Shown: positions 1 through 64,000 of the stretch, one piece after another
How the letters are laid out: each line of letters starts with the position of its first letter
Numbering within the stretch: position 1 is the first letter of the stretch
Source of the DNA: an uncultured Alphaproteobacteria bacterium
Lineage (GTDB): Bacteria > Pseudomonadota > Alphaproteobacteria > Geminicoccales > Geminicoccaceae
Length of the DNA: 64,000 nt
Direction: 5' to 3'
Assembly (NCBI GenBank): GCA_937926445.1
Contig: CALBAK010000006.1
Coordinates: forward strand, 62,001 to 126,000
Program-made: the position numbers and the translations under genes
The notes under the pieces: model-generated
Seen by the model: the letters and a program-made list of their open reading frames with translations, nothing else
Database searches by the model: none
Told to the model about the DNA's origin: nothing

Positions 1-724
1 CGGTGTTGAGCGCGAGCGCCCCGCCCAGCATCGCCACGATGGCGAGCTGCTCCTCGTGCAAGGGATTGCCGTCCAGCACGCAGCTCGTCGCCCGCGGGTG
101 GCTCATGAAGGCGGCGTTGTGAAACGTCGTGATGGTTTCGGCGTGCGCCACGCCCGGGGCGATCACCTTCCGGCCGCCGGACCAACCGGCCATGAAATGG
201 GGCTCGACGAGGCCCGTGGCGATCTTGAGCTCGGCCTCGACCAGCCGGCGGTCGAGCCGGACCACCGTTCCCCGGCCCGGCGTGCGGCCGAGGAACACGT
301 GATCTTCGTCGGCCGTGGCGACGTGGTTCTCGACCCGGACCTCGCCCAGGAGGGCGGGATCGCCCACGATCTCGGCCAGCTCCTCGGGCGGCGCGGGCCG
401 GTGCAGGCCGGTCGCGACCAGTACGGTGATCCCCCCGCGCGGTACGCCGGCCGCCACGAGCCGCTCGATCAGCGGGCGCAGGAAGAGCTTGTTGGGAACC
501 GGCCGGGTGATGTCGCAGACGAGGACGCAGGCCGACCGTCGGCCCCGCGCCAGCTCGGCGAGCGGCGGGCAGCCGAACGGCTCGTCCAGCGCTCGACCGA
601 CGGCGCCCACGGGGTCCTCGAGGAGCGGCATCGGCCGCTTGCGAACGATTGTCGGTACGCAGTCCGGCGGTGGTGTCACCCGGATCGTGCCCCGGCCGTA
701 GAGCAGCTCGATCGGCTCGGTCAT
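1..724 (-). CDS. LarA/DUF2088-family protein, N-terminal part (cut by window edge)
   Basis: This minus-strand frame opens at ATG 724-722, behind a GGAGG ribosome-binding site, and stays open to base 1, so only about 241 N-terminal residues are visible. It begins MTEPIELLYGRG and contains the DITRPVPNK stretch and the ATGLHRP motif. It also has the GLVEPHFMAGWSGGRK block and SHPRATSCVLDGNPLHEEQ, all typical of the lactate racemase N-terminal domain (LarA, DUF2088). Family members catalyse nickel-pincer-dependent racemisation or epimerisation of 2-hydroxy acids, but many DUF2088 proteins have unknown substrates and the C-terminal half is not visible. It is divergent from the thiamine-diphosphate enzyme at 888, with 163 bases between them. 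A plus-strand frame over the same bases is a shadow. Confidence 0.8.
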   Translation of the reverse strand, partial: MTEPIELLYGRGTIRVTPPPDCVPTIVRKRPMPLLEDPVGAVGRALDEPFGCPPLAELARGRRSACVLVCDITRPVPNKLFLRPLIERLVAAGVPRGGITVLVATGLHRPAPPEELAEIVGDPALLGEVRVENHVATADEDHVFLGRTPGRGTVVRLDRRLVEAELKIATGLVEPHFMAGWSGGRKVIAPGVAHAETITTFHNAAFMSHPRATSCVLDGNPLHEEQLAIVAMLGGALALNT

Positions 725-887
725 CGCCGCCTCCCCACCCGTTCGATCTTAGCGGAGCCCGTGCCCGCGGGAAGCGGCCCCGGCGGAGCTCCGGGTTCGC
801 GCGATGGAGGGCGCGCAGCCGGGGTGCTGGCCGGACGAGACGGTCGCCGCTATGTCGGCGCGGATACGGTCGGGAGCGCGGACGATC

Positions 888-2567
888 ATGGAAGGCACGG
901 CGCGGCACGGCGGCAGGATCCTCGTCGACCAGCTCGAGGTGCAGGGCATCGGGTTCTGCTTCGGCGTCCCGGGCGAGAGTTACCTCGCCGCGCTGGACGG
1001 CTTCCACGGCCGCAACAGGCCGCGCTTCGTGGTCTGCCGCCAGGAGGGCGGGGCGGCTATGATGGCCGAGGCGGTGGGCAAGCTCACCGGCAGGCCCGGG
1101 GTCGCCTTCGTGACCCGTGGGCCGGGTGCCACCAACGCGGCCGCAGGCGTGCACGTCGCCCAACAGGACAGCACGCCCATGATCCTCTTCGTGGGCCAGA
1201 TCGACAGCGCGACCCGCGAGCGCGACGCTTTCCAGGAGGTCGACTATCGCCGGATGTTCGGCGGGATGGCCAAATGGGCGGCGGAGATCGACCGGGTCGA
1301 GCGGATCCCCGAGTTCGTTCAGCACGCGATGTCGACCGCGATGGGCGGCCGACCGGGCCCCGTAGTCCTCGCCTTGCCGGAGGACATGCTGCATGAGCGA
1401 GCGGTGGTTGCCGACGCGCCGCGCTGGGAGGGGGTCGAGATCTGGCCCGATCCGCAGAAGCTCGCGAGCCTGCGCGCGAAGCTCGCCGAGGCCGAGCGGC
1501 CCATGGTGATCGTGGGTGGCAGCGGCTGGACGGCCGGGGCCTGTGCCGGCCTCGCCCGCTTCGTCGAGGCCTTCGATCTGCCGGTGGCGGCCGGCTTCCG
1601 CCGGCAGGACCTGCTCGACAACGAGCATCCCTGCTACGTGGGCGACATCGCGATCGGTCCCAACCCGGTGCTCGTCGAGCGCATTCAGTCCGCAGACCTC
1701 CTCCTGGTACTGGGTTCGCGGCTCTCCGAGATGACGACCCAGGGCTACAAACTTCTGGGCGTGCCGCACCCGGGTGTGCCGCTCGTCCATGTTCATCCCG
1801 ATCCGGTCGAGCTCGGCCGGGTCTACGCCCCCGAGCTCGCGATCTGCGCCACCATGCCCGCGATGGCAGCGGCGCTCGGGGCCCTCCCGCCGCCCGCCCG
1901 GCGCCCCTGGGCCGAGGACCGAGCGCGCCTTCGGACCTCGTACCTCGCTTGGCGAACCCCCGCTCCGCATCCGGGCGAGGTCCAGATGGGACGGGTCATG
2001 CGACACCTGGTCGAGCGGTTGCCGCGCAACGCGATCGTCACCAACGGTGCCGGAAACTATTGTGCCTGGCCGAACCGGTTCTACAGCTACGGTCCGTTCC
2101 GGACCCAGCTGGCCCCGACCTCGGGTTCGATGGGGTACGGCCTACCGGCCGCGATCGCCGCCAAGCTCGTTCATCCCGACCGGCCCACCGTCTGCTTCGC
2201 CGGTGACGGCTGTTTCCTGATGACGGGCCAGGAGCTCGCGACCGCCGTCCAGCACGGCGTGCGTGGTCTCGTGGTGCTGGTCGTCAACAACGGCATGTAC
2301 GGCACGATCCGCATGCACCAGGAGCGCGAGTTCCCGACCCGGGTCTCGGGTACGGGGCTCGTCAATCCGGACTTCGCTGCCTATGCGCGGGCCTTCGGCT
2401 GCCTCGGACTTCGCGTGACACGCGACGCGGAGGTAGGGGAGGCGATCGACACCGCGCTCGCCCATCCAGGTGTGGCGCTCGTCGAGCTCGTCGTAGACCC
2501 CGAGGCGATCACGCCGCATACCACGCTCTCGGCGATCCGCGAACAGGCACTCACAGCCGGCCGTTGA
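888..2567 (+). CDS. Thiamine-diphosphate-dependent enzyme, acetolactate-synthase-like
   Basis: A 559-residue protein with the three-domain plan of the acetolactate synthase/benzoylformate decarboxylase family. The N-terminal PYR domain has the cofactor-activating glutamate in CRQEGGAAMMAE. A central domain follows, then a C-terminal PP domain with GDGCFLMTG and, about 27 residues on, VNNGMYGT, which is the GDG...NN magnesium-diphosphate motif. I chose ATG 888 because the family homology starts at MEGTARHGGRILVDQL; in-frame starts exist upstream at 804 and 852. No small regulatory subunit (IlvH) gene follows, so a true anabolic acetolactate synthase is not supported. A catabolic 2-oxo acid decarboxylase or synthase is equally possible. 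Its divergent neighbour is a LarA-like hydroxy-acid enzyme, which may hint at 2-hydroxy/2-oxo acid metabolism. Confidence 0.85.
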   Translation: MEGTARHGGRILVDQLEVQGIGFCFGVPGESYLAALDGFHGRNRPRFVVCRQEGGAAMMAEAVGKLTGRPGVAFVTRGPGATNAAAGVHVAQQDSTPMILFVGQIDSATRERDAFQEVDYRRMFGGMAKWAAEIDRVERIPEFVQHAMSTAMGGRPGPVVLALPEDMLHERAVVADAPRWEGVEIWPDPQKLASLRAKLAEAERPMVIVGGSGWTAGACAGLARFVEAFDLPVAAGFRRQDLLDNEHPCYVGDIAIGPNPVLVERIQSADLLLVLGSRLSEMTTQGYKLLGVPHPGVPLVHVHPDPVELGRVYAPELAICATMPAMAAALGALPPPARRPWAEDRARLRTSYLAWRTPAPHPGEVQMGRVMRHLVERLPRNAIVTNGAGNYCAWPNRFYSYGPFRTQLAPTSGSMGYGLPAAIAAKLVHPDRPTVCFAGDGCFLMTGQELATAVQHGVRGLVVLVVNNGMYGTIRMHQEREFPTRVSGTGLVNPDFAAYARAFGCLGLRVTRDAEVGEAIDTALAHPGVALVELVVDPEAITPHTTLSAIREQALTAGR

Positions 2568-2568
2568 G

Positions 2569-2604
2569 CGCCTGCGTCGGGGAGCCGTCGCCCGACGTCA
2601 GGCG
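2569..2604. terminator. Inverted repeat between convergent genes
   Basis: The arms CGCCTGCGTCGGG and CCCGACGTCAGGCG pair almost perfectly around an eight-base loop. The repeat sits directly between the stop of the thiamine-diphosphate enzyme (plus) and the stop of thioredoxin (minus), overlapping the end of the latter. It could end transcription from both sides. No T-run follows on either strand, so it is not a canonical intrinsic terminator. Confidence 0.4.
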
Positions 2605-2921
2605 ACGTTCTGCTCGATCCACTCCTGCAGCTGGCGCTTGGGCAGGGCCCCGACCTTGGTGGCCACCGCCGCGCCGTTCTTGAAAACCATCAGCGTGGGA
2701 ATACCGCGCACCCCGTACTTGGTGGGTGTGAGCGGATTTTCGTCGATGTTGACCTTGACGATGTGGGCCCGATCGCCGAGCTCCTTCGCGATTTCGTCCA
2801 GATACGGGGCTATCATCTTGCAGGGACCGCACCATTCCGCCCAGAAATCGACGACCACCGGGCGGTCGGCCCTGAGGACGTCCTTCTCGAAGCTGGTGTC
2901 GCTCACGTGGAGCACCGACAT
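2598..2921 (-). CDS. trxA: Thioredoxin
   Basis: A 107-residue single-domain cytoplasmic thioredoxin with the redox motif WCGPCK near residue 31 and the conserved cis-proline segment [11 protein letters not shown]. Standard length. ATG 2921 was chosen because the fold begins at [11 protein letters not shown]; an in-frame start eight codons earlier adds only a basic tail. It donates electrons to ribonucleotide reductase, methionine sulfoxide reductase and similar targets. It lies 77 bases downstream of the addA stop on the same strand; addA-trxA linkage is common in alphaproteobacteria. Confidence 0.95.
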
Positions 2922-2998
2922 GGACGTTATCCGTCTTGGTTGCACTACGGGGCAGCGCCCGCATCGCTCCCGTAGCTAAGGTTGCGCCCGTCGCACCG

Positions 2999-5900
2999 TC
3001 AAGGAGGGGGCGGTACCACCCCCACCTTGGCCAGGACGGCGTCGTCGAGCCATCGAAGTGTGGCGGTCTCGGTCCACAACAGGCCGAGCCGCACCTGGCG
3101 TTCGGGGAACCGCGGGACGAGCAGCGCTCGATAGAGCGCCATCTGGCGGAGATGGCTCTTGGAGACCTCCCCCGCGGTCGTCGGTTCGCGACCGGTCTTG
3201 AAGTCCACGGCCAGGACCTCCTGGGGTAGGACCACGAGACGGTCGATCCGGCCGCTCACCGCGACTCCGTCGACCAGACCCACGATCGCCTGCTCGGCGC
3301 GGGCCGCCGGACCGAAGAGGGGGGCGAGATCGGCTCGGGCGAGTAGATCCAGCACATTCGCGCGCAGCCTCGCGGTCTCCTCCCGGTCGAGACCGTTGCC
3401 GAAACGGGCGAGGAACCGTTCGACGGCAGCCGGCCTGTCGGGCACGGAAACCGCGGGGAGGAGCTCGAGAAGCCGGTGGACGAGAATGCCGAACCGCCGC
3501 CGGCGTCCGGCCTCGGCGTCGCCCCGGCGCCCGCTGGACGGTTCGGGCTCGGGGAGCACCCGAGAGGGCGACAAAGGCCGGGGAGGGCGCGGCTCAGCCG
3601 GAGCGGGTCGCCGTAGCCAAGCGGGTAGGGGTTCGGGTGCGGCCACGACCGCCGGCCGATCGTGCTGCGCGGCGGGTAGACCCCGTTCGTAGCGGAGGAT
3701 GGGCCCGACGAACGCCTCGCCCAGCCGATGCGGCTCGATCCGCTCGACACCTGGCAGCCGCTCCAAGCCGCGGCGGACGAGACCGTGCCAGGACCGGTCG
3801 AGCTCGGCCGAGTCGCCTCCCTGGGTCACGGCCTCGGCCGTGCGGCGGCCGTGCCATCCGGTGACGACCAGGCGCTCCGCCGCGCGCGTCAAGGCGACGT
3901 ACAGGAGCCGGTGGTTCTCCTCGCTCTCGAGGCGGTTCTCCGCCTGGATCAGCGAGCGGGTGAGGGGCTCGCGCTCGCTCTCGGCGGCTCGCCAGAAGGG
4001 CAGCTCCGGGCCCCCGCGTTCGGGGTCGGCCGAACCCCAGAGGATCCGCCCGCGCGGCGGCTGCCCGTGGGGACCGGCATCGGCCAGGACGACGATCGGT
4101 GCCTCGAGCCCCTTGGCACCGTGGACGGTCGAGACTCGCACATGGTCGCCGGGCTTCTCCGGGTCGCGCTTGAGCTCGCCGGCGCCCAGCCGGAACCAGG
4201 CGAGGAAGCCCTGGAGCGAGGCCGGGTGCCCGCGCTCGTAGGCGAGAGCCTGGCCGAGGAAGGACTCGACCGGGTCGAGCGCTTCGGGGCCGAGCCGCTC
4301 GAGGATGCGCCGGCGACCGCCGTCGGCACCCAGGATCCAGGCATAGAGCTCGAAAGGCGGCATGAAGTCGGCGCGCCTGAGCCATTCCTCGAGCCGATTG
4401 TAGGTGGCGCGAAAGGTGCCGTCGGCAGCGTCTTCCGCCGCTCGGGAACGCAGCCGCTCGATCAGCGAGAGACGGCCGCGATCGTGTGCGAGTTCGAACA
4501 GCGCGTCCTCACCGAGGCCGAGTAGCGGGCTCTTGAGGAGGCAGGCGAGCGCCATGTCGTTCTCGGGCAGGAGCAGGACCTCGCCCAGGGCCACGAGGTC
4601 CTGGACCGCGAGATGTCGATCGAGCGCGAGTCGGTCGGCACCCGCCACCGGAACGCCGCTCCGCCGCAGCGCGCGGACGATCCGCTCCTGGATCGTGCCG
4701 CGTCGGCTCACGAGGATCAGGATGTCGCCCGGGCGGATCGGTCGGCCGGAAGCGGGCAACCGTTCGCCCTCACACAGCCAGCGGGCGATCTCGGCCGCGA
4801 TCGCCTCGGCGACGAGCTGCTCGGGCTCGACCATCCGGCCGGGAGCGTCGGGAAGGGACCACGGCTCCTCCTCGTCGGGGGCGTCCGGTGGCACCGCGAG
4901 CGGCCACAGCTCGACGAGGCCGGCCTGCTCGTCTCGCTCGCTCGCGTGATGGAGCGGCTCCTCGCTCACGCCACGGCGCGCCTCCGGATCGGCGAAGACG
5001 GCGTCGACGAGATCCAGCACCGCCGGCACGGAGCGAAAGGAGCGGTCGAGGAGGGTCGTCTCGATCGGCCGCCGGGCGGCTTCGGCGCGGGACCGGATCC
5101 GCTCGCGGACGGCACGGAAATTGACCAGGTCGGCGCCCTGGAAGCGGTAGATCGACTGCTTCTCGTCACCCACAACGAAGAGCGTCCGGCTGGCCGGCCG
5201 GGCACCCGCGCCCGCGAAGAACTCCTCGGTCAGCCGCTCGACGATCTCCCACTGAGCGGGGCTCGTGTCCTGCGCCTCGTCGACCAGAACATGATCGATC
5301 CGCGCGTCGAGGCGATACAGGACCCAGGCGCGTTGTCCGGCATCGGCGAGAAGCCCGCGCGCGCATTCGATCAAATCGTCGAAATCGAGAGCTGCCCGCT
5401 GACGCTTCAAATATTCGTAGCGATCGAGCACCGCGAAGCTGAGGACGAGCATGGCCTCGGTCTTGGCGTGGACCATCTGGCGCCGCTCGCCGTCGTCGAC
5501 CTCGAGGATTCGGGCCTGCTCGCGCGCGATTGCTCGCAGCACGTCGGGATGCCGCTCGGCGAGCCTCTTATTCATCAGGCGGGCTTCGTCGAACGGTTCG
5601 CCGTCCTGCTTCACGAAAGCGCGGCGATACTCCTCGAAGGTCCGCAATCGATCGGCCGGCACCGCCTGGATCCAAGCCGCGATCTTGGCGGCGCGCTCGC
5701 TGTCACGCTGGCCGCCTTCGCGGAGCAGGTCGGCCGCCTTCGCGAGGCTCTCCGCGTCGAACACCCCATCGGCGCAGGCCCGCTCGCGGACGAGGCCCGG
5801 GGGTAGGCCGGGGACGGCGCGCAGGGCGTCCGCGACGGCTGCGATGAGCCCGTCCAGATCACCGTGGCGGGCGCGGACCCGTAGCAACCGGGTGCGCGAC

Positions 5901-6511
5901 CCGAACGTCTCGGCGAGCAGCTCCTCGATCGAGCCGTCCGCGAGCCAGACGGCGAGGTTGGCCACGGCCTTGCCGAGACGGCCCGGATCGCGTGCCGCTG
6001 CCGCCAGTACCTGCTCGGTGGCCTCGCGTTGCAGTTCCGCGGCGTCGCGCTCGTCGATCGCCTCGAAATGTGGCGGGACCCCGGCCTCGAGGGGGAAGCG
6101 GCGCAGGAGCGTCTGGCAGAAGCCGTGGATCGTGGTGATCGAGAGGCCGTGCGGGAGGTCGAGAATGCGGGGAAGGAGCGTGCGGGCGAGCGCTTGCTCG
6201 GCCTGGCCGGGCGGTCGCCCGAGCAGCGTTTCGAGATCGGCCGCGAGGGCGGCCTCTTCGACGATCGCCCAGCCGGTGAGCCGGTCCTCGATCCGCTGGG
6301 TCATTTCCGCGGCGGCGGCCTTGGTGAAGGTTATCGCGAGGATCCCCTCGGGATCGGCTCCGGTCAGCAGGAGCCGCAGGAACCGGTCGGTGAGCACCCG
6401 GGTCTTGCCCGTGCCGGCGTTGGCCGTGACCCAGACCGAGCGAGCGGGGTCGGCTGCCCGTCGCTGGGCCTCGGTCGGCGGGCGGGGAGCCGATGGCGAG
6501 GGCGGGCTCAC
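2999..6511 (-). CDS. addA: Double-strand break repair helicase-nuclease AddA
   Basis: A protein of about 1170 residues, one half of the AddAB helicase-nuclease that resects double-strand ends and loads RecA (RecBCD counterpart). The UvrD-type helicase has Walker A NAGTGKTRVL near residues 31-40, motif II VDEAQDTSPAQW, GDEKQSIYRFQGAD, and late motifs STVHGAKGLEAPIV and LLYVALTRAAERL. The C-terminal RecB-type nuclease shows GRIDRLV...LAVDFKTGRE with the active-site Asp and Lys. The likely start is GTG 6511, which overlaps the addB stop as GTGA; an upstream in-frame start at 6544 would lie well inside addB. Translation is probably coupled to addB. Confidence 0.95.
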   Translation of the reverse strand: MSPPSPSAPRPPTEAQRRAADPARSVWVTANAGTGKTRVLTDRFLRLLLTGADPEGILAITFTKAAAAEMTQRIEDRLTGWAIVEEAALAADLETLLGRPPGQAEQALARTLLPRILDLPHGLSITTIHGFCQTLLRRFPLEAGVPPHFEAIDERDAAELQREATEQVLAAAARDPGRLGKAVANLAVWLADGSIEELLAETFGSRTRLLRVRARHGDLDGLIAAVADALRAVPGLPPGLVRERACADGVFDAESLAKAADLLREGGQRDSERAAKIAAWIQAVPADRLRTFEEYRRAFVKQDGEPFDEARLMNKRLAERHPDVLRAIAREQARILEVDDGERRQMVHAKTEAMLVLSFAVLDRYEYLKRQRAALDFDDLIECARGLLADAGQRAWVLYRLDARIDHVLVDEAQDTSPAQWEIVERLTEEFFAGAGARPASRTLFVVGDEKQSIYRFQGADLVNFRAVRERIRSRAEAARRPIETTLLDRSFRSVPAVLDLVDAVFADPEARRGVSEEPLHHASERDEQAGLVELWPLAVPPDAPDEEEPWSLPDAPGRMVEPEQLVAEAIAAEIARWLCEGERLPASGRPIRPGDILILVSRRGTIQERIVRALRRSGVPVAGADRLALDRHLAVQDLVALGEVLLLPENDMALACLLKSPLLGLGEDALFELAHDRGRLSLIERLRSRAAEDAADGTFRATYNRLEEWLRRADFMPPFELYAWILGADGGRRRILERLGPEALDPVESFLGQALAYERGHPASLQGFLAWFRLGAGELKRDPEKPGDHVRVSTVHGAKGLEAPIVVLADAGPHGQPPRGRILWGSADPERGGPELPFWRAAESEREPLTRSLIQAENRLESEENHRLLYVALTRAAERLVVTGWHGRRTAEAVTQGGDSAELDRSWHGLVRRGLERLPGVERIEPHRLGEAFVGPILRYERGLPAAQHDRPAVVAAPEPLPAWLRRPAPAEPRPPRPLSPSRVLPEPEPSSGRRGDAEAGRRRRFGILVHRLLELLPAVSVPDRPAAVERFLARFGNGLDREETARLRANVLDLLARADLAPLFGPAARAEQAIVGLVDGVAVSGRIDRLVVLPQEVLAVDFKTGREPTTAGEVSKSHLRQMALYRALLVPRFPERQVRLGLLWTETATLRWLDDAVLAKVGVVPPPP

Positions 6512-9474
6512 GATGCCTCCGCCGCCGTGTCGGTGCCCCACCATTCGGCGGTGCGGGCCAAATGGTCGAAAGGATCTGACCGGCGTGCCACTTCCGGCCG
6601 CGGCGAGGGCCGGAACGGGGTAGCGGGGTCGGCGAAATGGGCGAGCAGCCGGACCACGCCGGCCCGTGCCGCCTCGACCAAGTCCGTGGGCTCGAGCTTA
6701 CCCGCGAGGTCGACCGGAGCCCGGGCCGGCTCGCCTCCCCGCAGCGGGACAAAGACGAGAGCGATCGGCACCGCGGCGCCGACGTCGGGGAAGCCGCCCT
6801 CGGCGGCGATCCAGGCCTCGAGCGCGAGCTGCGGCTCGCGGCCGCTTGCGACCTCGCGGCGCTCGGGCAAGCGCCCGCTCTTGTAGTCGAGGATCGCTAC
6901 CCGGCCGTCGCGGCCGACCTCGATCCGGTCGGCCTTGGCTCGGATGCGGTACGGCCCGCCGGGCCCGTCGACGGTGATCGCGCCCTCGAGCTCGGCCCAG
7001 ATCCGCGCGATCTCGCGACGACGCTCGGCCTCCCACGCAGCGAGGGCCACGGCGAGCCGTTCGAAGCGAGGCCACCAGAGTGCCACGACCTGCGGATGGT
7101 GTGCCTCCGTCTCGAAACGATCCGAGCCGATCGTGCGCAGGGCATCGACCAGGTTATCCGGCACCTGGTCGCGGTAGCGCTGTACCCAATCGGCCAGGAT
7201 CCGGTGGAGGAGCTCGCCGCGCTCCGGAGCACCCGGCTCGGCATCGATCGGGTCCAAGGGGCCGAGCCCCAGGACCCGACGGGCGTAAAAGCGGTAGGGA
7301 TCGCGCAGGAGATCCCGGACGTCGCTGACCCAGAGCTCACGCGGACGCGCTGCGGCCGGCGGTCGGGGGGCCGGTCGGGGCGTCGGCCGTGGCCAGGGTC
7401 CTTCCGGCTCGTCGAGCCGCGCCGGCCAGGCGCGCCGATTCGGGAGCGGGCGCACACGCTCGCGTGCTCGCTCGCGGGCGAGCACCGCTTCGAGCCGCAC
7501 GAGCCAGCGCGAGGCGGTGCACGGTGCCCCGCTCTCGTCCTTCTGGGCTCGCGACAGCACGACCTCGGGCGCGCAGGCTGCCTGGACGAGGTCGTGGGCG
7601 GCGATTCCGATCGCCTGCTCGACCGGCGGCAGGCCGAGTTCGGTGCGCATCTTGCGGTTGAGCCACGGTCCCGTGGCCACGGTACCGGGCCACACACCCT
7701 CGACGAGCCCGCCGACGCAGACGAGATCGGCGCTCTGCAGGCGACTCTCGAGGGGGCCCAGGATGGCGAGGCGGGCATGGCCGGGGGCAAGCCGCCGCAC
7801 CGCGCGCCCGCCCATCAGCACCGCGAGAAGCGCGGGCCAGGCCGAAGGGGGCAGCGGACCGAGTGCCGGGAGCGCGTCGCGCAGCTCGGCCACGAAGCCC
7901 GCTGCCGCTTCGCCCGCTTCTTTCGCCCAGAGCTCGCCAGGATCGCCAGCGTCGTCGGCGGCGAGCCACTCGACGAAGCCGAGATGTGCGTCGAGCAGCG
8001 CAACCGGGTCGACCTCTCGCTTCGCGGCGAGGTTCCGGGCGGGCTCGCTCGCCGCGACGATCTCGGCGAGCCAGGCAGTGAGCTCCGCCTTCGGAACGGG
8101 GGCCGTCCAGAGCTCCTCCGATCGATCGGCGAGTGCCGCGAGCAGGCCCGGCAGCCCGCCCGCCACCCGAGGGCCGCGCAGCAGCGCCCGCTCGAGCGCG
8201 CGCACGCGGCGGCGGAACTCGCGCCGGCCGAGGCCGCCTTGGGCGAGCGGATGTTTCAAGGCGGCGAGTAGGGGAACCGGCGGTGCTTCCTCGACGAGCA
8301 CGCGCGCGGTGAGGAGGAGGAAGGTGCCCGGCGGGGTCTGGTCGAGGGGGGTCCCGGCGCTGTCGTCGACCTCGACGTCCCAGCGAGCGAGCTCGGCCGC
8401 CACGCGCCGGGCGAGGTTGCGGTCGGCCGTGACCAGCATCGCTCTGCGCCCCGGCACCTCGAGCGCCTCGCGGAGGCGAATGGCGAGGGCGGTTGCTTCT
8501 TCTCCGAGATCGCGGGCCTCGAGAAGCTCGAGCCCCTCGAGCGCATCGGGTGGGAGGGGGGCTTCGGCGGCCGAGGCCTCGCTCGCGCCCGCTGGGGTGA
8601 GGGCGACCCGCCGCCAGAGCGCGGCACGCCGGGCGCCCCTCGCGATCGGGGACGGGCCATCGCGTGGGGTCAGCTCGAAAACGTTCTCGGGCGACAGGTC
8701 GAGCCGAGCGAGGAGGCAATGCAGCGCCCATTGCGGGTGGGTCGGGCCGAGTGCGGCGCGTTCCGGCGGCGAGAGCGCGCGATCGAGCCCGGGCAGGATC
8801 ACGAGCCCCTCGGGCAGGCGCGCGACCGCGGCGAGGAGCCGGGCGACGGCCGGCAGCGTTCCGGTGATTCCAGCCGCGATCACCGGCCGATCCGGAGGCC
8901 TTCGAGACCAGCGGCCGGCCACGGCGTCGAGCATGCGCCGCCGCCGCTCGGCGGGCTCGAGCGCGCCCTCCCCGAGCAGCACGCGGGGCCAGGTCTCGCG
9001 CAGGATCGCGAGGAAACGCAGCGTCCGCTGCCAGTGCTCGGCGAAGGTGTCGGGCACGAGCCCGTCGAGTCGCTCGAGGCCCACCTCCTCGTTCTGCAGC
9101 TCGTCGAGCAGGGCTTCGAGCTTGCCCGCGAGACGGATCGCCTGCTCGTGGCTGGTCTCTTCGCGTGCCAGCACGAGCCGGGTGAGAAGGAGCCGGCGAC
9201 GAAGGGGTGGCAGCGCGGGCGGCAGATCGAGCTCGACATCGGGGTCGAGGACGAGCTCGGCTTCGTCGGGCTCCCCGACCGGCAGAAGACGCGGGAGGAG
9301 GAGCGGCCGGCCTTCGCCGACCCGCAGAAAGGCCTCCCGTGCCGCTAAGCAGGCCCGCCGGCTCGGCAGGAGGAGGAGGGTGTCGGCTAGGCGATCCTCG
9401 CCGCGCTCGAGCAGCCAGCGCGCGAGCACATCGAGGAAGGGCTGGCCCGGTCCGATCGTTGCGACGGTACCCAA
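6508..9474 (-). CDS. addB: Double-strand break repair protein AddB
   Basis: A 988-residue partner of AddA, of the alphaproteobacterial type. The N-terminal part resembles an inactivated helicase: it starts MGTVATIGPGQPFLDVLARW and has the LLLPSRRACLAAREAF region. The C-terminal PDDEXK nuclease domain has LRDPYRFYARRVLGL, RGELLHRILADW and the catalytic ILDYKSGRLP. The start is TTG at 9474. It begins 12 bases after the amgK stop and overlaps addA by four bases, in the order tsaE-amgK-addB-addA on the minus strand. Confidence 0.93.
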   Translation of the reverse strand: MGTVATIGPGQPFLDVLARWLLERGEDRLADTLLLLPSRRACLAAREAFLRVGEGRPLLLPRLLPVGEPDEAELVLDPDVELDLPPALPPLRRRLLLTRLVLAREETSHEQAIRLAGKLEALLDELQNEEVGLERLDGLVPDTFAEHWQRTLRFLAILRETWPRVLLGEGALEPAERRRRMLDAVAGRWSRRPPDRPVIAAGITGTLPAVARLLAAVARLPEGLVILPGLDRALSPPERAALGPTHPQWALHCLLARLDLSPENVFELTPRDGPSPIARGARRAALWRRVALTPAGASEASAAEAPLPPDALEGLELLEARDLGEEATALAIRLREALEVPGRRAMLVTADRNLARRVAAELARWDVEVDDSAGTPLDQTPPGTFLLLTARVLVEEAPPVPLLAALKHPLAQGGLGRREFRRRVRALERALLRGPRVAGGLPGLLAALADRSEELWTAPVPKAELTAWLAEIVAASEPARNLAAKREVDPVALLDAHLGFVEWLAADDAGDPGELWAKEAGEAAAGFVAELRDALPALGPLPPSAWPALLAVLMGGRAVRRLAPGHARLAILGPLESRLQSADLVCVGGLVEGVWPGTVATGPWLNRKMRTELGLPPVEQAIGIAAHDLVQAACAPEVVLSRAQKDESGAPCTASRWLVRLEAVLARERARERVRPLPNRRAWPARLDEPEGPWPRPTPRPAPRPPAAARPRELWVSDVRDLLRDPYRFYARRVLGLGPLDPIDAEPGAPERGELLHRILADWVQRYRDQVPDNLVDALRTIGSDRFETEAHHPQVVALWWPRFERLAVALAAWEAERRREIARIWAELEGAITVDGPGGPYRIRAKADRIEVGRDGRVAILDYKSGRLPERREVASGREPQLALEAWIAAEGGFPDVGAAVPIALVFVPLRGGEPARAPVDLAGKLEPTDLVEAARAGVVRLLAHFADPATPFRPSPRPEVARRSDPFDHLARTAEWWGTDTAAEAS

Positions 9475-9486
9475 GGCAGCGCTCCC

Positions 9487-10431
9487 TCAGACTTGCACGA
9501 GACCCGGGCGGTAGCGGGCGCACCAAGCGGCGACCGGTGCGAGCGCGGGATGGGCCAGATCGTCGCGCAGCCAGCGCTCGACCCGCGGCAGGAAGGTCCC
9601 GTAGCCGGGCTTTCCCCCGGGGCCGGCGAGTCGGGTGAAGACGGCGAGGATCCGCATCGCACGCTGGGCGCCGAGGATCGCCACGGCGCGGTCGAAGACC
9701 GTTTCCGTGAGCTCGGGTCGCACGGCGCGCAGGCCGGCCCGAAGACGGGCCGCGGTCTCGACCGAGAGGTCGCGACGGACGTCCTGAAGGAGCGAGACGA
9801 GGTCGTAGAGGCAAGGGCCGACGAAGGCGTCTTGGAAATCGATCACCGCGAGGCGCTCGTCGGCGAGCACCATCAGGTTTCGGCAGTGCAGGTCGCGGTG
9901 GACGAACACCTTCGGGCCCACACAAGCGTCCGGTAGGACGGCCGCCCAGGCGGCTCGGAACGCGCTCGCCACCGCGGCCGGGAGTTCGGGGGTCACCTGC
10001 GCCAGGAAGAGCTCGAGCTGATCGAGGAGTGTGGCCGGGTCGAGGGACGGGAGGAAGGCGGGGGCGGCGCATTGGAAGGCGACGAGGAGCTCGAGGGCTC
10101 GCTCGTAGAGCCGTGCCTCGCGTTCCGGGCTGTCGGCCGCCTCGTCGAGATGCTGGTCGCCCAGGTCCTCGATCAGGGCGAGGCGTACCGAGGGGCAAGC
10201 TTGCAGAACGTCCGGCACCCGCACACCGCGACCATCGAGCCAATCGCGCACCTCGAGCCAGCGTTCGATTGGCTCGGGTCCCGAATCCATGAGCAGGGCG
10301 GTTCGACCGTCGGCCGCGACCAACCGCTCGTAACGTCGGGTCGAGGCGTCGCCCACGAGCGGCCGGCGTTCGGCACCCGCCCAGCCGGCGGCTTCGAGAA
10401 AGCCGGCGATCAGCTCCGCTCGCCCGCCCAC
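9487..10431 (-). CDS. amgK: Aminoglycoside-phosphotransferase-fold kinase, AmgK-like
   Basis: A 314-residue kinase-fold protein. It has the Brenner-type catalytic loop VHRDLHCRNLMVL (catalytic Asp, Asn) and the metal-binding Asp in LAVIDFQDAFVGP. The gene position, between tsaE and addB, is that of AmgK, the anomeric N-acetylmuramate/N-acetylglucosamine kinase of peptidoglycan recycling, so the name rests on fold plus context. The usual partner murU (uridylyltransferase) is not next to it here. The start is inferred as GTG 10431 ([12 protein letters not shown]), overlapping the tsaE 3' end by 22 bases; a longer in-frame extension would lie inside tsaE. Confidence 0.8.
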   Translation of the reverse strand: MGGRAELIAGFLEAAGWAGAERRPLVGDASTRRYERLVAADGRTALLMDSGPEPIERWLEVRDWLDGRGVRVPDVLQACPSVRLALIEDLGDQHLDEAADSPEREARLYERALELLVAFQCAAPAFLPSLDPATLLDQLELFLAQVTPELPAAVASAFRAAWAAVLPDACVGPKVFVHRDLHCRNLMVLADERLAVIDFQDAFVGPCLYDLVSLLQDVRRDLSVETAARLRAGLRAVRPELTETVFDRAVAILGAQRAMRILAVFTRLAGPGGKPGYGTFLPRVERWLRDDLAHPALAPVAAWCARYRPGLVQV

Positions 10432-10902
10432 CGCGCCAATTCCGCCAGCCTCGACCGCCAGGCCGGGCCCGCCTCGAGCTCGGCCCGGCGTCGCTCGGGA
10501 TCCCCCGGGTCCGGCAGGAAGAGGCGGATCGTCAACCGGTCGTAGGGGAGCCTGGTTCCAGCGCGCTCCGGCCATTCGACGAGCAGCGCTCCTTCCGCGA
10601 GCGCCTCCTCGAGGCTCAACTCGTCGAGTTCGACCGGGTCGGCGATCCGATACAGGTCCGCATGGGTCACGATCAGAGTCTCGAGGTCGTAGCGCTGGAC
10701 GAGCGTGAAGGTCGGGCTCGGGACCTCGATCGGCGCACCGGCTAGCGCCCGGATCAGGGCGCGAGCGAGCTCGGTCTTGCCGCTGCCGAGCTCGCCCTCG
10801 AGACCGACCAGATCGCCCCGCCGCAGGAGAGCAGCGAGCCGGGCCGCGAGGGCCTCGGTCGCGGCCGGTCCCGGAAGCTCGACGAGGATGCGATCGACCG
10901 GC

Positions 10903-10907
<5 letters not shown>
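10410..10907 (-). CDS. tsaE: tRNA N6-threonylcarbamoyladenosine factor TsaE, probably with an ATT start
   Basis: About 165 residues. TsaE is the ATPase partner of TsaB/TsaD in making t6A37 on ANN-decoding tRNAs. The frame shows the P-loop [39 protein letters not shown] and the WPERAG block, all diagnostic. No ATG, GTG or TTG lies in frame upstream of the P-loop: the first GTG (10670) is far downstream of it. The only reasonable start is ATT 10907-10905, which overlaps the ahcY stop (TATTGA) and follows a GGAG about ten bases upstream. The reading frame then begins (M)[19 protein letters not shown]. Rare ATT starts are known (infC), so this could be regulatory or simply coupled to ahcY termination. 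Confidence 0.85.
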
Positions 10908-12303
<1,396 letters not shown>

Positions 12304-12391
12304 GAGCCTCTCTCTGACGGGCGCCGGTCCGCGGGGCGCACGTGCCCGACCGGCACCGGCTCCGGGCTTAAACCACGGTGCGCCCGGAGGC

Positions 12392-12406
12392 GGCAAGCCG
12401 GTTGCC
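12392..12406 (-). terminator. Small hairpin between ptsH and ahcY
   Basis: On the minus strand GGCAA and TTGCC flank a CCGGC core just after the HPr stop and about 90 bases before the ahcY ATG. It could end the rpoN-pts transcript or be part of the ahcY leader. There is no U-tract, so the role is uncertain. Confidence 0.25.
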
Positions 12407-12419
12407 CGGTGGCCCGGGT

Positions 12420-12698
12420 TCACTCCTCGTCGAACCCCCGGGCCACGAGCTCGGCCAGGGCCTCGAGCGCGGCTGCGGCCTCCGGCCCCGTGGCGCTGAG
12501 GCGCAAGACCGAGCCCGTTGCCGCTGTGAGCATCATGAGACCGAGGATCGAGGTGCCGACCACCTCGAGATCGTCCTTGGCGACCAGGACGCGGGCGTCG
12601 AAGCGCTCGGCCAACCGCACGAAACGGGCCGCGGCGCGGGCGTGCAGCCCGAGCCGGTTGACCACCGTCACCTCGCGCGTGAGCTGCATTTCGGGCAA
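12420..12698 (-). CDS. ptsH: Phosphocarrier protein HPr (NPr-like)
   Basis: A 92-residue HPr. The phosphorylatable histidine is in [14 protein letters not shown] near residue 20, and the HprK target serine is in [12 protein letters not shown]. It relays phosphate from EI-Ntr to PtsN and the EIIA encoded just upstream, and is the substrate for the HprK in the same operon. It follows the EIIA gene after a six-base gap. As is usual for alphaproteobacteria, no sugar permease (EIIB/EIIC) is nearby, so this is a regulatory PTS. Confidence 0.95.
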
Positions 12699-12704
12699 TT
12701 CGGC

Positions 12705-13112
12705 TCAGCTCCGGTCGACCAAGAGGAGCCGGCTCGCTACGTTGATGTATTTGCGGCCGGCTTCCTGGGCGGCGGTGACGGCCGCTGCGAGGGGTTCGCT
12801 CGCGCGCACCGAGGCGAGCTTGATGAGCATCGGAAGGTTGACGCCGGCGATCACCTCGACACCGGGCCGGTCCATGGTGGAGATGGCGAGGTTGGACGGC
12901 GTGCCGCCGAACATGTCGGTCAGGATCACGACACCCTGACCGCTGTCGACGGCGCGCACCGCCTCCACGATCTCCGCCCGGCGTCGCTCGATGTCGTCGT
13001 CGACCTCGATGCAGATCGCTCGGGCCTGCCGCTGAGGCCCGACGACGTGCTCGACCGCGGCGAGGAACTCCGCGGCGAGACGTCCGTGGGTGACGAGCAC
13101 GAGGCCGATCAT
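12705..13112 (-). CDS. PTS mannose-type EIIA component
   Basis: A 135-residue EIIA-Man fold protein beginning [17 protein letters not shown]. The phosphorylation histidine is in the VTHG motif at residue 9; [12 protein letters not shown] is the second family signature. It accepts phosphate from HPr. Without EIIB/C/D in the neighbourhood it probably serves as a regulatory phosphorylation sink. The ATG overlaps the rapZ stop as ATGA, indicating coupled translation. Confidence 0.93.
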
Positions 13113-13990
13113 CGAGACGGCTCCGCCGGATCGCCCTCGCATTCCACGAGATCGCGGTGGACCACCGCGGGTTGCCAGCCGCCGGAACGCAGCCTGCGCG
13201 CGAGCTCTTCGGCGAGGGCGACCGAGCGATGCCGACCGCCAGTGCAACCGACGGCGATGGTGAGATAGCTCTTCCCTTCGGCCCGGTAGCGCGGCAAGAG
13301 CGGCATCAAGAGAGCCTCCAGCCGATCCAGGGTCGACCTCCAGTCCGGATCCCGCGCGACGTGGTCCTGCACCGCCGGGGCGAGCCCGGTCAGCGGGCGC
13401 AGCGCCTGCACATAGTGCGGATTGCTCAGGAATCGAGCGTCGAACACGATATCGGCCTCGCGGGGCAGGCCGTTTCGGAACGAGAAGGAGAGGACGGTGA
13501 TGGTGAGCCGGCCCTCCGCTTGGGGGTCGAGCTCGGCCACGACCCGTCGACGCAGGTCGGCGAGCGTACTCGAGCTCGTGTCGATCACGAGATCGGCCGC
13601 AGCCTTGAGCGGGGCCATGAGTACTCGCTCGCGGGCGATCCCGTCGGTCACCGGTCGGTCCTGGGCGAGCGGGTGGCGGCGGCGGCTCTCTGTGTAGCGG
13701 CGCTGCAGCACGTCGTCGTCGCACTCGAAGAAGACGAGCCGGATCGGTGTCGCGGCCTCGGCGCGGAATCGCTCCACCTCGCGCACGAGCTCGGCAGGTA
13801 CGAGCCCCCGGGTCCGACTGTCGACACCGACGGCGAGCGGCCGCTCGGGCGGTTCGTTCGGCCGCAGCAGGCGGGTGAGGAGTTGGAACGGAAGATTGTC
13901 GACTGCCTCGTAGCCGACGTCCTCGAGGATGCGCAGGCAGGAACTGCGGCCCGCTCCCGACATGCCCGTGACGATCACGATCCGGCTCAT
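13109..13990 (-). CDS. rapZ: RNase adapter/nucleotide-binding protein RapZ (YvcJ family)
   Basis: A 293-residue P-loop protein. The N-terminal Walker A is [18 protein letters not shown] (GxxGxGRS), followed by GYEAVDNLP. The C-terminal domain has [21 protein letters not shown] and the [14 protein letters not shown] signature. In enterobacteria RapZ directs RNase E to sRNA GlmZ; in alphaproteobacteria its target is less clear, but the link with hprK and ptsN is conserved. ATG 13990 overlaps the hprK stop and its own stop overlaps the EIIA start, both as ATGA. Confidence 0.95.
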
Positions 13991-14430
13991 GGCGATCCCG
14001 TAGCGACGGGGGACGCGAGCAGTACCGTCCGAAGCCGCGCCAAGGCCGAGGCCTCGCGGCAGGCGAGCGCGATGCGCGGTAAGGCGACGCCGAGAAGATG
14101 TTCGAGGACGAGCTCGGGGAGCCGCTCGACGAGGCGCTGGCGGCAGTCGACCAAGAGATGGACGGGCTGGTTCGAGAGCGCCGGCAGGCGGTACAGCCCC
14201 TGACCGCGAAGCTCGACGAGGCCGGGCTCGGCTTTGGGCCTGGCGGTCAGACGACCGTTGCGAACCTCGAGCTCGACCAGGTCGTCGGCCAACAGATCGG
14301 CTCCCGCCTCGAGCAGGCGGAGGAGCAGATCCGACTTGCCGCGGCCCGGCGGTCCGCGCAGCAGGACGCCGCGCCCGAGCCAGCGCACACAGCTCGCGTG
14401 CAGACAGTACAGCGCGGGAGCGTCGCTCAC
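13987..14430 (-). CDS. hprK: HPr kinase/phosphorylase, short alphaproteobacterial form
   Basis: A 147-residue protein containing only the C-terminal catalytic domain of HprK. The P-loop is GPPGRGKSDLLLRL at residues 26-39, and LLADDLVELEVRNGRL follows as the next conserved strand. The N-terminal domain of Firmicutes HprK (about 130 residues) is absent, as is normal in alphaproteobacteria. It phosphorylates HPr on serine. GTG 14430 overlaps the ptsN stop (GTGA) and the hprK stop overlaps the rapZ start (ATGA). Confidence 0.92.
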   Translation of the reverse strand: MSDAPALYCLHASCVRWLGRGVLLRGPPGRGKSDLLLRLLEAGADLLADDLVELEVRNGRLTARPKAEPGLVELRGQGLYRLPALSNQPVHLLVDCRQRLVERLPELVLEHLLGVALPRIALACREASALARLRTVLLASPVATGSP

Positions 14431-14891
14431 CGTGAAGCCTCGGCGCGCCCGACGAGGATCGCATGGACCCTGGCCCGATCCTCGCAATGCCTGAGTGCCT
14501 CGCAGAGCTCCTCGTCCCGCAGCAGCCGGGCGATTCGCGCGAGGGCCTTCAGGTGGTCGGTGCCGGCGCCCTCCGGCGCCAAGAGGAGGAACACGAGATC
14601 GACGGGCTCGCCGTCGATCGCTTCGAAGTCGACCGGCTTGGCGAGGCGGACGAAGAAGCCCGTGAAGTTTCCGAGCTCCCGAATCCGTGCATGGGGGATC
14701 GCGATGCCGCCCCCGAGGCCGGTGGTTCCGAGCCGCTCTCTTTGCAGGAGCGCTTCCAGGATCACCTCGGCGTCGACCCCGGTCACACGGGCCGCCGCCT
14801 GAGCCAGGCTGCGCAGGACCTGCCGTTTGCTGGTCGCCTTGAGGTCGAGCAGCACCCGATCCGGCGTAACGAGCGTTCCGAGGTCGATCAC
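14427..14891 (-). CDS. ptsN: PTS IIA-like nitrogen regulatory protein PtsN
   Basis: A 154-residue EIIA-Ntr. The active-site histidine is in GGIAIPHARIREL, and the family block ERLGTTGLGGG precedes it. It is phosphorylated by HPr/NPr; in its dephosphorylated form it regulates potassium transport and sensor kinases in studied alphaproteobacteria. It lies 67 bases downstream of rpoN, its usual neighbour. The ribosome hibernation factor gene (hpf/raiA) that often sits between them is missing here. Confidence 0.94.
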   Translation of the reverse strand: MIDLGTLVTPDRVLLDLKATSKRQVLRSLAQAAARVTGVDAEVILEALLQRERLGTTGLGGGIAIPHARIRELGNFTGFFVRLAKPVDFEAIDGEPVDLVFLLLAPEGAGTDHLKALARIARLLRDEELCEALRHCEDRARVHAILVGRAEASR

Positions 14892-14925
14892 GCGAACGGC
14901 TCCTCACGGCCCGAGAGCCCGTCCG

Positions 14926-14939
14926 CGTTCGTGCGAACG
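14926..14939. repeat. 14-base palindrome between rpoN and ptsN
   Basis: CGTTCG and CGAACG flank a two-base centre, in the 67-base gap after rpoN and before ptsN. It could be an operator half-site pair or part of an mRNA hairpin. No partner copy was seen in the window. Confidence 0.25.
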
Positions 14940-14958
14940 ACGAGCTGTTCGGTCGTGC

Positions 14959-16410
14959 TCACGAGGCGAGAGCCCTGGCCCGGCGCCGTTGGACCGAGGA
15001 AGCGATACCGAGCGATTCCCGATATTTCGCCACGGTTCGGCGGGCGATCACGACACCGCGATCGCGCAGTGCGGCCACGATCTGGTCGTCGGACAACACC
15101 GCATCCCCCCGCTCGCTCTCGATCAAACGCCGGATCTCCTGGCGGATCGCCTCGGCGCTGTGACTCGCGCCCTGCTCGGTCGCAGCGATCGCGTTAGTGA
15201 AGAAGTAGCGCAGCGGGAAGGTCCCGAGCGGGGTCGCGACATATTTGTCTGCCGTGGCCCGGCTCACGGTGCTCTCGTGGAGGCCCGTAGCTTCGGCCAC
15301 TTCGCGTAGCACGAGGGGCCGCAGGCCCGCCGGGCCTCGCTCCAGGAAGCCGACCTGGCGGGCGAACACGGCGCGGGTGACGCGCAGCACGGTGCGGGCG
15401 CGCTGGTCGAGTGCCTTTACGAGCCAGATCGCCGCCTGGTAGCGTTCGGAGAGGAACTCGCGCTCTCGCCGCTCGCCGCAGCGGCGACTGATCTCGGCAT
15501 AGTAGCTTCGGTCGACGAGAAGGCGAGGCAAGGTCGCCTGGTTGAGCTCGACTCGCCAGCTGCGCCGACCGGCGCGCCGGACGATCACGTCCGGGACGAC
15601 CTCGACCGGCTCGGGTGGGGTCAGGGAGAGGCCTGGCTTGGGGTCGAGCCGCTTGATCTCGAGGATCATCTCCTTGACGTCGTCGAGATCGACCCGGCAG
15701 ACGCGCTGCAGCGCATTGAAATCGGCCCGGGCGACCAGCGGCAGATTGTCGAGCAGCGTCGCCATCGCCGGGTCCAGCCGATCGCGGTCGGCGAGCTGGG
15801 CCGCGAGGCATTCTCTGAGGTCACGGGCACCACAGCCGATCGGTTCGCAGCGGAGGATCGCCGCACGCGCCGCCGCGATTTCGGTTTCGCTCGCACCGAG
15901 CGCCTGGGCGAGCTCGCTGTCGGTCTCCCGCAGATAGCCGTCCTCGGCCAGCCAGTCGACGAGGCGCTCGGCCAGAGCGGCGATCGACGGGGTCAGGCGC
16001 TGACGCGCGAGCTGGGCGCGGAGATGCTCGGCGAGGGTCGGCGGCCGGACGAGGCGGCCTTCGAGCGCCACCTCGCCGTCGTCCGGCTGAGATGCGCCGC
16101 GACGCTCGACGCTCAGCCTGCGATCGGCGGCGACCGGCGCTCCGGGTGCAGCCCACCCTTCGTCCTCGCCACCTCGGCTGAGAGACGGGCCGGGTCGTCC
16201 CGACAGTTCGGCCTCGCGCTCTCCGGGAGCCGCGGGGCCGATCCGTTCGGTCTCGACGCGGAGGAGAAACGGGTTCTCGGCGAGCTCCCGATCGACGACC
16301 GCAGCAAGCTCGAGGTTGTTGAGCTGCAGGAGCCGGATCGCCTGCTGGAGCTGGGGCGTGAGAACCAGTCCCTGGGTCTGTCGAACCTCGAGACGGAGGG
16401 CCACGCTCAC
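14959..16410 (-). CDS. rpoN: RNA polymerase sigma-54 factor
   Basis: A 483-residue sigma-54. Region I is the glutamine/leucine-rich LVLTPQLQQAIRLLQLNNLEL near the N terminus; an acidic variable linker follows. The core-binding region contains GCGARDLRECLAAQL. The C-terminal DNA-binding part has the helix-turn-helix VAEATGLHESTVSRATADKY and the RpoN box ARRTVAKYRESLGI. It directs transcription of nitrogen-regulated and other promoters with -24/-12 elements together with AAA+ activators. The start is GTG 16410, 15 bases after lptB. Confidence 0.96.
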   Translation of the reverse strand: MSVALRLEVRQTQGLVLTPQLQQAIRLLQLNNLELAAVVDRELAENPFLLRVETERIGPAAPGEREAELSGRPGPSLSRGGEDEGWAAPGAPVAADRRLSVERRGASQPDDGEVALEGRLVRPPTLAEHLRAQLARQRLTPSIAALAERLVDWLAEDGYLRETDSELAQALGASETEIAAARAAILRCEPIGCGARDLRECLAAQLADRDRLDPAMATLLDNLPLVARADFNALQRVCRVDLDDVKEMILEIKRLDPKPGLSLTPPEPVEVVPDVIVRRAGRRSWRVELNQATLPRLLVDRSYYAEISRRCGERREREFLSERYQAAIWLVKALDQRARTVLRVTRAVFARQVGFLERGPAGLRPLVLREVAEATGLHESTVSRATADKYVATPLGTFPLRYFFTNAIAATEQGASHSAEAIRQEIRRLIESERGDAVLSDDQIVAALRDRGVVIARRTVAKYRESLGIASSVQRRRARALAS

Positions 16411-16425
16411 GGCTGTGCCCCGCCC

Positions 16426-17235
16426 TCAGAGAGAGAACCGATCCCCGAGATAGACGCGCCGGACCAAGGGGTCGGCGACGATCTCGGATGGTGTGCCCTC
16501 CCGCAGCAGGCGACCCTCGTGCAGAATGTAGGCGCGATCGATGATCGCGAGCGTGTCGCGCACATTGTGGTCGGTGATCAGAACGCCGATGCCGCGCTCC
16601 TTGAGATGGGCCACGAGGGCCCGGATCTCGCCCACATTGATCGGGTCGATGCCGGCCAGCGGTTCGTCGAGAAGCATGTAGCGGGGCTCGGCGGCGAGAG
16701 CGCGGGCGATCTCGACCCGCCGCCGCTCACCGCCGGAGAGTGCGAGCGCCGAGGAACGCCGCAAGCGGGCGAGACCGAACTCCTCCAGCAGGAGCTCGAG
16801 CCGCCGGGCCCTCGTTGCCCGCGAGGGTTCGTGCAGTTCGAGGACGGCCGCGAGATTCTCCTCGACCGTGAGGCCGCGGAAGATCGAGGCCTCTTGAGGC
16901 AGATAGCCGACCCCGAGCCGGGCCCGACGGTACATCGGCAGACGGGTCACGTCGGTGCCGTCCAGCAGGACCCGCCCGCTGTCGGGTGCGATCAGCCCGG
17001 TCAGGATGTAGAAAGAGGTCGTCTTGCCCGCACCGTTCGGTCCCAACAGACCCACGGCCTCCCCCGGTACGACGTGAAGCGTGACGGAATCGAGGACCCG
17101 GCGCCCCTTGTAGCTCTTCGACACGGCCTCGCAGCCGAGCGCGCTGACCGGCTGTACCGGCGCGTCCAGCCGGCCCGTCCGCACGCCGGCTCCGTGCGCC
17201 ACCCGCTCTGCGATCTCCGCGACCACCGTCGCCAC
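16426..17235 (-). CDS. lptB: LPS export ABC transporter ATP-binding protein LptB
   Basis: A 269-residue ATPase of the LptBFG complex that extracts lipopolysaccharide from the inner membrane. It has Walker A GPNGAGKTTSFYILTGL, Q-loop YLPQEASIFR, signature ALSGGERRRVEIARAL and Walker B YMLLDEPLAGIDP, where LptB-typical spacing includes the INVGEIRALVAHLKERG segment. The N-terminal 30 residues before the ABC core (SALGCEAVSKSYKGRRV) are unusually long; GTG 17235 is the first start, and an internal start is possible. It lies between lptA and rpoN, as in other alphaproteobacteria. Confidence 0.95.
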   Translation of the reverse strand: MATVVAEIAERVAHGAGVRTGRLDAPVQPVSALGCEAVSKSYKGRRVLDSVTLHVVPGEAVGLLGPNGAGKTTSFYILTGLIAPDSGRVLLDGTDVTRLPMYRRARLGVGYLPQEASIFRGLTVEENLAAVLELHEPSRATRARRLELLLEEFGLARLRRSSALALSGGERRRVEIARALAAEPRYMLLDEPLAGIDPINVGEIRALVAHLKERGIGVLITDHNVRDTLAIIDRAYILHEGRLLREGTPSEIVADPLVRRVYLGDRFSL

Positions 17236-17253
17236 TGCCCGAGAGCTCCCCGC

Positions 17254-17841
17254 TCAGCGCGCCGACTGTTCCCGTGGCTTCTCGGCCGCCGAGGGGCGAC
17301 CCTGGGCCTGCCCCTCGCGGGGCACGAACAGCGCCCGGACGCGCTCACCCGACGGGCCGCCCGCCCTCGCCGCCCGGACCACCGCGGTCCCTGTGGCGAG
17401 GTCCATCTCCAGCTGCCCGCCGCGGACAACATTGTCGCCCCTGGTTAAGATCACGTTACCGTCGAGTCGGATGCGGCCGGCATCCGGATCATAGACACCC
17501 CGATCACCCTGAGCGGTCTGGCCGGGCTCCACGACCACGACTCGACCCGTCGCTTCGATCCGCCGGATGCCCTGGCCGCCGCCGGGCCGCTCCTCGCCGT
17601 AGAAAACCTTGAGCTCGTCGGCGCGCAGCGAACGATCACCCTGCGTGGCATCCACATTGCCGGAGAACACGGCGAGCCGCTCGTTCTGCCGCACGACGAG
17701 GCTGTCGGCGACGATCTCGATGGGGGCACTCGAGCCCTGCCCCGGCAGAACGGCCTGGGCCCGGCCCGTCGACGGCGAGCCGAGCAGCAGGGCGCCGCCC
17801 AGGACCAGGAGAACGAACAGGGGCGACCGCTGCTCAGACAA
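17254..17841 (-). CDS. lptA: LPS transport periplasmic protein LptA (OstA-like)
   Basis: A 195-residue protein with a signal peptide (FVLLVLGGALLLGSPSTGRAQA) and the OstA beta-jellyroll repeats. These begin IEIVADSLVVRQNERLAVF and continue through GNVDATQGDRSLRAD, VYDPDAGRIRLDGNVILTRGD and LEMDLATGTAVV. It forms the periplasmic bridge for lipopolysaccharide. The start is TTG 17841, overlapping the upstream isomerase by eight bases. No lptC gene lies between the isomerase and lptA, which is its usual alphaproteobacterial place. Confidence 0.9.
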   Translation of the reverse strand: MSEQRSPLFVLLVLGGALLLGSPSTGRAQAVLPGQGSSAPIEIVADSLVVRQNERLAVFSGNVDATQGDRSLRADELKVFYGEERPGGGQGIRRIEATGRVVVVEPGQTAQGDRGVYDPDAGRIRLDGNVILTRGDNVVRGGQLEMDLATGTAVVRAARAGGPSGERVRALFVPREGQAQGRPSAAEKPREQSAR

Positions 17842-18865
17842 TGCCCGCCCTCAAGCAATCGTGCAGATGCAAGGCGCCGATCGGACGGTCGTTCTCGGTG
17901 ATGAAGAGGACCGTGATCGGTCGCTTCGGATCGTTCATGAGGGCGACCGCTTCGACCGCCAACGCCCGGCCCTCGATCGTTCGCGGATGGGGGGTCATGA
18001 TGTCGCGGGCACGCTGGGCGAGCAGGTCGTCGGTCAGGTGGCGGCGTAGGTCGCCATCGGTCACGATGCCGACGAGCCGTCCCTCGGGATCCACCACGCC
18101 CACGCACCCGAGGCAGCCGCGGGTCATTTCGAGGACCGTCTCGCGGGCGCTCGCATCGAGCCCGACGAGCGGCACCTGATCGCCGCGACGCATGATCTGT
18201 TCGACGCGCAGCAGCTGGGCGCCGAGCTTGCCTCCCGGGTGGAAGACGGCGAACTCGCGCGCGGTGAAGCCGGAGCGGTCGAGCAGCGCCACGGCGAGCG
18301 CATCGCCGATTGCGAGCATGCAGGTGGTGGAGGAGGTGGGGGCGAGCCCCATCGGACAGGCCTCGCCGACCGGGGGCAAGACGATCGCGAGGTCGGCGGC
18401 TTCGGCGAGTGTGCTCGGCGCCCGCCCGACGACGGCGACGAGGGGGATCGAGAAGCGCCGGGTATAGAGGGTCAGGTCCTTGAGCTCGCTGGTCTCGCCC
18501 GAATTCGAGAGGGCCAGCACCGCGTCCTGGGCGGTGATCATGCCGAGATCGCCGTGACTGGCCTCGGCCGGATGAACGAAGAGTGCCGGCGTGCCGGTCG
18601 AGGCGAGGGTCGCCGCGATCTTGCGGGCGATGTGTCCGCTCTTGCCCATGCCGGTCACCACGACCCGGCCCTCGATGCCGGCCAGGAGGTCGACCGCGGC
18701 CGTGAAACTGTCGCCGATCGCCCGCTCGAGGGCCGAAAGCGCCTCCGCCTCGCTGCGGATGACACGCCTGCCGGCAGCGAGGGCCCGCTCGGCGGCGACC
18801 GGATCACGAAGCGGGCCGCAGATCCCGATACGCGACCGTGAGAGCAAAGCCCGATCTTCGCGCAA
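17834..18865 (-). CDS. kdsD: D-arabinose 5-phosphate isomerase (KpsF/GutQ family)
   Basis: A 343-residue protein with an N-terminal SIS isomerase domain (VVTGMGKSGHIARKIAATL, HPAEASHGDLGM, LSNSGETSEL) and two C-terminal CBS domains (from about residue 215: MRRGDQVPLV... and MTPHPRTIEG...). It interconverts ribulose 5-phosphate and arabinose 5-phosphate, the first step to KDO for lipopolysaccharide. It is immediately upstream of lptA, overlapping by eight bases, which ties KDO supply to LPS export. Confidence 0.93.
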   Translation of the reverse strand: MREDRALLSRSRIGICGPLRDPVAAERALAAGRRVIRSEAEALSALERAIGDSFTAAVDLLAGIEGRVVVTGMGKSGHIARKIAATLASTGTPALFVHPAEASHGDLGMITAQDAVLALSNSGETSELKDLTLYTRRFSIPLVAVVGRAPSTLAEAADLAIVLPPVGEACPMGLAPTSSTTCMLAIGDALAVALLDRSGFTAREFAVFHPGGKLGAQLLRVEQIMRRGDQVPLVGLDASARETVLEMTRGCLGCVGVVDPEGRLVGIVTDGDLRRHLTDDLLAQRARDIMTPHPRTIEGRALAVEAVALMNDPKRPITVLFITENDRPIGALHLHDCLRAGIV

Positions 18866-18902
18866 GGCGTCGTTTCCTCCGAACCTTTACGACCGCCGGG
18901 CC

Positions 18903-18921
18903 CCGCCCATCGAACGGGCGG
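18903..18921 (-). terminator. GC-rich hairpin between rnd and the isomerase
   Basis: CCGCCC and GGGCGG flank a seven-base loop in the 110-base gap after rnd and before the arabinose-5-phosphate isomerase gene. It could terminate the tRNA-Leu-rnd transcript. No U-tract follows. Confidence 0.25.
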
Positions 18922-18975
18922 AGTATGGAAACGGGGCCTACCATCGTCAACGCGGCGTCCCGGCGCGCCGCCCGC

Positions 18976-19587
18976 TCAGTGGGCGAAGGGGTCGAGGCTC
19001 CCAAAGCCGGCCAGATCGAGTTCGACGCGGGTCGGGAGAAAGGCCATGCAGGCTTCCGCCAGCGCTCGCCGCTCTTCCCGCTCCAGCATCGCCTCCAATC
19101 GCTCCTTGAGTGCGTGGAGATGGACCACGTCGCTCGCCGCGTAGCGGAGCTGCGCCTCGCTGAAGCTCTCGCTGCCCCAGTCCGAGCTCTGTTCGATCTT
19201 CGAGAGCTCGACACCTAGCAGCTCCCGGCAGAGGTCCTTGAGACCGTGTCGGTCTGTGTAGGTTCGAGCCAGCTTGCTCGCGATCTTGGTGCACCACACC
19301 GGGGCGCAGCTGATCCGCAGATGGTACCGCAGCATGGCGAGGTCGAAGCGGGCGAAGTGCAGGACCTTGAGCCGCTTCGGGTCGCTCAGGACCGCCGCGA
19401 GGCGCGGCGCTGCGCGTTGGCCGCGCTCGATGCGCACAAGGTGCACGGTGCCACCGCCGTCGGTCAGCTGGACTAGGCAGAGGCGGTCGCGGAACGGGTC
19501 GAGCCCCATCGTCTCGGTATCGACGGCGACGACGGGCCCGAGTTCGACGGTCTCGGGGAGGTCGCCTCGATGGAGCACCGGCGTCAT
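18976..19587 (-). CDS. rnd: Ribonuclease D, short form
   Basis: A 203-residue DEDD-type 3'-5' exoribonuclease with motifs VVAVDTETMGLDP (Exo I), LKVLHFARFDLAMLRYHL (Exo II) and YAASDVVHLHALKERL (Exo III). It lacks the HRDC domains of the E. coli enzyme, the common alphaproteobacterial situation. It trims tRNA and other small RNA 3' ends. ATG 19587 was chosen over an in-frame GTG three codons upstream. It lies 41 bases downstream of tRNA-Leu on the same strand, a fitting neighbour. Confidence 0.92.
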   Translation of the reverse strand: MTPVLHRGDLPETVELGPVVAVDTETMGLDPFRDRLCLVQLTDGGGTVHLVRIERGQRAAPRLAAVLSDPKRLKVLHFARFDLAMLRYHLRISCAPVWCTKIASKLARTYTDRHGLKDLCRELLGVELSKIEQSSDWGSESFSEAQLRYAASDVVHLHALKERLEAMLEREERRALAEACMAFLPTRVELDLAGFGSLDPFAH

Positions 19588-19628
19588 CGCCGCCACGCCA
19601 CGAGCCGCCCGGCCGCCTCCACGGCCGG

Positions 19629-19715
19629 TGGTGCCCAGGAGAGGACTCGAACCTCCACGCCCTTGCGGGCGCTAGCACCTGAAGCTAGTGCGTCTACCAA
19701 TTCCGCCACCTGGGC
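19629..19715 (-). tRNA. tRNA-Leu(CAG)
   Basis: On the minus strand GCCCAGG (19715-19709) pairs with CCTGGGC (19639-19633), followed by discriminator A and an encoded CCA. The D-arm GGCGGAATTGGTAGACGC, an anticodon stem CTAGC/GCTAG with loop TTCAGGT (anticodon CAG), a long class II variable arm (CGCCCGCAAGGGCG) and the T-arm GGAGGTTCGAGTCCTCT are all present. It reads the CUG leucine codon, which this GC-rich genome uses heavily. Confidence 0.97.
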
Positions 19716-19726
19716 TTCGGACGGCC

Positions 19727-19755
19727 TCATTAGGAGCAAGCCGAGCGAGCGTCAA
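19727..19755 (-). promoter_or_regulatory. Sigma-70-type promoter of tRNA-Leu
   Basis: Reading the minus strand, TTGACG (19755-19750), a 17-base spacer and TAATGA (19732-19727) lie so that transcription would begin about 5-7 bases before the mature tRNA 5' end at 19715. Both hexamers are close to consensus. Confidence 0.65.
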
Positions 19756-19808
19756 CGGCCGCCCGAGGGCGGGCCGGCAGGTGGCCTCGAGACGAGGGAC
19801 GGGCGGCA

Positions 19809-20750
19809 ATGCGGGACGAGATCGTGACGATCTTCGGGGGGGCGGGCTTCATCGGCCGTCACCTGGTGCGGCGGCTCGCCGCGCGCGGCGCCACGCTTCG
19901 GGTCGCGACCCGATCACCGAACAGGGCGGGCCACCTCCTGCCGATGGGCGACCCGGGCCAGATCGTTCTCGTCCGCTTCGCCGAGGAGGAAGGGACGATC
20001 GCCAAGCTCGTCGAGGGTGCTTCGGCCGTGGTCAACCTCGTGGGCATCCTGTTCGAGCGGCGGGCCGGTGATTTCGAGCGGGTTCACGGCGTGCTCCCCG
20101 GACGGATCGGCGCGGCCGCCCGGGCAGCCGGCGTCGCTCGCCTGGTGCACGTCTCGGCGATCGGCGCCGATCCGGGCTCGGCGAGCCTCTACGCCCGCAG
20201 CAAGGCGCGGGGTGAGGCGGCCCTGCGGGCGGCCTTCCCGGAGGCGGTGATCCTCCGGCCCAGCATCGTCTTCGGGCCCGAGGACAATTTCTTCAACCGG
20301 TTCGCCGCCATGGCTCGGATAGCTCCGGCATTGCCCCTCCTCGGGGGCGGGACGACGCGCTTCCAGCCGGTGTATGTGGGCGACGTGGCGGAGGCGATCC
20401 TGGCCGGGCTCGAGCGGCCCGAGACGGCCGGGCGGACCTACGAGGTCGGCGGGCCCAAGGTCTACTCCTTCAAGGAGCTGCTCGAATACGTGCTGCGGGT
20501 CACCGGCCGCCGACGGCTGCTCCTGCCGCTTCCGTTCTCGCTCGCCCGGCTGCAGGCGCGTCTGCTCGAGCTCTTGCCGAGCCCGCCGCTCACCCGCGAC
20601 CAGGTGACGCTCCTCGAGCGCAACAATGTGGCGAGCCCGAGCGCGGCGGGCCTCGCGGAGCTCGGCATCACGCCGACGCCGCTCGAGGTGATCGTCCCCG
20701 ACTATCTCGCCACGTACCGTGCCTGGGCGCCCACCCTGCCGATGGCGTGA
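19809..20750 (+). CDS. Complex I NDUFA9-subunit-like NAD(P)-binding protein
   Basis: A 313-residue atypical short-chain dehydrogenase fold. The N-terminal dinucleotide motif is IFGGAGFIGRHLVRRLAARG; HVSAIGADPGSASLYARSK carries the modified active-site region, and RPSIVFGPEDNFFNRFA is a family signature. In mitochondria the homologue (NDUFA9) is an accessory subunit of NADH dehydrogenase. In alphaproteobacteria the protein is widespread and thought to act on complex I or quinone metabolism. No complex I genes are nearby. It stands alone, divergent from tRNA-Leu. Confidence 0.88.
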   Translation: MRDEIVTIFGGAGFIGRHLVRRLAARGATLRVATRSPNRAGHLLPMGDPGQIVLVRFAEEEGTIAKLVEGASAVVNLVGILFERRAGDFERVHGVLPGRIGAAARAAGVARLVHVSAIGADPGSASLYARSKARGEAALRAAFPEAVILRPSIVFGPEDNFFNRFAAMARIAPALPLLGGGTTRFQPVYVGDVAEAILAGLERPETAGRTYEVGGPKVYSFKELLEYVLRVTGRRRLLLPLPFSLARLQARLLELLPSPPLTRDQVTLLERNNVASPSAAGLAELGITPTPLEVIVPDYLATYRAWAPTLPMA

Positions 20751-20751
20751 A

Positions 20752-20768
20752 AGTCCCGATCGGGGACT
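20752..20768 (+). terminator. Hairpin just after the NDUFA9-like gene
   Basis: AGTCCC and GGGACT pair around a five-base loop, two bases after the stop codon. It probably marks the end of the upstream transcript. The following bases are GTCGCG, not a T-run. Confidence 0.35.
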
Positions 20769-20822
20769 GTCGCGTCGGCTCTACTAGGGGAAGTCCTCCG
20801 GCATCTGCGCCGTCCGCGGGCT

Positions 20823-20850
20823 TTGTCGACGGAGTCTGTCTCGATATGGG
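20823..20850 (+). promoter_or_regulatory. Possible promoter of the gltDB operon
   Basis: TTGTCG (20823-20828), a 16-base spacer and TATGGG (20845-20850) lie about 100 bases upstream of the gltD start and upstream of the leader hairpin. The match is moderate, and no NtrC or -24/-12 element was recognised in this gap. Confidence 0.3.
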
Positions 20851-20904
20851 ACCGTTTCCGTCCGAAGCTATTTACAGCCGCGGTGGCGAGCGCTAAGCGC
20901 AGTG

Positions 20905-20932
20905 TCCCGCGGGGCGGCGAGCCCCCGCGGGA
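20905..20932 (+). promoter_or_regulatory. Strong stem-loop in the gltD leader
   Basis: TCCCGCGGGG and CCCCGCGGGA form a perfect ten-base-pair stem with an eight-base loop, ending 20 bases before the gltD ATG (20953). In the mRNA this would be very stable and close to the ribosome-binding site. It may attenuate translation or transcription, or protect the message. In-frame starts at 20902 and 20932 lie in or beside the stem, which argues for 20953 as the real start. Confidence 0.5.
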
Positions 20933-20952
20933 TGTCGCGCCTCGGGGGAACG

Positions 20953-22410
20953 ATGCCCGCCAAGATGATGCAATTCGTGTCGATCGAGCAGCGCCTACCG
21001 GACAAGCGGGCGGTCGCCGAACGAACGCACGATTTCGCCGAAATCTACAGTCGGTTCACGCCGGAGCGGGCGCGCGAACAGGCGGCACGCTGTGAGCAGT
21101 GCGGCATTCCCTTCTGTCAGGTGCATTGCCCGCTGCACAACAACATTCCCGACTGGCTCATGTTGACCGCCGACGGGCGGCTCGAGGAAGCCTACGAGCT
21201 GGCTTCGGCGACCAACAACATGCCCGAGGTGTGCGGCCGGATCTGCCCCCAGGACCGGCTCTGCGAGGGCAACTGCGTGCTCGAGAAGGGGTTCCACTCG
21301 GTCACGATCGGTGCGGTCGAGCGGTTCATCACCGACACCGCCTTCGAGCGCGGTTGGGTGAAGCCCGTCCGACCGCTGCGCGAGCGGAAAGAAAGTGTCG
21401 GAATCGTGGGCGCCGGACCGGCCGGCCTCGCAGCGGCCGAGCAGCTCCGAAAGCAAGGTTTCCAGGTCCACGTCTACGACCGCTACGATCGCGCTGGCGG
21501 TCTCCTCATCTACGGGATCCCCGGCTTCAAGCTCGAGAAGCCCGTCGTGCTGCGCCGCATCCGCCACCTCGAGGAGAGCGGTGTTCGGTTCCATCTGGGT
21601 GTCGAGGTCGGCCGCGATCTGCCCTTCGCCAAGCTCCGCCGTCGGCACGCCGCGGTGCTGATCGCGACCGGCGTGTACAGGGCGCGCGACGTCGAGATCC
21701 CCGGCTCGGGACTCAAAGGAATCGTCAAAGCCCTCGACTATCTGACAGCGAGCAACCGCAAGAATCTCGGCGACCCGGTTCCCGCCTTCGACTCCGGCGA
21801 GCTCGACGCGGCAGGCAAGCACGTGGTCGTCATCGGTGGCGGCGACACCGCCATGGATTGCGTGCGGACCGCGGTCCGTCAGGGTGCCAAGAGCGTGCGC
21901 TGTCTCTATCGTCGCGACCGGGCCAACATGCCGGGCTCGGTGCGCGAGGTGCAGCACGCCGAGGAGGAGGGGGTGGAGTTCGTCTGGCTCTCCGCCCCCG
22001 AAGCCTTCGTGGGCGGTGAACGGCTCGAGGCGGTGCAGGCGCACCGGATGCGGCTCGGTGCGCCCGACCCGAGCGGGCGCCAAGCGCCCGAGCCGGTGCC
22101 GGGCTCGAGCTTCCGGTTGCCGGCCGACCTCGCCATCAAGGCGCTCGGCTTCGATCCGGAAGATCTGCCCGCGCTCTGGGGCGTGCCCGAGCTGCCGGTG
22201 ACCCGCTGGGGAACGCTGAAGATCGACTGGTCGATTATGATGACGAGCCTCGAGGGCGTGTTCGCCGCCGGCGATATCGTCCGCGGCGCCTCGCTGGTGG
22301 TCTGGGCCATCCGCGACGGCCGCGATGCCGCGGCCGCGATCCATCGCTATCTCGACGCGCGCGTCGTTGCCCATCGGCAGGGCCGGGCGGAACTGGCTCT
22401 CGCGTCGTGA
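20953..22410 (+). CDS. gltD: Glutamate synthase (NADPH) small subunit
   Basis: A 485-residue flavoprotein. The N-terminal iron-sulfur region has CEQCGIPFCQVHCPLHN and CGRICPQDRLCEGNC. The FAD site is GIVGAGPAGLAAAEQL and the NADPH site is VVIGGGDTAMDCVRTA; GVFAAGDIVRGASLVVWAI closes the FAD domain. It passes electrons from NADPH to the large subunit for glutamine plus 2-oxoglutarate to two glutamates. ATG 20953 (MPAKMMQFVSIEQ) was chosen for homology and its position after the leader hairpin. The stop overlaps an in-frame gltB GTG as GTGA. The order D-B is the reverse of the E. coli gltBD operon. Confidence 0.96.
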   Translation: MPAKMMQFVSIEQRLPDKRAVAERTHDFAEIYSRFTPERAREQAARCEQCGIPFCQVHCPLHNNIPDWLMLTADGRLEEAYELASATNNMPEVCGRICPQDRLCEGNCVLEKGFHSVTIGAVERFITDTAFERGWVKPVRPLRERKESVGIVGAGPAGLAAAEQLRKQGFQVHVYDRYDRAGGLLIYGIPGFKLEKPVVLRRIRHLEESGVRFHLGVEVGRDLPFAKLRRRHAAVLIATGVYRARDVEIPGSGLKGIVKALDYLTASNRKNLGDPVPAFDSGELDAAGKHVVVIGGGDTAMDCVRTAVRQGAKSVRCLYRRDRANMPGSVREVQHAEEEGVEFVWLSAPEAFVGGERLEAVQAHRMRLGAPDPSGRQAPEPVPGSSFRLPADLAIKALGFDPEDLPALWGVPELPVTRWGTLKIDWSIMMTSLEGVFAAGDIVRGASLVVWAIRDGRDAAAAIHRYLDARVVAHRQGRAELALAS

Positions 22411-25400
22411 GCGGCCCGGGGCGACGTGACATGAGTGGGCAGCTCGAAACGGGGGTCCAGTTCGTCGCGGCGTACGAGTCCAATCTCGAGCGCCTGCGCG
22501 CCGCGGGTCTCGACGATCTTGAGCTCGGGCGCGACTCCTGTGGCGTGGGCTGCGTCGTCGCGATCGACGGCCGCCCGCAGCGCGGGGTGGTCGAGAAGGC
22601 GATCCAGGCCCTCAAGGCAGTCTGGCACCGCGGTGCCGTGGACGCCGACGGCAAAACCGGTGACGGGGCCGGGGTCCACCTTCAGATCCCGCACGACTTC
22701 TTCCGGGACCAGATCAAGGGGCGCATGCCCGAGGCTGGCGGCCTCGCGGTCGGCATGGTCTTCCTGCCGCGCAACAACTTCGCCCAGGCCGAGCTCTGCC
22801 GAACGCTGGTCGAGAGCGAGCTCCTGCGGTTCGGCTACAGTGTGCTGGGCTGGCGCCAAGTCCCGGTGGACACCTCGGTGATCGGTGAGAAGGCCCAGGC
22901 CACCCAGCCGGACATCGAGCAGATCATCGTCGGCAATCCTCGCGGGACGAGCGAGGATGCTTTCGAGCGCGACCTCTACATCATCCGCCGCCGCGTGGAG
23001 AAGCAGGCGCTCGCCGAGAACGTCACCGACTTCTACGTCTGCTCGCTCTCCTGCCGGTCGATCATCTACAAGGGGCTGTTCCTCGCCGAGCAGCTCGCCA
23101 ACTTTTACCCCGATCTCCAGGACCCGCGGTTCGTTTCGAGCTTCGCGATTTTCCACCAGCGCTATTCGACGAACACGTGGCCGGCCTGGCGGCTCGCGCA
23201 GCCGTTCCGGGTGATCGCCCACAATGGCGAGATCAACACCCTGCGCGGCAACGTCAACTGGATGAAGAGCCACGAGACCCGTCTCTGGTCGCCGGCGTTC
23301 GGGGAGTACAACGACGACGTCAAACCCATCGTCCTGCCCGGTGGTTCCGACAGCGCGGCCCTCGACAACGTGATCGAAGTGCTGGTCCGCGCCGGCCGGC
23401 TCTTGCCGCTCGTCAAGACGCTCCTGGTGCCCCCCGCCTGGTCGAACCGGATCGCGATGCCCAAGGCGCATCGCGACCTCTTCAACTATTGCAACTGCGT
23501 CATGGAGCCCTGGGACGGTCCGGCCGCCCTCGTAGGGTCCGACAGCCGCTGGGTGATCGCGGGCATGGACCGCAACGGCCTGCGGCCGATGCGCTACGCC
23601 CGAACGCGCGACGGGCTGCTCGTGGTCGGCTCCGAGGCGGGCATGGTACCCCTCTCCGAGCAGGACATTGTCGAGAAGGGGCGGGTCGGCCCCGGCGAGA
23701 TGATCGGCGTCGACCTCGCCGCCGGTCGGTTCTACCGCGACGGCGAGCTCAAGGACTTTTTGGCAGGTCTCAAGCCCTACTCGAAGTGGGTCGAGCACAT
23801 CACCCGGCTCGATCGGCTGGTCGCCGAACGGCCCCGGCGGTTCACGACCTTCGACCGGTCCGAACTCCGCCGTCGCCAGGCCTTGTTCGATCTCTCGATC
23901 GAGGACATGGAGCTGATTCTCTCGCCCATGGTGATCGACGCCAAGGAGGCGGTCGGCTCCATGGGCGACGATACCCCGCTCGCGGTGCTCTCGAAGCGCT
24001 ATCGAGGGCTCCACCACTTCTTCCGGCAGCAGTTCAGCCAGGTCACCAACCCGCCGATCGACCCCTTGCGCGAGTGGCGGGTCATGAGCCTCAAGACCCG
24101 CTTCGGCAATCTCGGCAACATCGCCGACGAGGACCCGAGCCAAACGAGAATCCTCGAGCTCGAGAGCCCGGTCCTACTGACCTCCGAATACGACGCGCTA
24201 GTCGCTTATTTCGGCGAGGATCTGCGGGTGATCGACTGCACCTTCGCGGTCGAGGGGGAGAGTCTCAAGGACGCGCTCGAGCGAGTGCGGCGGGAGGCCG
24301 AGGAGGCGGTTCGCGAGGGGGCCCGCGACATCGTGCTCACCGACGAGCGGGTGAGCCGCGAGCGAGCGCCGATCCCGATGATCCTCGCCGCCGGTGCCGT
24401 CCACAGCCATCTGGTCCGTCAGGGCCTGCGCTCGTTCAGCTCGATCACCGTGCGCTCGGGCGAGTGCCTGGACGTCCACTATGTCGCGGTGTTGATCGGC
24501 GTCGGCACGACCGCGGTGAACCCGTATCTCGCCGAGGCTGCGATCGCCGATCGGCACGACCGCGGCCTGTTCCCCGGTCTGTCGCTCGAGGACTGCCTCA
24601 CCCGGTACAAGGAGGCCCTGAATCAGGGTCTTCTCAAGATCATGTCGAAGATGGGGATCTCGATCATCTCGAGCTACCGGGGCGGCTGCAATTTCGAGGC
24701 GGTGGGCCTGTCGCGCTCGCTCTGCCGCGAATATTTCCCCGGGTTGATCACGCGGATCTCGGGAATCGGGCTCACCGGGATCACCAACAAGGTCCTGGCG
24801 ATGCATCGGCGCGCCATGGGCGAGGCGGAGCCTCCTCTCTCGATCGGCGGCTTCTACCGCTACCGCCGGGGTGGCGAGGCGCATGCGCTCGAGGGCCGGT
24901 TGATCCACCAGCTCCAGCACGCGGTCGCGACCGACTCCTATCAGGCGTACAAGAAGTTCGCCGAAATGGTATACAGTCAGGAGCCGATCGCCATCCGCGA
25001 CCTGCTCGACTTCAACCGGGTTCTACCGCCCGTCCCGGTCGAAGAGGTGGAAAGCATCACGGAGATTCGCAAGCGTTTCGTGACTCCGGGCATGTCTTTG
25101 GGTGCACTCTCGCCCGAAGCGCACGAATGCCTGACCATCGCGATGAATCGGATCGGCGCCAAGTCCGATTCGGGCGAGGGGGGCGAGGGCCGCGAGCGCT
25201 ACCAGCCGCGGCCGAACGGCGACAATCCCAACTCGTCGATCAAGCAAGTCGCCTCCGGTCGCTTCGGGGTCACCGCCGAGTATCTGAATGCGGCCAAGGA
25301 GCTCGAAATCAAGATCGCCCAAGGCGCCAAGCCCGGCGAGGGTGGTCAGCTCCCGGGTTTCAAGGTGACCGTCGAGATCGCGCGCCTGCGGCATGCGACA

Positions 25401-26963
25401 CCGGGCGTGACCCTGATCAGCCCGCCGCCGCACCACGACATCTACTCGATCGAGGATCTCGCTCAGCTCATCTACGATCTCAAGCAGATCAACCCGGACG
25501 CGCGGGTCTGCGTGAAGCTCGTCTCCGAATCCGGCATCGGAACGATCGCCGCCGGGGTCGCCAAGGCCAAGGCCGACGTGATTTTAATCTCCGGTCACGT
25601 GGGTGGGACCGGTGCATCGCCGCAAAGTTCGATCAAATATGCCGGTACACCTTGGGAGCTCGGCCTCTCCGAGGCGAACCAGCTCCTCACCTTGAACCGT
25701 CTGCGCCATCGCGTTGTCCTGCGCACCGACGGCGGCATCAAGACCGGTCGCGACGTGGTCATCGCGGCACTCCTGGGTGCGGAGGAGTACGGCATCGGCA
25801 CGGCGGCCCTCATCGCGATGGGCTGCATCATGGTTCGCCAGTGCCATTCGAATACCTGCCCCGTAGGCGTGTGCACGCAGCGACCCGATCTGCGCGCCAA
25901 GTTCGAGGGCACACCCGAGCGGGTGGTGAACCTCATGTCGTTCATCGCCGAGGAGGTGCGCGAGATCCTCGCCTCCCTGGGGCTGCGATCGCTCCAGGAG
26001 GCGATCGGCCGCACCGACCTTCTAAAGCAGGTGAGCCGGGGTTCGGCCGATCTCGACGACCTCGACCTCAACCCGATCCTGGTGCGGGTGGATGCGGGCC
26101 CTTACCCGCGTCACTGCACCCTGATCGGCCGCAACGAGGTGCCCGATACCCTCGACGCGCAGATGGTGAAGGATGCCCGTCCGATGCTCGAGGACGGGGA
26201 GAAGATGCAGCTCCAATACAATGTCCGTAACGTCCATCGGGCCGTCGGTACGCGGATGTCGGCGCACATCACCCGCCGCTACGGAATGGATCGGCTGCAG
26301 CCGGGCCACCTCACCGTGCGGCTGCGGGGCTCGGCCGGTCAGTCGCTCGGGGCTTGGGCCGTCCAGGGCCTCAAGCTCGAGGTGTTCGGCGACGCCAACG
26401 ACTATGTCGGCAAGGGGCTCTCGGGCGGTACGATCGTGATTCGCCCGCTGGTCTCCTCTCCGCTGGTGGCGAGCCGTAACACCATCATCGGCAACACCTG
26501 CCTGTACGGGGCGACGGCCGGCCGGTTGTTCGCCGCCGGCCGGGCCGGGGAACGATTCGCGGTCCGCAACAGCGGTGCCGTCACCGTCGTCGAAGGGTGC
26601 GGCGACAATGGCTGCGAGTACATGACGGGTGGTGTCGCCGTGATCCTCGGGCCGGTCGGCGACAATTTCGCGGCGGGCATGAGCGGCGGCATGGCCTATG
26701 TCTGGGATCCCGAGGAGCTCCTCTCCCAGCGGATCAATCCCGACATGGTGATTTTCCAGCGCCTCGAGGTCGATCACTATGTCGCGGAACTGCGTTCCCT
26801 TATCGAAGAGCACGTCCGAGAGACCGGCTCCGAACTCGCCCGTCGTTTGCTGCACGACTTTGACGTCGAGCTCGGACGTTTCTGGCAGGTCGTGCCGAAG
26901 GAGCTCCTCGACAAGCTCGCCGTGCCGGTTCGCCACGAGCCGGCACCGGCCCTGCGCGCCTGA
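22407..26963 (+). CDS. gltB: Glutamate synthase (NADPH) large subunit
   Basis: A protein of 1518 residues from GTG 22407; ATG 22431 (MSGQLETG) is an alternative. The N-terminal glutamine amidotransferase type 2 has its nucleophilic cysteine in DSCGVGCVV, implying removal of a propeptide. A central domain follows, then the FMN-binding synthase domain with GEGGEGRERYQPRPNGDN and GHVGGTGASPQSSIKYAGTP. The [3Fe-4S] cysteines are in CIMVRQCHSNTCPVGVC. The C-terminal beta-helix contains the GGTIVIRP and GMSGGMAYVWDP repeats. Together with GltD it assimilates ammonia with glutamine synthetase. Length and domain order are standard. Confidence 0.97.
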   Translation: MSGPGRRDMSGQLETGVQFVAAYESNLERLRAAGLDDLELGRDSCGVGCVVAIDGRPQRGVVEKAIQALKAVWHRGAVDADGKTGDGAGVHLQIPHDFFRDQIKGRMPEAGGLAVGMVFLPRNNFAQAELCRTLVESELLRFGYSVLGWRQVPVDTSVIGEKAQATQPDIEQIIVGNPRGTSEDAFERDLYIIRRRVEKQALAENVTDFYVCSLSCRSIIYKGLFLAEQLANFYPDLQDPRFVSSFAIFHQRYSTNTWPAWRLAQPFRVIAHNGEINTLRGNVNWMKSHETRLWSPAFGEYNDDVKPIVLPGGSDSAALDNVIEVLVRAGRLLPLVKTLLVPPAWSNRIAMPKAHRDLFNYCNCVMEPWDGPAALVGSDSRWVIAGMDRNGLRPMRYARTRDGLLVVGSEAGMVPLSEQDIVEKGRVGPGEMIGVDLAAGRFYRDGELKDFLAGLKPYSKWVEHITRLDRLVAERPRRFTTFDRSELRRRQALFDLSIEDMELILSPMVIDAKEAVGSMGDDTPLAVLSKRYRGLHHFFRQQFSQVTNPPIDPLREWRVMSLKTRFGNLGNIADEDPSQTRILELESPVLLTSEYDALVAYFGEDLRVIDCTFAVEGESLKDALERVRREAEEAVREGARDIVLTDERVSRERAPIPMILAAGAVHSHLVRQGLRSFSSITVRSGECLDVHYVAVLIGVGTTAVNPYLAEAAIADRHDRGLFPGLSLEDCLTRYKEALNQGLLKIMSKMGISIISSYRGGCNFEAVGLSRSLCREYFPGLITRISGIGLTGITNKVLAMHRRAMGEAEPPLSIGGFYRYRRGGEAHALEGRLIHQLQHAVATDSYQAYKKFAEMVYSQEPIAIRDLLDFNRVLPPVPVEEVESITEIRKRFVTPGMSLGALSPEAHECLTIAMNRIGAKSDSGEGGEGRERYQPRPNGDNPNSSIKQVASGRFGVTAEYLNAAKELEIKIAQGAKPGEGGQLPGFKVTVEIARLRHATPGVTLISPPPHHDIYSIEDLAQLIYDLKQINPDARVCVKLVSESGIGTIAAGVAKAKADVILISGHVGGTGASPQSSIKYAGTPWELGLSEANQLLTLNRLRHRVVLRTDGGIKTGRDVVIAALLGAEEYGIGTAALIAMGCIMVRQCHSNTCPVGVCTQRPDLRAKFEGTPERVVNLMSFIAEEVREILASLGLRSLQEAIGRTDLLKQVSRGSADLDDLDLNPILVRVDAGPYPRHCTLIGRNEVPDTLDAQMVKDARPMLEDGEKMQLQYNVRNVHRAVGTRMSAHITRRYGMDRLQPGHLTVRLRGSAGQSLGAWAVQGLKLEVFGDANDYVGKGLSGGTIVIRPLVSSPLVASRNTIIGNTCLYGATAGRLFAAGRAGERFAVRNSGAVTVVEGCGDNGCEYMTGGVAVILGPVGDNFAAGMSGGMAYVWDPEELLSQRINPDMVIFQRLEVDHYVAELRSLIEEHVRETGSELARRLLHDFDVELGRFWQVVPKELLDKLAVPVRHEPAPALRA

Positions 26964-26978
26964 GCGCGATCGTTTCCG

Positions 26979-27950
26979 TCAGGAGGTCGAAAGGGGCTCG
27001 AAGAGGGCCTTGCGGATGTGGGCGAGGCGCGGCGGCTCCTCGGCGAGGAAGGGGAGCGGCCGCGTTTCGCGAATAGCCTCGAGGCCGAGCTTCGCCACGA
27101 GCAGGGCGTTGCCGGCCCCCTGACCCGCCCTCGCGGAGAGCGAGGCGAGAAGCGAGGCGCCCGCGTGCTCCAAGGTCGCCTGGGTGACGAGGTCGGCCAT
27201 TCCGGCGAGCGCGGCGTTGCGGAGGCATTTTCGGAAAAGCGCGAGGCTCGCGGCGGGACCGGGCGCCATGCCGTATAGACGGGCGATCGCCTCGAGCAGA
27301 TGCAGGGTGCGCCAGAACACGACGAGACCGTCGAGGAGGCCGAGCGGGCTCGCCGCGGTGAGGAACCCGATGTCGCGTGCGCTCTCGAGCACGAGCCGGT
27401 AGGCGCGCCGGTCGAGGGGGGCGAGAACCGTCCGCTCGAAGAGGACGAGCCGCTCGCCGTCGGCCAGGGCATCGCTGGCGCGCCCGCGGAACGTCCGGAC
27501 GGCCCGGCCAGCTTCGTTCGGACTGGCGAGCTCCCGCCCGATCGCCTCGAGCAACCCGGGTGCCTCGCCGTGCAGCTCGGAGCCCGCGAGGCGGGCCGCG
27601 CGATCGCGCAGCTCGGCCCGACGGGCGAGCCGTCGCATGTCGCGGAGCTCGCGGCCCACCAGGGCGAGCGAGGAGGCCCCGACGAGCACGAGGAAGGCCG
27701 CGAACGGCCAGCCGAGCCAGGGGCTCTCGCTCACCAGGTCCCGGACGTAGAGGACGCATTGGAGGACGAGGAGTCCGAGGAGCCCGGTGACGAGAAGAAT
27801 GCCGAGCCGGCGTCGGCGTCCGGGTCGATCGGGCAGCGGCTGCTCGACGGAAGGTGGCAGAGCGGGTTCGGGCTCGGCCTCCGGCAGAATGCGGGCCGCT
27901 GCTGGATCGAGCTCGAAAGGTGGCGGAGGCGGGCGGCGCTGCTCTGTCAT
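26979..27950 (-). CDS. DUF697/YcjF-type membrane protein
   Basis: A 323-residue protein that begins MTEQRRPPPPPFELDP, a proline-rich cytoplasmic leader. Two transmembrane helices follow near residues 55-75 (LGILLVTGLLGLLVLQCVLYV) and 85-105 (PFAAFLVLVGASSLALV). The C-terminal DUF697 part includes ASPLGLLDGLVVFWRTLHLL and IARLYGMAPGPAASLALFR. It matches the YcjF family (TIGR01620) and is paired with ycjX, as in other proteobacteria; the function is unknown beyond an association with envelope stress. ATG 27950 overlaps the ycjX stop as ATGA. Confidence 0.85.
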   Translation of the reverse strand: MTEQRRPPPPPFELDPAAARILPEAEPEPALPPSVEQPLPDRPGRRRRLGILLVTGLLGLLVLQCVLYVRDLVSESPWLGWPFAAFLVLVGASSLALVGRELRDMRRLARRAELRDRAARLAGSELHGEAPGLLEAIGRELASPNEAGRAVRTFRGRASDALADGERLVLFERTVLAPLDRRAYRLVLESARDIGFLTAASPLGLLDGLVVFWRTLHLLEAIARLYGMAPGPAASLALFRKCLRNAALAGMADLVTQATLEHAGASLLASLSARAGQGAGNALLVAKLGLEAIRETRPLPFLAEEPPRLAHIRKALFEPLSTS

Positions 27951-29347
27951 CGCAGCTTGTCCCCGATCAGGAACTGCAGCGCCTGATCGAGCCGGATGTG
28001 CTGGCCGGGCTCGCCCGCTCGCAGCCGCCGCGGTGCAAACTCCCGGAAGCGGAAACGACCGCTGGTCCAGTCCTCGGGCTCCGGGAGACCCTCGGGTATC
28101 TCGCCCGGGAACAACACGGTCTCGCGTGCCTCGTCCTTGAGCCTGCCACGGACGCAGGACAGCACCTGGCCTTGGTGTTCCGTCCGGACCACGTCGGTGC
28201 AACGCAGGGCCGCGATCGCCAGGAACTCGGGCTCGAGGCCTTCGAAACGAGCCGCGCGCCCGGCCGGTGCCACCAAGAGCCGCAGGAGTTGCCGCAGGGC
28301 GGCGTGCTGCGAGGGCGCCACGTGATCGGCCTTGCTCGCCGCGAAAAGGAGGCGGTCGATCCGCGGCGCCAAGAGCCGCCCCAAGAGCCCGGTGCGGCCG
28401 TAGCGGAAGCTTTCGCTCACGAGTGCGAGTGCGCGCTGCGTGTCGGCGAACTGAATGGGGCCGAGGTTCAGGCAAGCCAGCAGGTCCACGAGGACGATTT
28501 GCCGATCAAAATGACGAAAATGCTCCTCGTAGAAAGCGCGGACGACCTCCTCGCGGTAGCGCTCGAAGGCCTCAATCACCGCAGCTCGCAGGCTGTTGGG
28601 CCGGGTCGGAGCCGGGGGAAGCGGTGCGAACCGCAAGGCGGGCGAGCCGGCGAGCGGCCCGGGGGCCAGCAGGCGCCCGGGCTGGATCAAGGCCAATCCC
28701 AGCCGACGCTGGCAGTGTCGCAGATAGGCGGTGTAGGCCGCCACCAAGCGATCGATCGCGGCCGCGTCCGGCGGACCCTCCTGGTCCAAGTCGCGCGCGA
28801 TCCTCAGCCAGCCCTCGGCGGCCGCCCGTCGCGGCTCCTCCAGAGCGAGCTCCAGCGCCGTCTCGGAGAACCGCTCGAAGCTCGTCTCGAGGAGAGGAAG
28901 ATCGAGGAGCCACTCGCCGGGATAGTCGACAATCTCGAGCGTGAGCTCCTGAATCGGCTGCAAGGCTCGCAGCCAGTAGTTCGTGGTGCGGAACCGCAGC
29001 CGGAGCCGGAGGTGGGTCAGCCGCTCGGTGGCGGCAGGCCATTCGGGGGCATCTTTAGCGAGTGCGCTCACGTATCTCTCGAAAGGGAAGGGCTCGCCTT
29101 CACCCGGGGGCAGGAGCCTCGCGCCCAAATAGCGGCCCTCGTGCACCGCCTCGAGGAACGGAAGCCCGCGCCCGTCCAGGAGATGATGAACGAGCGCGGT
29201 TGTGAAGACGGTCTTGCCGCTTCGACGAAGCCCGGTGACCGCGAGCCGAAGATGGCGGTCGAGAGCACGGTCGACGAGCTGCCCGACATCGTCGATGAGG
29301 CCGCCGAGCCAGCCCCTTTCGCCGGCTGCGCCGCCGGGCTCGACCAC
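27947..29347 (-). CDS. YcjX-family P-loop NTPase (DUF463)
   Basis: A 466-residue protein with Walker A in LAVTGLRRSGKTVFTTAL near residue 40 and the family motifs VDYPGEWLLDLPLL and QIVLVDLLACLN. C-terminal features are the LLFAASKADHV (TKAD-like guanine-specificity motif) and WTSGRFRFREFAP. It is a predicted GTPase of the DUF463 family that works with the YcjF-like membrane protein encoded next to it. The start is GTG 29347, six bases after the ubiA stop, so ubiA-ycjX-ycjF probably forms one transcript. Confidence 0.88.
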   Translation of the reverse strand: MVEPGGAAGERGWLGGLIDDVGQLVDRALDRHLRLAVTGLRRSGKTVFTTALVHHLLDGRGLPFLEAVHEGRYLGARLLPPGEGEPFPFERYVSALAKDAPEWPAATERLTHLRLRLRFRTTNYWLRALQPIQELTLEIVDYPGEWLLDLPLLETSFERFSETALELALEEPRRAAAEGWLRIARDLDQEGPPDAAAIDRLVAAYTAYLRHCQRRLGLALIQPGRLLAPGPLAGSPALRFAPLPPAPTRPNSLRAAVIEAFERYREEVVRAFYEEHFRHFDRQIVLVDLLACLNLGPIQFADTQRALALVSESFRYGRTGLLGRLLAPRIDRLLFAASKADHVAPSQHAALRQLLRLLVAPAGRAARFEGLEPEFLAIAALRCTDVVRTEHQGQVLSCVRGRLKDEARETVLFPGEIPEGLPEPEDWTSGRFRFREFAPRRLRAGEPGQHIRLDQALQFLIGDKLR

Positions 29348-29353
29348 CGCGGT

Positions 29354-30298
29354 TCAGGGTGCCACCGCAGCCGCACCCGGCCCGACGGGCCAGGGCCCTC
29401 CGGCCAGAAGGGCGGCCACCACGAGGAGACCGGTCAGTCGGTTCATTCGGAACCGGCGGATGCAGTCGCGGGGATCGTCGAGGTCGAGCGCACGGAGTTG
29501 GCGGGCGAGGCTCCAGGCGACCGCCGGCAGGAGGAGCCAGAAACCGAGACCCTTACCGGCGAACCATCCGGCCGCTGCCAGCAGGACGAGCATCGCTCCG
29601 TAGAAGCCGCGGAGCCAACCCGGCGTCGCTTCGCCGAGTCGCAGCGCACTCGAGCGAACGCCGACGAGCCGGTCGTCCTCCTTGTCCTGATGCGCGTAGA
29701 TCGTGTCGTAGCCGATGGTCCAGGCGATACCTGCTGCGTAGAGCAGAAGCGCTGCGAGATCGAGCGTTCCGACGGTAGCGGTGTAGCCCACGAGGACGCC
29801 CCAGTTGAAGGTGACGCCGAGGAAGGCCTGGGGCCACCAGGTGACTCGCTTCATCAATGGATAGACGACGATCAGCGGTACACTGGCGAAGCCCACGAGC
29901 ACGGCGGCCGGTGGCAGCTGGAGGAGCACGAAAAGACCCACGAGGCACTGAACAACGACGAAAGCCAGGGCTTCGGCGACACCCAGGCGGCCCGCCGCGA
30001 GCGGCCGGTTGCGCGTGCGCGCCACCCGACGGTCGAAGTCGCGATCGAAAAGATCGTTGATGGTGCAGCCCGCTCCGCGCATCGCGATCGCGCCGATCGC
30101 GAAGAGAATCGCCAGGATCGGATCGAACGGGATCGGCGCCAGGGCCTGGCCCCACCAGCAGGGCAGCAGCAGGAGCCATGTCCCGATCGGTCGATCCCAG
30201 CGCGCGAGGAGCGCGAGATCGCGCAATCGCGGCGGCAGTCGGACCACCCAGCCGAGCTGCTGATCGGCGACCACGGCCTCGCTCGCTTGCCCCTGCAT
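29354..30298 (-). CDS. ubiA: 4-hydroxybenzoate octaprenyltransferase
   Basis: A 314-residue polytopic membrane enzyme of the UbiA superfamily that attaches the isoprenoid chain to 4-hydroxybenzoate in ubiquinone synthesis. The two aspartate-rich magnesium-diphosphate motifs are clear: NDLFDRDFDRRVARTRNRP near residue 85 and DTIYAHQDKEDD near residue 205. About eight hydrophobic helices surround them. ATG 30298; divergent from rsmE with only 39 bases between starts, so the two promoters overlap. Confidence 0.94.
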   Translation of the reverse strand: MQGQASEAVVADQQLGWVVRLPPRLRDLALLARWDRPIGTWLLLLPCWWGQALAPIPFDPILAILFAIGAIAMRGAGCTINDLFDRDFDRRVARTRNRPLAAGRLGVAEALAFVVVQCLVGLFVLLQLPPAAVLVGFASVPLIVVYPLMKRVTWWPQAFLGVTFNWGVLVGYTATVGTLDLAALLLYAAGIAWTIGYDTIYAHQDKEDDRLVGVRSSALRLGEATPGWLRGFYGAMLVLLAAAGWFAGKGLGFWLLLPAVAWSLARQLRALDLDDPRDCIRRFRMNRLTGLLVVAALLAGGPWPVGPGAAAVAP

Positions 30299-30337
30299 GG
30301 CCGTCCTTCTAGCGTCCGACGCCGGTCAGGCAAAGCG

Positions 30338-31081
30338 ATGCGGCATCACGATCGGGAACCACGTCTCCACCTCGACGCTCCGCTGGAGGAAGGGGCGATC
30401 GTCCAGCTGGAAGCGCAGCAGGCGCACCGGCTCCGCCACGTCTTGCGGCTCGAGCAGGGTGCCACGCTGCGGCTCTTCAACGCGGCGAGTGGCGAGTGGC
30501 GGGCAGAGCTGCTTCGGCTCGACCGGCGCGGTGGCGAAGCGCGCCTCGGCGAACGGCTGCGGGCGCCGGCCGCCGAGCCGGGTCCCCGGCTGGCTGTGGC
30601 GCCGATCCGAGCGAACCGGCTCGACTGGCTCGTCGAGAAGGCCGTGGAGCTCGGCGTCGCCTCTCTGGACCTCGTCGTGACGCGGCGGACGATCGTGCGG
30701 GCCACCCGAAGCGATCGGCTGCTGGCGATCGCGACCGAGGCCGCCGAGCAATGCGGGCGCCTCGGCATTCCCTCCATCAGCGGACCGGTCGAACTCGGCC
30801 CGTGGCTGGCCCGACTTCCCGCCGGCGCGATCGTCGTGGTGGCCGACGAGACCGGCGGCGAGCCTCCGCTCGCGGCGTTGCGGCGCCTGCCCGACGCCGT
30901 CTTGCTCGTCGGGCCCGAGGGCGGCTTCGCCCCGGAGGAACGACGCCTGCTCGGCGAACGGCCGGGCACGGTTCGGGTCGGTCTGGGGCCGCGGATCCTG
31001 CGCAGCGAAACTGCGGCTCTCTGCATGATGATGGCCGTGCGGCTCGCTCGGGATACGGAAGGATCACTGGCGAACGGATGA
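30338..31081 (+). CDS. rsmE: 16S rRNA (uracil(1498)-N(3))-methyltransferase RsmE
   Basis: A 247-residue SPOUT methyltransferase. An N-terminal PUA-like part (HRLRHVLRLEQGATLRLFN) precedes the knotted domain with RANRLDWLVEKAVELGV, TEAAEQCGRLGIP and the cofactor-binding LLVGPEGGFAPEE...GLGPRILRSETAAL. ATG 30338 was chosen (MRHHDREPRLHLDAPLEEG). A much longer in-frame opening upstream is antisense to ubiA and ycjX and is a GC-rich artefact. Confidence 0.94.
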   Translation: MRHHDREPRLHLDAPLEEGAIVQLEAQQAHRLRHVLRLEQGATLRLFNAASGEWRAELLRLDRRGGEARLGERLRAPAAEPGPRLAVAPIRANRLDWLVEKAVELGVASLDLVVTRRTIVRATRSDRLLAIATEAAEQCGRLGIPSISGPVELGPWLARLPAGAIVVVADETGGEPPLAALRRLPDAVLLVGPEGGFAPEERRLLGERPGTVRVGLGPRILRSETAALCMMMAVRLARDTEGSLANG

Positions 31082-31199
31082 GGATTCGAGGGAGCTGCCG
31101 GGATCGTGTCTCGTTTCGGCTGTGGCCAGCGGCGTGTAGCGAAAGCCTGTGGAGGAGAGAGCCGACAGACTACGGAGACGATTCGGCCGAGACGGGGTC

Positions 31200-33539
31200 T
31201 CAGGAGGAGGCAAAGCCTAGGGTGGCCATCCGGCGAGGTCGGGTGGGCGCCGGCACGGGGCTCGGGTCGGTCGCCGATCTCCGGAGAATGTCTTCGGCGT
31301 CCGCTGGCTCGCCGAGGAGGAAGCCCTGGGCCTCGTCGCATCCCACGTGGCGTAGGAGCTCGAGCTGGTCCGGCCGCTCGACCCCCTCGGCCACGATGGA
31401 GAGGCCTAGGGCATGTCCCAGGCGGACTATCGCATCGACGATCGCGAGGGCCGTCGGGCCCGAACCGAGTTCGTTCGTGAACTGTCGATCGATCTTGAGC
31501 TTGTCGAGCGGGAAGCGTTGAAGGTAGGCGAGAGCGGAATAGCCGGTGCCGAAATCGTCGAGTGCGGTTCGGACGCCGAGCCTCCGCAGGCGCTCGAGCA
31601 CGCGCGTCGTCTGCTCGAAATTGCGGATCAGCACTCCCTCGGTGACCTCGAGCTCGAGAAGGTGCGGGGGAAGTCCGGTCTTCTCGAGAGCGGCTTCGAC
31701 CATGGTCTCCAGCCGTTCGACGACGGGCGGGGTCATGGAGATATTGACCGCGACTGGACAAGGCCGGCCGAGCGCCAGCCAGGACCGGGCCTGCCGGCAG
31801 GCAGCGCGTAGCACCCACTCGGTCAACGGAACGATCAGGCCCGTCTCTTCGGCGACGGACACGAGCTGGGCAGCGGAAACCGAGTGCGGCGACTGTACAT
31901 CGGGCCAACGCAGGAGTGCCTCCCTGGACACGAGCCGATCGTCCTGCAGTCGAAGGATCGGCTGGAACCGGAGGGTCAGGGAACCGCGTTGCAAGGCGAG
32001 CTCGAGCGCGCCGGCCAGGCGATGGCGGAACACCTGCGCTGCGGCGAGCTCGGTGGAGAAGAGCACGATGCTGCCGCGTGCCAGCTCCTTGGCCCGATAG
32101 AGAGCGATGTCGGCATGCCGCAACAGCTCGTCGACATCCCGACCGTGCTCCGGCGCGAGCGCGATGCCGACGCTCGCGCCGACGCGAAGCCGGCCCTCGG
32201 GCAGGACGATGGGTTGGGAGAGCGAGGCCACGAGGCGATCCGCGAGCGCTCGAGCCGCTTCGGGCGCTTCCGTGTCGTTCTGTAGAACCGCGAACTCGTC
32301 GCCTCCGAGGCGCGCGATCACCGCGCCCGGGCCCGCGGCGCGGACAAGCCGGCCGGCCACCGCCAGCAGAAGGCGGTCGCCGACCGGGTGACCGAGGCTG
32401 TCGTTCACTTCCTTGAACCCGTCGAGATCGAGGAGGTGCAGCGCGACCCGGGCGCCCGGCTGCGCGAGTGCAGAATCGAGAAGAGTCCCGAAACGGCTCC
32501 GGTTGGCGAGTCCGGTGAGCGGATCGTGCTCGGCGAGGTGCCGAAGCCGCTCTTCGGCGTTCCGACGTTCGGTGACGTCGAGCGCGATGTGGACTCTGCG
32601 CGCGAGGGAGCCGTCCGCCCGGATCACGTGGCGCGCGGTCGCGATCAGATGACGGCGACTGCCGTCCGGCGCTTCCAGCGTGCACTCGCGGAAGCCCCGA
32701 TCGTCGGGAGGTTCCGTTTGCGTGAAGACGGCCGGGAGGCCGGTCTCCGAGGCGGCTCGGCCGATGGCGTCGGCTTCGGCGACGCCGGTGAGCTCCGTCG
32801 CGTGCCGGTTCACGAGCAGCAAACGCCCCTGCTCGTCGACCGCCGTCACCGCCACGGGCAGCGCGTCGACGAGCGTGCGCAGGCTGCTCTCCGCCTCGCG
32901 AGCGGCGAAGGCCGCTCGATCGGCTTGCTTTCGAGCGTTCCGAGCCTCGCCGACTGCTTTGGCGAGCAACCAGGCGAGCAGAACGCCGCTGAACGCCGCG
33001 AGCCCGAGGCTCGAGATCAGGCCGCTGCGGAGCGTCGCGGAAATCTGGTCCGCGGAAGCCGCAGCGTCCAGAAACGCGTCGTAACTTCGTGCAACTAGAT
33101 CAGCGAGCGGCTCCTCGACCGCTTCGAGCCGCCGACGGACATTCTGGTAGGCACTTTCGTCACCGCTTCTTAGCAAGGCGAGCGCAGGTTCGAGTTCTTT
33201 GAGACGTCGCTCCACCTCGAAGCCGAGTTCGGCGAGCACAGGATCGGCCATGATGCGAGCGCCGTCGGGCTCTCGTACGAGACGTTGCACGGCGAGCAGT
33301 AGGACCTCCACGCGTTCCAGAAAGCTTTCGCGGTCGGGCTCGCCCCGCGCGACGTAGCGTTCCAGCACAGTGAGGAAGCGAAGAAGGTGCGCTTCGGTGC
33401 GGCTCGCGAACCATCCGGCGTGGAGGACGGTCGAAAGATCGAGGTCGCGTTTCTGGCGCAAGCCCAACGCACCGGAGCCCAAAGCAGCCAGAAAGGACAG
33501 AGCGGCCAAGGTGACGATTCCCAGCCGACGTCGGTCCAT
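31200..33539 (-). CDS. Membrane-anchored PAS-GGDEF-EAL cyclic-di-GMP protein
   Basis: A 779-residue protein. The first transmembrane helix (near residues 7-27) and the second (about 172-194, SGLISSLGLAAFSGVLLAWLL) enclose a helical periplasmic sensor of about 145 residues. A PAS domain (about 217-335, LVDALPVAVTAVDEQGRLLLVN) follows. The GGDEF domain has RLGGDEFAVLQ, preceded by DLDGFKEVNDSLGH. The EAL domain has SREALLRW, VAVNISM, TEGVL and DDFGTGYS. Both catalytic signatures look intact, so it could make or hydrolyse cyclic-di-GMP. It is followed after 29 bases... in fact preceded on the same strand by the periplasmic molybdopterin-fold protein at 33569, suggesting one operon. Confidence 0.9.
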   Translation of the reverse strand: MDRRRLGIVTLAALSFLAALGSGALGLRQKRDLDLSTVLHAGWFASRTEAHLLRFLTVLERYVARGEPDRESFLERVEVLLLAVQRLVREPDGARIMADPVLAELGFEVERRLKELEPALALLRSGDESAYQNVRRRLEAVEEPLADLVARSYDAFLDAAASADQISATLRSGLISSLGLAAFSGVLLAWLLAKAVGEARNARKQADRAAFAAREAESSLRTLVDALPVAVTAVDEQGRLLLVNRHATELTGVAEADAIGRAASETGLPAVFTQTEPPDDRGFRECTLEAPDGSRRHLIATARHVIRADGSLARRVHIALDVTERRNAEERLRHLAEHDPLTGLANRSRFGTLLDSALAQPGARVALHLLDLDGFKEVNDSLGHPVGDRLLLAVAGRLVRAAGPGAVIARLGGDEFAVLQNDTEAPEAARALADRLVASLSQPIVLPEGRLRVGASVGIALAPEHGRDVDELLRHADIALYRAKELARGSIVLFSTELAAAQVFRHRLAGALELALQRGSLTLRFQPILRLQDDRLVSREALLRWPDVQSPHSVSAAQLVSVAEETGLIVPLTEWVLRAACRQARSWLALGRPCPVAVNISMTPPVVERLETMVEAALEKTGLPPHLLELEVTEGVLIRNFEQTTRVLERLRRLGVRTALDDFGTGYSALAYLQRFPLDKLKIDRQFTNELGSGPTALAIVDAIVRLGHALGLSIVAEGVERPDQLELLRHVGCDEAQGFLLGEPADAEDILRRSATDPSPVPAPTRPRRMATLGFASS

Positions 33540-33568
33540 CGGCGCCTCGGCCGCCGCACAGCCGACCT

Positions 33569-34069
33569 TCAGCGCACCACGATCGAACGAAGCTGCCAGA
33601 TGGCCCGACCGCGATAAGGCTGATCGCCTGTCTCGGGATGAGTGGCCCAGGGGTAGACCAGCCAGAGCGGCCCGCGCTCGCGGATCGCCATCGGTCGCCC
33701 GTCTCGACGAGTGGCGAGGAGCACCGGAAACCGCTCGAAGTCGGCGATCGGAACGACGACGCGGTAGTCGTCGAGAGCCCTCGCTTCGAGTTCGCTGCCG
33801 CGAGCCTCCACGGCCCGCAGGAGGGCACGGGGGTCGACGCCGGAAAAACGCTGCTCACCTTCCGTCCAGGGGGTCGTGGTGACGAGTTCCTGGAGGCCGA
33901 GCGATTCGAGCATCGCGAGGTCGAAAACGGCCTTCCCGGGCGCGTTGGTCCGGCCGATCGCGCCGCTGATCTCGAGGATCGGCCGGCCCGTGGGCTGCGG
34001 AAGTTGCTCTGCGCGGAGAGGGGACGAAATCGCGAGCAGTGCCGTGAGGACAGCCAGGACGAACCGCAT
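33569..34069 (-). CDS. Exported molybdopterin-oxidoreductase-fold protein (SUOX-like)
   Basis: A 166-residue protein with a signal peptide (FVLAVLTALLAISSPLRAEQ) and a single domain resembling the oxidoreductase molybdopterin-binding fold. Seen motifs are LEISGAIGRTN, FDLAMLESLG, FSGVDPRALLRAVEARG, DDYRVVVPIADF and GPLWLVYPWATHPE. It is much shorter than a full sulfite oxidase, and the conserved molybdenum-ligand cysteine of SUOX is not evident. A ligand-binding or regulatory role is therefore more likely than catalysis. The gene lies 29 bases upstream of the GGDEF-EAL gene. Such pairs recur in proteobacteria; a periplasmic signal feeding cyclic-di-GMP control is an inference. Confidence 0.75.
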   Translation of the reverse strand: MRFVLAVLTALLAISSPLRAEQLPQPTGRPILEISGAIGRTNAPGKAVFDLAMLESLGLQELVTTTPWTEGEQRFSGVDPRALLRAVEARGSELEARALDDYRVVVPIADFERFPVLLATRRDGRPMAIRERGPLWLVYPWATHPETGDQPYRGRAIWQLRSIVVR

Positions 34070-34329
34070 CGACGTGCTCCACTATCACCGAGTCGCGGAC
34101 CGGACCCGCGAACGGCCGCCGTCGCTTTCTACCCGTCGCGCCTCAACAAAAGGTTAACGCCCGGCGCTGCGATTGCGGCCAAAGGTACATTCACAATCGC
34201 AGTTTTTGCGACAATCTGTCACGCGCGGCGGGAGGGCTCCACCCGTATCTTCGACCCGCCGGCCCGAGCCGGAGCCGGCCCCGTGTACGTTCGAGGCCCT
34301 CCGCGGCCCAGCAGGGGATCCGAGACCGC

Positions 34330-35169
34330 ATGATCGCCAGGCTCATTCGCTCGACGGCCGCGCTCGCAGCCTTTCTCTCGACCGGGCCGGCGCTGGCCGC
34401 GGCGCCCACGCCCTGGCAGATGGGCCTGCAGCCCGCCGCGACACCGATCATGGAAAGGATCGCGGGCTTCCACGGCCTGCTGCTCGGCATAATCACCTTC
34501 GTTTGTCTGTTCGTTCTGGCTCTCCTGCTCTACGCTTGTTGGCGGTTCCGTGAGGATCGCAACCCCGTCCCGTCGAAGCAGGCCCACAATACCGCCCTCG
34601 AAATCGTCTGGACGGTGGTTCCCGTGCTCATCTTGGTGATCATCGCCGTTCCGTCCTTCAAGCTTCTGTACTTCCAGGACGTGCTGCCGAAAACGGAGCT
34701 CACGATCAAGGCTATCGGAAAGCAGTGGCTCTGGAGCTACGAATATCCCGACAACGGGAACTTCACCTTCGATGCCCTCGCGCTCGACGACACCGAGTTG
34801 AAGCCGGGTCAGCTCCGGCTGCTGGATACCGACAACATCGTGGTGTTGCCGGCCAAGACCTACGTCAAGGTGCAGGTCACGGCATCGGATGTGCTGCACT
34901 CCTGGACGGTTCCCGCATTCGGCGTGAAGATCGATGCCGTGCCCGGCCGGCTCAACGAAGTATGGCTCTACATCAACGAGCCTGGCACCTATTATGGTCA
35001 GTGCTCGGAGCTCTGCGGTTTGCGCCACGGTTTCATGCCGATCGCGGTGAAGGCCGTGTCGAAGCCTGAATTCGAGGCTTGGGTCGCCGAGGCCCAGAAG
35101 AGGTACGCGAAAGTCGGCGAGGCCACGCGAGTGGCCGCCTTCGCCGACGGTGCCCGACCCACCGAGTGA
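34330..35169 (+). CDS. coxB: Cytochrome c oxidase subunit II
   Basis: A 279-residue protein with a signal peptide (ending near PALAAAP), two transmembrane helices (about residues 48-70 and 90-110) and a periplasmic cupredoxin domain. The CuA ligands are visible: His in SDVLHSW and the CSELCGLRHGFM motif near residue 225 (Cys, Glu, Cys, His, Met). The aromatic electron-entry segment KQWLWSYEYPD is intact. It accepts electrons from cytochrome c. First gene of the oxidase operon, 260 bases downstream of a divergent gene; no promoter in that gap was convincing. Confidence 0.97.
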   Translation: MIARLIRSTAALAAFLSTGPALAAAPTPWQMGLQPAATPIMERIAGFHGLLLGIITFVCLFVLALLLYACWRFREDRNPVPSKQAHNTALEIVWTVVPVLILVIIAVPSFKLLYFQDVLPKTELTIKAIGKQWLWSYEYPDNGNFTFDALALDDTELKPGQLRLLDTDNIVVLPAKTYVKVQVTASDVLHSWTVPAFGVKIDAVPGRLNEVWLYINEPGTYYGQCSELCGLRHGFMPIAVKAVSKPEFEAWVAEAQKRYAKVGEATRVAAFADGARPTE

Positions 35170-35191
35170 ACCCCGAACGGCGATCCGCTAG

Positions 35192-36805
<1,614 letters not shown>

Positions 36806-36820
36806 CGGAGGTCGAGGAGC

Positions 36821-37756
36821 GTGGTGGCTCACCAGCTCGGGCGGAAGGCGGCGGGATATGCTGTCGTTGGCGAGGCCGCTGCGCTCCTCCGCGACCTGGT
36901 CGTCCTGTTCAAGCCGGGCGTCATGCAGCTCGTCCTCTTCACGAGTTTCGTGGCCCTCCTGCTCGCGCCCGGTAGCCTGCATCCGGTTCTAGCGGTCGCT
37001 GTGATGCTCTCCCTCGCGGCAGGCGCAGCGGCGTCGGCGGCGATCAACAATTGGTACGATGCCGACATCGATCGCGTCATGATCCGCACGCGTCGGCGAC
37101 CGACAGCAGCGGGCCGTATCGCTCCGGAGGAGGCGCTTGTTATCGGTATCGTCGTGGCCGCCTTCGCGGTTGCCGTGATGGGTCTCGCCGCAGGGTGGGT
37201 GGCGGGAGCGTTGCTCGCGCTCACGATCGCATTCTACGTCTTCGTCTACACGATGTGGCTGAAGCGGCGGACCCCAAAGAACATCGTGATCGGGGGAGCG
37301 GCCGGCGCACTTCCTCCGGTCGTCGCCTGGGTTGCGGCCTGCGGCACGATCGACGTGCTTCCAGCCGTGATGTTCGTGATCGTCTTCTTGTGGACGCCAC
37401 CGCATTTTTGGGCTCTCGCACTCTATCGTGCCGGAGACTACAGCAGGGTCGGGGTACCGATGCTGCCGCTGGTCGCCGGGCGAGGCGCCACCGGGCGTCA
37501 AATGACTCTGTACGCTGTTTCAACGGTCGCGGCCTCGTTGGTGCCGGTGGTGACGGTCGATCTCGGGCCGTTCTACGGAACGGCGGCTCTCGTGCTCGGT
37601 GGCCGCCTGGTGGCGCAGGCGTGGCGAACCTGGAGGAGCCATTCGGATTTCGCCGCGAATCGGCTGTTCCGCTTTTCGATCGTTTATCTGTTTGGCCTGT
37701 TCGGAGCGATGGCGCTCGACCGCTTGCTCCTCGCATTCCTCGGGATCACATGGTGA
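36821..37756 (+). CDS. ctaB: Protoheme IX farnesyltransferase (heme O synthase)
   Basis: A 311-residue UbiA-superfamily membrane enzyme that adds farnesyl to heme B, giving heme O for the oxidase. The aspartate-rich motifs are NNWYDADIDRVMIRTRRRP and YRAGDYSRVGVPMLP. WTPPHFWALALYR is the CtaB signature. The GTG start follows a GGAGG-like site 15 bases after coxA. Confidence 0.95.
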   Translation: MVAHQLGRKAAGYAVVGEAAALLRDLVVLFKPGVMQLVLFTSFVALLLAPGSLHPVLAVAVMLSLAAGAAASAAINNWYDADIDRVMIRTRRRPTAAGRIAPEEALVIGIVVAAFAVAVMGLAAGWVAGALLALTIAFYVFVYTMWLKRRTPKNIVIGGAAGALPPVVAWVAACGTIDVLPAVMFVIVFLWTPPHFWALALYRAGDYSRVGVPMLPLVAGRGATGRQMTLYAVSTVAASLVPVVTVDLGPFYGTAALVLGGRLVAQAWRTWRSHSDFAANRLFRFSIVYLFGLFGAMALDRLLLAFLGITW

Positions 37757-37761
37757 GGGCG

Positions 37762-37881
37762 ATGAAAGATCCCGAGCGGCGCCGGCTGCGTGCTCGCAAC
37801 CTCGTGGTGGCGGGCGCCCTACTTCTCCTGGTGCTGTTGTTCTACGCGATCACGATCGCGCGCATCGGGAGCAATTTGTAA
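37762..37881 (+). CDS. Small single-helix membrane protein of the cox operon (CoxF-like)
   Basis: A 39-residue protein: a basic N terminus (MKDPERRRLRARN) followed by one hydrophobic helix (LVVAGALLLLVLLFYAITIARI). It lies between ctaB and ctaG and its TAA shares an A with the ctaG ATG (TAATG). Small proteins of this form, often called CoxF, sit here in many alphaproteobacterial oxidase operons; a role in assembly is inferred only. An in-frame GTG at 37753 overlapping the ctaB stop is an alternative start. Confidence 0.75.
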   Translation: MKDPERRRLRARNLVVAGALLLLVLLFYAITIARIGSNL

Positions 37882-38456
37882 TGAGCGTGTCGCGGCGTAA
37901 TCGGGTCACGGCGACAGCGGCTGGCGTGGTTGTGGTCGGTATGCTGGCGCTGACTGCTGCATCCGTACCGCTCTACCGTTTGTTCTGCCAGGTCACTGGT
38001 TACGGTGGCACTACGCAGCGGGCCGAAGCGGCACCCGGCGCGGCAACCGGACGATCCGTGACAGTACTCTTCAACGCCGATGTTGCCCCGGCACTTCCCT
38101 GGCGGTTCCTTCCGAGCCAGAGGAGCGTCGAGGTTCTACCGGGAGAACAGCACCTCGCGTTCTACGAGGCGGAGAACCGCGGCAGCGAGCCCGTAGTTGG
38201 TACCGCGACATTCAACGTGACACCGCACAAGGCCGGGGTCTACTTCCATAAACTCGCGTGCTTCTGCTTCGAGCAACAGACCCTGGACCCCGGACAACGG
38301 GTGGAGTTACCGGTGTCCTTCTTCGTCGATCCGGCTCTGCTAGAGGACCCCGCGACTCGCGAGGTCCGACAAATCACCTTGTCCTACACGTTCTTCATCG
38401 ACCGCGACGCCACGGAGGCGCTCCGCAAGCGCCGGGTCGTCGCGGCGGGCGGCTGA
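37881..38456 (+). CDS. ctaG: Cytochrome c oxidase assembly protein CtaG (Cox11)
   Basis: A 191-residue protein with one N-terminal transmembrane helix (about residues 10-32) and a periplasmic immunoglobulin-like domain. The copper-binding motif HKLACFCFEQQ (Cys-Phe-Cys-Phe) near residue 130 is intact, and NVTPHKAGVYF precedes it. It delivers copper to the CuB site of CoxA. Start ATG 37881, coupled to the small gene upstream. Confidence 0.95.
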   Translation: MSVSRRNRVTATAAGVVVVGMLALTAASVPLYRLFCQVTGYGGTTQRAEAAPGAATGRSVTVLFNADVAPALPWRFLPSQRSVEVLPGEQHLAFYEAENRGSEPVVGTATFNVTPHKAGVYFHKLACFCFEQQTLDPGQRVELPVSFFVDPALLEDPATREVRQITLSYTFFIDRDATEALRKRRVVAAGG

Positions 38457-38482
38457 GCTTTCCATGCAGGAGGCGGGGGAAC

Positions 38483-39352
38483 ATGGCGGGTAGCGCGGCA
38501 CCGGGCATGTTACACGGGCACGGCCATGCGCACGAGGTGAAGCACCCCTATCATCTGGTCGATCCGAGCCCTTGGCCTCTGGTCGGCAGTGTGGCGGCGC
38601 TGGCGGTGACTGCTGGCGCGGTCATGTGGATGCACGGGGTGGCAGGTGGAAAGTGGATCACGCTCGCGGGCCTCGGGCTCGTCTTCTTCGTGATGTTCAT
38701 GTGGTGGCGCGACGTACTCGCCGAGTCGTACAGCGGTGCGCACACAGACGCTGTCTCGCGCGGTCTTCGGATGGGGATGCTTCTCTTCATCACCTCCGAG
38801 GTTCTCTTCTTCTTCGCGTTTTTCTGGGCGTTCTTTTGGGGAGCGCTCGTTCCGCCTGAGACGGTGCCCACGAGCTGGCCGCCCGAGGGCGTCGAGCCGG
38901 TTCCGACATGGGGAATCCCCTTTCTGAATACGCTGATCCTGTTGACTTCCGGAACTACGGTGACCTGGGCCCATCACGCGATCCGGCAGAACGACCAGCG
39001 GACCGCGTTCAAGGCTCTCCTCCTCACAGTGGCGCTCGGGCTCACCTTCACGGCTTTCCAGGTCTACGAGTACATCCACGCCTACCACCAGGGCTTCACC
39101 CTCCAGTCGGGCATGTTCGGCTCGACGTTCTACATGGCGACGGGCTTCCACGGTTTGCACGTTCAGATCGGCACCGTGTTCCTCGTCGTCATGACGATGC
39201 GCGCCTGGTACGGCACCTTCAAGCCGGACAAGCATGTCGGTTTCGAGGCGGCCGCATGGTATTGGCATTTCGTCGACGTCGTCTGGCTGTTCCTGTTCGT
39301 CTGGGTCTATTGGTGGGGCGGTAGCCTGCACTGGACGGCGGGTCAGGGGTGA
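38483..39352 (+). CDS. coxC: Cytochrome c oxidase subunit III
   Basis: A 289-residue membrane protein with about seven helices. Signatures are KHPYHLVDPSPWPLVGS, ITSEVLFFFAFFWAFFWGAL, the periplasmic PPEGVEPV loop, TGFHGLHVQIGTVF and AAAWYWHFVDVVWLFLFV. It stabilises the subunit I proton uptake pathway. ATG 38483 follows AGGAGGCGGGGG. An in-frame opening upstream overlaps ctaG and is not coding. Confidence 0.96.
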   Translation: MAGSAAPGMLHGHGHAHEVKHPYHLVDPSPWPLVGSVAALAVTAGAVMWMHGVAGGKWITLAGLGLVFFVMFMWWRDVLAESYSGAHTDAVSRGLRMGMLLFITSEVLFFFAFFWAFFWGALVPPETVPTSWPPEGVEPVPTWGIPFLNTLILLTSGTTVTWAHHAIRQNDQRTAFKALLLTVALGLTFTAFQVYEYIHAYHQGFTLQSGMFGSTFYMATGFHGLHVQIGTVFLVVMTMRAWYGTFKPDKHVGFEAAAWYWHFVDVVWLFLFVWVYWWGGSLHWTAGQG

Positions 39353-39714
39353 GCGAAGAGACGATTTCTCCCTTCCGAGCGGGCCTCCGGGCAGGTTGTC
39401 CGCGGTGCGGTCGAGGCCCGCTCTTCGATGGCTTTCTTACCGTGTCCGAGCGCTGCTTGTTCTGTGGGCTCGACCTTCGCGCCCAAGACAGTGGCGATGG
39501 CCCGGTAGCGTTCATCGTTTTGATTGTCGGATTTCTCGTCGTCGGCGCCGCGCTCGTCGTCGAGGTACGGTACGAATGGCCGATCTGGCTGCATCTGGTC
39601 GTCTGGCTTCCGCTTGCTGCCGTGCTCAGCATCCTGCTCATCAGGCCGCTGAAGGCGACCCTGGTGGCGCTCCAGTATCGCCATCGACGGCACGAGTTCC
39701 GTGGGGAGGCCTGA
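39349..39714 (+). CDS. DUF983 membrane protein
   Basis: A 121-residue protein. An N-terminal zinc-ribbon-like part has AGCPRCGRGPLF and, 20 residues on, ERCLFCGLDL; two transmembrane helices follow (about residues 52-75 and 80-100). DUF983 proteins are a regular member of alphaproteobacterial cox operons between coxC and SURF1 and are presumed to help oxidase assembly; the biochemical role is unknown. GTG 39349 overlaps the coxC stop as GTGA. Confidence 0.88.
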   Translation: MSEETISPFRAGLRAGCPRCGRGPLFDGFLTVSERCLFCGLDLRAQDSGDGPVAFIVLIVGFLVVGAALVVEVRYEWPIWLHLVVWLPLAAVLSILLIRPLKATLVALQYRHRRHEFRGEA

Positions 39715-40432
39715 GACGGGCGCGTATCGGTTCCGGCGGAGTGGTGCGCTGACCGTCGCCTGGGCGGTAGCCACGACGTTGCTGCTCGGTCTCGGGACGT
39801 GGCAGCTCGATCGGCTTGCATCGAAGATCGACCTCCTTGAACGGTCCGAGCGAAATCTGGGAGGCCCGGCGGGTGCCCTCCCGAGCGGTGTGCTAGACCC
39901 GGCAGCTCTCGAGTTCACGCGAGTTCGAGTGAAAGGCGAGTATCTGCCCGGGACGTCTCTGGCGCTCGGGTTGGTCAGCCGAGACGGACGACCGGGTGCC
40001 CGCCTCCTCACCGCCCTGCGTGCCGAGGACGGACGTACTCTGCTCGTGGATCGAGGTTTCGTGCCCGAGGAACGGCTTCGCCAGGCGATCGGGGCACCGC
40101 CGCCAGCCGGCGTTCGTCAAATCGAGGGCGTTGCGCGAGCGGGGTCGCGGGGCGCGTGGACGACGCCGGCTCCCGACCTCTCCGTCCCGCGATGGTACGC
40201 ACCGGATCTCGAAGCGATCGGCAGACAGCTGGGCCTGCCACTCGAGCCCGTTTTGTTGGTGGTCGAAAGGTCGGAGCCCGGCATGGAGCCCGAGGCCGAG
40301 CCGGTACCGGTGGTCGTCGATCTTCCGAACCCCCATCTGGGCTACGCACTGACCTGGTTCGGGCTCGCCGGTGCCCTTCTGGTCTTCTACGTGTTGATGG
40401 CGCGCAGGCTGCTCGGGGAGAAAAGCTCGTGA
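39701..40432 (+). CDS. SURF1 family oxidase assembly protein
   Basis: A 243-residue protein with the SURF1 plan: an N-terminal transmembrane helix (about residues 17-35), a periplasmic domain and a C-terminal helix (about 212-233). The signatures LGTWQLDRLASK, GARLLTALRAEDGRTLLVDRGFVP and NPHLGYALTWFGLAGAL are clear. SURF1 proteins bind heme A and assist its insertion into subunit I. It overlaps the DUF983 gene by 14 bases and its stop overlaps the ctaA GTG. Confidence 0.93.
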   Translation: MGRPETGAYRFRRSGALTVAWAVATTLLLGLGTWQLDRLASKIDLLERSERNLGGPAGALPSGVLDPAALEFTRVRVKGEYLPGTSLALGLVSRDGRPGARLLTALRAEDGRTLLVDRGFVPEERLRQAIGAPPPAGVRQIEGVARAGSRGAWTTPAPDLSVPRWYAPDLEAIGRQLGLPLEPVLLVVERSEPGMEPEAEPVPVVVDLPNPHLGYALTWFGLAGALLVFYVLMARRLLGEKSS

Positions 40433-41385
40433 CCCTGATTCGACGAGTAGCACTTTCGACGGCGCTTCTCACCTATGCCCTCATCGTTCTCGGCGCGCTC
40501 GTTCGGTCGACCAACTCGGGCCTTTCCTGCCCCGACTGGCCGACCTGCTACGGTTACTGGCTGCTGACGCCGTCCGAGTTCGCCGCGCTTCCCTACACCG
40601 GATACACCTACGGCCAGGTGATGCTCGAATGGGTCCACCGGTTGATCGCCGGCGTGCTCCTCGGCCCGCTCGTGCTCGTTCTTGTGGGGCTGGTCCTGTG
40701 GCGGCGGCGCGAGCGACCCGGGCTTCTTCCAGCGGCGGCGGTCCTCGTGGGACTTCTCCTGGTTCAGAAGCTCCTGGGTGGCATCACGGTGCTCGACCGG
40801 AACAGTCCCTGGTCGGTAGCGCTGCACCTCGGCAACGCGATGCTAGTGCTCGCGGTGATCCTCTGGATCGCCGTTCGAGCAGGCGAGCCCGTGAGCGGCA
40901 CCGTGCCACCGCTATTCGGCAAGCTCGTCGGAGCGTCCTGGGTCCTGGTCATCGCAGCGATCACCTCGGCGGCGATCGTCGCCAAGAGCGGTGCGGCCCT
41001 CGCCTGCTCGACCTGGCCGCTCTGCAACGGCGCGCTGATCCCCGAACTCGCCGATCCGCTCGTTCGAGCGAACTTCGTGCACCGCCTGCTCGCCGGGCTG
41101 GCGGCGGTCGCGCTCGTGGTGGTCGCGTGGCGAGCCCGCGCCTCGGATGTGCCACGACCGGTGTCCCGTCTCGCCGCGGCGGCCGCCGGCTTGATCCTGC
41201 TCGAGGTCCTGCTCGGGGCGATCACCGTGTGGGGCGAAATCGCGACGACGCTCGCCGTGGCACATCAGGCCCTCGGCGTCGCGGTCTTCGCCAAGCTCAC
41301 GTTCCTCTGGTGGCAGGCACGTGCTGCCGTGCCGAGCCAGGCCGCGGTGGAAGGGCGCGGTGGGCTGGCGCTACGCGGCGCTTGA
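40429..41385 (+). CDS. ctaA: Heme A synthase, cysteine-containing CtaA type
   Basis: A 318-residue, eight-helix membrane protein that hydroxylates and oxidises heme O to heme A. Each half has a cysteine pair in the extracellular loop: SGLSCPDWPTCYGYW and ACSTWPLCNGALIPE. The heme-ligand histidines lie in MLEWVHRLIAGV, SVALHLGNAM, NFVHRLLAG and VAHQALGV. The paired cysteines resemble the Bacillus CtaA type rather than the cysteine-free COX15 type usual in alphaproteobacteria. GTG 40429 overlaps the SURF1 stop as GTGA, making it the last gene of the oxidase cluster. Confidence 0.92.
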   Translation: MTLIRRVALSTALLTYALIVLGALVRSTNSGLSCPDWPTCYGYWLLTPSEFAALPYTGYTYGQVMLEWVHRLIAGVLLGPLVLVLVGLVLWRRRERPGLLPAAAVLVGLLLVQKLLGGITVLDRNSPWSVALHLGNAMLVLAVILWIAVRAGEPVSGTVPPLFGKLVGASWVLVIAAITSAAIVAKSGAALACSTWPLCNGALIPELADPLVRANFVHRLLAGLAAVALVVVAWRARASDVPRPVSRLAAAAAGLILLEVLLGAITVWGEIATTLAVAHQALGVAVFAKLTFLWWQARAAVPSQAAVEGRGGLALRGA

Positions 41386-42838
41386 GGAGCGCTTCAAGCG
41401 TCTGAGCGATCTGCGAGACGCGATCGCGATCCTGCACTGGGACACCGCCGTCTGCATGCCCAAGGGTGCGAGTGCGGCGCGCGGTGAGCAGCTCGCCACA
41501 CTCGAGCGGATCGCGCACGATGTCCTGACCGCCGACGAGACCGGCGAGCTCCTCGCCGGCGCCGAGGCGGAGAACGATCTCGACCCGTGGCAACGCGCCA
41601 ATCTCCGGGAGATGGGGCGGCGGTTTCGCCGTGCCAGGGCGCTCGAGCCGCGTCTCGTGGAAGCGCTCGCGCGCGCCGTGAACGGCTGCGAGATGGTCTG
41701 GCGGGAGGCGAGGCAGCGCTCGGATTTCGCGCTTCTCCGTCCGCGTCTCGAGGAGGTGGTGCGTCTCGTCCAGGAGGTCGCGCGGGTGACCGGTGCCGCC
41801 CTCGGCCTCGAGCCCTACGATGCTCTCCTCGACGAGCACCAACCCGACCTCACCGATGCGCTCGTGGCACCGCTTCTGGACGGCCTGGCGGCTGCTCTAC
41901 CCCCGATCCTCGATGCGGCCGTGGCGAACCGACGGCCTGCCCGGCTACCCGCGGGCCCCTTTCCCGTGGAGCGCCAGAAGGCGCTCGCTCGGCGCCTGAT
42001 GACCCGCCTCGGCTTCGACTTCGGGGCGGGTCGGCTCGACGAGAGCGCGCATCCGTTCTGCGGTGGAACGCCCAGCGACATCCGGGTGACCTCCCGCTGG
42101 CGAGAGGACGATGTGGCTTCGGCGCTGATGGCGGTTCTACACGAGACCGGGCATGCCCTGTACGAGGCCGGCCTGCCCCGCCGATGGTTCGGCCAGCCGG
42201 TGGGCGAGGCGCGCGGCATCGTGGTCCACGAGAGCCAATCGCTCTTCCTCGAGATGCAGATCTGTCGCTCGGCGGCCTTCGTCCGTTTCCTCGCGGGCGA
42301 GCTGAACGACACCTTCGGTCCCGACCCCGCCTTCGCGCCGGACAATCTCCTCGCGCTCTGGCACCGAGTAGACCGTGGCTTCATCCGGGTCGACGCCGAC
42401 GAGGTCTCGTATCCGCTCCACGTGATCCTGCGCTGGAGGCTCGAGAAAGCGTTGCTCGCGGGCGATCTCGCCGTCGCCGACCTGCCGTCCGCCTGGAACG
42501 AGGGCATGCAGGATCTCTTGGGGATCGTTCCCCCGGACGACGCCCGGGGCTGCCTGCAGGATATCCACTGGCCCGCCGGCGCCTTCGGCTATTTCCCGTG
42601 TTACACGCTCGGTGCGCTGCTCGCGGCCCAGCTGCACGCCGCGATCCGAGCCGATCTCCCCGATCTCGACGCCACCATCGCGCGGGGCGAGATCGACCCC
42701 GTGCTAAAGTGGCTGCGGAGCCGGGTGCACGAGCGCGGCTCGCAGCCGAGGCTCGCCGAGCTGATCGTGGAGGCGACCGGCGGCCCCCTGGTAGTCGAGC
42801 CTATGCTCGACCACCTCCGTGAACGTTACGTCACGTGA
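41360..42838 (+). CDS. Carboxypeptidase M32 (Taq family)
   Basis: A protein of about 492 residues. This helical metallocarboxypeptidase has the HEXXH zinc site as VLHETGHALYEAG near residue 262 and the third-ligand motif VHESQSLFLEMQ, 25 residues later. Other signatures are ILHWDTAVCMPKGA near the start and CGGTPSDIRVTSRW. It removes C-terminal residues from peptides, usually cytoplasmic. The chosen start GTG 41360 (VGWRYAALEERF) overlaps the end of ctaA by 26 bases. Confidence 0.93.
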   Translation: MGWRYAALEERFKRLSDLRDAIAILHWDTAVCMPKGASAARGEQLATLERIAHDVLTADETGELLAGAEAENDLDPWQRANLREMGRRFRRARALEPRLVEALARAVNGCEMVWREARQRSDFALLRPRLEEVVRLVQEVARVTGAALGLEPYDALLDEHQPDLTDALVAPLLDGLAAALPPILDAAVANRRPARLPAGPFPVERQKALARRLMTRLGFDFGAGRLDESAHPFCGGTPSDIRVTSRWREDDVASALMAVLHETGHALYEAGLPRRWFGQPVGEARGIVVHESQSLFLEMQICRSAAFVRFLAGELNDTFGPDPAFAPDNLLALWHRVDRGFIRVDADEVSYPLHVILRWRLEKALLAGDLAVADLPSAWNEGMQDLLGIVPPDDARGCLQDIHWPAGAFGYFPCYTLGALLAAQLHAAIRADLPDLDATIARGEIDPVLKWLRSRVHERGSQPRLAELIVEATGGPLVVEPMLDHLRERYVT

Positions 42839-42867
42839 ACGCCGCCGCCCGAGGTCCCCTTCGGGCC

Positions 42868-44085
42868 TCAGCCGGCAAGGGCGGCCTCCAGGCGCTGGGC
42901 GAGCACCTCCATGAATTGCGTGGTCGTGAGCCAGGGCTGCTGTGGACCGATCAGCACCGCGAGATCCTTGGTCATCACCCCCGCCTCGACCGTCTCGATG
43001 CAGACACGCTCGAGGGTTTCGGCGAAACGTTCGACCTCGGGCGTCCCATCGATCCTGCCCCGATAAGTGAGGCCACGCGTCCAGGCGAAGATCGAGGCGA
43101 TCGGATTGGTCGAGGTCTCTCGACCCTGCTGCCACAAACGGTAATGGCGCGTCACCGTACCGTGGGCCGCCTCGGCCTCGATGGTTTTGCCGTCCGGCGT
43201 CATGAGCACCGATGTCATGAGGCCGAGCGAGCCGTAGCCTTGCGCGACCGTGTCGGACTGGACGTCGCCGTCGTAGTTCTTGCAGGCCCAGACGAAACCG
43301 CCTGGCATCTTGAGAGCCGAGGCCACCATGTCGTCGATAAGGCGGTGCTCGTAAGCGAGGCCGGCGGCCGCGAAGCGATCTTTGAACTCGCTTTCGAACA
43401 CCTCCTGGAACAGGTCCTTGAAGCGACCGTCATAGGCCTTGAGAATCGTGTTTTTGGTCGACAGGTAGACAGGATAGCCGCGCTGCAGACCGTAATTGAA
43501 CGAGGCCCTGGCGAAGTCGCGGATCGAATCGTCGAGGTTGTACATGGCCAACGCCACACCGGCACCCGGGAAGCGGTACACCTCCCGCTCGATCGGCGCG
43601 CCGCCGTCCGCCGGCCGGAATGTGATTGTGAGTGTGCCCTCGCCCGGAACGAGGAAATCGGTCGCACGGTACTGATCGCCGAAGGCGTGCCGTCCGATCA
43701 CGATCGGCTTCGTCCAGGATGGTACGAGCCGGGGCACGTTGCGGCAAATGATCGGCTCCCTAAAGATCGTACCGCCCAGGATGTTGCGGATGGTCCCGTT
43801 CGGCGACTTCCACATCTGTTTTAGGCCGAACTCCTTCACCCTGGCCTCGTCGGGTGTAATCGTCGCGCACTTGACGCCGACGTTGTATTTCTTGATCGCC
43901 TCGGCCGCCTCCACCGTCACCCGGTCGTCGGTCGCGTCGCGGTTCTCGATGCCGAGATCGAAATAGACGAGCTCGACGTCGAGGTAGGGGAGAATGAGCT
44001 TTTCCTTGATCATCTTCCAGATGATCCGGGTCATCTCGTCGCCGTCGAGCTCGACGATCGGATTCGCCACCTTGATCTTCGCCAT
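42868..44085 (-). CDS. icd: NADP-dependent isocitrate dehydrogenase, eukaryotic type
   Basis: A 405-residue homodimer-type enzyme of the TCA cycle, converting isocitrate to 2-oxoglutarate with NADP. Signatures are [36 protein letters not shown], the substrate-binding [19 protein letters not shown] and the [11 protein letters not shown] block with NADP-specific residues. ATG 44085. It lies 81 bases downstream of dnaQ on the same strand but with two hairpins in between, so it is probably transcribed separately. Confidence 0.97.
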
Positions 44086-44107
44086 GCGTGCTCCCCCGGG
44101 CGGGCTT

Positions 44108-44133
44108 CACACCCCTCGTAGCGGAAGGGTGTG
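44108..44133 (-). promoter_or_regulatory. Hairpin in the icd leader
   Basis: CACACCC and GGGTGTG form a seven-base stem around a 12-base loop, 22 bases upstream of the icd ATG. It may affect icd translation. Confidence 0.3.
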
Positions 44134-44148
44134 GCCTCCGCCAAGCGA

Positions 44149-44163
44149 TGCTGCGTCGCAGCA
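44149..44163 (-). terminator. Hairpin after dnaQ
   Basis: TGCTGC and GCAGCA pair around a three-base loop, directly after the dnaQ stop. It is a probable end of the maf-coaE-dnaQ transcript; no U-run follows. Confidence 0.4.
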
Positions 44164-44166
44164 GCC

Positions 44167-44850
44167 TCAGTGACGCCAGATCGGATCGGCGAGCTTGTCG
44201 AGGAGGGCCGCATGCGCCGCTTCCTCCTCGGGGCTCGGCGCGTGTGGGCGGGGTCGGCGGCCGGTCCGCTCCGTCACGAGTCCCGGGGGCGCGGTTACGA
44301 CCGAAGCTTTCGGGCGGAGGCCGAGCTCGACCTGGCGGCCGCCGAGGAGATGGAGATAGACCTCCGCGAGCAGCTGGCAGTCGAGGAGCGCGCCGTGGAC
44401 CGTCCGTGCGCTGGCATCGACACCGAAGCGCCGGCAGAGCGCGTCCAGACTGGCAGGGGCACCCGGGAACCGACGTTGGGCGAGGGCGAGCGTGTCGATC
44501 ACCCGTGAGGACGGGAAGGGGTCGCGGCCGATCCGGGCAAGCTCGGCATTGAGGAACTTGAGATCGAAGGACGCGTTGTGGATCACGAGCGGACTGTCGC
44601 CGAGGAAGCCGAGGAACTCCTCGGCGGCCTCGGCGAAGGTCGGGAAGCCTTGCAGGAACTCGCGGGTGAGGCCGTGGACGCGACGCGCCTCTTCGGGCAC
44701 GTCTCGCTCGGGATCGAGATAGCTCTGGAAGGTCCGACCGGTCGGCAGATGGTCGAGCAGCTCCACCGCGGCCACCTCGACGATGCGGTGGCCTTCGGCC
44801 GGCTCGAGGCCGGTCGTCTCGGTGTCGAGGACGATCTCGCGCAGCGTCAA
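44167..44850 (-). CDS. dnaQ: DNA polymerase III epsilon subunit
   Basis: A 227-residue DEDDh proofreading exonuclease: EIVLDTETTGLEP (Exo I), VIHNASFDLKFLNAEL (Exo II) and TVHGALLDCQLLAEVYL (Exo IIIe, His and Asp). The C-terminal tail lacks a clear clamp motif. It corrects errors of the replicative polymerase alpha subunit. TTG 44850 overlaps the coaE stop as TTGA, so its synthesis is probably coupled to coaE. Confidence 0.95.
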   Translation of the reverse strand: MTLREIVLDTETTGLEPAEGHRIVEVAAVELLDHLPTGRTFQSYLDPERDVPEEARRVHGLTREFLQGFPTFAEAAEEFLGFLGDSPLVIHNASFDLKFLNAELARIGRDPFPSSRVIDTLALAQRRFPGAPASLDALCRRFGVDASARTVHGALLDCQLLAEVYLHLLGGRQVELGLRPKASVVTAPPGLVTERTGRRPRPHAPSPEEEAAHAALLDKLADPIWRH

Positions 44851-45512
44851 TCCCGTCTCCCGCCCGGGCGGGACGGGTCGAGCCAGCGCTCTGGCCAGAC
44901 CCGGCCGCGCTCGTTCCGTAGGCGATGGACGACGGTCGCCACGGCCTCGGCGGTGCGGCCGCGATCGGCGCCCGAAGCGATCACGAAATCAGCGCGCTGG
45001 CGCTTCACCCAATCGGGAGTCTGTTCGGCGCGGATCGCCCCGAGGCGGTCCGGCGTCATTCCGGGCCGTCGCAGCGCGCGCTGTTCCTGGACGAGCGGAT
45101 GGGCGCTCACCACGACCACGCGGTCGACGCGCCAGAGGCCACCGGTCTCGAACAGGAGTGGGATGTCGAGCACGACCATCCGGCGGCCCGCCCGGCATTG
45201 AGCCTCGAGAAAGCGCCGCTGAGCCTCGCGCACCAGGGGATGGACGAGCGCCTCGAGCCGGCGGAGCGCGGCACGATCACCGAACACGATTCGGCCGAGC
45301 CTGCGGCGGTCGATCCCGCCCATCGGATCCACCGCCTCCGGAAAGGCCTCGCCGACCGGCCCCGCCGCGGCGCCACCGGGACGGAACAGATCGTGCACGA
45401 GCGCATCGGCATCGCAGACCGGAATTCCGAAGGCACGAAAGAGGCGCGCGGCATGGCTCTTGCCCATCGCGATCGAGCCAGTGAGCCCCAGGATCAGCAC
45501 GGCCGACCTCAA
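44847..45512 (-). CDS. coaE: Dephospho-CoA kinase
   Basis: A 221-residue kinase for the last step of coenzyme A synthesis. P-loop LGLTGSIAMGKSHAARLF near residue 10, then VCDADALVHDLF and VVLDIPLLFETGG. TTG 45512 overlaps the maf stop (TTGA); a GTG four codons later is an alternative. The usual alphaproteobacterial order maf-aroE-coaE-dnaQ is seen without aroE. Confidence 0.94.
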   Translation of the reverse strand: MRSAVLILGLTGSIAMGKSHAARLFRAFGIPVCDADALVHDLFRPGGAAAGPVGEAFPEAVDPMGGIDRRRLGRIVFGDRAALRRLEALVHPLVREAQRRFLEAQCRAGRRMVVLDIPLLFETGGLWRVDRVVVVSAHPLVQEQRALRRPGMTPDRLGAIRAEQTPDWVKRQRADFVIASGADRGRTAEAVATVVHRLRNERGRVWPERWLDPSRPGGRRD

Positions 45513-46132
45513 GAGAGAAGCACACCCTGCTCGCGCAGAAAGGCGAGCAGGGGTAGGAGCGGCAGGCCCAGGATCGTGAAGTGGTCCCCTTTGATCCGGG
45601 CCATGAGCTGAGCCCCCTCTCCTTCGATCCGGTAGCCGCCGACCGAGCCGATGACGCTCTCGCCGCAGCGGTCGAGGTAGGCGTCGAGGAACGCATCGGA
45701 GAACGGCCGGACAGCGAGCTCGGCCTTGTCGACCGCATGCCAGAGGCGAGCACCGTCCTTGACCGCGACGACCGCCGAGACGAGCCTATGGGTTCGGCCG
45801 CGCAGGCTCGCGAGCTGGGCACGCGCCGCCGTGCGGTCGGCGGGCTTCTCGAGCCAGGCACCGTCGAGCTCGAGAATCTGATCGGCGCCGAGTACCATGC
45901 TTCCCGCCGGCGCGCGTCCGCCGGCCGAACGAGCCTTGAGCTCGGCCAGCGCGGTGGCAGCGTCTTCTACAGAGGCGCCCTCGGCGCGCAGGGCCACGAG
46001 TGCAGCGCTTTCGTCGACCGAAGGTGGCACTTGGGCGACAACGAGCCCGGCCGCCTCCACAAGGGCGGCACGGGTCGGGCTCGCGGAGGCGAGCACGAGG
46101 AGAGGCTCGGGAGCCTGCAGGGAACGCCGCAT
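45509..46132 (-). CDS. maf: Maf-family nucleoside triphosphate pyrophosphatase
   Basis: A 207-residue protein: LVLASASPTRAALVEAAG, MVLGADQILELDG, SLRGRTHRLVSAV and GYRIEGEGAQLMARIKGDH are the Maf signatures. It hydrolyses non-canonical or modified nucleotides (house-cleaning) and is linked with septum control in some bacteria. ATG 46132 begins at the homology; it is divergent from the DUF1150 gene with a 109-base gap. Confidence 0.92.
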   Translation of the reverse strand: MRRSLQAPEPLLVLASASPTRAALVEAAGLVVAQVPPSVDESAALVALRAEGASVEDAATALAELKARSAGGRAPAGSMVLGADQILELDGAWLEKPADRTAARAQLASLRGRTHRLVSAVVAVKDGARLWHAVDKAELAVRPFSDAFLDAYLDRCGESVIGSVGGYRIEGEGAQLMARIKGDHFTILGLPLLPLLAFLREQGVLLS

Positions 46133-46241
46133 GGGTGGCTCGGGGCTCGCTGTCAACCTTCCGTCAACCGACTCGCGCTCGAATCCCGCCAACGGCCGGT
46201 GGCGCCCACGACGCCCCGGATCGCGACGAGGGCTTGTTGCC

Positions 46242-46451
46242 ATGCTGCGTCGTCCGCGACAACGATCGGCTCCTTCACGACCACCGGGTGCGGTGGGGCC
46301 GAAAGCGTACGTCGAGCCGGTGAGCGAGGAAGGCGAAACCGTCCATGTTGTCTTCACGGCCGATGGTGGGCTGGTCGGGATCCCGCCGACCCGTTCCCTC
46401 GCCCTCTACGCCGCTCGTCAGGCGTCGCTCGAGCCGGTCGAAACGCACTGA
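46242..46451 (+). CDS. DUF1150 family small protein
   Basis: A 69-residue protein: a basic N terminus (MLRRPRQRSAP) followed by AYVEPVSEEGETVHVVFTAD, LVGIPPTRSLALYAARQ and LEPVETH, the pattern of the alphaproteobacteria-specific DUF1150 family. ATG 46242 is preceded by GAGGG. Function unknown; in relatives it often sits beside small heat-shock genes, none of which are here. Confidence 0.75.
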   Translation: MLRRPRQRSAPSRPPGAVGPKAYVEPVSEEGETVHVVFTADGGLVGIPPTRSLALYAARQASLEPVETH

Positions 46452-46502
46452 CGAGCGGTCACGCCTCGGACCGTCCGGTGCCTCACCTTTCGCCGAGCAG
46501 CC

Positions 46503-47855
46503 TCAGAGGGGCAGGCGCACCAAGGCTCTGAGTCCACCGCGCGAGGACGCGTGCAGGCTGATCTCGCCGCCGTGGCCGAGCACGATGTCGCGGGCGATGG
46601 TGAGCCCCAGGCCGACCCCGCCGGTCGCTCGCGAGCGCGACTGATCGAGCCGCACGAAGGGCTGGAACACGCGCTCGCGTTGCGACTCCGGGATCCCAGG
46701 ACCATCGTCCTCGACGGCGATCTCCACATGGTGGGCGCTGCGGCGGGCGCTGATTCCGACCCAGCGCGCATGCCGGCACGCATTGTCCACGAGGTTGGCG
46801 AGGCAGCGCCGGAAGGCCAACGGGCGCACGAGCAGAGTGATCTCCGGGTCGGCCCGGACCTCGGCCTCGAGCCCGCCGCGCTCGGCCCGCTCGCGCATGC
46901 TCTCGAGAATCGGGGCGAGCGGCGTGGGTTCGATGCTCTCTCGACCCTCGCCACGGGCGAAGCTCAGATAGTCCTCGACGAGCTGGACCATTTCCGCCAC
47001 GTCGGAACGCAAGCCGGCGACCACCGGGTCCGCGTCGTCCCCCAAAAGCTCGAGCTCGAGCTTCATCCGGGTGAGCGGCGTTCGCAGGTCGTGGCTGACG
47101 GCGGCGAGCATCTCGGTCCGCTGGGCGAGGTGGCGGTTCACCCGCTCGCGCATCTGATTGAAGGCATGCGCCGCGGCGCGAACTTCGGCCGCCCCCTGTG
47201 GACGGAAGGGCCCCGGATCACGGCCCATCCCGAAGCTCTCGACGGCACGCGCGAGGCGGCGGATAGGCCGCACTTGGAGCCGAAGGAAGTACACGGCGAT
47301 CACGAGAAGGACGATGGACGCGCCGACCATCCAAGCGAAGAGCAGCCCGGTCGAGGTGGCCGTTACCCGCTTCCGTGAGGCGAGCACGCGGAGAAGGCCG
47401 TCCGACAGCTCGACGTAGACCGCGATCCGATCGCTCTCGGCTGGGCGGAGGTCGACGAGAAACGGTCGCTGCAGTGCTTCGTCGAAGGCTTCAAGGATCT
47501 TGTTGTCGATGTGCTGGAGGAGCCCGCGGTCGAGGCCGGCGAACCGCGCGGCGCTCTCGAGCCGGGTACCGGGCTCGAAAGAGAGACGAAGGTCGAGCCG
47601 ACGACGCGCCAGGTCCAGAAACGCGCGACGCGACTCGGGCTCGGGTGCCGCCTCGAGCTGCTCGACGAGGAGGGCGACCTCGCCGGCGACGCCGCTCGCG
47701 AGCCAACGGGTCACCACGTCCCAATGGCGATTGTAGAAGATGACGGTCAGTACGAGCTGCAACAGGACGACCGGCGCCACGACGATGAGCAGAGAGCGGC
47801 CGAACAAGGACCGCGGCACGAGCGCTCGATCGAGGAACCGGCGGATCCGTCCCAC
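46503..47855 (-). CDS. EnvZ-type sensor histidine kinase
   Basis: About 450 residues. Two transmembrane helices (about residues 20-42 and 165-187) enclose a periplasmic domain of some 120 residues. A HAMP linker, the HisKA box AAVSHDLRTPLTRMKLEL (phospho-His) and an HATPase domain follow, with NLVDNACRHA (N box), VEDDGPGIP (G1) and GGVGLGLTIARD (G2). GTG 47855 or TTG 47864 (overlapping the regulator stop as TTGA) starts the protein. It is co-transcribed with the OmpR-like regulator and MarR gene upstream. The stimulus is not evident. Confidence 0.92.
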   Translation of the reverse strand: MGRIRRFLDRALVPRSLFGRSLLIVVAPVVLLQLVLTVIFYNRHWDVVTRWLASGVAGEVALLVEQLEAAPEPESRRAFLDLARRRLDLRLSFEPGTRLESAARFAGLDRGLLQHIDNKILEAFDEALQRPFLVDLRPAESDRIAVYVELSDGLLRVLASRKRVTATSTGLLFAWMVGASIVLLVIAVYFLRLQVRPIRRLARAVESFGMGRDPGPFRPQGAAEVRAAAHAFNQMRERVNRHLAQRTEMLAAVSHDLRTPLTRMKLELELLGDDADPVVAGLRSDVAEMVQLVEDYLSFARGEGRESIEPTPLAPILESMRERAERGGLEAEVRADPEITLLVRPLAFRRCLANLVDNACRHARWVGISARRSAHHVEIAVEDDGPGIPESQRERVFQPFVRLDQSRSRATGGVGLGLTIARDIVLGHGGEISLHASSRGGLRALVRLPL

Positions 47856-47860
47856 GGAGC

Positions 47861-48544
47861 TCAACTCCCCGTCCGGAGGACGTAGCCGGCGCCGCGCAGC
47901 GTGAGGAGCCACCGCGGCTGACGCGGATCCTCCTCGAGCTTGCGCCGCAGCCGCACCATCTGAACATCGACGGCCCGGTCCGAGCCGCTGAGGCGCGCAC
48001 GTGCGCCGAGCTCGGCACGGCTCAGTGCCCGGCCCGGCTGCAGGGCGAGGCAGCGCAAGAGGGCCGCTTCGCCCGCGGTCAGCCGGACCGGCTCGCCGTC
48101 GCGCGTGAGCTCGAGGGTCGAGGGATCGAAGCGGAACGGCCCGAACCGCACGGCGGCGGGTTCCGTGCCGGCCGGGGCTCGTCTCAGGATGCTCGCGATC
48201 CGCAAGAGCAACTCGCGCGGCTCGAAGGGCTTGACGAGATAATCGTCGGCTCCGGCCTCAAGCCCCCGGATCCGATCCTCGGGCTCGCCTCGTGCGGTCA
48301 AGAGGAGGATCGGGACGTCGCGACGACTCCTGAGTTCGGCGGTGAGCTCGGTACCGTCGCGGTCGGGGAGCATCACGTCGAGCACGATGATGTCGAAGGC
48401 GATCCGCTCGAGGGCGGCCAGCGCGGAGGCGGCATCGGCCGCGACCGACACGAGATAGCCGTTCTGCACGAGATAGCGCTGGAGCAGCTCGCGCAGACGC
48501 GCATCGTCGTCGACCACCAGCACGTGGAAGCCGCCGCTCGCCAC
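47861..48544 (-). CDS. OmpR-family response regulator
   Basis: A 227-residue protein: a receiver domain (HVLVVDDDARLRELLQRYL, phospho-acceptor IIVLDVMLPDRDG, LLTARGE, DDYLVKPFEPRELL) and a winged-helix DNA-binding domain ending VDVQMVRLRRKLEEDP...LRGAGYVLRTG. GTG 48544 lies 11 bases after the MarR stop. Longer in-frame openings run antisense or into marR and are not supported. It pairs with the kinase that follows it. Confidence 0.93.
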   Translation of the reverse strand: MASGGFHVLVVDDDARLRELLQRYLVQNGYLVSVAADAASALAALERIAFDIIVLDVMLPDRDGTELTAELRSRRDVPILLLTARGEPEDRIRGLEAGADDYLVKPFEPRELLLRIASILRRAPAGTEPAAVRFGPFRFDPSTLELTRDGEPVRLTAGEAALLRCLALQPGRALSRAELGARARLSGSDRAVDVQMVRLRRKLEEDPRQPRWLLTLRGAGYVLRTGS

Positions 48545-48555
48545 TTCGATCGTCC

Positions 48556-49068
48556 TCAGCTCGAGGGCCGCCCCGCGGCACGGCGGCCGAGCCCCTCCAC
48601 CAGCTCGCCGAGCACGCGCTGGAAGCCCGCGACCGCCTCGGGCCCAGCTCTCTGGAACGCCCGCCGGACCGCGAGACGCCGGCGTTCGGCGAGCGCGGCC
48701 ACGAGTTCCACACCCGCCGGGGTGGGGCGCAGCGCCCGCCGGCGACGATCGGCCCCGTCCGCCTCGCGAGAGAGCAACCCGGCATCCTCGAGGGCTCGGA
48801 GGTGCCGCGAGGTCGATTGCTTGGCGGCACCGAGGAGCCGACCCAGCTCGGCGGCGCTCACCCCGGGCCGCCTGTGGACGAGCCAGAGAAGCTCGAGCTC
48901 GGTTTCGGCCAGTCCCGGTCGGGCGGCCGGAGCCGGACGCAACGCCGCCAATCCGTGCCCGGCGAGCAGCAAGAGCTCGAGCGCGCGGTCGAGCTCCTCG
49001 TCGCGCAGGAACAACGGGCTGGCACGAGGCACCGTGCTGCCCGAGGGAACCGTCGTAGCCGAGCTCAC
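48556..49068 (-). CDS. MarR-family transcriptional regulator
   Basis: About 170 residues. The winged helix-turn-helix has ETELELLWLVHRRPGVSAAE, LGRLLGAAKQSTSRHLRAL (recognition helix) and LSREADGADRRRRALRPT (wing with DxRxR). GTG 49068 is the preferred start; a TTG at 49104 is in frame. It is the first gene of a marR-regulator-kinase transcript, divergent from the aminotransferase gene, and could bind the shared 83-base gap. Ligand unknown. Confidence 0.88.
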   Translation of the reverse strand: MSSATTVPSGSTVPRASPLFLRDEELDRALELLLLAGHGLAALRPAPAARPGLAETELELLWLVHRRPGVSAAELGRLLGAAKQSTSRHLRALEDAGLLSREADGADRRRRALRPTPAGVELVAALAERRRLAVRRAFQRAGPEAVAGFQRVLGELVEGLGRRAAGRPSS

Positions 49069-49069
49069 G

Positions 49070-49098
49070 TTGACACTTATGGTAGGCGATGTTAGCGA
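49070..49098 (+). promoter_or_regulatory. Possible promoter of the aminotransferase gene
   Basis: A perfect TTGACA (49070-49075) is followed after 17 bases by TAGCGA (49093-49098), about 54 bases upstream of the aminotransferase ATG and just beyond the divergent marR start. The -10 element is weak. Confidence 0.35.
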
Positions 49099-49151
49099 AA
49101 GCAATCCCGAATTTCACAGACGGGCCACGTACAACCTCCGGAAGCGCCGCG

Positions 49152-50018
49152 ATGGCCGACCTCGTTCCCTTCGACGACCGTGACGGCTGGATCTGGTTCA
49201 ACGGCGAGTTCGTGGCGTGGCGCGAGGCCAAGATCCACGTCCTCACCCACGGTCTCCATTACGGCAGCTGCGTCTTCGAGGGCGAGCGCTGCTACGAGGG
49301 GCGGATTTTCAAGAGCAGCGAGCACAGCCAGCGGCTGATCGACAGCGGTCGGATCCTGGGCTTCGAGATCCCCTATACGGTGGCGGAGCTCGACGCCGCC
49401 AAGGCAGCGACCGTCGCCAGGATGGGGTTCAAGAACTGCTACGTCCGGCCGCTCGCCTGGCGCGGCTCGGATCAAATGGGTGTCTCGGCGCAGCGCTCTC
49501 GAATCAACGTCGCGATTGCCTGTTGGGAGTGGGGAGCCTATTACCAGGATCTGCGACTGACGCGGGCCGTCTACGACCGGCCGGCGCCGAACACTGCGCC
49601 CGTCCATGCCAAGGCCGCGGGACTCTACATGATCTGCACGATCTCGAAGCACGCTGCGGAGGCCAAGGGCTTCGGGGACGCGCTGATGCTCGACTGGCGG
49701 GGTTACGTGGCCGAGACGACCGGTGCCAACATCTTCCTCGTGATCGACGGTAAGCTGCACACGCCGAAGCCGGACTGCTTTCTCAACGGTATCACCCGTC
49801 GGACGGTGATCGATCTCGCCAAGGCGCGTGGCATCGAGGTGATCGAGCGACACATCAAGCCCGAAGAACTGGCGGCTGCCCAAGAAATCTTCGTGACGGG
49901 CACGGCCGCCGAGATCACCCCGGTCCACGCGATCGACGATCTGACCTATGAGACCGGCCCGGTCACTCGCACACTGCTCGACGATTTCCACCGTCTGACC
50001 CGAAGCCACGTCGCCTGA
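49152..50018 (+). CDS. ilvE: Branched-chain amino acid aminotransferase
   Basis: A 288-residue fold type IV PLP enzyme. The catalytic Lys is in APVHAKAAGLYMICTISKHAA, and YVAETTGANIFLVIDG and EIFVTGTAAEITPV are the cofactor-phosphate and class IV signatures. THGLHYGSCVFEG near the N terminus is typical of IlvE. It transaminates leucine, isoleucine and valine with 2-oxoglutarate. ATG 49152 (MADLVPFDDRDGWIW) was chosen; an in-frame ATG at 49089 lies in the promoter region. Confidence 0.94.
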   Translation: MADLVPFDDRDGWIWFNGEFVAWREAKIHVLTHGLHYGSCVFEGERCYEGRIFKSSEHSQRLIDSGRILGFEIPYTVAELDAAKAATVARMGFKNCYVRPLAWRGSDQMGVSAQRSRINVAIACWEWGAYYQDLRLTRAVYDRPAPNTAPVHAKAAGLYMICTISKHAAEAKGFGDALMLDWRGYVAETTGANIFLVIDGKLHTPKPDCFLNGITRRTVIDLAKARGIEVIERHIKPEELAAAQEIFVTGTAAEITPVHAIDDLTYETGPVTRTLLDDFHRLTRSHVA

Positions 50019-50077
50019 CCTCACCCACGGATCGGTGGGGCGGTCCGCCGACCCCTTGGCGCCCGCTGCGCTCGGGC

Positions 50078-50581
50078 TCAGGCGTTGCCGGTGGCACCTT
50101 CTTGCTCCGCCCGTTGCGCGAGCCGGCGACGGTAGAGCGTGGCGAAGTCGATGGGATCGAGGAGAAGCGGCGGCAACCCGCCGTCCCGGGTCACGTCCGC
50201 GACGATCCGCCGCGCGAAGGGGAACAGGATCCGCGGGCACTCGATCAGGAGCAGCGGCTGCAGCGTGTCCTCGGGAATGTTGGCGAGCGCGAACACCCCG
50301 CCGTAGGCGAGCTCCATGAGAAAGAAAGGCGTGTCGCCGGACTTCGCCTCGATGTTGGTCTGCAGTACGACCTCGAAGTGCTGCTCGCCGACCTGGCGAG
50401 CGTTGACGTCCACCGCGATCTGGATCTCGGGGCGCGGCTGGCCGGGTGCGAGGCCCATCGGCGCACGCGGATTTTCGAACGAGAGGTCCTTGACGTACTG
50501 AGTCAGGATCGACAGACGCGGCTGTCCCGCCTGTGCCTGCCCTTCATCGGTCGTGCCTGCGGGCGCGCCCGGCTCACTCAT
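50078..50581 (-). CDS. secB: Protein-export chaperone SecB
   Basis: A 167-residue SecB: the core motifs LSILTQYVKDLSFENPRAP, ELAYGGVFALANI and IECPRILFPFARRIVADVTR are all present. It keeps presecretory proteins unfolded and delivers them to SecA. ATG 50581 was chosen (MSEPGAPAGTT). It lies near the Tim44-like gene, as in most alphaproteobacteria. Confidence 0.96.
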   Translation of the reverse strand: MSEPGAPAGTTDEGQAQAGQPRLSILTQYVKDLSFENPRAPMGLAPGQPRPEIQIAVDVNARQVGEQHFEVVLQTNIEAKSGDTPFFLMELAYGGVFALANIPEDTLQPLLLIECPRILFPFARRIVADVTRDGGLPPLLLDPIDFATLYRRRLAQRAEQEGATGNA

Positions 50582-50623
50582 CTTCAACTCCTCGTCTGAC
50601 TCGGACCGCCGGCCCTATCCGGC

Positions 50624-51157
50624 CTACCCGGCCGGGCGGTCGAGCCGCAGCCGGATGGCGCCGAGGTTTCCCACTTCCTGACCCGTGAGGCAACGGATGA
50701 AGCCCCAGTGCGTGATCACGGCGACCGTTTGCGGCTCGTCGAGGCGCGCCGCCATCACGAGGAAGCGGCGGGCCCGGGCCTCGAGGCTCGCGACGCTCTC
50801 GATGACACCACCCCACCAGACCGGCTCGAGGTCGGTGAAGTCGAAGCCGGGCCACTCGGCGCGCAGCCGCTCCGGTGGGGCGCCTTGATCGCAGGAGAAG
50901 GCACACCGCTCCCGGACGAGCGGTTCGACGGCTACCGGCAAGCCGAGCTCCTCGGCGAGAATCTTCGCGGTCTGCAGCGCACGCCGATAGGGGCTCGCGA
51001 CGATCCGCCGGATCCCCTCGCGGCGCAATAGGTCCGCGGCGGCCCGAGCCTCGGCGATGCCCTGCTCGGTAAGCGGCGGGTCGGGTAGTCCGGGGTCGAC
51101 CCGGTTCGCCCCGAAACGGCGATTCCACTCCGATTGGGCGTGACGCACGAGCAGCAT
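50624..51157 (-). CDS. Histidine phosphatase family protein (phosphoglycerate mutase-like)
   Basis: A 177-residue protein starting MLLVRHAQSEWN (the RHG-type motif here is RHA, with the phospho-accepting His). The second arginine region is VASPYRRALQTAKIL, and AVITHWGFIRCLTG carries the second histidine. These are cytoplasmic phosphatases with varied substrates, which cannot be told from sequence. Divergent from the Tim44-like gene. Confidence 0.85.
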   Translation of the reverse strand: MLLVRHAQSEWNRRFGANRVDPGLPDPPLTEQGIAEARAAADLLRREGIRRIVASPYRRALQTAKILAEELGLPVAVEPLVRERCAFSCDQGAPPERLRAEWPGFDFTDLEPVWWGGVIESVASLEARARRFLVMAARLDEPQTVAVITHWGFIRCLTGQEVGNLGAIRLRLDRPAG

Positions 51158-51207
51158 CGCGACGATCCCCGAGGGAAGCCCCGCCGCCGATCGCGGGGCC
51201 GGGCGGT

Positions 51208-51236
51208 TTGTTTTTGCTCGGCCCGGCTTATATGAT
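51208..51236 (+). promoter_or_regulatory. Sigma-70-type promoter of the Tim44-like gene
   Basis: TTGTTT (51208-51213), a 17-base spacer and TATGAT (51231-51236), unusually AT-rich for this chromosome. It would start transcripts near 51243, which supports the start at 51311 over an in-frame ATG at 51239. Confidence 0.6.
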
Positions 51237-51310
51237 GGATGGCGGCGCTGCATGCCACCGGCGCGGCTGCGCCGGTTAATCCGCCGGTCGAGCAGGCCCG
51301 ACCATCCTCG

Positions 51311-52000
51311 ATGTCCGACGGCTACGCGCTCCTCGACATCATCTTCTTCGCGGCGGTCGCCGTGTTCATCGCGGTCCGACTGCGTTCCGTACTCGGGCGC
51401 CGGACGGGCCACGAGCGCCAGCGGCCACCGCGGATCCAGCCGCAACCGGCCCCGGCCGGTGGCGAGGCCGCGGACAAGGTCGTACCGCTTCCCGACCGAC
51501 GGCGGACCTCGGTCGAGGAAGCGCCGATCGCGGCCGAGGCGGGGCCGGCACTCAAGGACGGTCTCACGCGCATTCGGCTCGCGGATCCGAGCTTCGATCT
51601 CGACGCCTTCTTGCAAGGCGCCAAAGTGGCCTTCGCCATGATCGTCGAAGCCTTCGCGAAGGGCGACAAGGCCACCCTCGAGCCGCTGCTCGCGCCGCCG
51701 GTCTTCGCAAACTTTGCCGCGGCGATCGACGAGCGGCACCGCCTGGGCCGCACCCTGGAGACCGAGCTCGTGGCCGTACGCGGCGCCGAGATCGTGGGTG
51801 CCGTCCTGGAAGGGCGGTCGGCCCGCGTCACCGTCCGCTTCACGAGCGAGCAGGTCAATTGCACGCGCGACAGCTCGGGAGCGGTGGTCGAGGGTGATCC
51901 TTCGACGGTCGAGACGGTTATCGATGTCTGGACGTTCCAGCGCGACGTCACCTCGCGCGATCCCAACTGGGTCCTGGTCGAAACCCGCTCCGGGACGTGA
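51311..52000 (+). CDS. Tim44-like membrane-anchored protein
   Basis: A 229-residue protein: one N-terminal transmembrane helix (ALLDIIFFAAVAVFIAV), a charged linker and a C-terminal Tim44/Mba1-type domain. The latter contains FLQGAKVAFAMIVEAFAKGD, LLAPPVFANFAAAID and the closing DVWTFQRDVTSRDPNW. In mitochondria Tim44 tethers the import motor; the bacterial relatives sit on the inner membrane with an unknown protein-handling role. Next to secB and mltA in most alphaproteobacteria. Confidence 0.9.
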   Translation: MSDGYALLDIIFFAAVAVFIAVRLRSVLGRRTGHERQRPPRIQPQPAPAGGEAADKVVPLPDRRRTSVEEAPIAAEAGPALKDGLTRIRLADPSFDLDAFLQGAKVAFAMIVEAFAKGDKATLEPLLAPPVFANFAAAIDERHRLGRTLETELVAVRGAEIVGAVLEGRSARVTVRFTSEQVNCTRDSSGAVVEGDPSTVETVIDVWTFQRDVTSRDPNWVLVETRSGT

Positions 52001-53204
52001 GGGCGCGCCTCTTACCCTCGTCGTCGCACTCGTCGCCCTACTAGCGGCAGGTCTCGGGGTCGGCCTCTGGTGGTGGTTGCGGCCGGCGCTCCCGGGCGAG
52101 CCCGTCCTCGTACTCACACCGGCCCGCTTCGCCGATCTGAAGGGCTGGCGGGAGGACGACCCGCGCCCGGCGCTCGAGGCGTTCGCGCGCTCCTGCGCGC
52201 TTCTGGCGGGCCGCGGAGCGGAGGAACCGTTCGCACGCGATCCCCGCTTCGGGCGGGTCGAGGACTGGCGCCCAGCCTGCACGCTGCTCGGCGCGCCGGT
52301 GCAGCGTGCGGAAGAGGCCCGCGAGCGGATCGAGGCCGCGCTGCGGCCTTGGCTGGCGAGCGATCGGGGCGAGCCCGAGGGGCTCTTCACAGGTTATTTC
52401 GAGCCGCTGCTCGAAGGCTCGCGCAAACCGGGAGGTCGCTTTCGCCATCCGATCTATCGCCGCCCGGCCGATCTCGTGACGGTCGAGCTCGGCGGTTTCG
52501 ATCCGGCGCTCGAGGGTCGGCGGATCGTCGGGCGCGTTCAGAACGGGCGTCTCGTGCCCTACCCCGGCCGTGCCGAGATCGATGCCGGCGCGCTCGCCGG
52601 CCGCGGTCTCGAGCTGGCCTGGGTCGCCGATCCCGTGGGCCTCTTCTTCCTGCAGGTGCAGGGGTCGGGTCGTATCGCGCTGGTCGAAGGCGGCACCTTG
52701 AGGCTGGGTTACGCCGATCAGAACGGCCATCCTTACCGGGCGATCGGTCGCGACCTCGTCGAGATGGGTGCTCTGCCCCGCGAGGCCGTTTCGATGCAGA
52801 GCATCAAAGCCTGGCTCGCCGCCAACCCGGATCGGGCCCCCGAGATCCTCCACCGCAACCCGTCCTACGTGTTCTTCCGCGAACTCGCCCTTCCGGAGGA
52901 TGCGCCGGGGCCGCCCGGGGCACAGGGCGTGCCCCTGAAACCCGGCCGTTCGCTCGCCGTCGATCGCCGCTTCGTGCCCCTGGGTCTACCCGTCTGGCTC
53001 GACACGACCGCGCCACTGCCGGAGGGCGAGCGGCCACTCCGGCGGCTCGTGATCGCCCAGGACACCGGTGGTGCCATCCGAGGCCCCGTCCGCGGCGATC
53101 TCTTCTGGGGCTCGGGCCCCGAGGCCGAGCACGTCGCCGGACACATGAAGAGCCGCGGCCGCTATTGGCTTTTCCTGCCGGCCGCGCTCGATCCGAGACC
53201 TTGA
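51924..53204 (+). CDS. mltA: Membrane-bound lytic murein transglycosylase A, start unclear
   Basis: The MltA domain is complete: GLFTGYFEPLLEGS, FRHPIYRRPADLV, FFLQVQGSGRI, NPSYVFFRE, LAVDRRFVPLGLPVWLDT and the catalytic-Asp 3D motif VIAQDTGGAIRGPVRGDLFWG. It cleaves peptidoglycan strands in the periplasm. A hydrophobic anchor (LVVALVALLAAGLGVGLWWW) precedes it, but no ATG, GTG or TTG lies in frame close to it. The nearest in-frame ATG (51924) is 77 bases inside the Tim44 gene. A GTG that overlaps the Tim44 stop (51997) would give a perfect basic leader if one base were added soon after it, so a frameshift or sequence error near 52005-52015 is possible. Confidence 0.85.
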   Translation: MSGRSSATSPRAIPTGSWSKPAPGREGAPLTLVVALVALLAAGLGVGLWWWLRPALPGEPVLVLTPARFADLKGWREDDPRPALEAFARSCALLAGRGAEEPFARDPRFGRVEDWRPACTLLGAPVQRAEEARERIEAALRPWLASDRGEPEGLFTGYFEPLLEGSRKPGGRFRHPIYRRPADLVTVELGGFDPALEGRRIVGRVQNGRLVPYPGRAEIDAGALAGRGLELAWVADPVGLFFLQVQGSGRIALVEGGTLRLGYADQNGHPYRAIGRDLVEMGALPREAVSMQSIKAWLAANPDRAPEILHRNPSYVFFRELALPEDAPGPPGAQGVPLKPGRSLAVDRRFVPLGLPVWLDTTAPLPEGERPLRRLVIAQDTGGAIRGPVRGDLFWGSGPEAEHVAGHMKSRGRYWLFLPAALDPRP

Positions 53205-54158
53205 ATCGGCTCGACCGCGGTGAGGAGCGGGATCGTCGATGCCGGCCGCGATCCGTTCGAGGAGGAACGGGAAGAAGGGGTTCCAGGATGCGGGCAGCAA
53301 AGCGTCCAGCGGTGTGATCGGCACGCCGACTTCCCCGCGTGCCACGATCGTCCCGAGCTCGATTCCGAAGTCCTCGCTGCCGTCCGGAGCAGAACCGTAC
53401 AGGGCATCGGCCGGCAGGAGAGGCGGCCAGCCGACGATACTGGCGAAGCGCGCGAAATCCGTGATTCCGATCTTGGATGTCTGGAGAAAGAGCCTGTCGG
53501 TTGGCGCCAGCGCTGAGTCCTCGAGCGCGTACTGCAGCGCCAGGGCGCCACCGTTCGAGAAGCCCACGAGGTGGACCGGCCGATCCGCGCCGAGCCGGGA
53601 ACGGGCCGCGCGCACCGCCATCCGGATGGCCGCCGCCCAGCGTTCCGCCTCGGCCGACGCGAGAGCGGCCGGCACCGTGCCGTGCCCCGGCAGCCGCAGG
53701 CCGAGGGCGAGCCGTTCCCGATCGCGGTAGTGCCGGGCGATGTCGTGCGGGCTGTAGGGCGCATCGCTGAGTACCTGCAAAAGCGCAACAGCTCCTTCGG
53801 GCTCGGGTAGGTGGAAGCGGTCCCAATCCCTTACGAGCGGGCCGGGCCAGTTCGGGCTCGAGCGGACATAATGGTCGAGCGTGACCGGACCTTCGGACGG
53901 CCCGTCGCGCACCACCTCGCGCTCGACGTCGGCCGGCACACGGGTCTCGACCGCGAGCCAGCCCTGCCGATCGAGGTGCTCCAGAGCCGTGACCTCGGGT
54001 ACGGAGGGCGCGGTAGTGGACCAACGCTGAAGCGGCGGCGCGAGCCGGGCGTACCATGCGCGGGCCGCGAAAATCCGCCGAAAGCGACCGGGACCAGGAC
54101 ACCCGGGCGAAACGTCCAGGGGACCGGGTAAAGGCGCGGGTGACCGCGCCGAATCCAC
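52986..54158 (-). CDS. Alpha/beta hydrolase-like protein, probably degraded at its C terminus
   Basis: The frame gives 390 residues. The middle matches a serine hydrolase of the lipase/esterase type: LSDAPYSPHDIARHY, LALGLRLPGHGT, VHLVGFSNGGALALQYAL with the nucleophile elbow GFSNGG, and ITDFARFASIVGWPPLLP. The usual oxyanion His-Gly before LSD is replaced (ALLQVLSD). After residue 320 the frame runs antisense into the end of mltA and no catalytic Asp/His region is recognisable. It may be a truncated or non-enzymatic remnant. The real C terminus may lie near 53205; the N-terminal 50 residues show no homology. Confidence 0.5.
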   Translation of the reverse strand: MDSARSPAPLPGPLDVSPGCPGPGRFRRIFAARAWYARLAPPLQRWSTTAPSVPEVTALEHLDRQGWLAVETRVPADVEREVVRDGPSEGPVTLDHYVRSSPNWPGPLVRDWDRFHLPEPEGAVALLQVLSDAPYSPHDIARHYRDRERLALGLRLPGHGTVPAALASAEAERWAAAIRMAVRAARSRLGADRPVHLVGFSNGGALALQYALEDSALAPTDRLFLQTSKIGITDFARFASIVGWPPLLPADALYGSAPDGSEDFGIELGTIVARGEVGVPITPLDALLPASWNPFFPFLLERIAAGIDDPAPHRGRADSRSRIERGRQEKPIAAAALHVSGDVLGLGARAPEEIAADGASDGTTGVLGDHEPPEWPLALRQWRGRVEPDG

Positions 54159-54221
54159 GCCGCCGGGTCGCTCACCGAGCGGAACCGAAGTTCAGAGCCC
54201 CGAGGATCTACGGAACCGATC

Positions 54222-54509
54222 TCAAATCGCCCGGGTGAGTACGGCGTTCGGAAGCTCGATCGAGACGGCCAGCAAAGAAATGTCGGCCTCGCGTTCCACC
54301 TCGATCTTGAGCTTGCGCTCGTCGATCGGCACGTATTTGCGGATCACGTCGAGAATTTCGCGCTGCATGAGCGGCAAGAAGTCGGGCTGGCCGCGCGTGA
54401 GGGGTCGCTCGACGGCGAGGATGACCTGCAGACGCTGCTTGGCGGCCGAGGCGCTGCCCTCGCTGCGGGTCGGACCGCGAAAGAGGGCGAAGAGGTCCTT
54501 GACCCTCAC
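54222..54509 (-). CDS. minE: Cell division topological specificity factor MinE
   Basis: A 95-residue protein: the anti-MinCD helix region ends with AAKQRLQVILAVER, and the topological specificity domain includes LMQREILDVIRKYVPIDE and IEVEREADISLLAVSIELP. GTG 54509 overlaps the minD stop as GTGA. It drives pole-to-pole MinD oscillation. Confidence 0.95.
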   Translation of the reverse strand: MRVKDLFALFRGPTRSEGSASAAKQRLQVILAVERPLTRGQPDFLPLMQREILDVIRKYVPIDERKLKIEVEREADISLLAVSIELPNAVLTRAI

Positions 54510-55321
54510 GCCGTCCTCCGAAGGAGCCAGTTGACGAAGCTCTTCTTGGGCGGCGTGGTGAACCGGAGCTCGACCGTCTCGCCCACGAGCCGCCGGACCG
54601 CGTCCATGTAGGCCTGGCCCGCGATCGACTTGGGCTCGAGCACGACGGGCATACCGAGGTTCGAGCACTGCAGGACGAGATCGTCCTGCGGGATCACACC
54701 CAGCACCGGAATCGCGAGGATCTCGAGCACGTCCTCGAGCTTCAACATTTCGCCACGCGCCACCCGATCGAGATCGTAGCGGGTCAGCAGGAGATGCTGC
54801 TTCATGGGCGGTTCGCCCTTCTCGGCGCGCCGCGACTTCGAATTGAGAATGCCGAGGATGCGGTCGCTGTCGCGGACCGAGCTCACCTCCGGATTCGTAA
54901 CCACGATCGCCTCGTCAGCGAAGTAGAGCGCCATATAGGCGCCCTTCTCGATCCCCGCCGGGCTGTCGCAGATGACGTAGTCGAAGTCCTGGCGGAGTTC
55001 CTCGATCACGCGCTCGACGCCTTCCCGTGACAAGGCGTCCTTGTCCCGCGTCTGCGACGTCGGCAGGATGTAGAGGCCTTCGACTCGCTTGTCCTTGATG
55101 AGCGCCTGGTTGAGTCGAATGCCGTCGTTGATGACGTTGATGAAGTCGAAAACGACCCGGCGCTCGACCCCCATGATCAGGTCGAGGTTGCGCAAGCCGA
55201 CGTCGAAGTCGATCACGCAGACTTTCTTGCCTTTCATGGCGAGACCGGCGGCGATAGCCGCAGCGCTGGTGGTCTTGCCGACCCCGCCCTTGCCCGACGT
55301 GACGACGATGACCTGCGACAA
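54506..55321 (-). CDS. minD: Septum site-determining ATPase MinD
   Basis: A 271-residue ParA-like ATPase: deviant Walker A VVTSGKGGVGKTTSAAA, VIDFDVGLRNLDLIMG (switch I), YVICDSPAGIEKGA (Walker B), and the C-terminal membrane-targeting amphipathic helix FVNWLLRRTA. The start is TTG 55321 after a strong GGAGGAGG site; there is no ATG near. It recruits MinC to the membrane. Confidence 0.96.
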   Translation of the reverse strand: MSQVIVVTSGKGGVGKTTSAAAIAAGLAMKGKKVCVIDFDVGLRNLDLIMGVERRVVFDFINVINDGIRLNQALIKDKRVEGLYILPTSQTRDKDALSREGVERVIEELRQDFDYVICDSPAGIEKGAYMALYFADEAIVVTNPEVSSVRDSDRILGILNSKSRRAEKGEPPMKQHLLLTRYDLDRVARGEMLKLEDVLEILAIPVLGVIPQDDLVLQCSNLGMPVVLEPKSIAGQAYMDAVRRLVGETVELRFTTPPKKSFVNWLLRRTA

Positions 55322-55365
55322 GAGCCTCCTCCCGGGCAATCGGTGAGACGGGTGCGCCACCCGCC

Positions 55366-56112
55366 TCAGGGAACCGGTCCGATCGACAGCCGCTCGCTGT
55401 CGCACCAGACCCGCACGCGCCTGCCGCGCAGCCGCGGGTCGACGTCCTCGCTCACAAGGTAGACGCCGGCGATCGAGACGAGCTCGGCTTCGAGCTGGTC
55501 GCAGAAGATCATCGCCCGCTCGTCGCCATTCGCCCCGGCGAACGCTCGACCGCGAAGCGGCCCGTAGACGTGGATGTGACCGGCGGCCACGAGCTCCGCA
55601 CCGTGACTGACCGGGGCCAGCACCGTGAGATCGCCGTTCGGGCAGTGCACCTGCTGGCCACCGCGCACCGGCTCGGCGATCACGAGACCGGCACCTCGGG
55701 GTTGCGGTACCGAGGGGCGGCCGCGCACGAGCTCCGGGCGGACCGATGCGTTGCCGGTCGCGGGCCGACCGCCGGCGGCGAGGACCGCGAGGCCGGCGCT
55801 TCGCGCCGCCGCCTGCCAGGCCGGCCCACCATTCTGCAGGCCCACGGGCACGAGGCGGAGCCGGCGCAGCTCGGCAGCGAACCCCTCGAGGTCGATCGGG
55901 GCGCTGTCGGCGACGGGTGCCACGTCGATGATCACCGGCGCGTCGCGATAAAAGTCCGGATTGTACGCGATCTTGTCGCGCAAGAGAGGGAAGAGATCGG
56001 GATCGGCCGGCGCGATCAGGCGGAGGCTGAGCAGCGTCTGCACCGAGCCCCGGAGCTGGAAGGGCGCGGGTCTCGGATCGGGGGCAGTCGTCACGGTCGC
56101 GGGGCGTTCCAC
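55366..56112 (-). CDS. minC: Septum site-determining protein MinC
   Basis: A 248-residue FtsZ inhibitor: the N-terminal domain has FQLRGSVQTLLSLRL and APIDLEGFAAELRRLRLVPVG. The C-terminal beta-helix has VRGGQQVHCPNGDLTVLAPV, AELVAAGHIHVYGPLRGRA and FAGANGDERAMIFC. The order minC-minD-minE on one strand and the 44-base gap to minD are standard. Confidence 0.95.
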   Translation of the reverse strand: MERPATVTTAPDPRPAPFQLRGSVQTLLSLRLIAPADPDLFPLLRDKIAYNPDFYRDAPVIIDVAPVADSAPIDLEGFAAELRRLRLVPVGLQNGGPAWQAAARSAGLAVLAAGGRPATGNASVRPELVRGRPSVPQPRGAGLVIAEPVRGGQQVHCPNGDLTVLAPVSHGAELVAAGHIHVYGPLRGRAFAGANGDERAMIFCDQLEAELVSIAGVYLVSEDVDPRLRGRRVRVWCDSERLSIGPVP

Positions 56113-56251
56113 CGTGTCGCTTCTTTCCGGCCGGCGTGGGCAAGCGAACGTCGGGCGGCGCGAGTGCCGGACCGGACGGCGGTCTCGACCCGGCCTCCTC
56201 GATCCGCTGCTTCTAGCCGAATTTCCTCGATTGACAAGCCGAAGGCTGCGG

Positions 56252-57592
56252 TCACCCCGCGGTTGCGATCCACTGGTCGAGCACGCGCAGCGCTCGCTCC
56301 GCGAGCGCCCGCTTCCGGCCGGCCTTGGGCACAGCGGCCTCGAGCGGCGGAAACAGGCCGAAATTGACGTTCATCGGCTGGTAGCTGTCGGCCCGGGCGC
56401 CGCCGGTGACGTGCGCCAGGAGGGCGCCGTGGGCGGTCTCGGCGGGCGGTGGAACCGGTTCGCGGCCAGCGAGCTCGGCGGTCCAGAATCGCCCGGCGAG
56501 GAGACCGAGGGCGGCACTCTCGACATAGCCCTCGCAGCCCGTGATCTGCCCGGCGAAGCGGATCCAGGGCATGGGTTTGAAGCGCAGGGTCCGGTCCAAC
56601 AAGCGCGGGCCGTTGATGAACGTGTTGCGATGCAGTCCACCTAGCCGGGCGAACTCGGCCCCCTCGAGCCCGGGTATCGTCCGGAAAACACGGACCTGCT
56701 CGCCGTGTTTGAGCTTGGTCTGGAAGCCCACCATGTTCCAGAGCGTGCCGAGGGCGTTGTCCTGCCGGAGCTGGACTACCGCCCAGGGCCGTTTCCCGGT
56801 CCGCGGGTCGGTGAGCCCGACGGGCTTCATCGGCCCGAAGCGAAGGGTGTCACGGCCTCGCTCCGCCATCACCTCGATCGGCAGGCAACCCTCGAAATAG
56901 GGCGTCTCTCTCTCCCAATCGCGGAACTCGGCCTTCTCGGCGGCCAGGAGCGCGTCCACGAAGGCTTCGTACTCGTCCCTCTCGAGCGGGCAGTTGATGT
57001 AATCCGAGCCGGTGCCGCCCGGTCCCGCTTCGTCCCAGCGCGACTGCATCCAGGCCTTCGAGAAATCGATTGAATCTCGGTAGACGATCGGCGCGATGGC
57101 ATCGAAGAAGGCGAGCTCTCGCTCGCCGCCGCGCCGACGGATGTCCTCGGCCAGCGCGGTGTGGGTGAGCGGGCCCGTCGCCACGATCGTCGGTCCCTCG
57201 TCCTGCGACGGTAGCCGCTCCACCACGCGCCGCTCGACGGTAACGAGCGGATGATTGAGGAGCGCCTCGCTGACCGCCTGGGAGAAGGCCTCGCGGTCGA
57301 CGGCGAGAGCGCTGCCGGCGGGAACCTTGTGGCGGTCACCCATCGCCATCACGAGCGAGCCGAGCCGCCGCATCTCCTCGTGCAACAGGCCGACCGCGTT
57401 GCCGAACGTGTCGTCGGAGCGGAACGAGTTCGAGCAGACGAGCTCGGCCAGGCGGTCGGTCTTGTGCGCCGGCGTGGGCACCACCGGCCGCATCTCGACG
57501 AGCCGCACCGCAATTCCCGCTCGGGCGAGTTGCCAGGCGGCCTCGGACCCCGCCAGACCGCCGCCGATGATCGTGACCCTTGGCGCCGTCAC
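56252..57592 (-). CDS. trmFO: Methylenetetrahydrofolate-tRNA-(uracil-5-)-methyltransferase TrmFO
   Basis: A 446-residue flavoprotein that makes m5U54 in tRNA using methylenetetrahydrofolate. The FAD motif is [18 protein letters not shown] at the N terminus; [28 protein letters not shown] contains the conserved cysteine region, and [11 protein letters not shown] and [14 protein letters not shown] are diagnostic. It is smaller than MnmG, which rules that enzyme out. It is 139 bases upstream of minC on the same strand. Confidence 0.95.
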
Positions 57593-57812
57593 TGCCGATG
57601 CCGCCCTCGTGTCGTCTCCTGCCCGGCACAGATTGGAGCCCGATGCGCCGATTGCCAGACGGCGCTGGCGTCATCCGATCGTACGATCTCCTCGCGTTTT
57701 TCGACACGAAGGCAACATCGCGCGTGACGCCCGTCACCTCTCGGAAACCAGATCCGGCGATCCTCGGCCCGTGACGGGCGAGCGACCCATCCCTTCTCCG
57801 CGGAAGGCGTCC

Positions 57813-57923
57813 ATGACCAGAAGCGTGCGTCTCTCCCGCAGGCTCAAAGAGCGGCTCCTCGTGGCCGTTCTGCTCGACGGCTCGCTGGTCGTGGCGCTCG
57901 CGAGCAATCTGCTCCTCCTCTGA
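57813..57923 (+). CDS. Possible small membrane protein
   Basis: A 36-residue frame: basic N terminus (MTRSVRLSRRLKERL) and a short hydrophobic helix (LVAVLLDGSLVVALASNLLLL). The ATG is preceded by GGAAGG at good spacing. No family is recognised and the length is short, so it may be chance. Confidence 0.3.
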   Translation: MTRSVRLSRRLKERLLVAVLLDGSLVVALASNLLLL

Positions 57924-57945
57924 TATCGAGACCGAAGCACCCGGG

Positions 57946-58341
57946 TCAGTCCGGAGACCACGGTCCGGCGGCCAGGACCGCCTCCTCCGCACCGGGCCAA
58001 GGCGGCATGGTGACGAGCACGACGTCGAGCGGAGTCTCGCCGAGATTGCGGAACTGGAACACCGTCCCGGTCGGGATGCTCAGAGCGACCCCCGGGCGCA
58101 GCGGGACGATTTCCTCGCGATCGCCCTGGCGTCGCCAGATTTCGCCGGTTCCGCCGATCACGTACCAGAGTTCCTCGACGGTGCGATGGACAACGGCCTT
58201 CGACGTTTTGCCGGGCAGCAGTCTCGCGTGAACCATGCTGCCCCGCGCGAGCTGTGGAAGGATGCGGATCTCGGACCCATCCGGCGCGATCGTGTCGGCG
58301 GCGTCCGGCAGGCTACTGGTCGCAAAGTAGAGATCCGGCAT
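57946..58341 (-). CDS. Cupin-domain protein
   Basis: A 131-residue single cupin. Motif 1 is VVHRTVEELWYVIGGTGEIW (two-His/Glu-like pattern, HRTVEE) and motif 2 is GVALSIPTGTVFQFRNLGETPLDV, in which the second-motif His is replaced by Thr/Phe. The fold suits metal or small-ligand binding; the activity is unknown. Confidence 0.8.
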   Translation of the reverse strand: MPDLYFATSSLPDAADTIAPDGSEIRILPQLARGSMVHARLLPGKTSKAVVHRTVEELWYVIGGTGEIWRRQGDREEIVPLRPGVALSIPTGTVFQFRNLGETPLDVVLVTMPPWPGAEEAVLAAGPWSPD

Positions 58342-58389
58342 CCGCTCCTCACTCCGGTTACGGAGCGAGGATCGGTTCGAAGTACGGCC

Positions 58390-58485
58390 TCAGGCAAGCC
58401 CCGAGAGCAGGAACAGAACAGCGACGACGATCCAGCCGGCGAAGGCCTGGCCCGGTCGGTGGGCCTGAAGCTCCTCGTCCCGCAT
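58390..58485 (-). CDS. Small single-helix membrane protein
   Basis: A 31-residue frame (MRDEELQAHRPGQAFAGWIV...) with one hydrophobic helix (WIVVAVLFLLSGLA). ATG 58485 follows a strong GGAAGGGG site. It lies just upstream of the cupin gene on the same strand. No family is recognised. Confidence 0.4.
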   Translation of the reverse strand: MRDEELQAHRPGQAFAGWIVVAVLFLLSGLA

Positions 58486-58551
58486 GAAACCCCTTCCGTG
58501 TCGACGAGATACCATGCTGCGCGGCCGTGACGCGCGACGCAGTGTCGCGGA

Positions 58552-59416
58552 TCACCGTCGCGCGGCGGTCACGAGGAGAAGCCCCGCGAGATCACCGGCG
58601 GTCGGTCGCTCGCCGAGGAGGGCGGTCGGGCCGAGCACCCCCACGGCGGGCACCAGGAAGGTGCCGAGCGTGGCGACGCCTACCGGCAGGCGGGGCAGGA
58701 TCGCGAACGAGAGTAGGCAGGCGAGCGCCTGGGCCAGGATCACGTGGTAGGCGGGCGCTGCTGCGGTGATCGGCAGGAGCGGGCCGGGCCGTGGCAGGCC
58801 CTCGAAGGCGAGCGTGCCGACGCCGGCCGCCGCCGCACCGATCACGAGCTGCCAGGCGGCGACCGTGAGTGCCGGGGCATCCAGGGGCCAGCGCTTGGTG
58901 ACGACCGAGCCGGCCGCCAAGCTCATCCCGCCCAGGAGCGCCCAGAGAAGGCCGATCGTCAGGGCCTCGACCCGCAACAGCGGCAGCCCTAGTGCCACGA
59001 GACCGCCGAGGCCGAGGCCGGGGCCCGACAGGCGACGCCGGTCCGGCCGCTCGCCGAGCACGGGCCAAGCGAGCAGGGCCGTCCAAACCGACATCGTGAA
59101 GGCCGCGATCGCGGTCCGCTACGTCGCCGCATGGAGCTGGGCGAACGCCAGCAGCACGTTGAAGGCGGCGAGTTGGAGGAGGCCACTGGCCACGAGCCGC
59201 GGCCAGTGCGCCCGCGGCACCGCGAGCGGCCGGCCGGTGGCGAGCGCGGCGGCGAGCAGGCAGGCACAGCCTAGCGGCCGCCATGCCGGTGGTCCGCAGC
59301 GTCCAGGGCGGGATCTCGACCAGGCAGAGCCGCACCGTCGGCCAGTTGAGGCCCCAGAGCACGCCCAGGAGCGGAACGGCCAGGACGGCGCCGCGGCTGC
59401 CGGCGGTCGTGCTCAC
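58552..59416 (-). pseudogene. EamA-family exporter, disrupted by a frameshift and a stop
   Basis: The start GTG 59416 overlaps the upstream acetyltransferase stop as GTGA, and the first helix reads VLAVPLLGVLWGLNWPTVRL. Around 59262-59281 the frame shifts, and the second frame reads LLAAALATGRPLAVPRAHWP and LQLAAFNVLLAFAQLHAAT. An in-frame TAG at 59121-59119 follows, then RTAIAAFTMSVWTALLAWPVLGE and the rest of a ten-helix drug/metabolite transporter ending at 58552. Both lesions fall inside conserved helices. A short protein could restart at the ATG in AFTMSVW, but would lack half the helices. Family substrates are metabolites or drugs. Confidence 0.8.
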
Positions 59417-60054
59417 CGACCGGCCGCGAGCTGGCCGCGGCTCGCCTCGAGGCTCCGGCGCTGTCGCCCGTGCGGCCCGAGGTCGGAGGGATCGAGCCAG
59501 GCGCGGAACGCTGCGTCCACCCGCGGCCAGTGGCGGTCGAGCAGGGCGAACCACGCGGTGTCGTGGTTCCGTCCCTCCATCACCATGTGCTGGCGGAAGA
59601 TCCCCTCGAAGCCTAAACCCGGGCGGAGGGCGGCCCGCCGCGAGCGCTCGTTCTGCGCGTCGCACTTCCACTCGAGCCGGCGGTAGCCGAGCTCGTCGAA
59701 GGCCCGCCGCGCCAGGAGCGCCATCGCCTCGGTCGCCGCCGCGGTGCGCTGCAGCCCGACGCCGGGCCAGATGTTGCCGATCTCGATCACCCCGTGCGCG
59801 GGCGTGATCCGCATGAAGCTCGCCATGCCGCGCGGTATCCCGTCGGGCTCGCTGACGATCGCGAGGAAGAGCGGATCCTCGGAGGCCGGCAGCGGGTCGA
59901 GCCAGGCGCGGAACGCTGCCCCCGAGCCGAACGGCCCGACCGCAATCCAGTCCCAGAGCCGCGGGTCCGCCCCCGGCCCCTCGGCCGCCCGGGAGAGCGC
60001 CGCTCCGTGCCGTGCCGGCTCGACCGGCTCCAGCCGCGCGAGCCGCCCCCGCAT
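59413..60054 (-). CDS. GNAT-family acetyltransferase (RimJ/RimL-like)
   Basis: A 213-residue protein: RGRLARLEPVEPARHGAAL, WDWIAVGPF, MRITPAHGVIEIGNIWPGV (acceptor strand), QRTAAATEAMALLARRAF (acetyl-CoA pyrophosphate loop region) and YRRLEWKCDAQNERSRRAA. This is the pattern of the ribosomal-protein-acetyltransferase-like group often annotated near permeases. ATG 60054 was chosen; GTG 60072 is possible. Its stop overlaps the EamA start. Confidence 0.85.
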   Translation of the reverse strand: MRGRLARLEPVEPARHGAALSRAAEGPGADPRLWDWIAVGPFGSGAAFRAWLDPLPASEDPLFLAIVSEPDGIPRGMASFMRITPAHGVIEIGNIWPGVGLQRTAAATEAMALLARRAFDELGYRRLEWKCDAQNERSRRAALRPGLGFEGIFRQHMVMEGRNHDTAWFALLDRHWPRVDAAFRAWLDPSDLGPHGRQRRSLEASRGQLAAGR

Positions 60055-60213
60055 CGCCGTCCGCGGCGGCACCGGCCGCGCCGTTTAGCGGCAAAGTCGG
60101 TCTTCCACCCGGTGCGCCTCCACCCCGTTTCCGGCCCGAGTTTGGGCTTTCTGCGCGGGAACCGGAAGGGTCGATGCCGATGGAGCCTCGGCTGCGAGCA
60201 CCTCGCCCAAGTC

Positions 60214-60936
60214 TCAGCGCATCGGTCGCGCCGGTCCGGCCGTGTAAACGACCACGCGCTCCCGGCTCGAATCCATGAACCGATCGACCCCACCCGAGAG
60301 CCACAGCAGATGCACCCACGGGTCGGATTTCCCGCCGCACTCGATCCAGAGCTCCCGGTCGTGAAAGTCGCCGCGGCGTACTCGTAGCTTGCGCGGGTCG
60401 ATCGGAAAGAGCCACAAATCCGTGCCAGCGGGGGTGCCGGCTTCTCTGATCCGTTTCCGCAGACTCTCGACCTGCTCCCCTCTCGTGATCGGTTCCGCGC
60501 CGGGCACCCGCTCGGGATCCCGGTACCGGAGCTCGATGACCGCGGCCCAATCGGTCGCCCCGGCGACCGCGCTCAGAAACGCCGCAGTGGCTCGCCGATT
60601 GGGCTCGCCCTCGGCCAGGTAGGGGTCGCGAAGGACCCAACGCTCCGCTCTTTCGATGCCAGCCTCGCGGACAATACGGCTTGGATCCCGGGGCTGGTCG
60701 GGCTCCAAGCGCCAGGTTCTCGGCGCTGCCGAAGGCATGAACCGTTCGGCGTCAAGATGCCGCCATGTCGAGAACCAAGTATCGAGGTGTCGCAGCATAC
60801 CCTCGAATGCGAGAGCGATCTCCGCAACCTCCGAGGCGAGCCACCCGCCGAACAGCGGAGGAGCGGGTCGACGAGCGAGCCAAATCCCGTGCCCGACCGC
60901 TACGGCACAAGGATACCAGCCACTCTCGAACGTGCA
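60214..60936 (-). pseudogene. MIT_C/phospholipase-D-like module following the DUF1998 helicase remnant
   Basis: The frame is the same as that of the DUF1998 remnant upstream and is separated from it only by TAA at 60939-60937. No start codon lies between the TAA and ATG 60798, yet the intervening 46 codons read like protein (GWYPCAVAVGHGIW, FGGWLASEVAEIALAFEGML). From 60798 the 194 residues include ERWVLRDPYLAE, VIELRYRDPERV, a long alpha-helix EQVESLRKRIREAG, LRVRRGDFHDREL and WLSGGVDRFMDSSRERVVV. These resemble the HDR-containing phospholipase-D-like fold seen in MIT_C domains. Fold assignment is by eye. Either a separate small gene starting at 60798 or the tail of a giant fused protein. 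Confidence 0.55.
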
Positions 60937-63900
60937 TTAGCTCGGTATCTCACAGAGCGACAACAGTCCTCGGCGCAGCTCGTGCGACAGAGCTTCGACG
61001 AGGGAGCGGGTGGCCGGATCTTGATTGTCATAGAAGCGAAGCGGCCCGTCCAGACCGATGAGGACTTCGCGTCCAGGTGTGGCAATGCCGCGAAGGAAAC
61101 CGAGTACAGCCGCCCTATCGTCGTGCTCGAGGTCCGCGTCGGTTTCCACGAGCCGACCAGCCCCGATCCACACCCGGGTGGCCCCTTGGAGCCCCTGGCG
61201 TAAGCCGTCGAGGGTCGGTTCGGGCCATGGGCGAGTACCGAGACGAGCAAAGGCCTGCGTCGTCTCGTCGTCACGGTCGATCGATCGGAGCCAAGCCAGC
61301 ACCGCTCGCCGGTCAAAAAGGTGCCGCTGTCGTGGGTTGGTGTGGTCGAACAGGCATCGCCGACACCTTCTGTCACAGAAGGGGCAGTCCAGCCGGCGCT
61401 GGGGTGCCTCGAGTACGATGCGCAAGAGCCGTTCGCGACCGATCCGGTGAGGTTGCCCGGCCCCTCCCGCAAGTTGATCGCAAAGGACAATATCCGGTGC
61501 ATTACCGCGAAGCCGCCAAGTTCCACGCAGCTCCTGTAGATCGAGCTCCAAAAAAAACGTCGCTATCGTGAGTCGTAAATGGTCCAGAAGCGTCAGGAGA
61601 AAGCCCGTCCTTCGGGCCTCGGCGTCTTCTCATGAAAATAATGGCAAGGGGATGGCGAAGCGGATCTGGCAAGCGTCTGTGCTCTTGACGAGGCCGAGAT
61701 CGACTAAATTACTGAGTTTCGTCGAATGGCAGCGCTCGCCGCGGCGAGGATCGACATGCTCCGCTTCTCGGCCGGAGACGAGTCGTCGCAACGCGAGGGC
61801 ACGACGCGCGTACTCGCAGGCTGGACACCGTAGATAGCCGAAGCCCCTCGGGTCACGATTGACGACGAAGAGCTCTCCCCTCCTACGACGATCCGGGTGC
61901 CGCGCCGTCGGGTGCGCGAGGCTTACACCGGCGACATCGGTCGGCTGGAAAGCACCCTCCGGAGCCAAAGCCGGGAGCCGTGCCTCTTCGCTCACGGTTG
62001 CCCGCAGCCGGCGTGCGCTCGGATCTCGCCTTCGGGCTGGTCGGCGGAAGTAACGAAACCACACCGTTTCAAAAATCGTCGACTCGCCTCCGTTAGCTTC
62101 TCACCACAATTGGAGCAGTGTGTGGGGGCTTCGACCTCGAACAAATGGCCATGGCCGTGAGTGCATTGTCAGCAAATGTGATAGAGTTGTTATTGCTCGT
62201 ACTCGGCCCGATAACGGGCGATGCTGCTACTCGTCCGGATCCTCCCGGCCGCGACGACCTCAGCACCCGGAGCATATTCGGAGATGGCGAGCTGCGCTTC
62301 CCTGACCAGGTCGATCTCCTGGCCCGCCGCGAGATGGGCATAGTCGGGTCGCCGCGCGATGGACGGTCGCGTCGAGATTTCGAGGCGAACCGTATCGACC
62401 GGCAAGCTGTAACTCGGCACGAGACCGGATCGAACGAAAAGGTCGACGAGCTTCTGCATCTGAAAATAGTCGCGAATTCGCGTGCTCATGGCCAAGGCGA
62501 GCCGATCGTCTTCGGCGGTTCTCGCGTCGATGCGGCGGCGCTCGAAGTCGGCGAGCCGGTCGCAATGTTCCTCGAGGAACGTCAGAAAACGCTCGCTGAA
62601 CGCGCGAGCGAGTTCCTCCCGGAAAGGCCGGCGCCTCGGCTTCGGGAGAAGGCCGATCTCTCCCGCGGAGCGACCCGGCCCGGGCGATGGCTGCGCGCCC
62701 CGGCTCGCTTTCGAGCCAGGCCCACAGCTTGTCCGGGAGCGCTCCCGCAGCCTCTCGGGCCGGAACGTCACCCCATAGATCCTTGAGAGTGGGGGCGTTG
62801 CGAGCTGTCTGACCGAGTGCGGTGCCCACAAACTCCGCCAGCAGAATGGAGAATTGGTGACGGCGGAAGAACGGGTCGTTGTCGAGCCGGAGGCTCGGCG
62901 GAGCAGCTTTCCCCGCGAGATAGGCATCGAAATCGCGGAAACACGCGTGGTCGAAGTTCTCGCCCCGGACCATCGTGACGACCAGCGGAGCAGCCGGAGC
63001 GCGGCGTCCTGCCCGACCGACGCGCTGTTGGTAATTGGCGATGCCGGGTGGGACGTTGGCGTTCATGACGGCCTCGAGCTCCCCCGGATCGACCCCGAGT
63101 TCCATCGTCGTCGTGCAGGTCGAGAGACTGATCAGCCGTCGCGGAACTTGGCCTCGATCCGTTCTCGCGGTTTTATTTCTATTGCAGCCGTATGCTCGCG
63201 GGCGATCCCCGATAGCGGATGGCTTTTCCGGTAGACGTGCCGGTACACGTGGACGTGATGGTTGTCGTGCGCTCGCTGCTCCCGCTCTGGCTCGTCGACT
63301 GGGACGAACGCGCGGAAACAACGGTCGGCGCTGCAACTGCCGGCGAGAGAGACGAGCTGCTCAAGGCAGCAATGCGTGTAGCGCCACTGCGTCCGTCGCC
63401 GGGCCTCAAGCCAACGAAGCTTGTCGAGGGCGCGCACATGACCGCGTCTGCCACCGAACACGTCCGAGGGAACGAGGAGCCCGATTTGCGGGTGCGAGGC
63501 CGCACACCGCAGGCTCTCGAGCACCGCGCGGGCCTCGTTCTGCGGAAGACCGAGTGCCGTCCCTCGTCGCTCACTTCTGCGGTCTCGTCGGCATCGATGC
63601 GATGCGCTTCGTTCTCGAGTAGCAGCTGCACCCGCTCGCTTCGAGGCTCGGGCGACGAGTAAAAGCGGGTGCCCCTTCGCCACAGCTAGACGAACGGTGC
63701 CCCGCAATTCCTGTACGTCAACAGCAACCGGAAACGATCCTGCTCGGCCCCGGCGGAGCACCGGGCGCGGAGCTCGATCACGCCCTCGCCCTATTGCTGT
63801 CGAAGCTTGCAGACGACCGCCTCGATGCCAGACACGGCGAGATGGAAACGGGCCGGCAAGAGCGAAAAGCCCCCGCCGGCCGGGCGAGCCGATATGCCCA

Positions 63901-64000
63901 CTGTAACCACGCCCGTGAGAGAGCCTCGGCCGCCAGTCGAGGCTCTTCTTGCGGGTAGACACGCCCCGCCAGCTCGTCGAACCTCGGTAACCTACACTGT
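60937..64000 (-). pseudogene. DUF1998-type superfamily II helicase, multiply inactivated, continues past window
   Basis: Pieces in successive frames spell one protein. 64000 to about 63545: LLPARFHLAVSGIEAVV, with in-frame TAG at 63793-63791 and 63688-63686, and a YRNCGAPF zinc motif. About 63540-63137: GIAREHTAAI and RERIEAKFRDG, ending in a one-base loss. 63135 to about 62690: TTTMELGVDPGELEAV and NYQQRVGRAGRR (helicase motifs V-VI). To about 62040: YSLPVDTVRLE, AISEYAPGAEVVAAGRI, TAA at 62192-62190, TGA at 62171-62169, then CSNCGEKL. To 60937: GELFVVNRDPRGFGYLRCPAC, LGLVKSTDACQIRF, TGA at 61632-61630, LCDQLAGGAGQPHRI, CPFCDRRCRRCL. At least four frame changes and several stops of all three kinds. 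The region is less GC-rich than its surroundings. Confidence 0.85.

Follow-up and report, generated by a model that had tools for sequence, protein, structure and literature searches.

A probable remnant of a horizontally acquired, Druantia type III-like two-gene operon after uvrA in an uncultured alphaproteobacterium

Introduction

The closest described system, Druantia type III, is a two-gene operon in which a large partner, DruH, precedes DruE, a YprA-type helicase of about 2,000 residues comprising RecA1, RecA2, an MZB zinc module and a C-terminal PLD-like domain. In the account of PMC13192584, DruE is a helicase that forms dimers and has a preference for 3'-tailed DNA, and substitutions in the ATP pocket of the enzyme studied (K121A and D251A) abolish defence. 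The same account links PLD domains to nuclease output and proposes DruH as the likely sensor. DruH is depicted there as substantially more divergent than DruE, with helical ends around a core containing three Ig-like domains. PLDi and PLDa are described in PMC13192584 and PMC12458937. The latter also describes a 'Druantia Type III-like' branch, which has a DruE-like helicase outside true type III and occasional PLD domains, its members most often being devoid of a nuclease (PMC12458937).

Helicases of the same superfamily with a zinc module are found in DISARM, in which DrmA is accompanied by a separate DUF1998 gene, drmB (class 1), in Dpd systems (DpdF- and DpdJ-type helicases), and in MrfA/YprA, a helicase of about 750 residues that occurs alone or with MrfB. 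A related helicase is combined with a PglX-like methylase in ARMADA.

Here, we describe a locus that we consider, with a probability of about 0.93, to be what is left of a Druantia type III-like anti-phage operon that was acquired horizontally, comprised two genes, partner first and druE second, was inserted after uvrA and has since decayed. The homology, the gene order, the lesions and the absence of the locus from one sister genome were all observed directly. The locus is termed type III-like, short of type III proper, because the partner is not DruH by sequence.

Results

The window, i.e. the whole 64,000-nucleotide stretch that was analysed, corresponds to positions 62001-126000 of contig C6 in a 3.7 Mb draft genome of 120 contigs. 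The initial annotation had located a decayed DUF1998-class helicase gene at its right edge. Extension of the contig past position 64000 revealed that the edge is not the end of the gene: by tblastn and frameshift-aware profile alignment, the druE remnant continues to about 65264 (contig position about 127264) and is preceded by the remnant of a partner gene, of which 230 to 290 residues are left. The gene order is uvrA, partner remnant, druE. The features, in window coordinates continued beyond the edge, are the following.

60214-64000, minus strand: druE pseudogene, window part, representing the C-terminal ~75% (tblastn with an intact DruE, frameshift-aware profile, PADLOC DruE)
60214-60936, minus strand: lesion-free open frame ending at druE's own TGA, with a predicted C-terminal PLD-like domain (MIT_C-like, FHDR...GGVD; alignment with 20 DruE C-termini, AlphaFold, Foldseek)
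60937-60939, minus strand: in-frame TAA preceding the PLD-like domain, the frame being unchanged across it (frameshift-aware trace)
60940-61551, minus strand: DUF1998/MZB block with GGAG and the last zinc cluster LDCPFCDRRCRRCLFDH, then the region before the PLD-like domain (MZB, 18.3 bits; DruE1, 9e-11; motif check)
61630-62034, minus strand: OB/zinc segment (LRCPACEY), interrupted by a TGA in frame near 61632 and changing frame near 62036
62039-62657, minus strand: SLPVDTVRLE / EYAPGAEVV segment, with a TAA near 62192, a TGA near 62171 and a damaged first zinc cluster
62661-63132, minus strand: RecA2 core with motifs V and VI (STCTTTMELGVDPG, QRVGRAGRR; Helicase_C, 27.4 bits; DruE3, 8.7e-32)
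63137-63818, minus strand: degenerate stretch with an internal deletion, profile residues ~509-866 being largely missing at ~63775-63590
63823-64000, minus strand: RecA1-side part at the window end, split over two frames and continuing past the window (tblastn, frameshift-aware trace)
~66202-65534, minus strand: partner-gene remnant (tblastn, frameshift-aware profile alignment)
66568-69426, beyond the window edge: uvrA

Helicase motifs I to III of druE lie beyond the window edge, in the part of the gene that reaches about 65264. The names uvrA, trmFO and EamA used for neighbouring genes are those that we presume to apply; the GNAT gene was named by Pfam. No tRNA was detected in positions 1-12000 of sequence L001, which reads past the right edge of the window.

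The motifs named in the initial annotation (TTTMELGVDPG, NYQQRVGRAGRR, SLPVDTVRLE/EYAPGAEVV, the zinc blocks and GGAG) were all recovered on the minus strand in the order given there. Helicase_C matched the frame at 62260-63336, containing TTTMELGVDPG and NYQQRVGRAGRR, with 27.4 bits (Pfam cut-off 23.5), and the DUF1998-side MZB model matched the frame at 60937-61551 below its own cut-off (18.3 against 24.2 bits, E 0.0039); a six-frame search of the whole genome with MZB gave no match at E<=0.001. The frameshift-aware profile search detected DruE-family homology along the minus strand with a score of 2308, against 52-66 for five nulls (reversed profile, other strand and three shuffles), which excludes chance. 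In tblastn, the DruE of L035 aligned from residue 9 to residue 1983, in order, between about 65252 and 60244, with residues 538-936 uncovered.

Nine pieces of the locus were scanned with PADLOC. DruE was the best match for four of them: the helicase core (8.7e-32), the MZB piece (9e-11), the SLPV segment (DruE1 at 62190-62927, 1.8e-9) and an upstream piece (1.3e-3). ZorD was the sole match for one piece, and four upstream pieces had none. Against the whole genome, the DruE1 model gave six matches, five of them in this locus and in gene order; the sixth, at E 0.037, was the sole match outside, so that this model detects no second DruE. On these sequence comparisons (tblastn order, profile alignment and PADLOC), the locus is assigned as the remnant of druE, the YprA/DUF1998 helicase of Druantia, and the view that a once-whole gene of this class has decayed here was upheld. 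RecA1, RecA2 and MZB belong to one gene, broken in this genome and intact in the relative L025.

Related loci were sought by scanning 84,980 species, each represented by one genome, for the helicase core with a pattern-based method, which yielded 36 loci. By title, they are mostly from what we take to be proteobacteria; the presumed exceptions are L027, L031 and L038 (deltaproteobacterial-type), L040 (Bryobacterales) and L057 (Spartobacteria). L026, L035 and L048 are loci of Cupriavidus necator, Sphaerotilus natans and Thioclava atlantica, respectively. The helicase is encoded by an open frame of more than 1,900 residues (1,931-2,033) in 28 of the 36. With the MZB piece, a scan of genome contigs found no related locus, and plasmid searches with this piece and with one partner gave no match. 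In all four relatives examined, the DruE1 models matched DruE at least as well as DruE3 did. Ten large neighbour proteins were picked from nine related loci, and four of these matched PADLOC defence models, namely type I restriction (L026), another DruE (L038), ZacC (L042) and Mko (L051); the remaining six had no PADLOC match at 1e-15. This neighbour content agrees with a role in defence.

Directly upstream of the helicase, 31 of the 36 related loci have a complete ORF of 1,009-1,205 residues; L028, L038, L043, L050 and L053 were left out of the survey, their ORF being split or truncated at the end of a contig. The complete ORF overlaps the helicase gene in 27 of the 31 (by exactly 4 bases in 14) and is separated from it by 2-20 bases in the other four. 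A single HMM matched all 31 partners, including the eight held out from its 23-member alignment, with L057 as the weakest (1.3e-17). The same HMM matched the partner fragment of our locus at 1e-36. This fragment corresponds to profile residues 27-258 of 1138, or up to ~305-313 in other alignments. When 398 genomes of the phylum were searched for the partner first, our fragment and one further genome, G759, were returned; in G759, the partner is followed by a helicase without lesion, although the alignment of this helicase ends before the PLD tail.

The partner could not be identified as DruH by sequence, and this candidate was dropped on the basis of PADLOC, NCBIfam and hhalign. None of 24 partners matched PADLOC DruH models at E<=1, the one PADLOC match in this set being AbiEii (0.017), and none of three matched NCBIfam, including YjiT, at E<=0.1. 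Pfam gave five single-member matches, the best at E 0.061. The partner HMM did not match, at E<=10, either the genuine DruH of G011 or the corresponding ORF of G026, and hhalign of partner against DruH gave a probability of 0.2%, with only two genuine DruH-type rows in the alignment. The DruH of G011 itself was matched by PADLOC DruH3 (7.2e-47), NCBIfam YjiT (1.5e-64) and solved DruH 9tud (2.9e-16). The predicted structure of the L036 partner (mean pLDDT 81.8, pTM 0.55) consists of helices at residues 12-243, beta structure at 255-777 and helices at 786-1091. Its matches in Foldseek and VIA-align reach a Z of 9.3 at best, fall mostly within residues 400-800 and are to Ig/FN3-type and macroglobulin-like domains. 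Among the structure matches listed, solved DruH 9tud, which may be missing from the structure library, was absent. The predicted layout is perhaps DruH-like. The partner may be a divergent DruH or a replacement for DruH. Among the papers listed, supplements aside, none was found to name this family.

The initial annotation had suggested that the locus was acquired, and acquisition is indeed probable on the basis of an empty site, GC3 and the tree. In G023, a genome of the same genus in a single contig, uvrA and GNAT are syntenic and separated by 668 bp, against about 6.5 kb here. This interval carries a DUF29 gene (PF01724, 5.4e-44) and shares only short, chance-level matches with the insert. 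Since G022 and G024 have a different sequence after uvrA, the contig of G020 ends there and G021 has no full uvrA match, the site is tested by G023 only, and G023 could itself have lost the locus. The GC content of the locus is 63.5%, against 68.9% in window positions 1-58000; two of 73 windows of 6 kb (1-kb step, some overlapping the locus) were as low. Along the traced frame, GC3 is 0.69, within the range of five intact relatives (0.58-0.78) and below the values of uvrA, trmFO and GNAT (0.87-0.94); therefore, it fits both foreign origin and decay. In a tree of 1,131 columns, with a root chosen on G010, G011, G023 and G026, the gene joins 13 relatives (support 0.95, terminal branch 1.06) and groups with helicases of distant proteobacteria, apart from those of its own family. 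A divergent copy inherited vertically is a possible alternative since it is not unusual for members of the family to carry a DruE-like helicase: at 1e-20, the DruE3 model is matched by seven of 31 family genomes, our own included (the MZB piece matches two of 31, again with our own). Because G023 has only 668 bp at this site and the GC content of the locus is low, transfer followed by decay is the likely history.

For the lesion count, a profile was built from 27 relatives with open frames >1,900 residues (L053 and L056 incomplete), and the DNA was aligned to it with frameshift penalties of 30 and 40. With either penalty, druE contains six frame changes and eight in-frame stops, of which five frame changes and four stops (two TAA and two TGA) are inside 60214-64000. 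The initial annotation had reported at least four frame changes and TAG, TAA and TGA stops; this is correct except for TAG, since in our trace the sole in-frame TAG is located upstream of the window part, near 65018. The three intact controls, of which L025 was part of the profile and G011 and G069 were not, had no frame change and no stop, and L030, L052 and L058, previously recognised as split, had one frame change each. The count of six rests on a penalty of at least 30 because lower values generate false changes in divergent intact genes (penalty 14: 14 in our gene, 19 in G011 and 8 in G069; penalty 20: 7, 0 and 2, respectively). Among the 36 related loci, 27 of which supplied genes to the profile and several of which are cut by contig ends, 30 had no lesion and six (L030, L045, L047, L052, L053 and L058) had one or two.

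The first stop of druE occurs at about residue 84. Walker A reads GT*SG-TE, containing a stop and no lysine, and the DEAH-type box reads DEIN, in which Asp and Glu are conserved and His is lost; motifs V-VI, GGAG and HDR are retained. About 350 residues of druE are missing, profile residues ~509-866 being largely absent, and the partner gene has lost about three quarters of its length. Of 324 near-invariant columns, 256 are aligned in our gene and 207 of these are kept, against 301/323 in the held-out intact G069; part of the shortfall may be divergence since the more distant intact G011 keeps 167/218. The loss was initially described as recent. The number of lesions, the missing residues, the truncation of the partner gene and the erosion of near-invariant positions indicate long decay instead. 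Neither DruE nor its partner can be made whole today, and the locus is most likely inert.

A present use was considered for the C-terminal frame at 60214-60936. This frame is the C-terminus of druE because the tblastn span extends over it and the HDR motif is shared, with only the in-frame TAA in between. Of the 28 relatives over 1,900 residues, 27 have HDR within their last 60 residues, L034 being the exception. The PADLOC match of 60214-60798 to ZorD (6e-8) extends over no more than the C-terminal end of the model, and a Zorya remnant (ZorD1 match) was ruled out since the HDR motif is the end of DruE relatives. AlphaFold predicted this end of druE with a mean pLDDT of 77.5 (21 sequences), and the best Foldseek matches of the predicted fold were MITD1 structures with a PLD-like domain (E 7.5e-6). 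A frame still used as a stand-alone PLD-like nuclease would agree with this fold, with 240 codons free of lesions, with conservation of HDR and GG[VI]D in the alignment of 20 DruE C-termini and with a GC3 of 0.78 (0.66 in the RecA1 part). However, with lesions as frequent as they are in this gene, 240 consecutive codons would escape them with a chance of about 0.10, identity to the consensus is 0.39, the second lowest among six parts, and GC3 is also 0.77 in the lesion-bearing RecA2 and reaches 0.87-0.94 in three neighbouring genes. We therefore regard continued use of this frame as quite unlikely.

Still less probable is that the DruE-type operon is alive and that its frame is disrupted by indel errors of the reads or the assembly. 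The genome is a draft, from which single lesions could be errors, and a neighbouring EamA-type frame is likewise broken. Runs of five or more A or T are somewhat denser at the locus, with 3 in 6.0 kb and, for comparison, 8 in 58 kb; the A/T runs previously noted amount to a slight excess, based on few runs. Errors of this type would have to account for eight in-frame stops, a broken Walker A, the absence of ~350 residues of druE and of three quarters of the partner, and the eroded near-invariant positions (with the reservation made above for G011), next to neighbours, uvrA, trmFO and GNAT, whose frames are open.

DISARM, Dpd and MrfA, to which the helicase had initially been likened, share the YprA superfamily and matched the helicase core or locus weakly (DrmA 2.1e-6, DpdJ 9.5e-6, DpdF 1.6e-4, behind BrxH at 3e-10 and SngC at 3.5e-8), but these identities were dismissed on PADLOC scores and layout: for the core, DruE is ahead of the DISARM and Dpd models by more than 20 orders of magnitude, the helicase and MZB parts are in one-gene order here by tblastn and in one protein of 1,988 residues in L025, unlike the two genes drmA and drmB, homology spans about 1,980 residues of DruE, and the tree places the gene among DruE relatives.

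Discussion

The locus shares with Druantia type III the two-gene layout with the large partner first, the domain order of the helicase, with a predicted PLD-like nuclease domain as the last one, and the matches to PADLOC DruE models. It differs in that the frames of both genes are destroyed in this genome and in that the partners of its relatives match neither PADLOC DruH (24/24) nor NCBIfam YjiT (3/3). It may also be likened, by description, to the 'Druantia Type III-like' branch, with which it has in common a DruE-like helicase and a PLD domain, in contrast to the rarity of nucleases in that branch (PMC12458937).

By analogy with the published DruE system, we infer the following for the ancestor of the locus. 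The partner, with its predicted helical ends, Ig-like beta domains and DruH-like layout, would have sensed infection and then licensed DruE. The latter, an ATP-driven helicase, would have been loaded on phage DNA with exposed single strands and would have cut this DNA with its C-terminal PLD domain.

More tentatively, and at somewhat under even odds in our judgement, the fossil may belong to an unclassified two-gene Druantia-like subtype of proteobacteria and a few other phyla, in which a DruE-type helicase-nuclease would be licensed by an unrecognised tandem-Ig-like family (1,009-1,205 residues) replacing DruH as the phage sensor. As a pseudogene, the locus is ordinary: defence genes come and go, and lesions are also present in related loci (6/36). 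The lead is the unclassified partner family, found upstream of the helicase in all 31 testable loci. Since the PADLOC, Pfam and NCBIfam models tried miss the partner, an annotation pipeline relying on them would report DruE on its own. If the partner senses phage as DruH is proposed to do, comparison of the two would reveal which sensor features the helicase needs.

In the tree, the window helicase sits elsewhere than that of ARMADA, and no methylase was matched by any of the nine locus pieces in the PADLOC scan. Two genomes of the same genus, G020 and G023, carry a DruE-like helicase, which in G023 adjoins a DrmMI-like methylase.

C-terminal tail of the DruE remnant and related helicases

The last open frame of the decayed druE gene encodes a PLD-like (MIT_C-like) C-terminal domain, and the translation of window positions 60214-60798 within this frame matched the C-terminal end of a 1,228-aa ORF of genome G306 (L023:8880-12566; E 8.1e-6), which we take to be ZorD-like. 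The Pfam domain MIT_C was found at the end of a protein of G069 (L024:17265-19367; 4.3e-51), presumably a BrxL-like protein. A single tail is perhaps common to the three defence systems. In the partner-helicase pair of G759 (L093), the alignment of the helicase ended at residue 1637 of the profile, short of the PLD tail.

A ZorD-type helicase gene (1.5e-274 against the PADLOC model ZorD1) occupies most of another contig of the fossil-bearing genome (G000:C3; L015, 3308 bp).

Related loci in the same genus and the vicinity of the fossil

Further DruE-like helicases were detected in the same-genus genomes G023 (L086:5145-14155) and G020 (L089). The helicase of G023 is adjoined by a DrmMI-like methylase, a pairing that fits ARMADA, which associates a YprA helicase with a PglX-like methylase. 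In G023, the site equivalent to that of the fossil operon, adjoining uvrA, is occupied by a DUF29 gene (L071:12876-13346).

Two genes from the fossil, the reading frame of a gene assumed to encode an EamA-type transporter (window ~58520-59415, minus strand) is likewise disrupted. Relative to the intact G023 copy (297 aa), the frame shifts once, at about 59270, and is interrupted by an in-frame TAG at about 59121.
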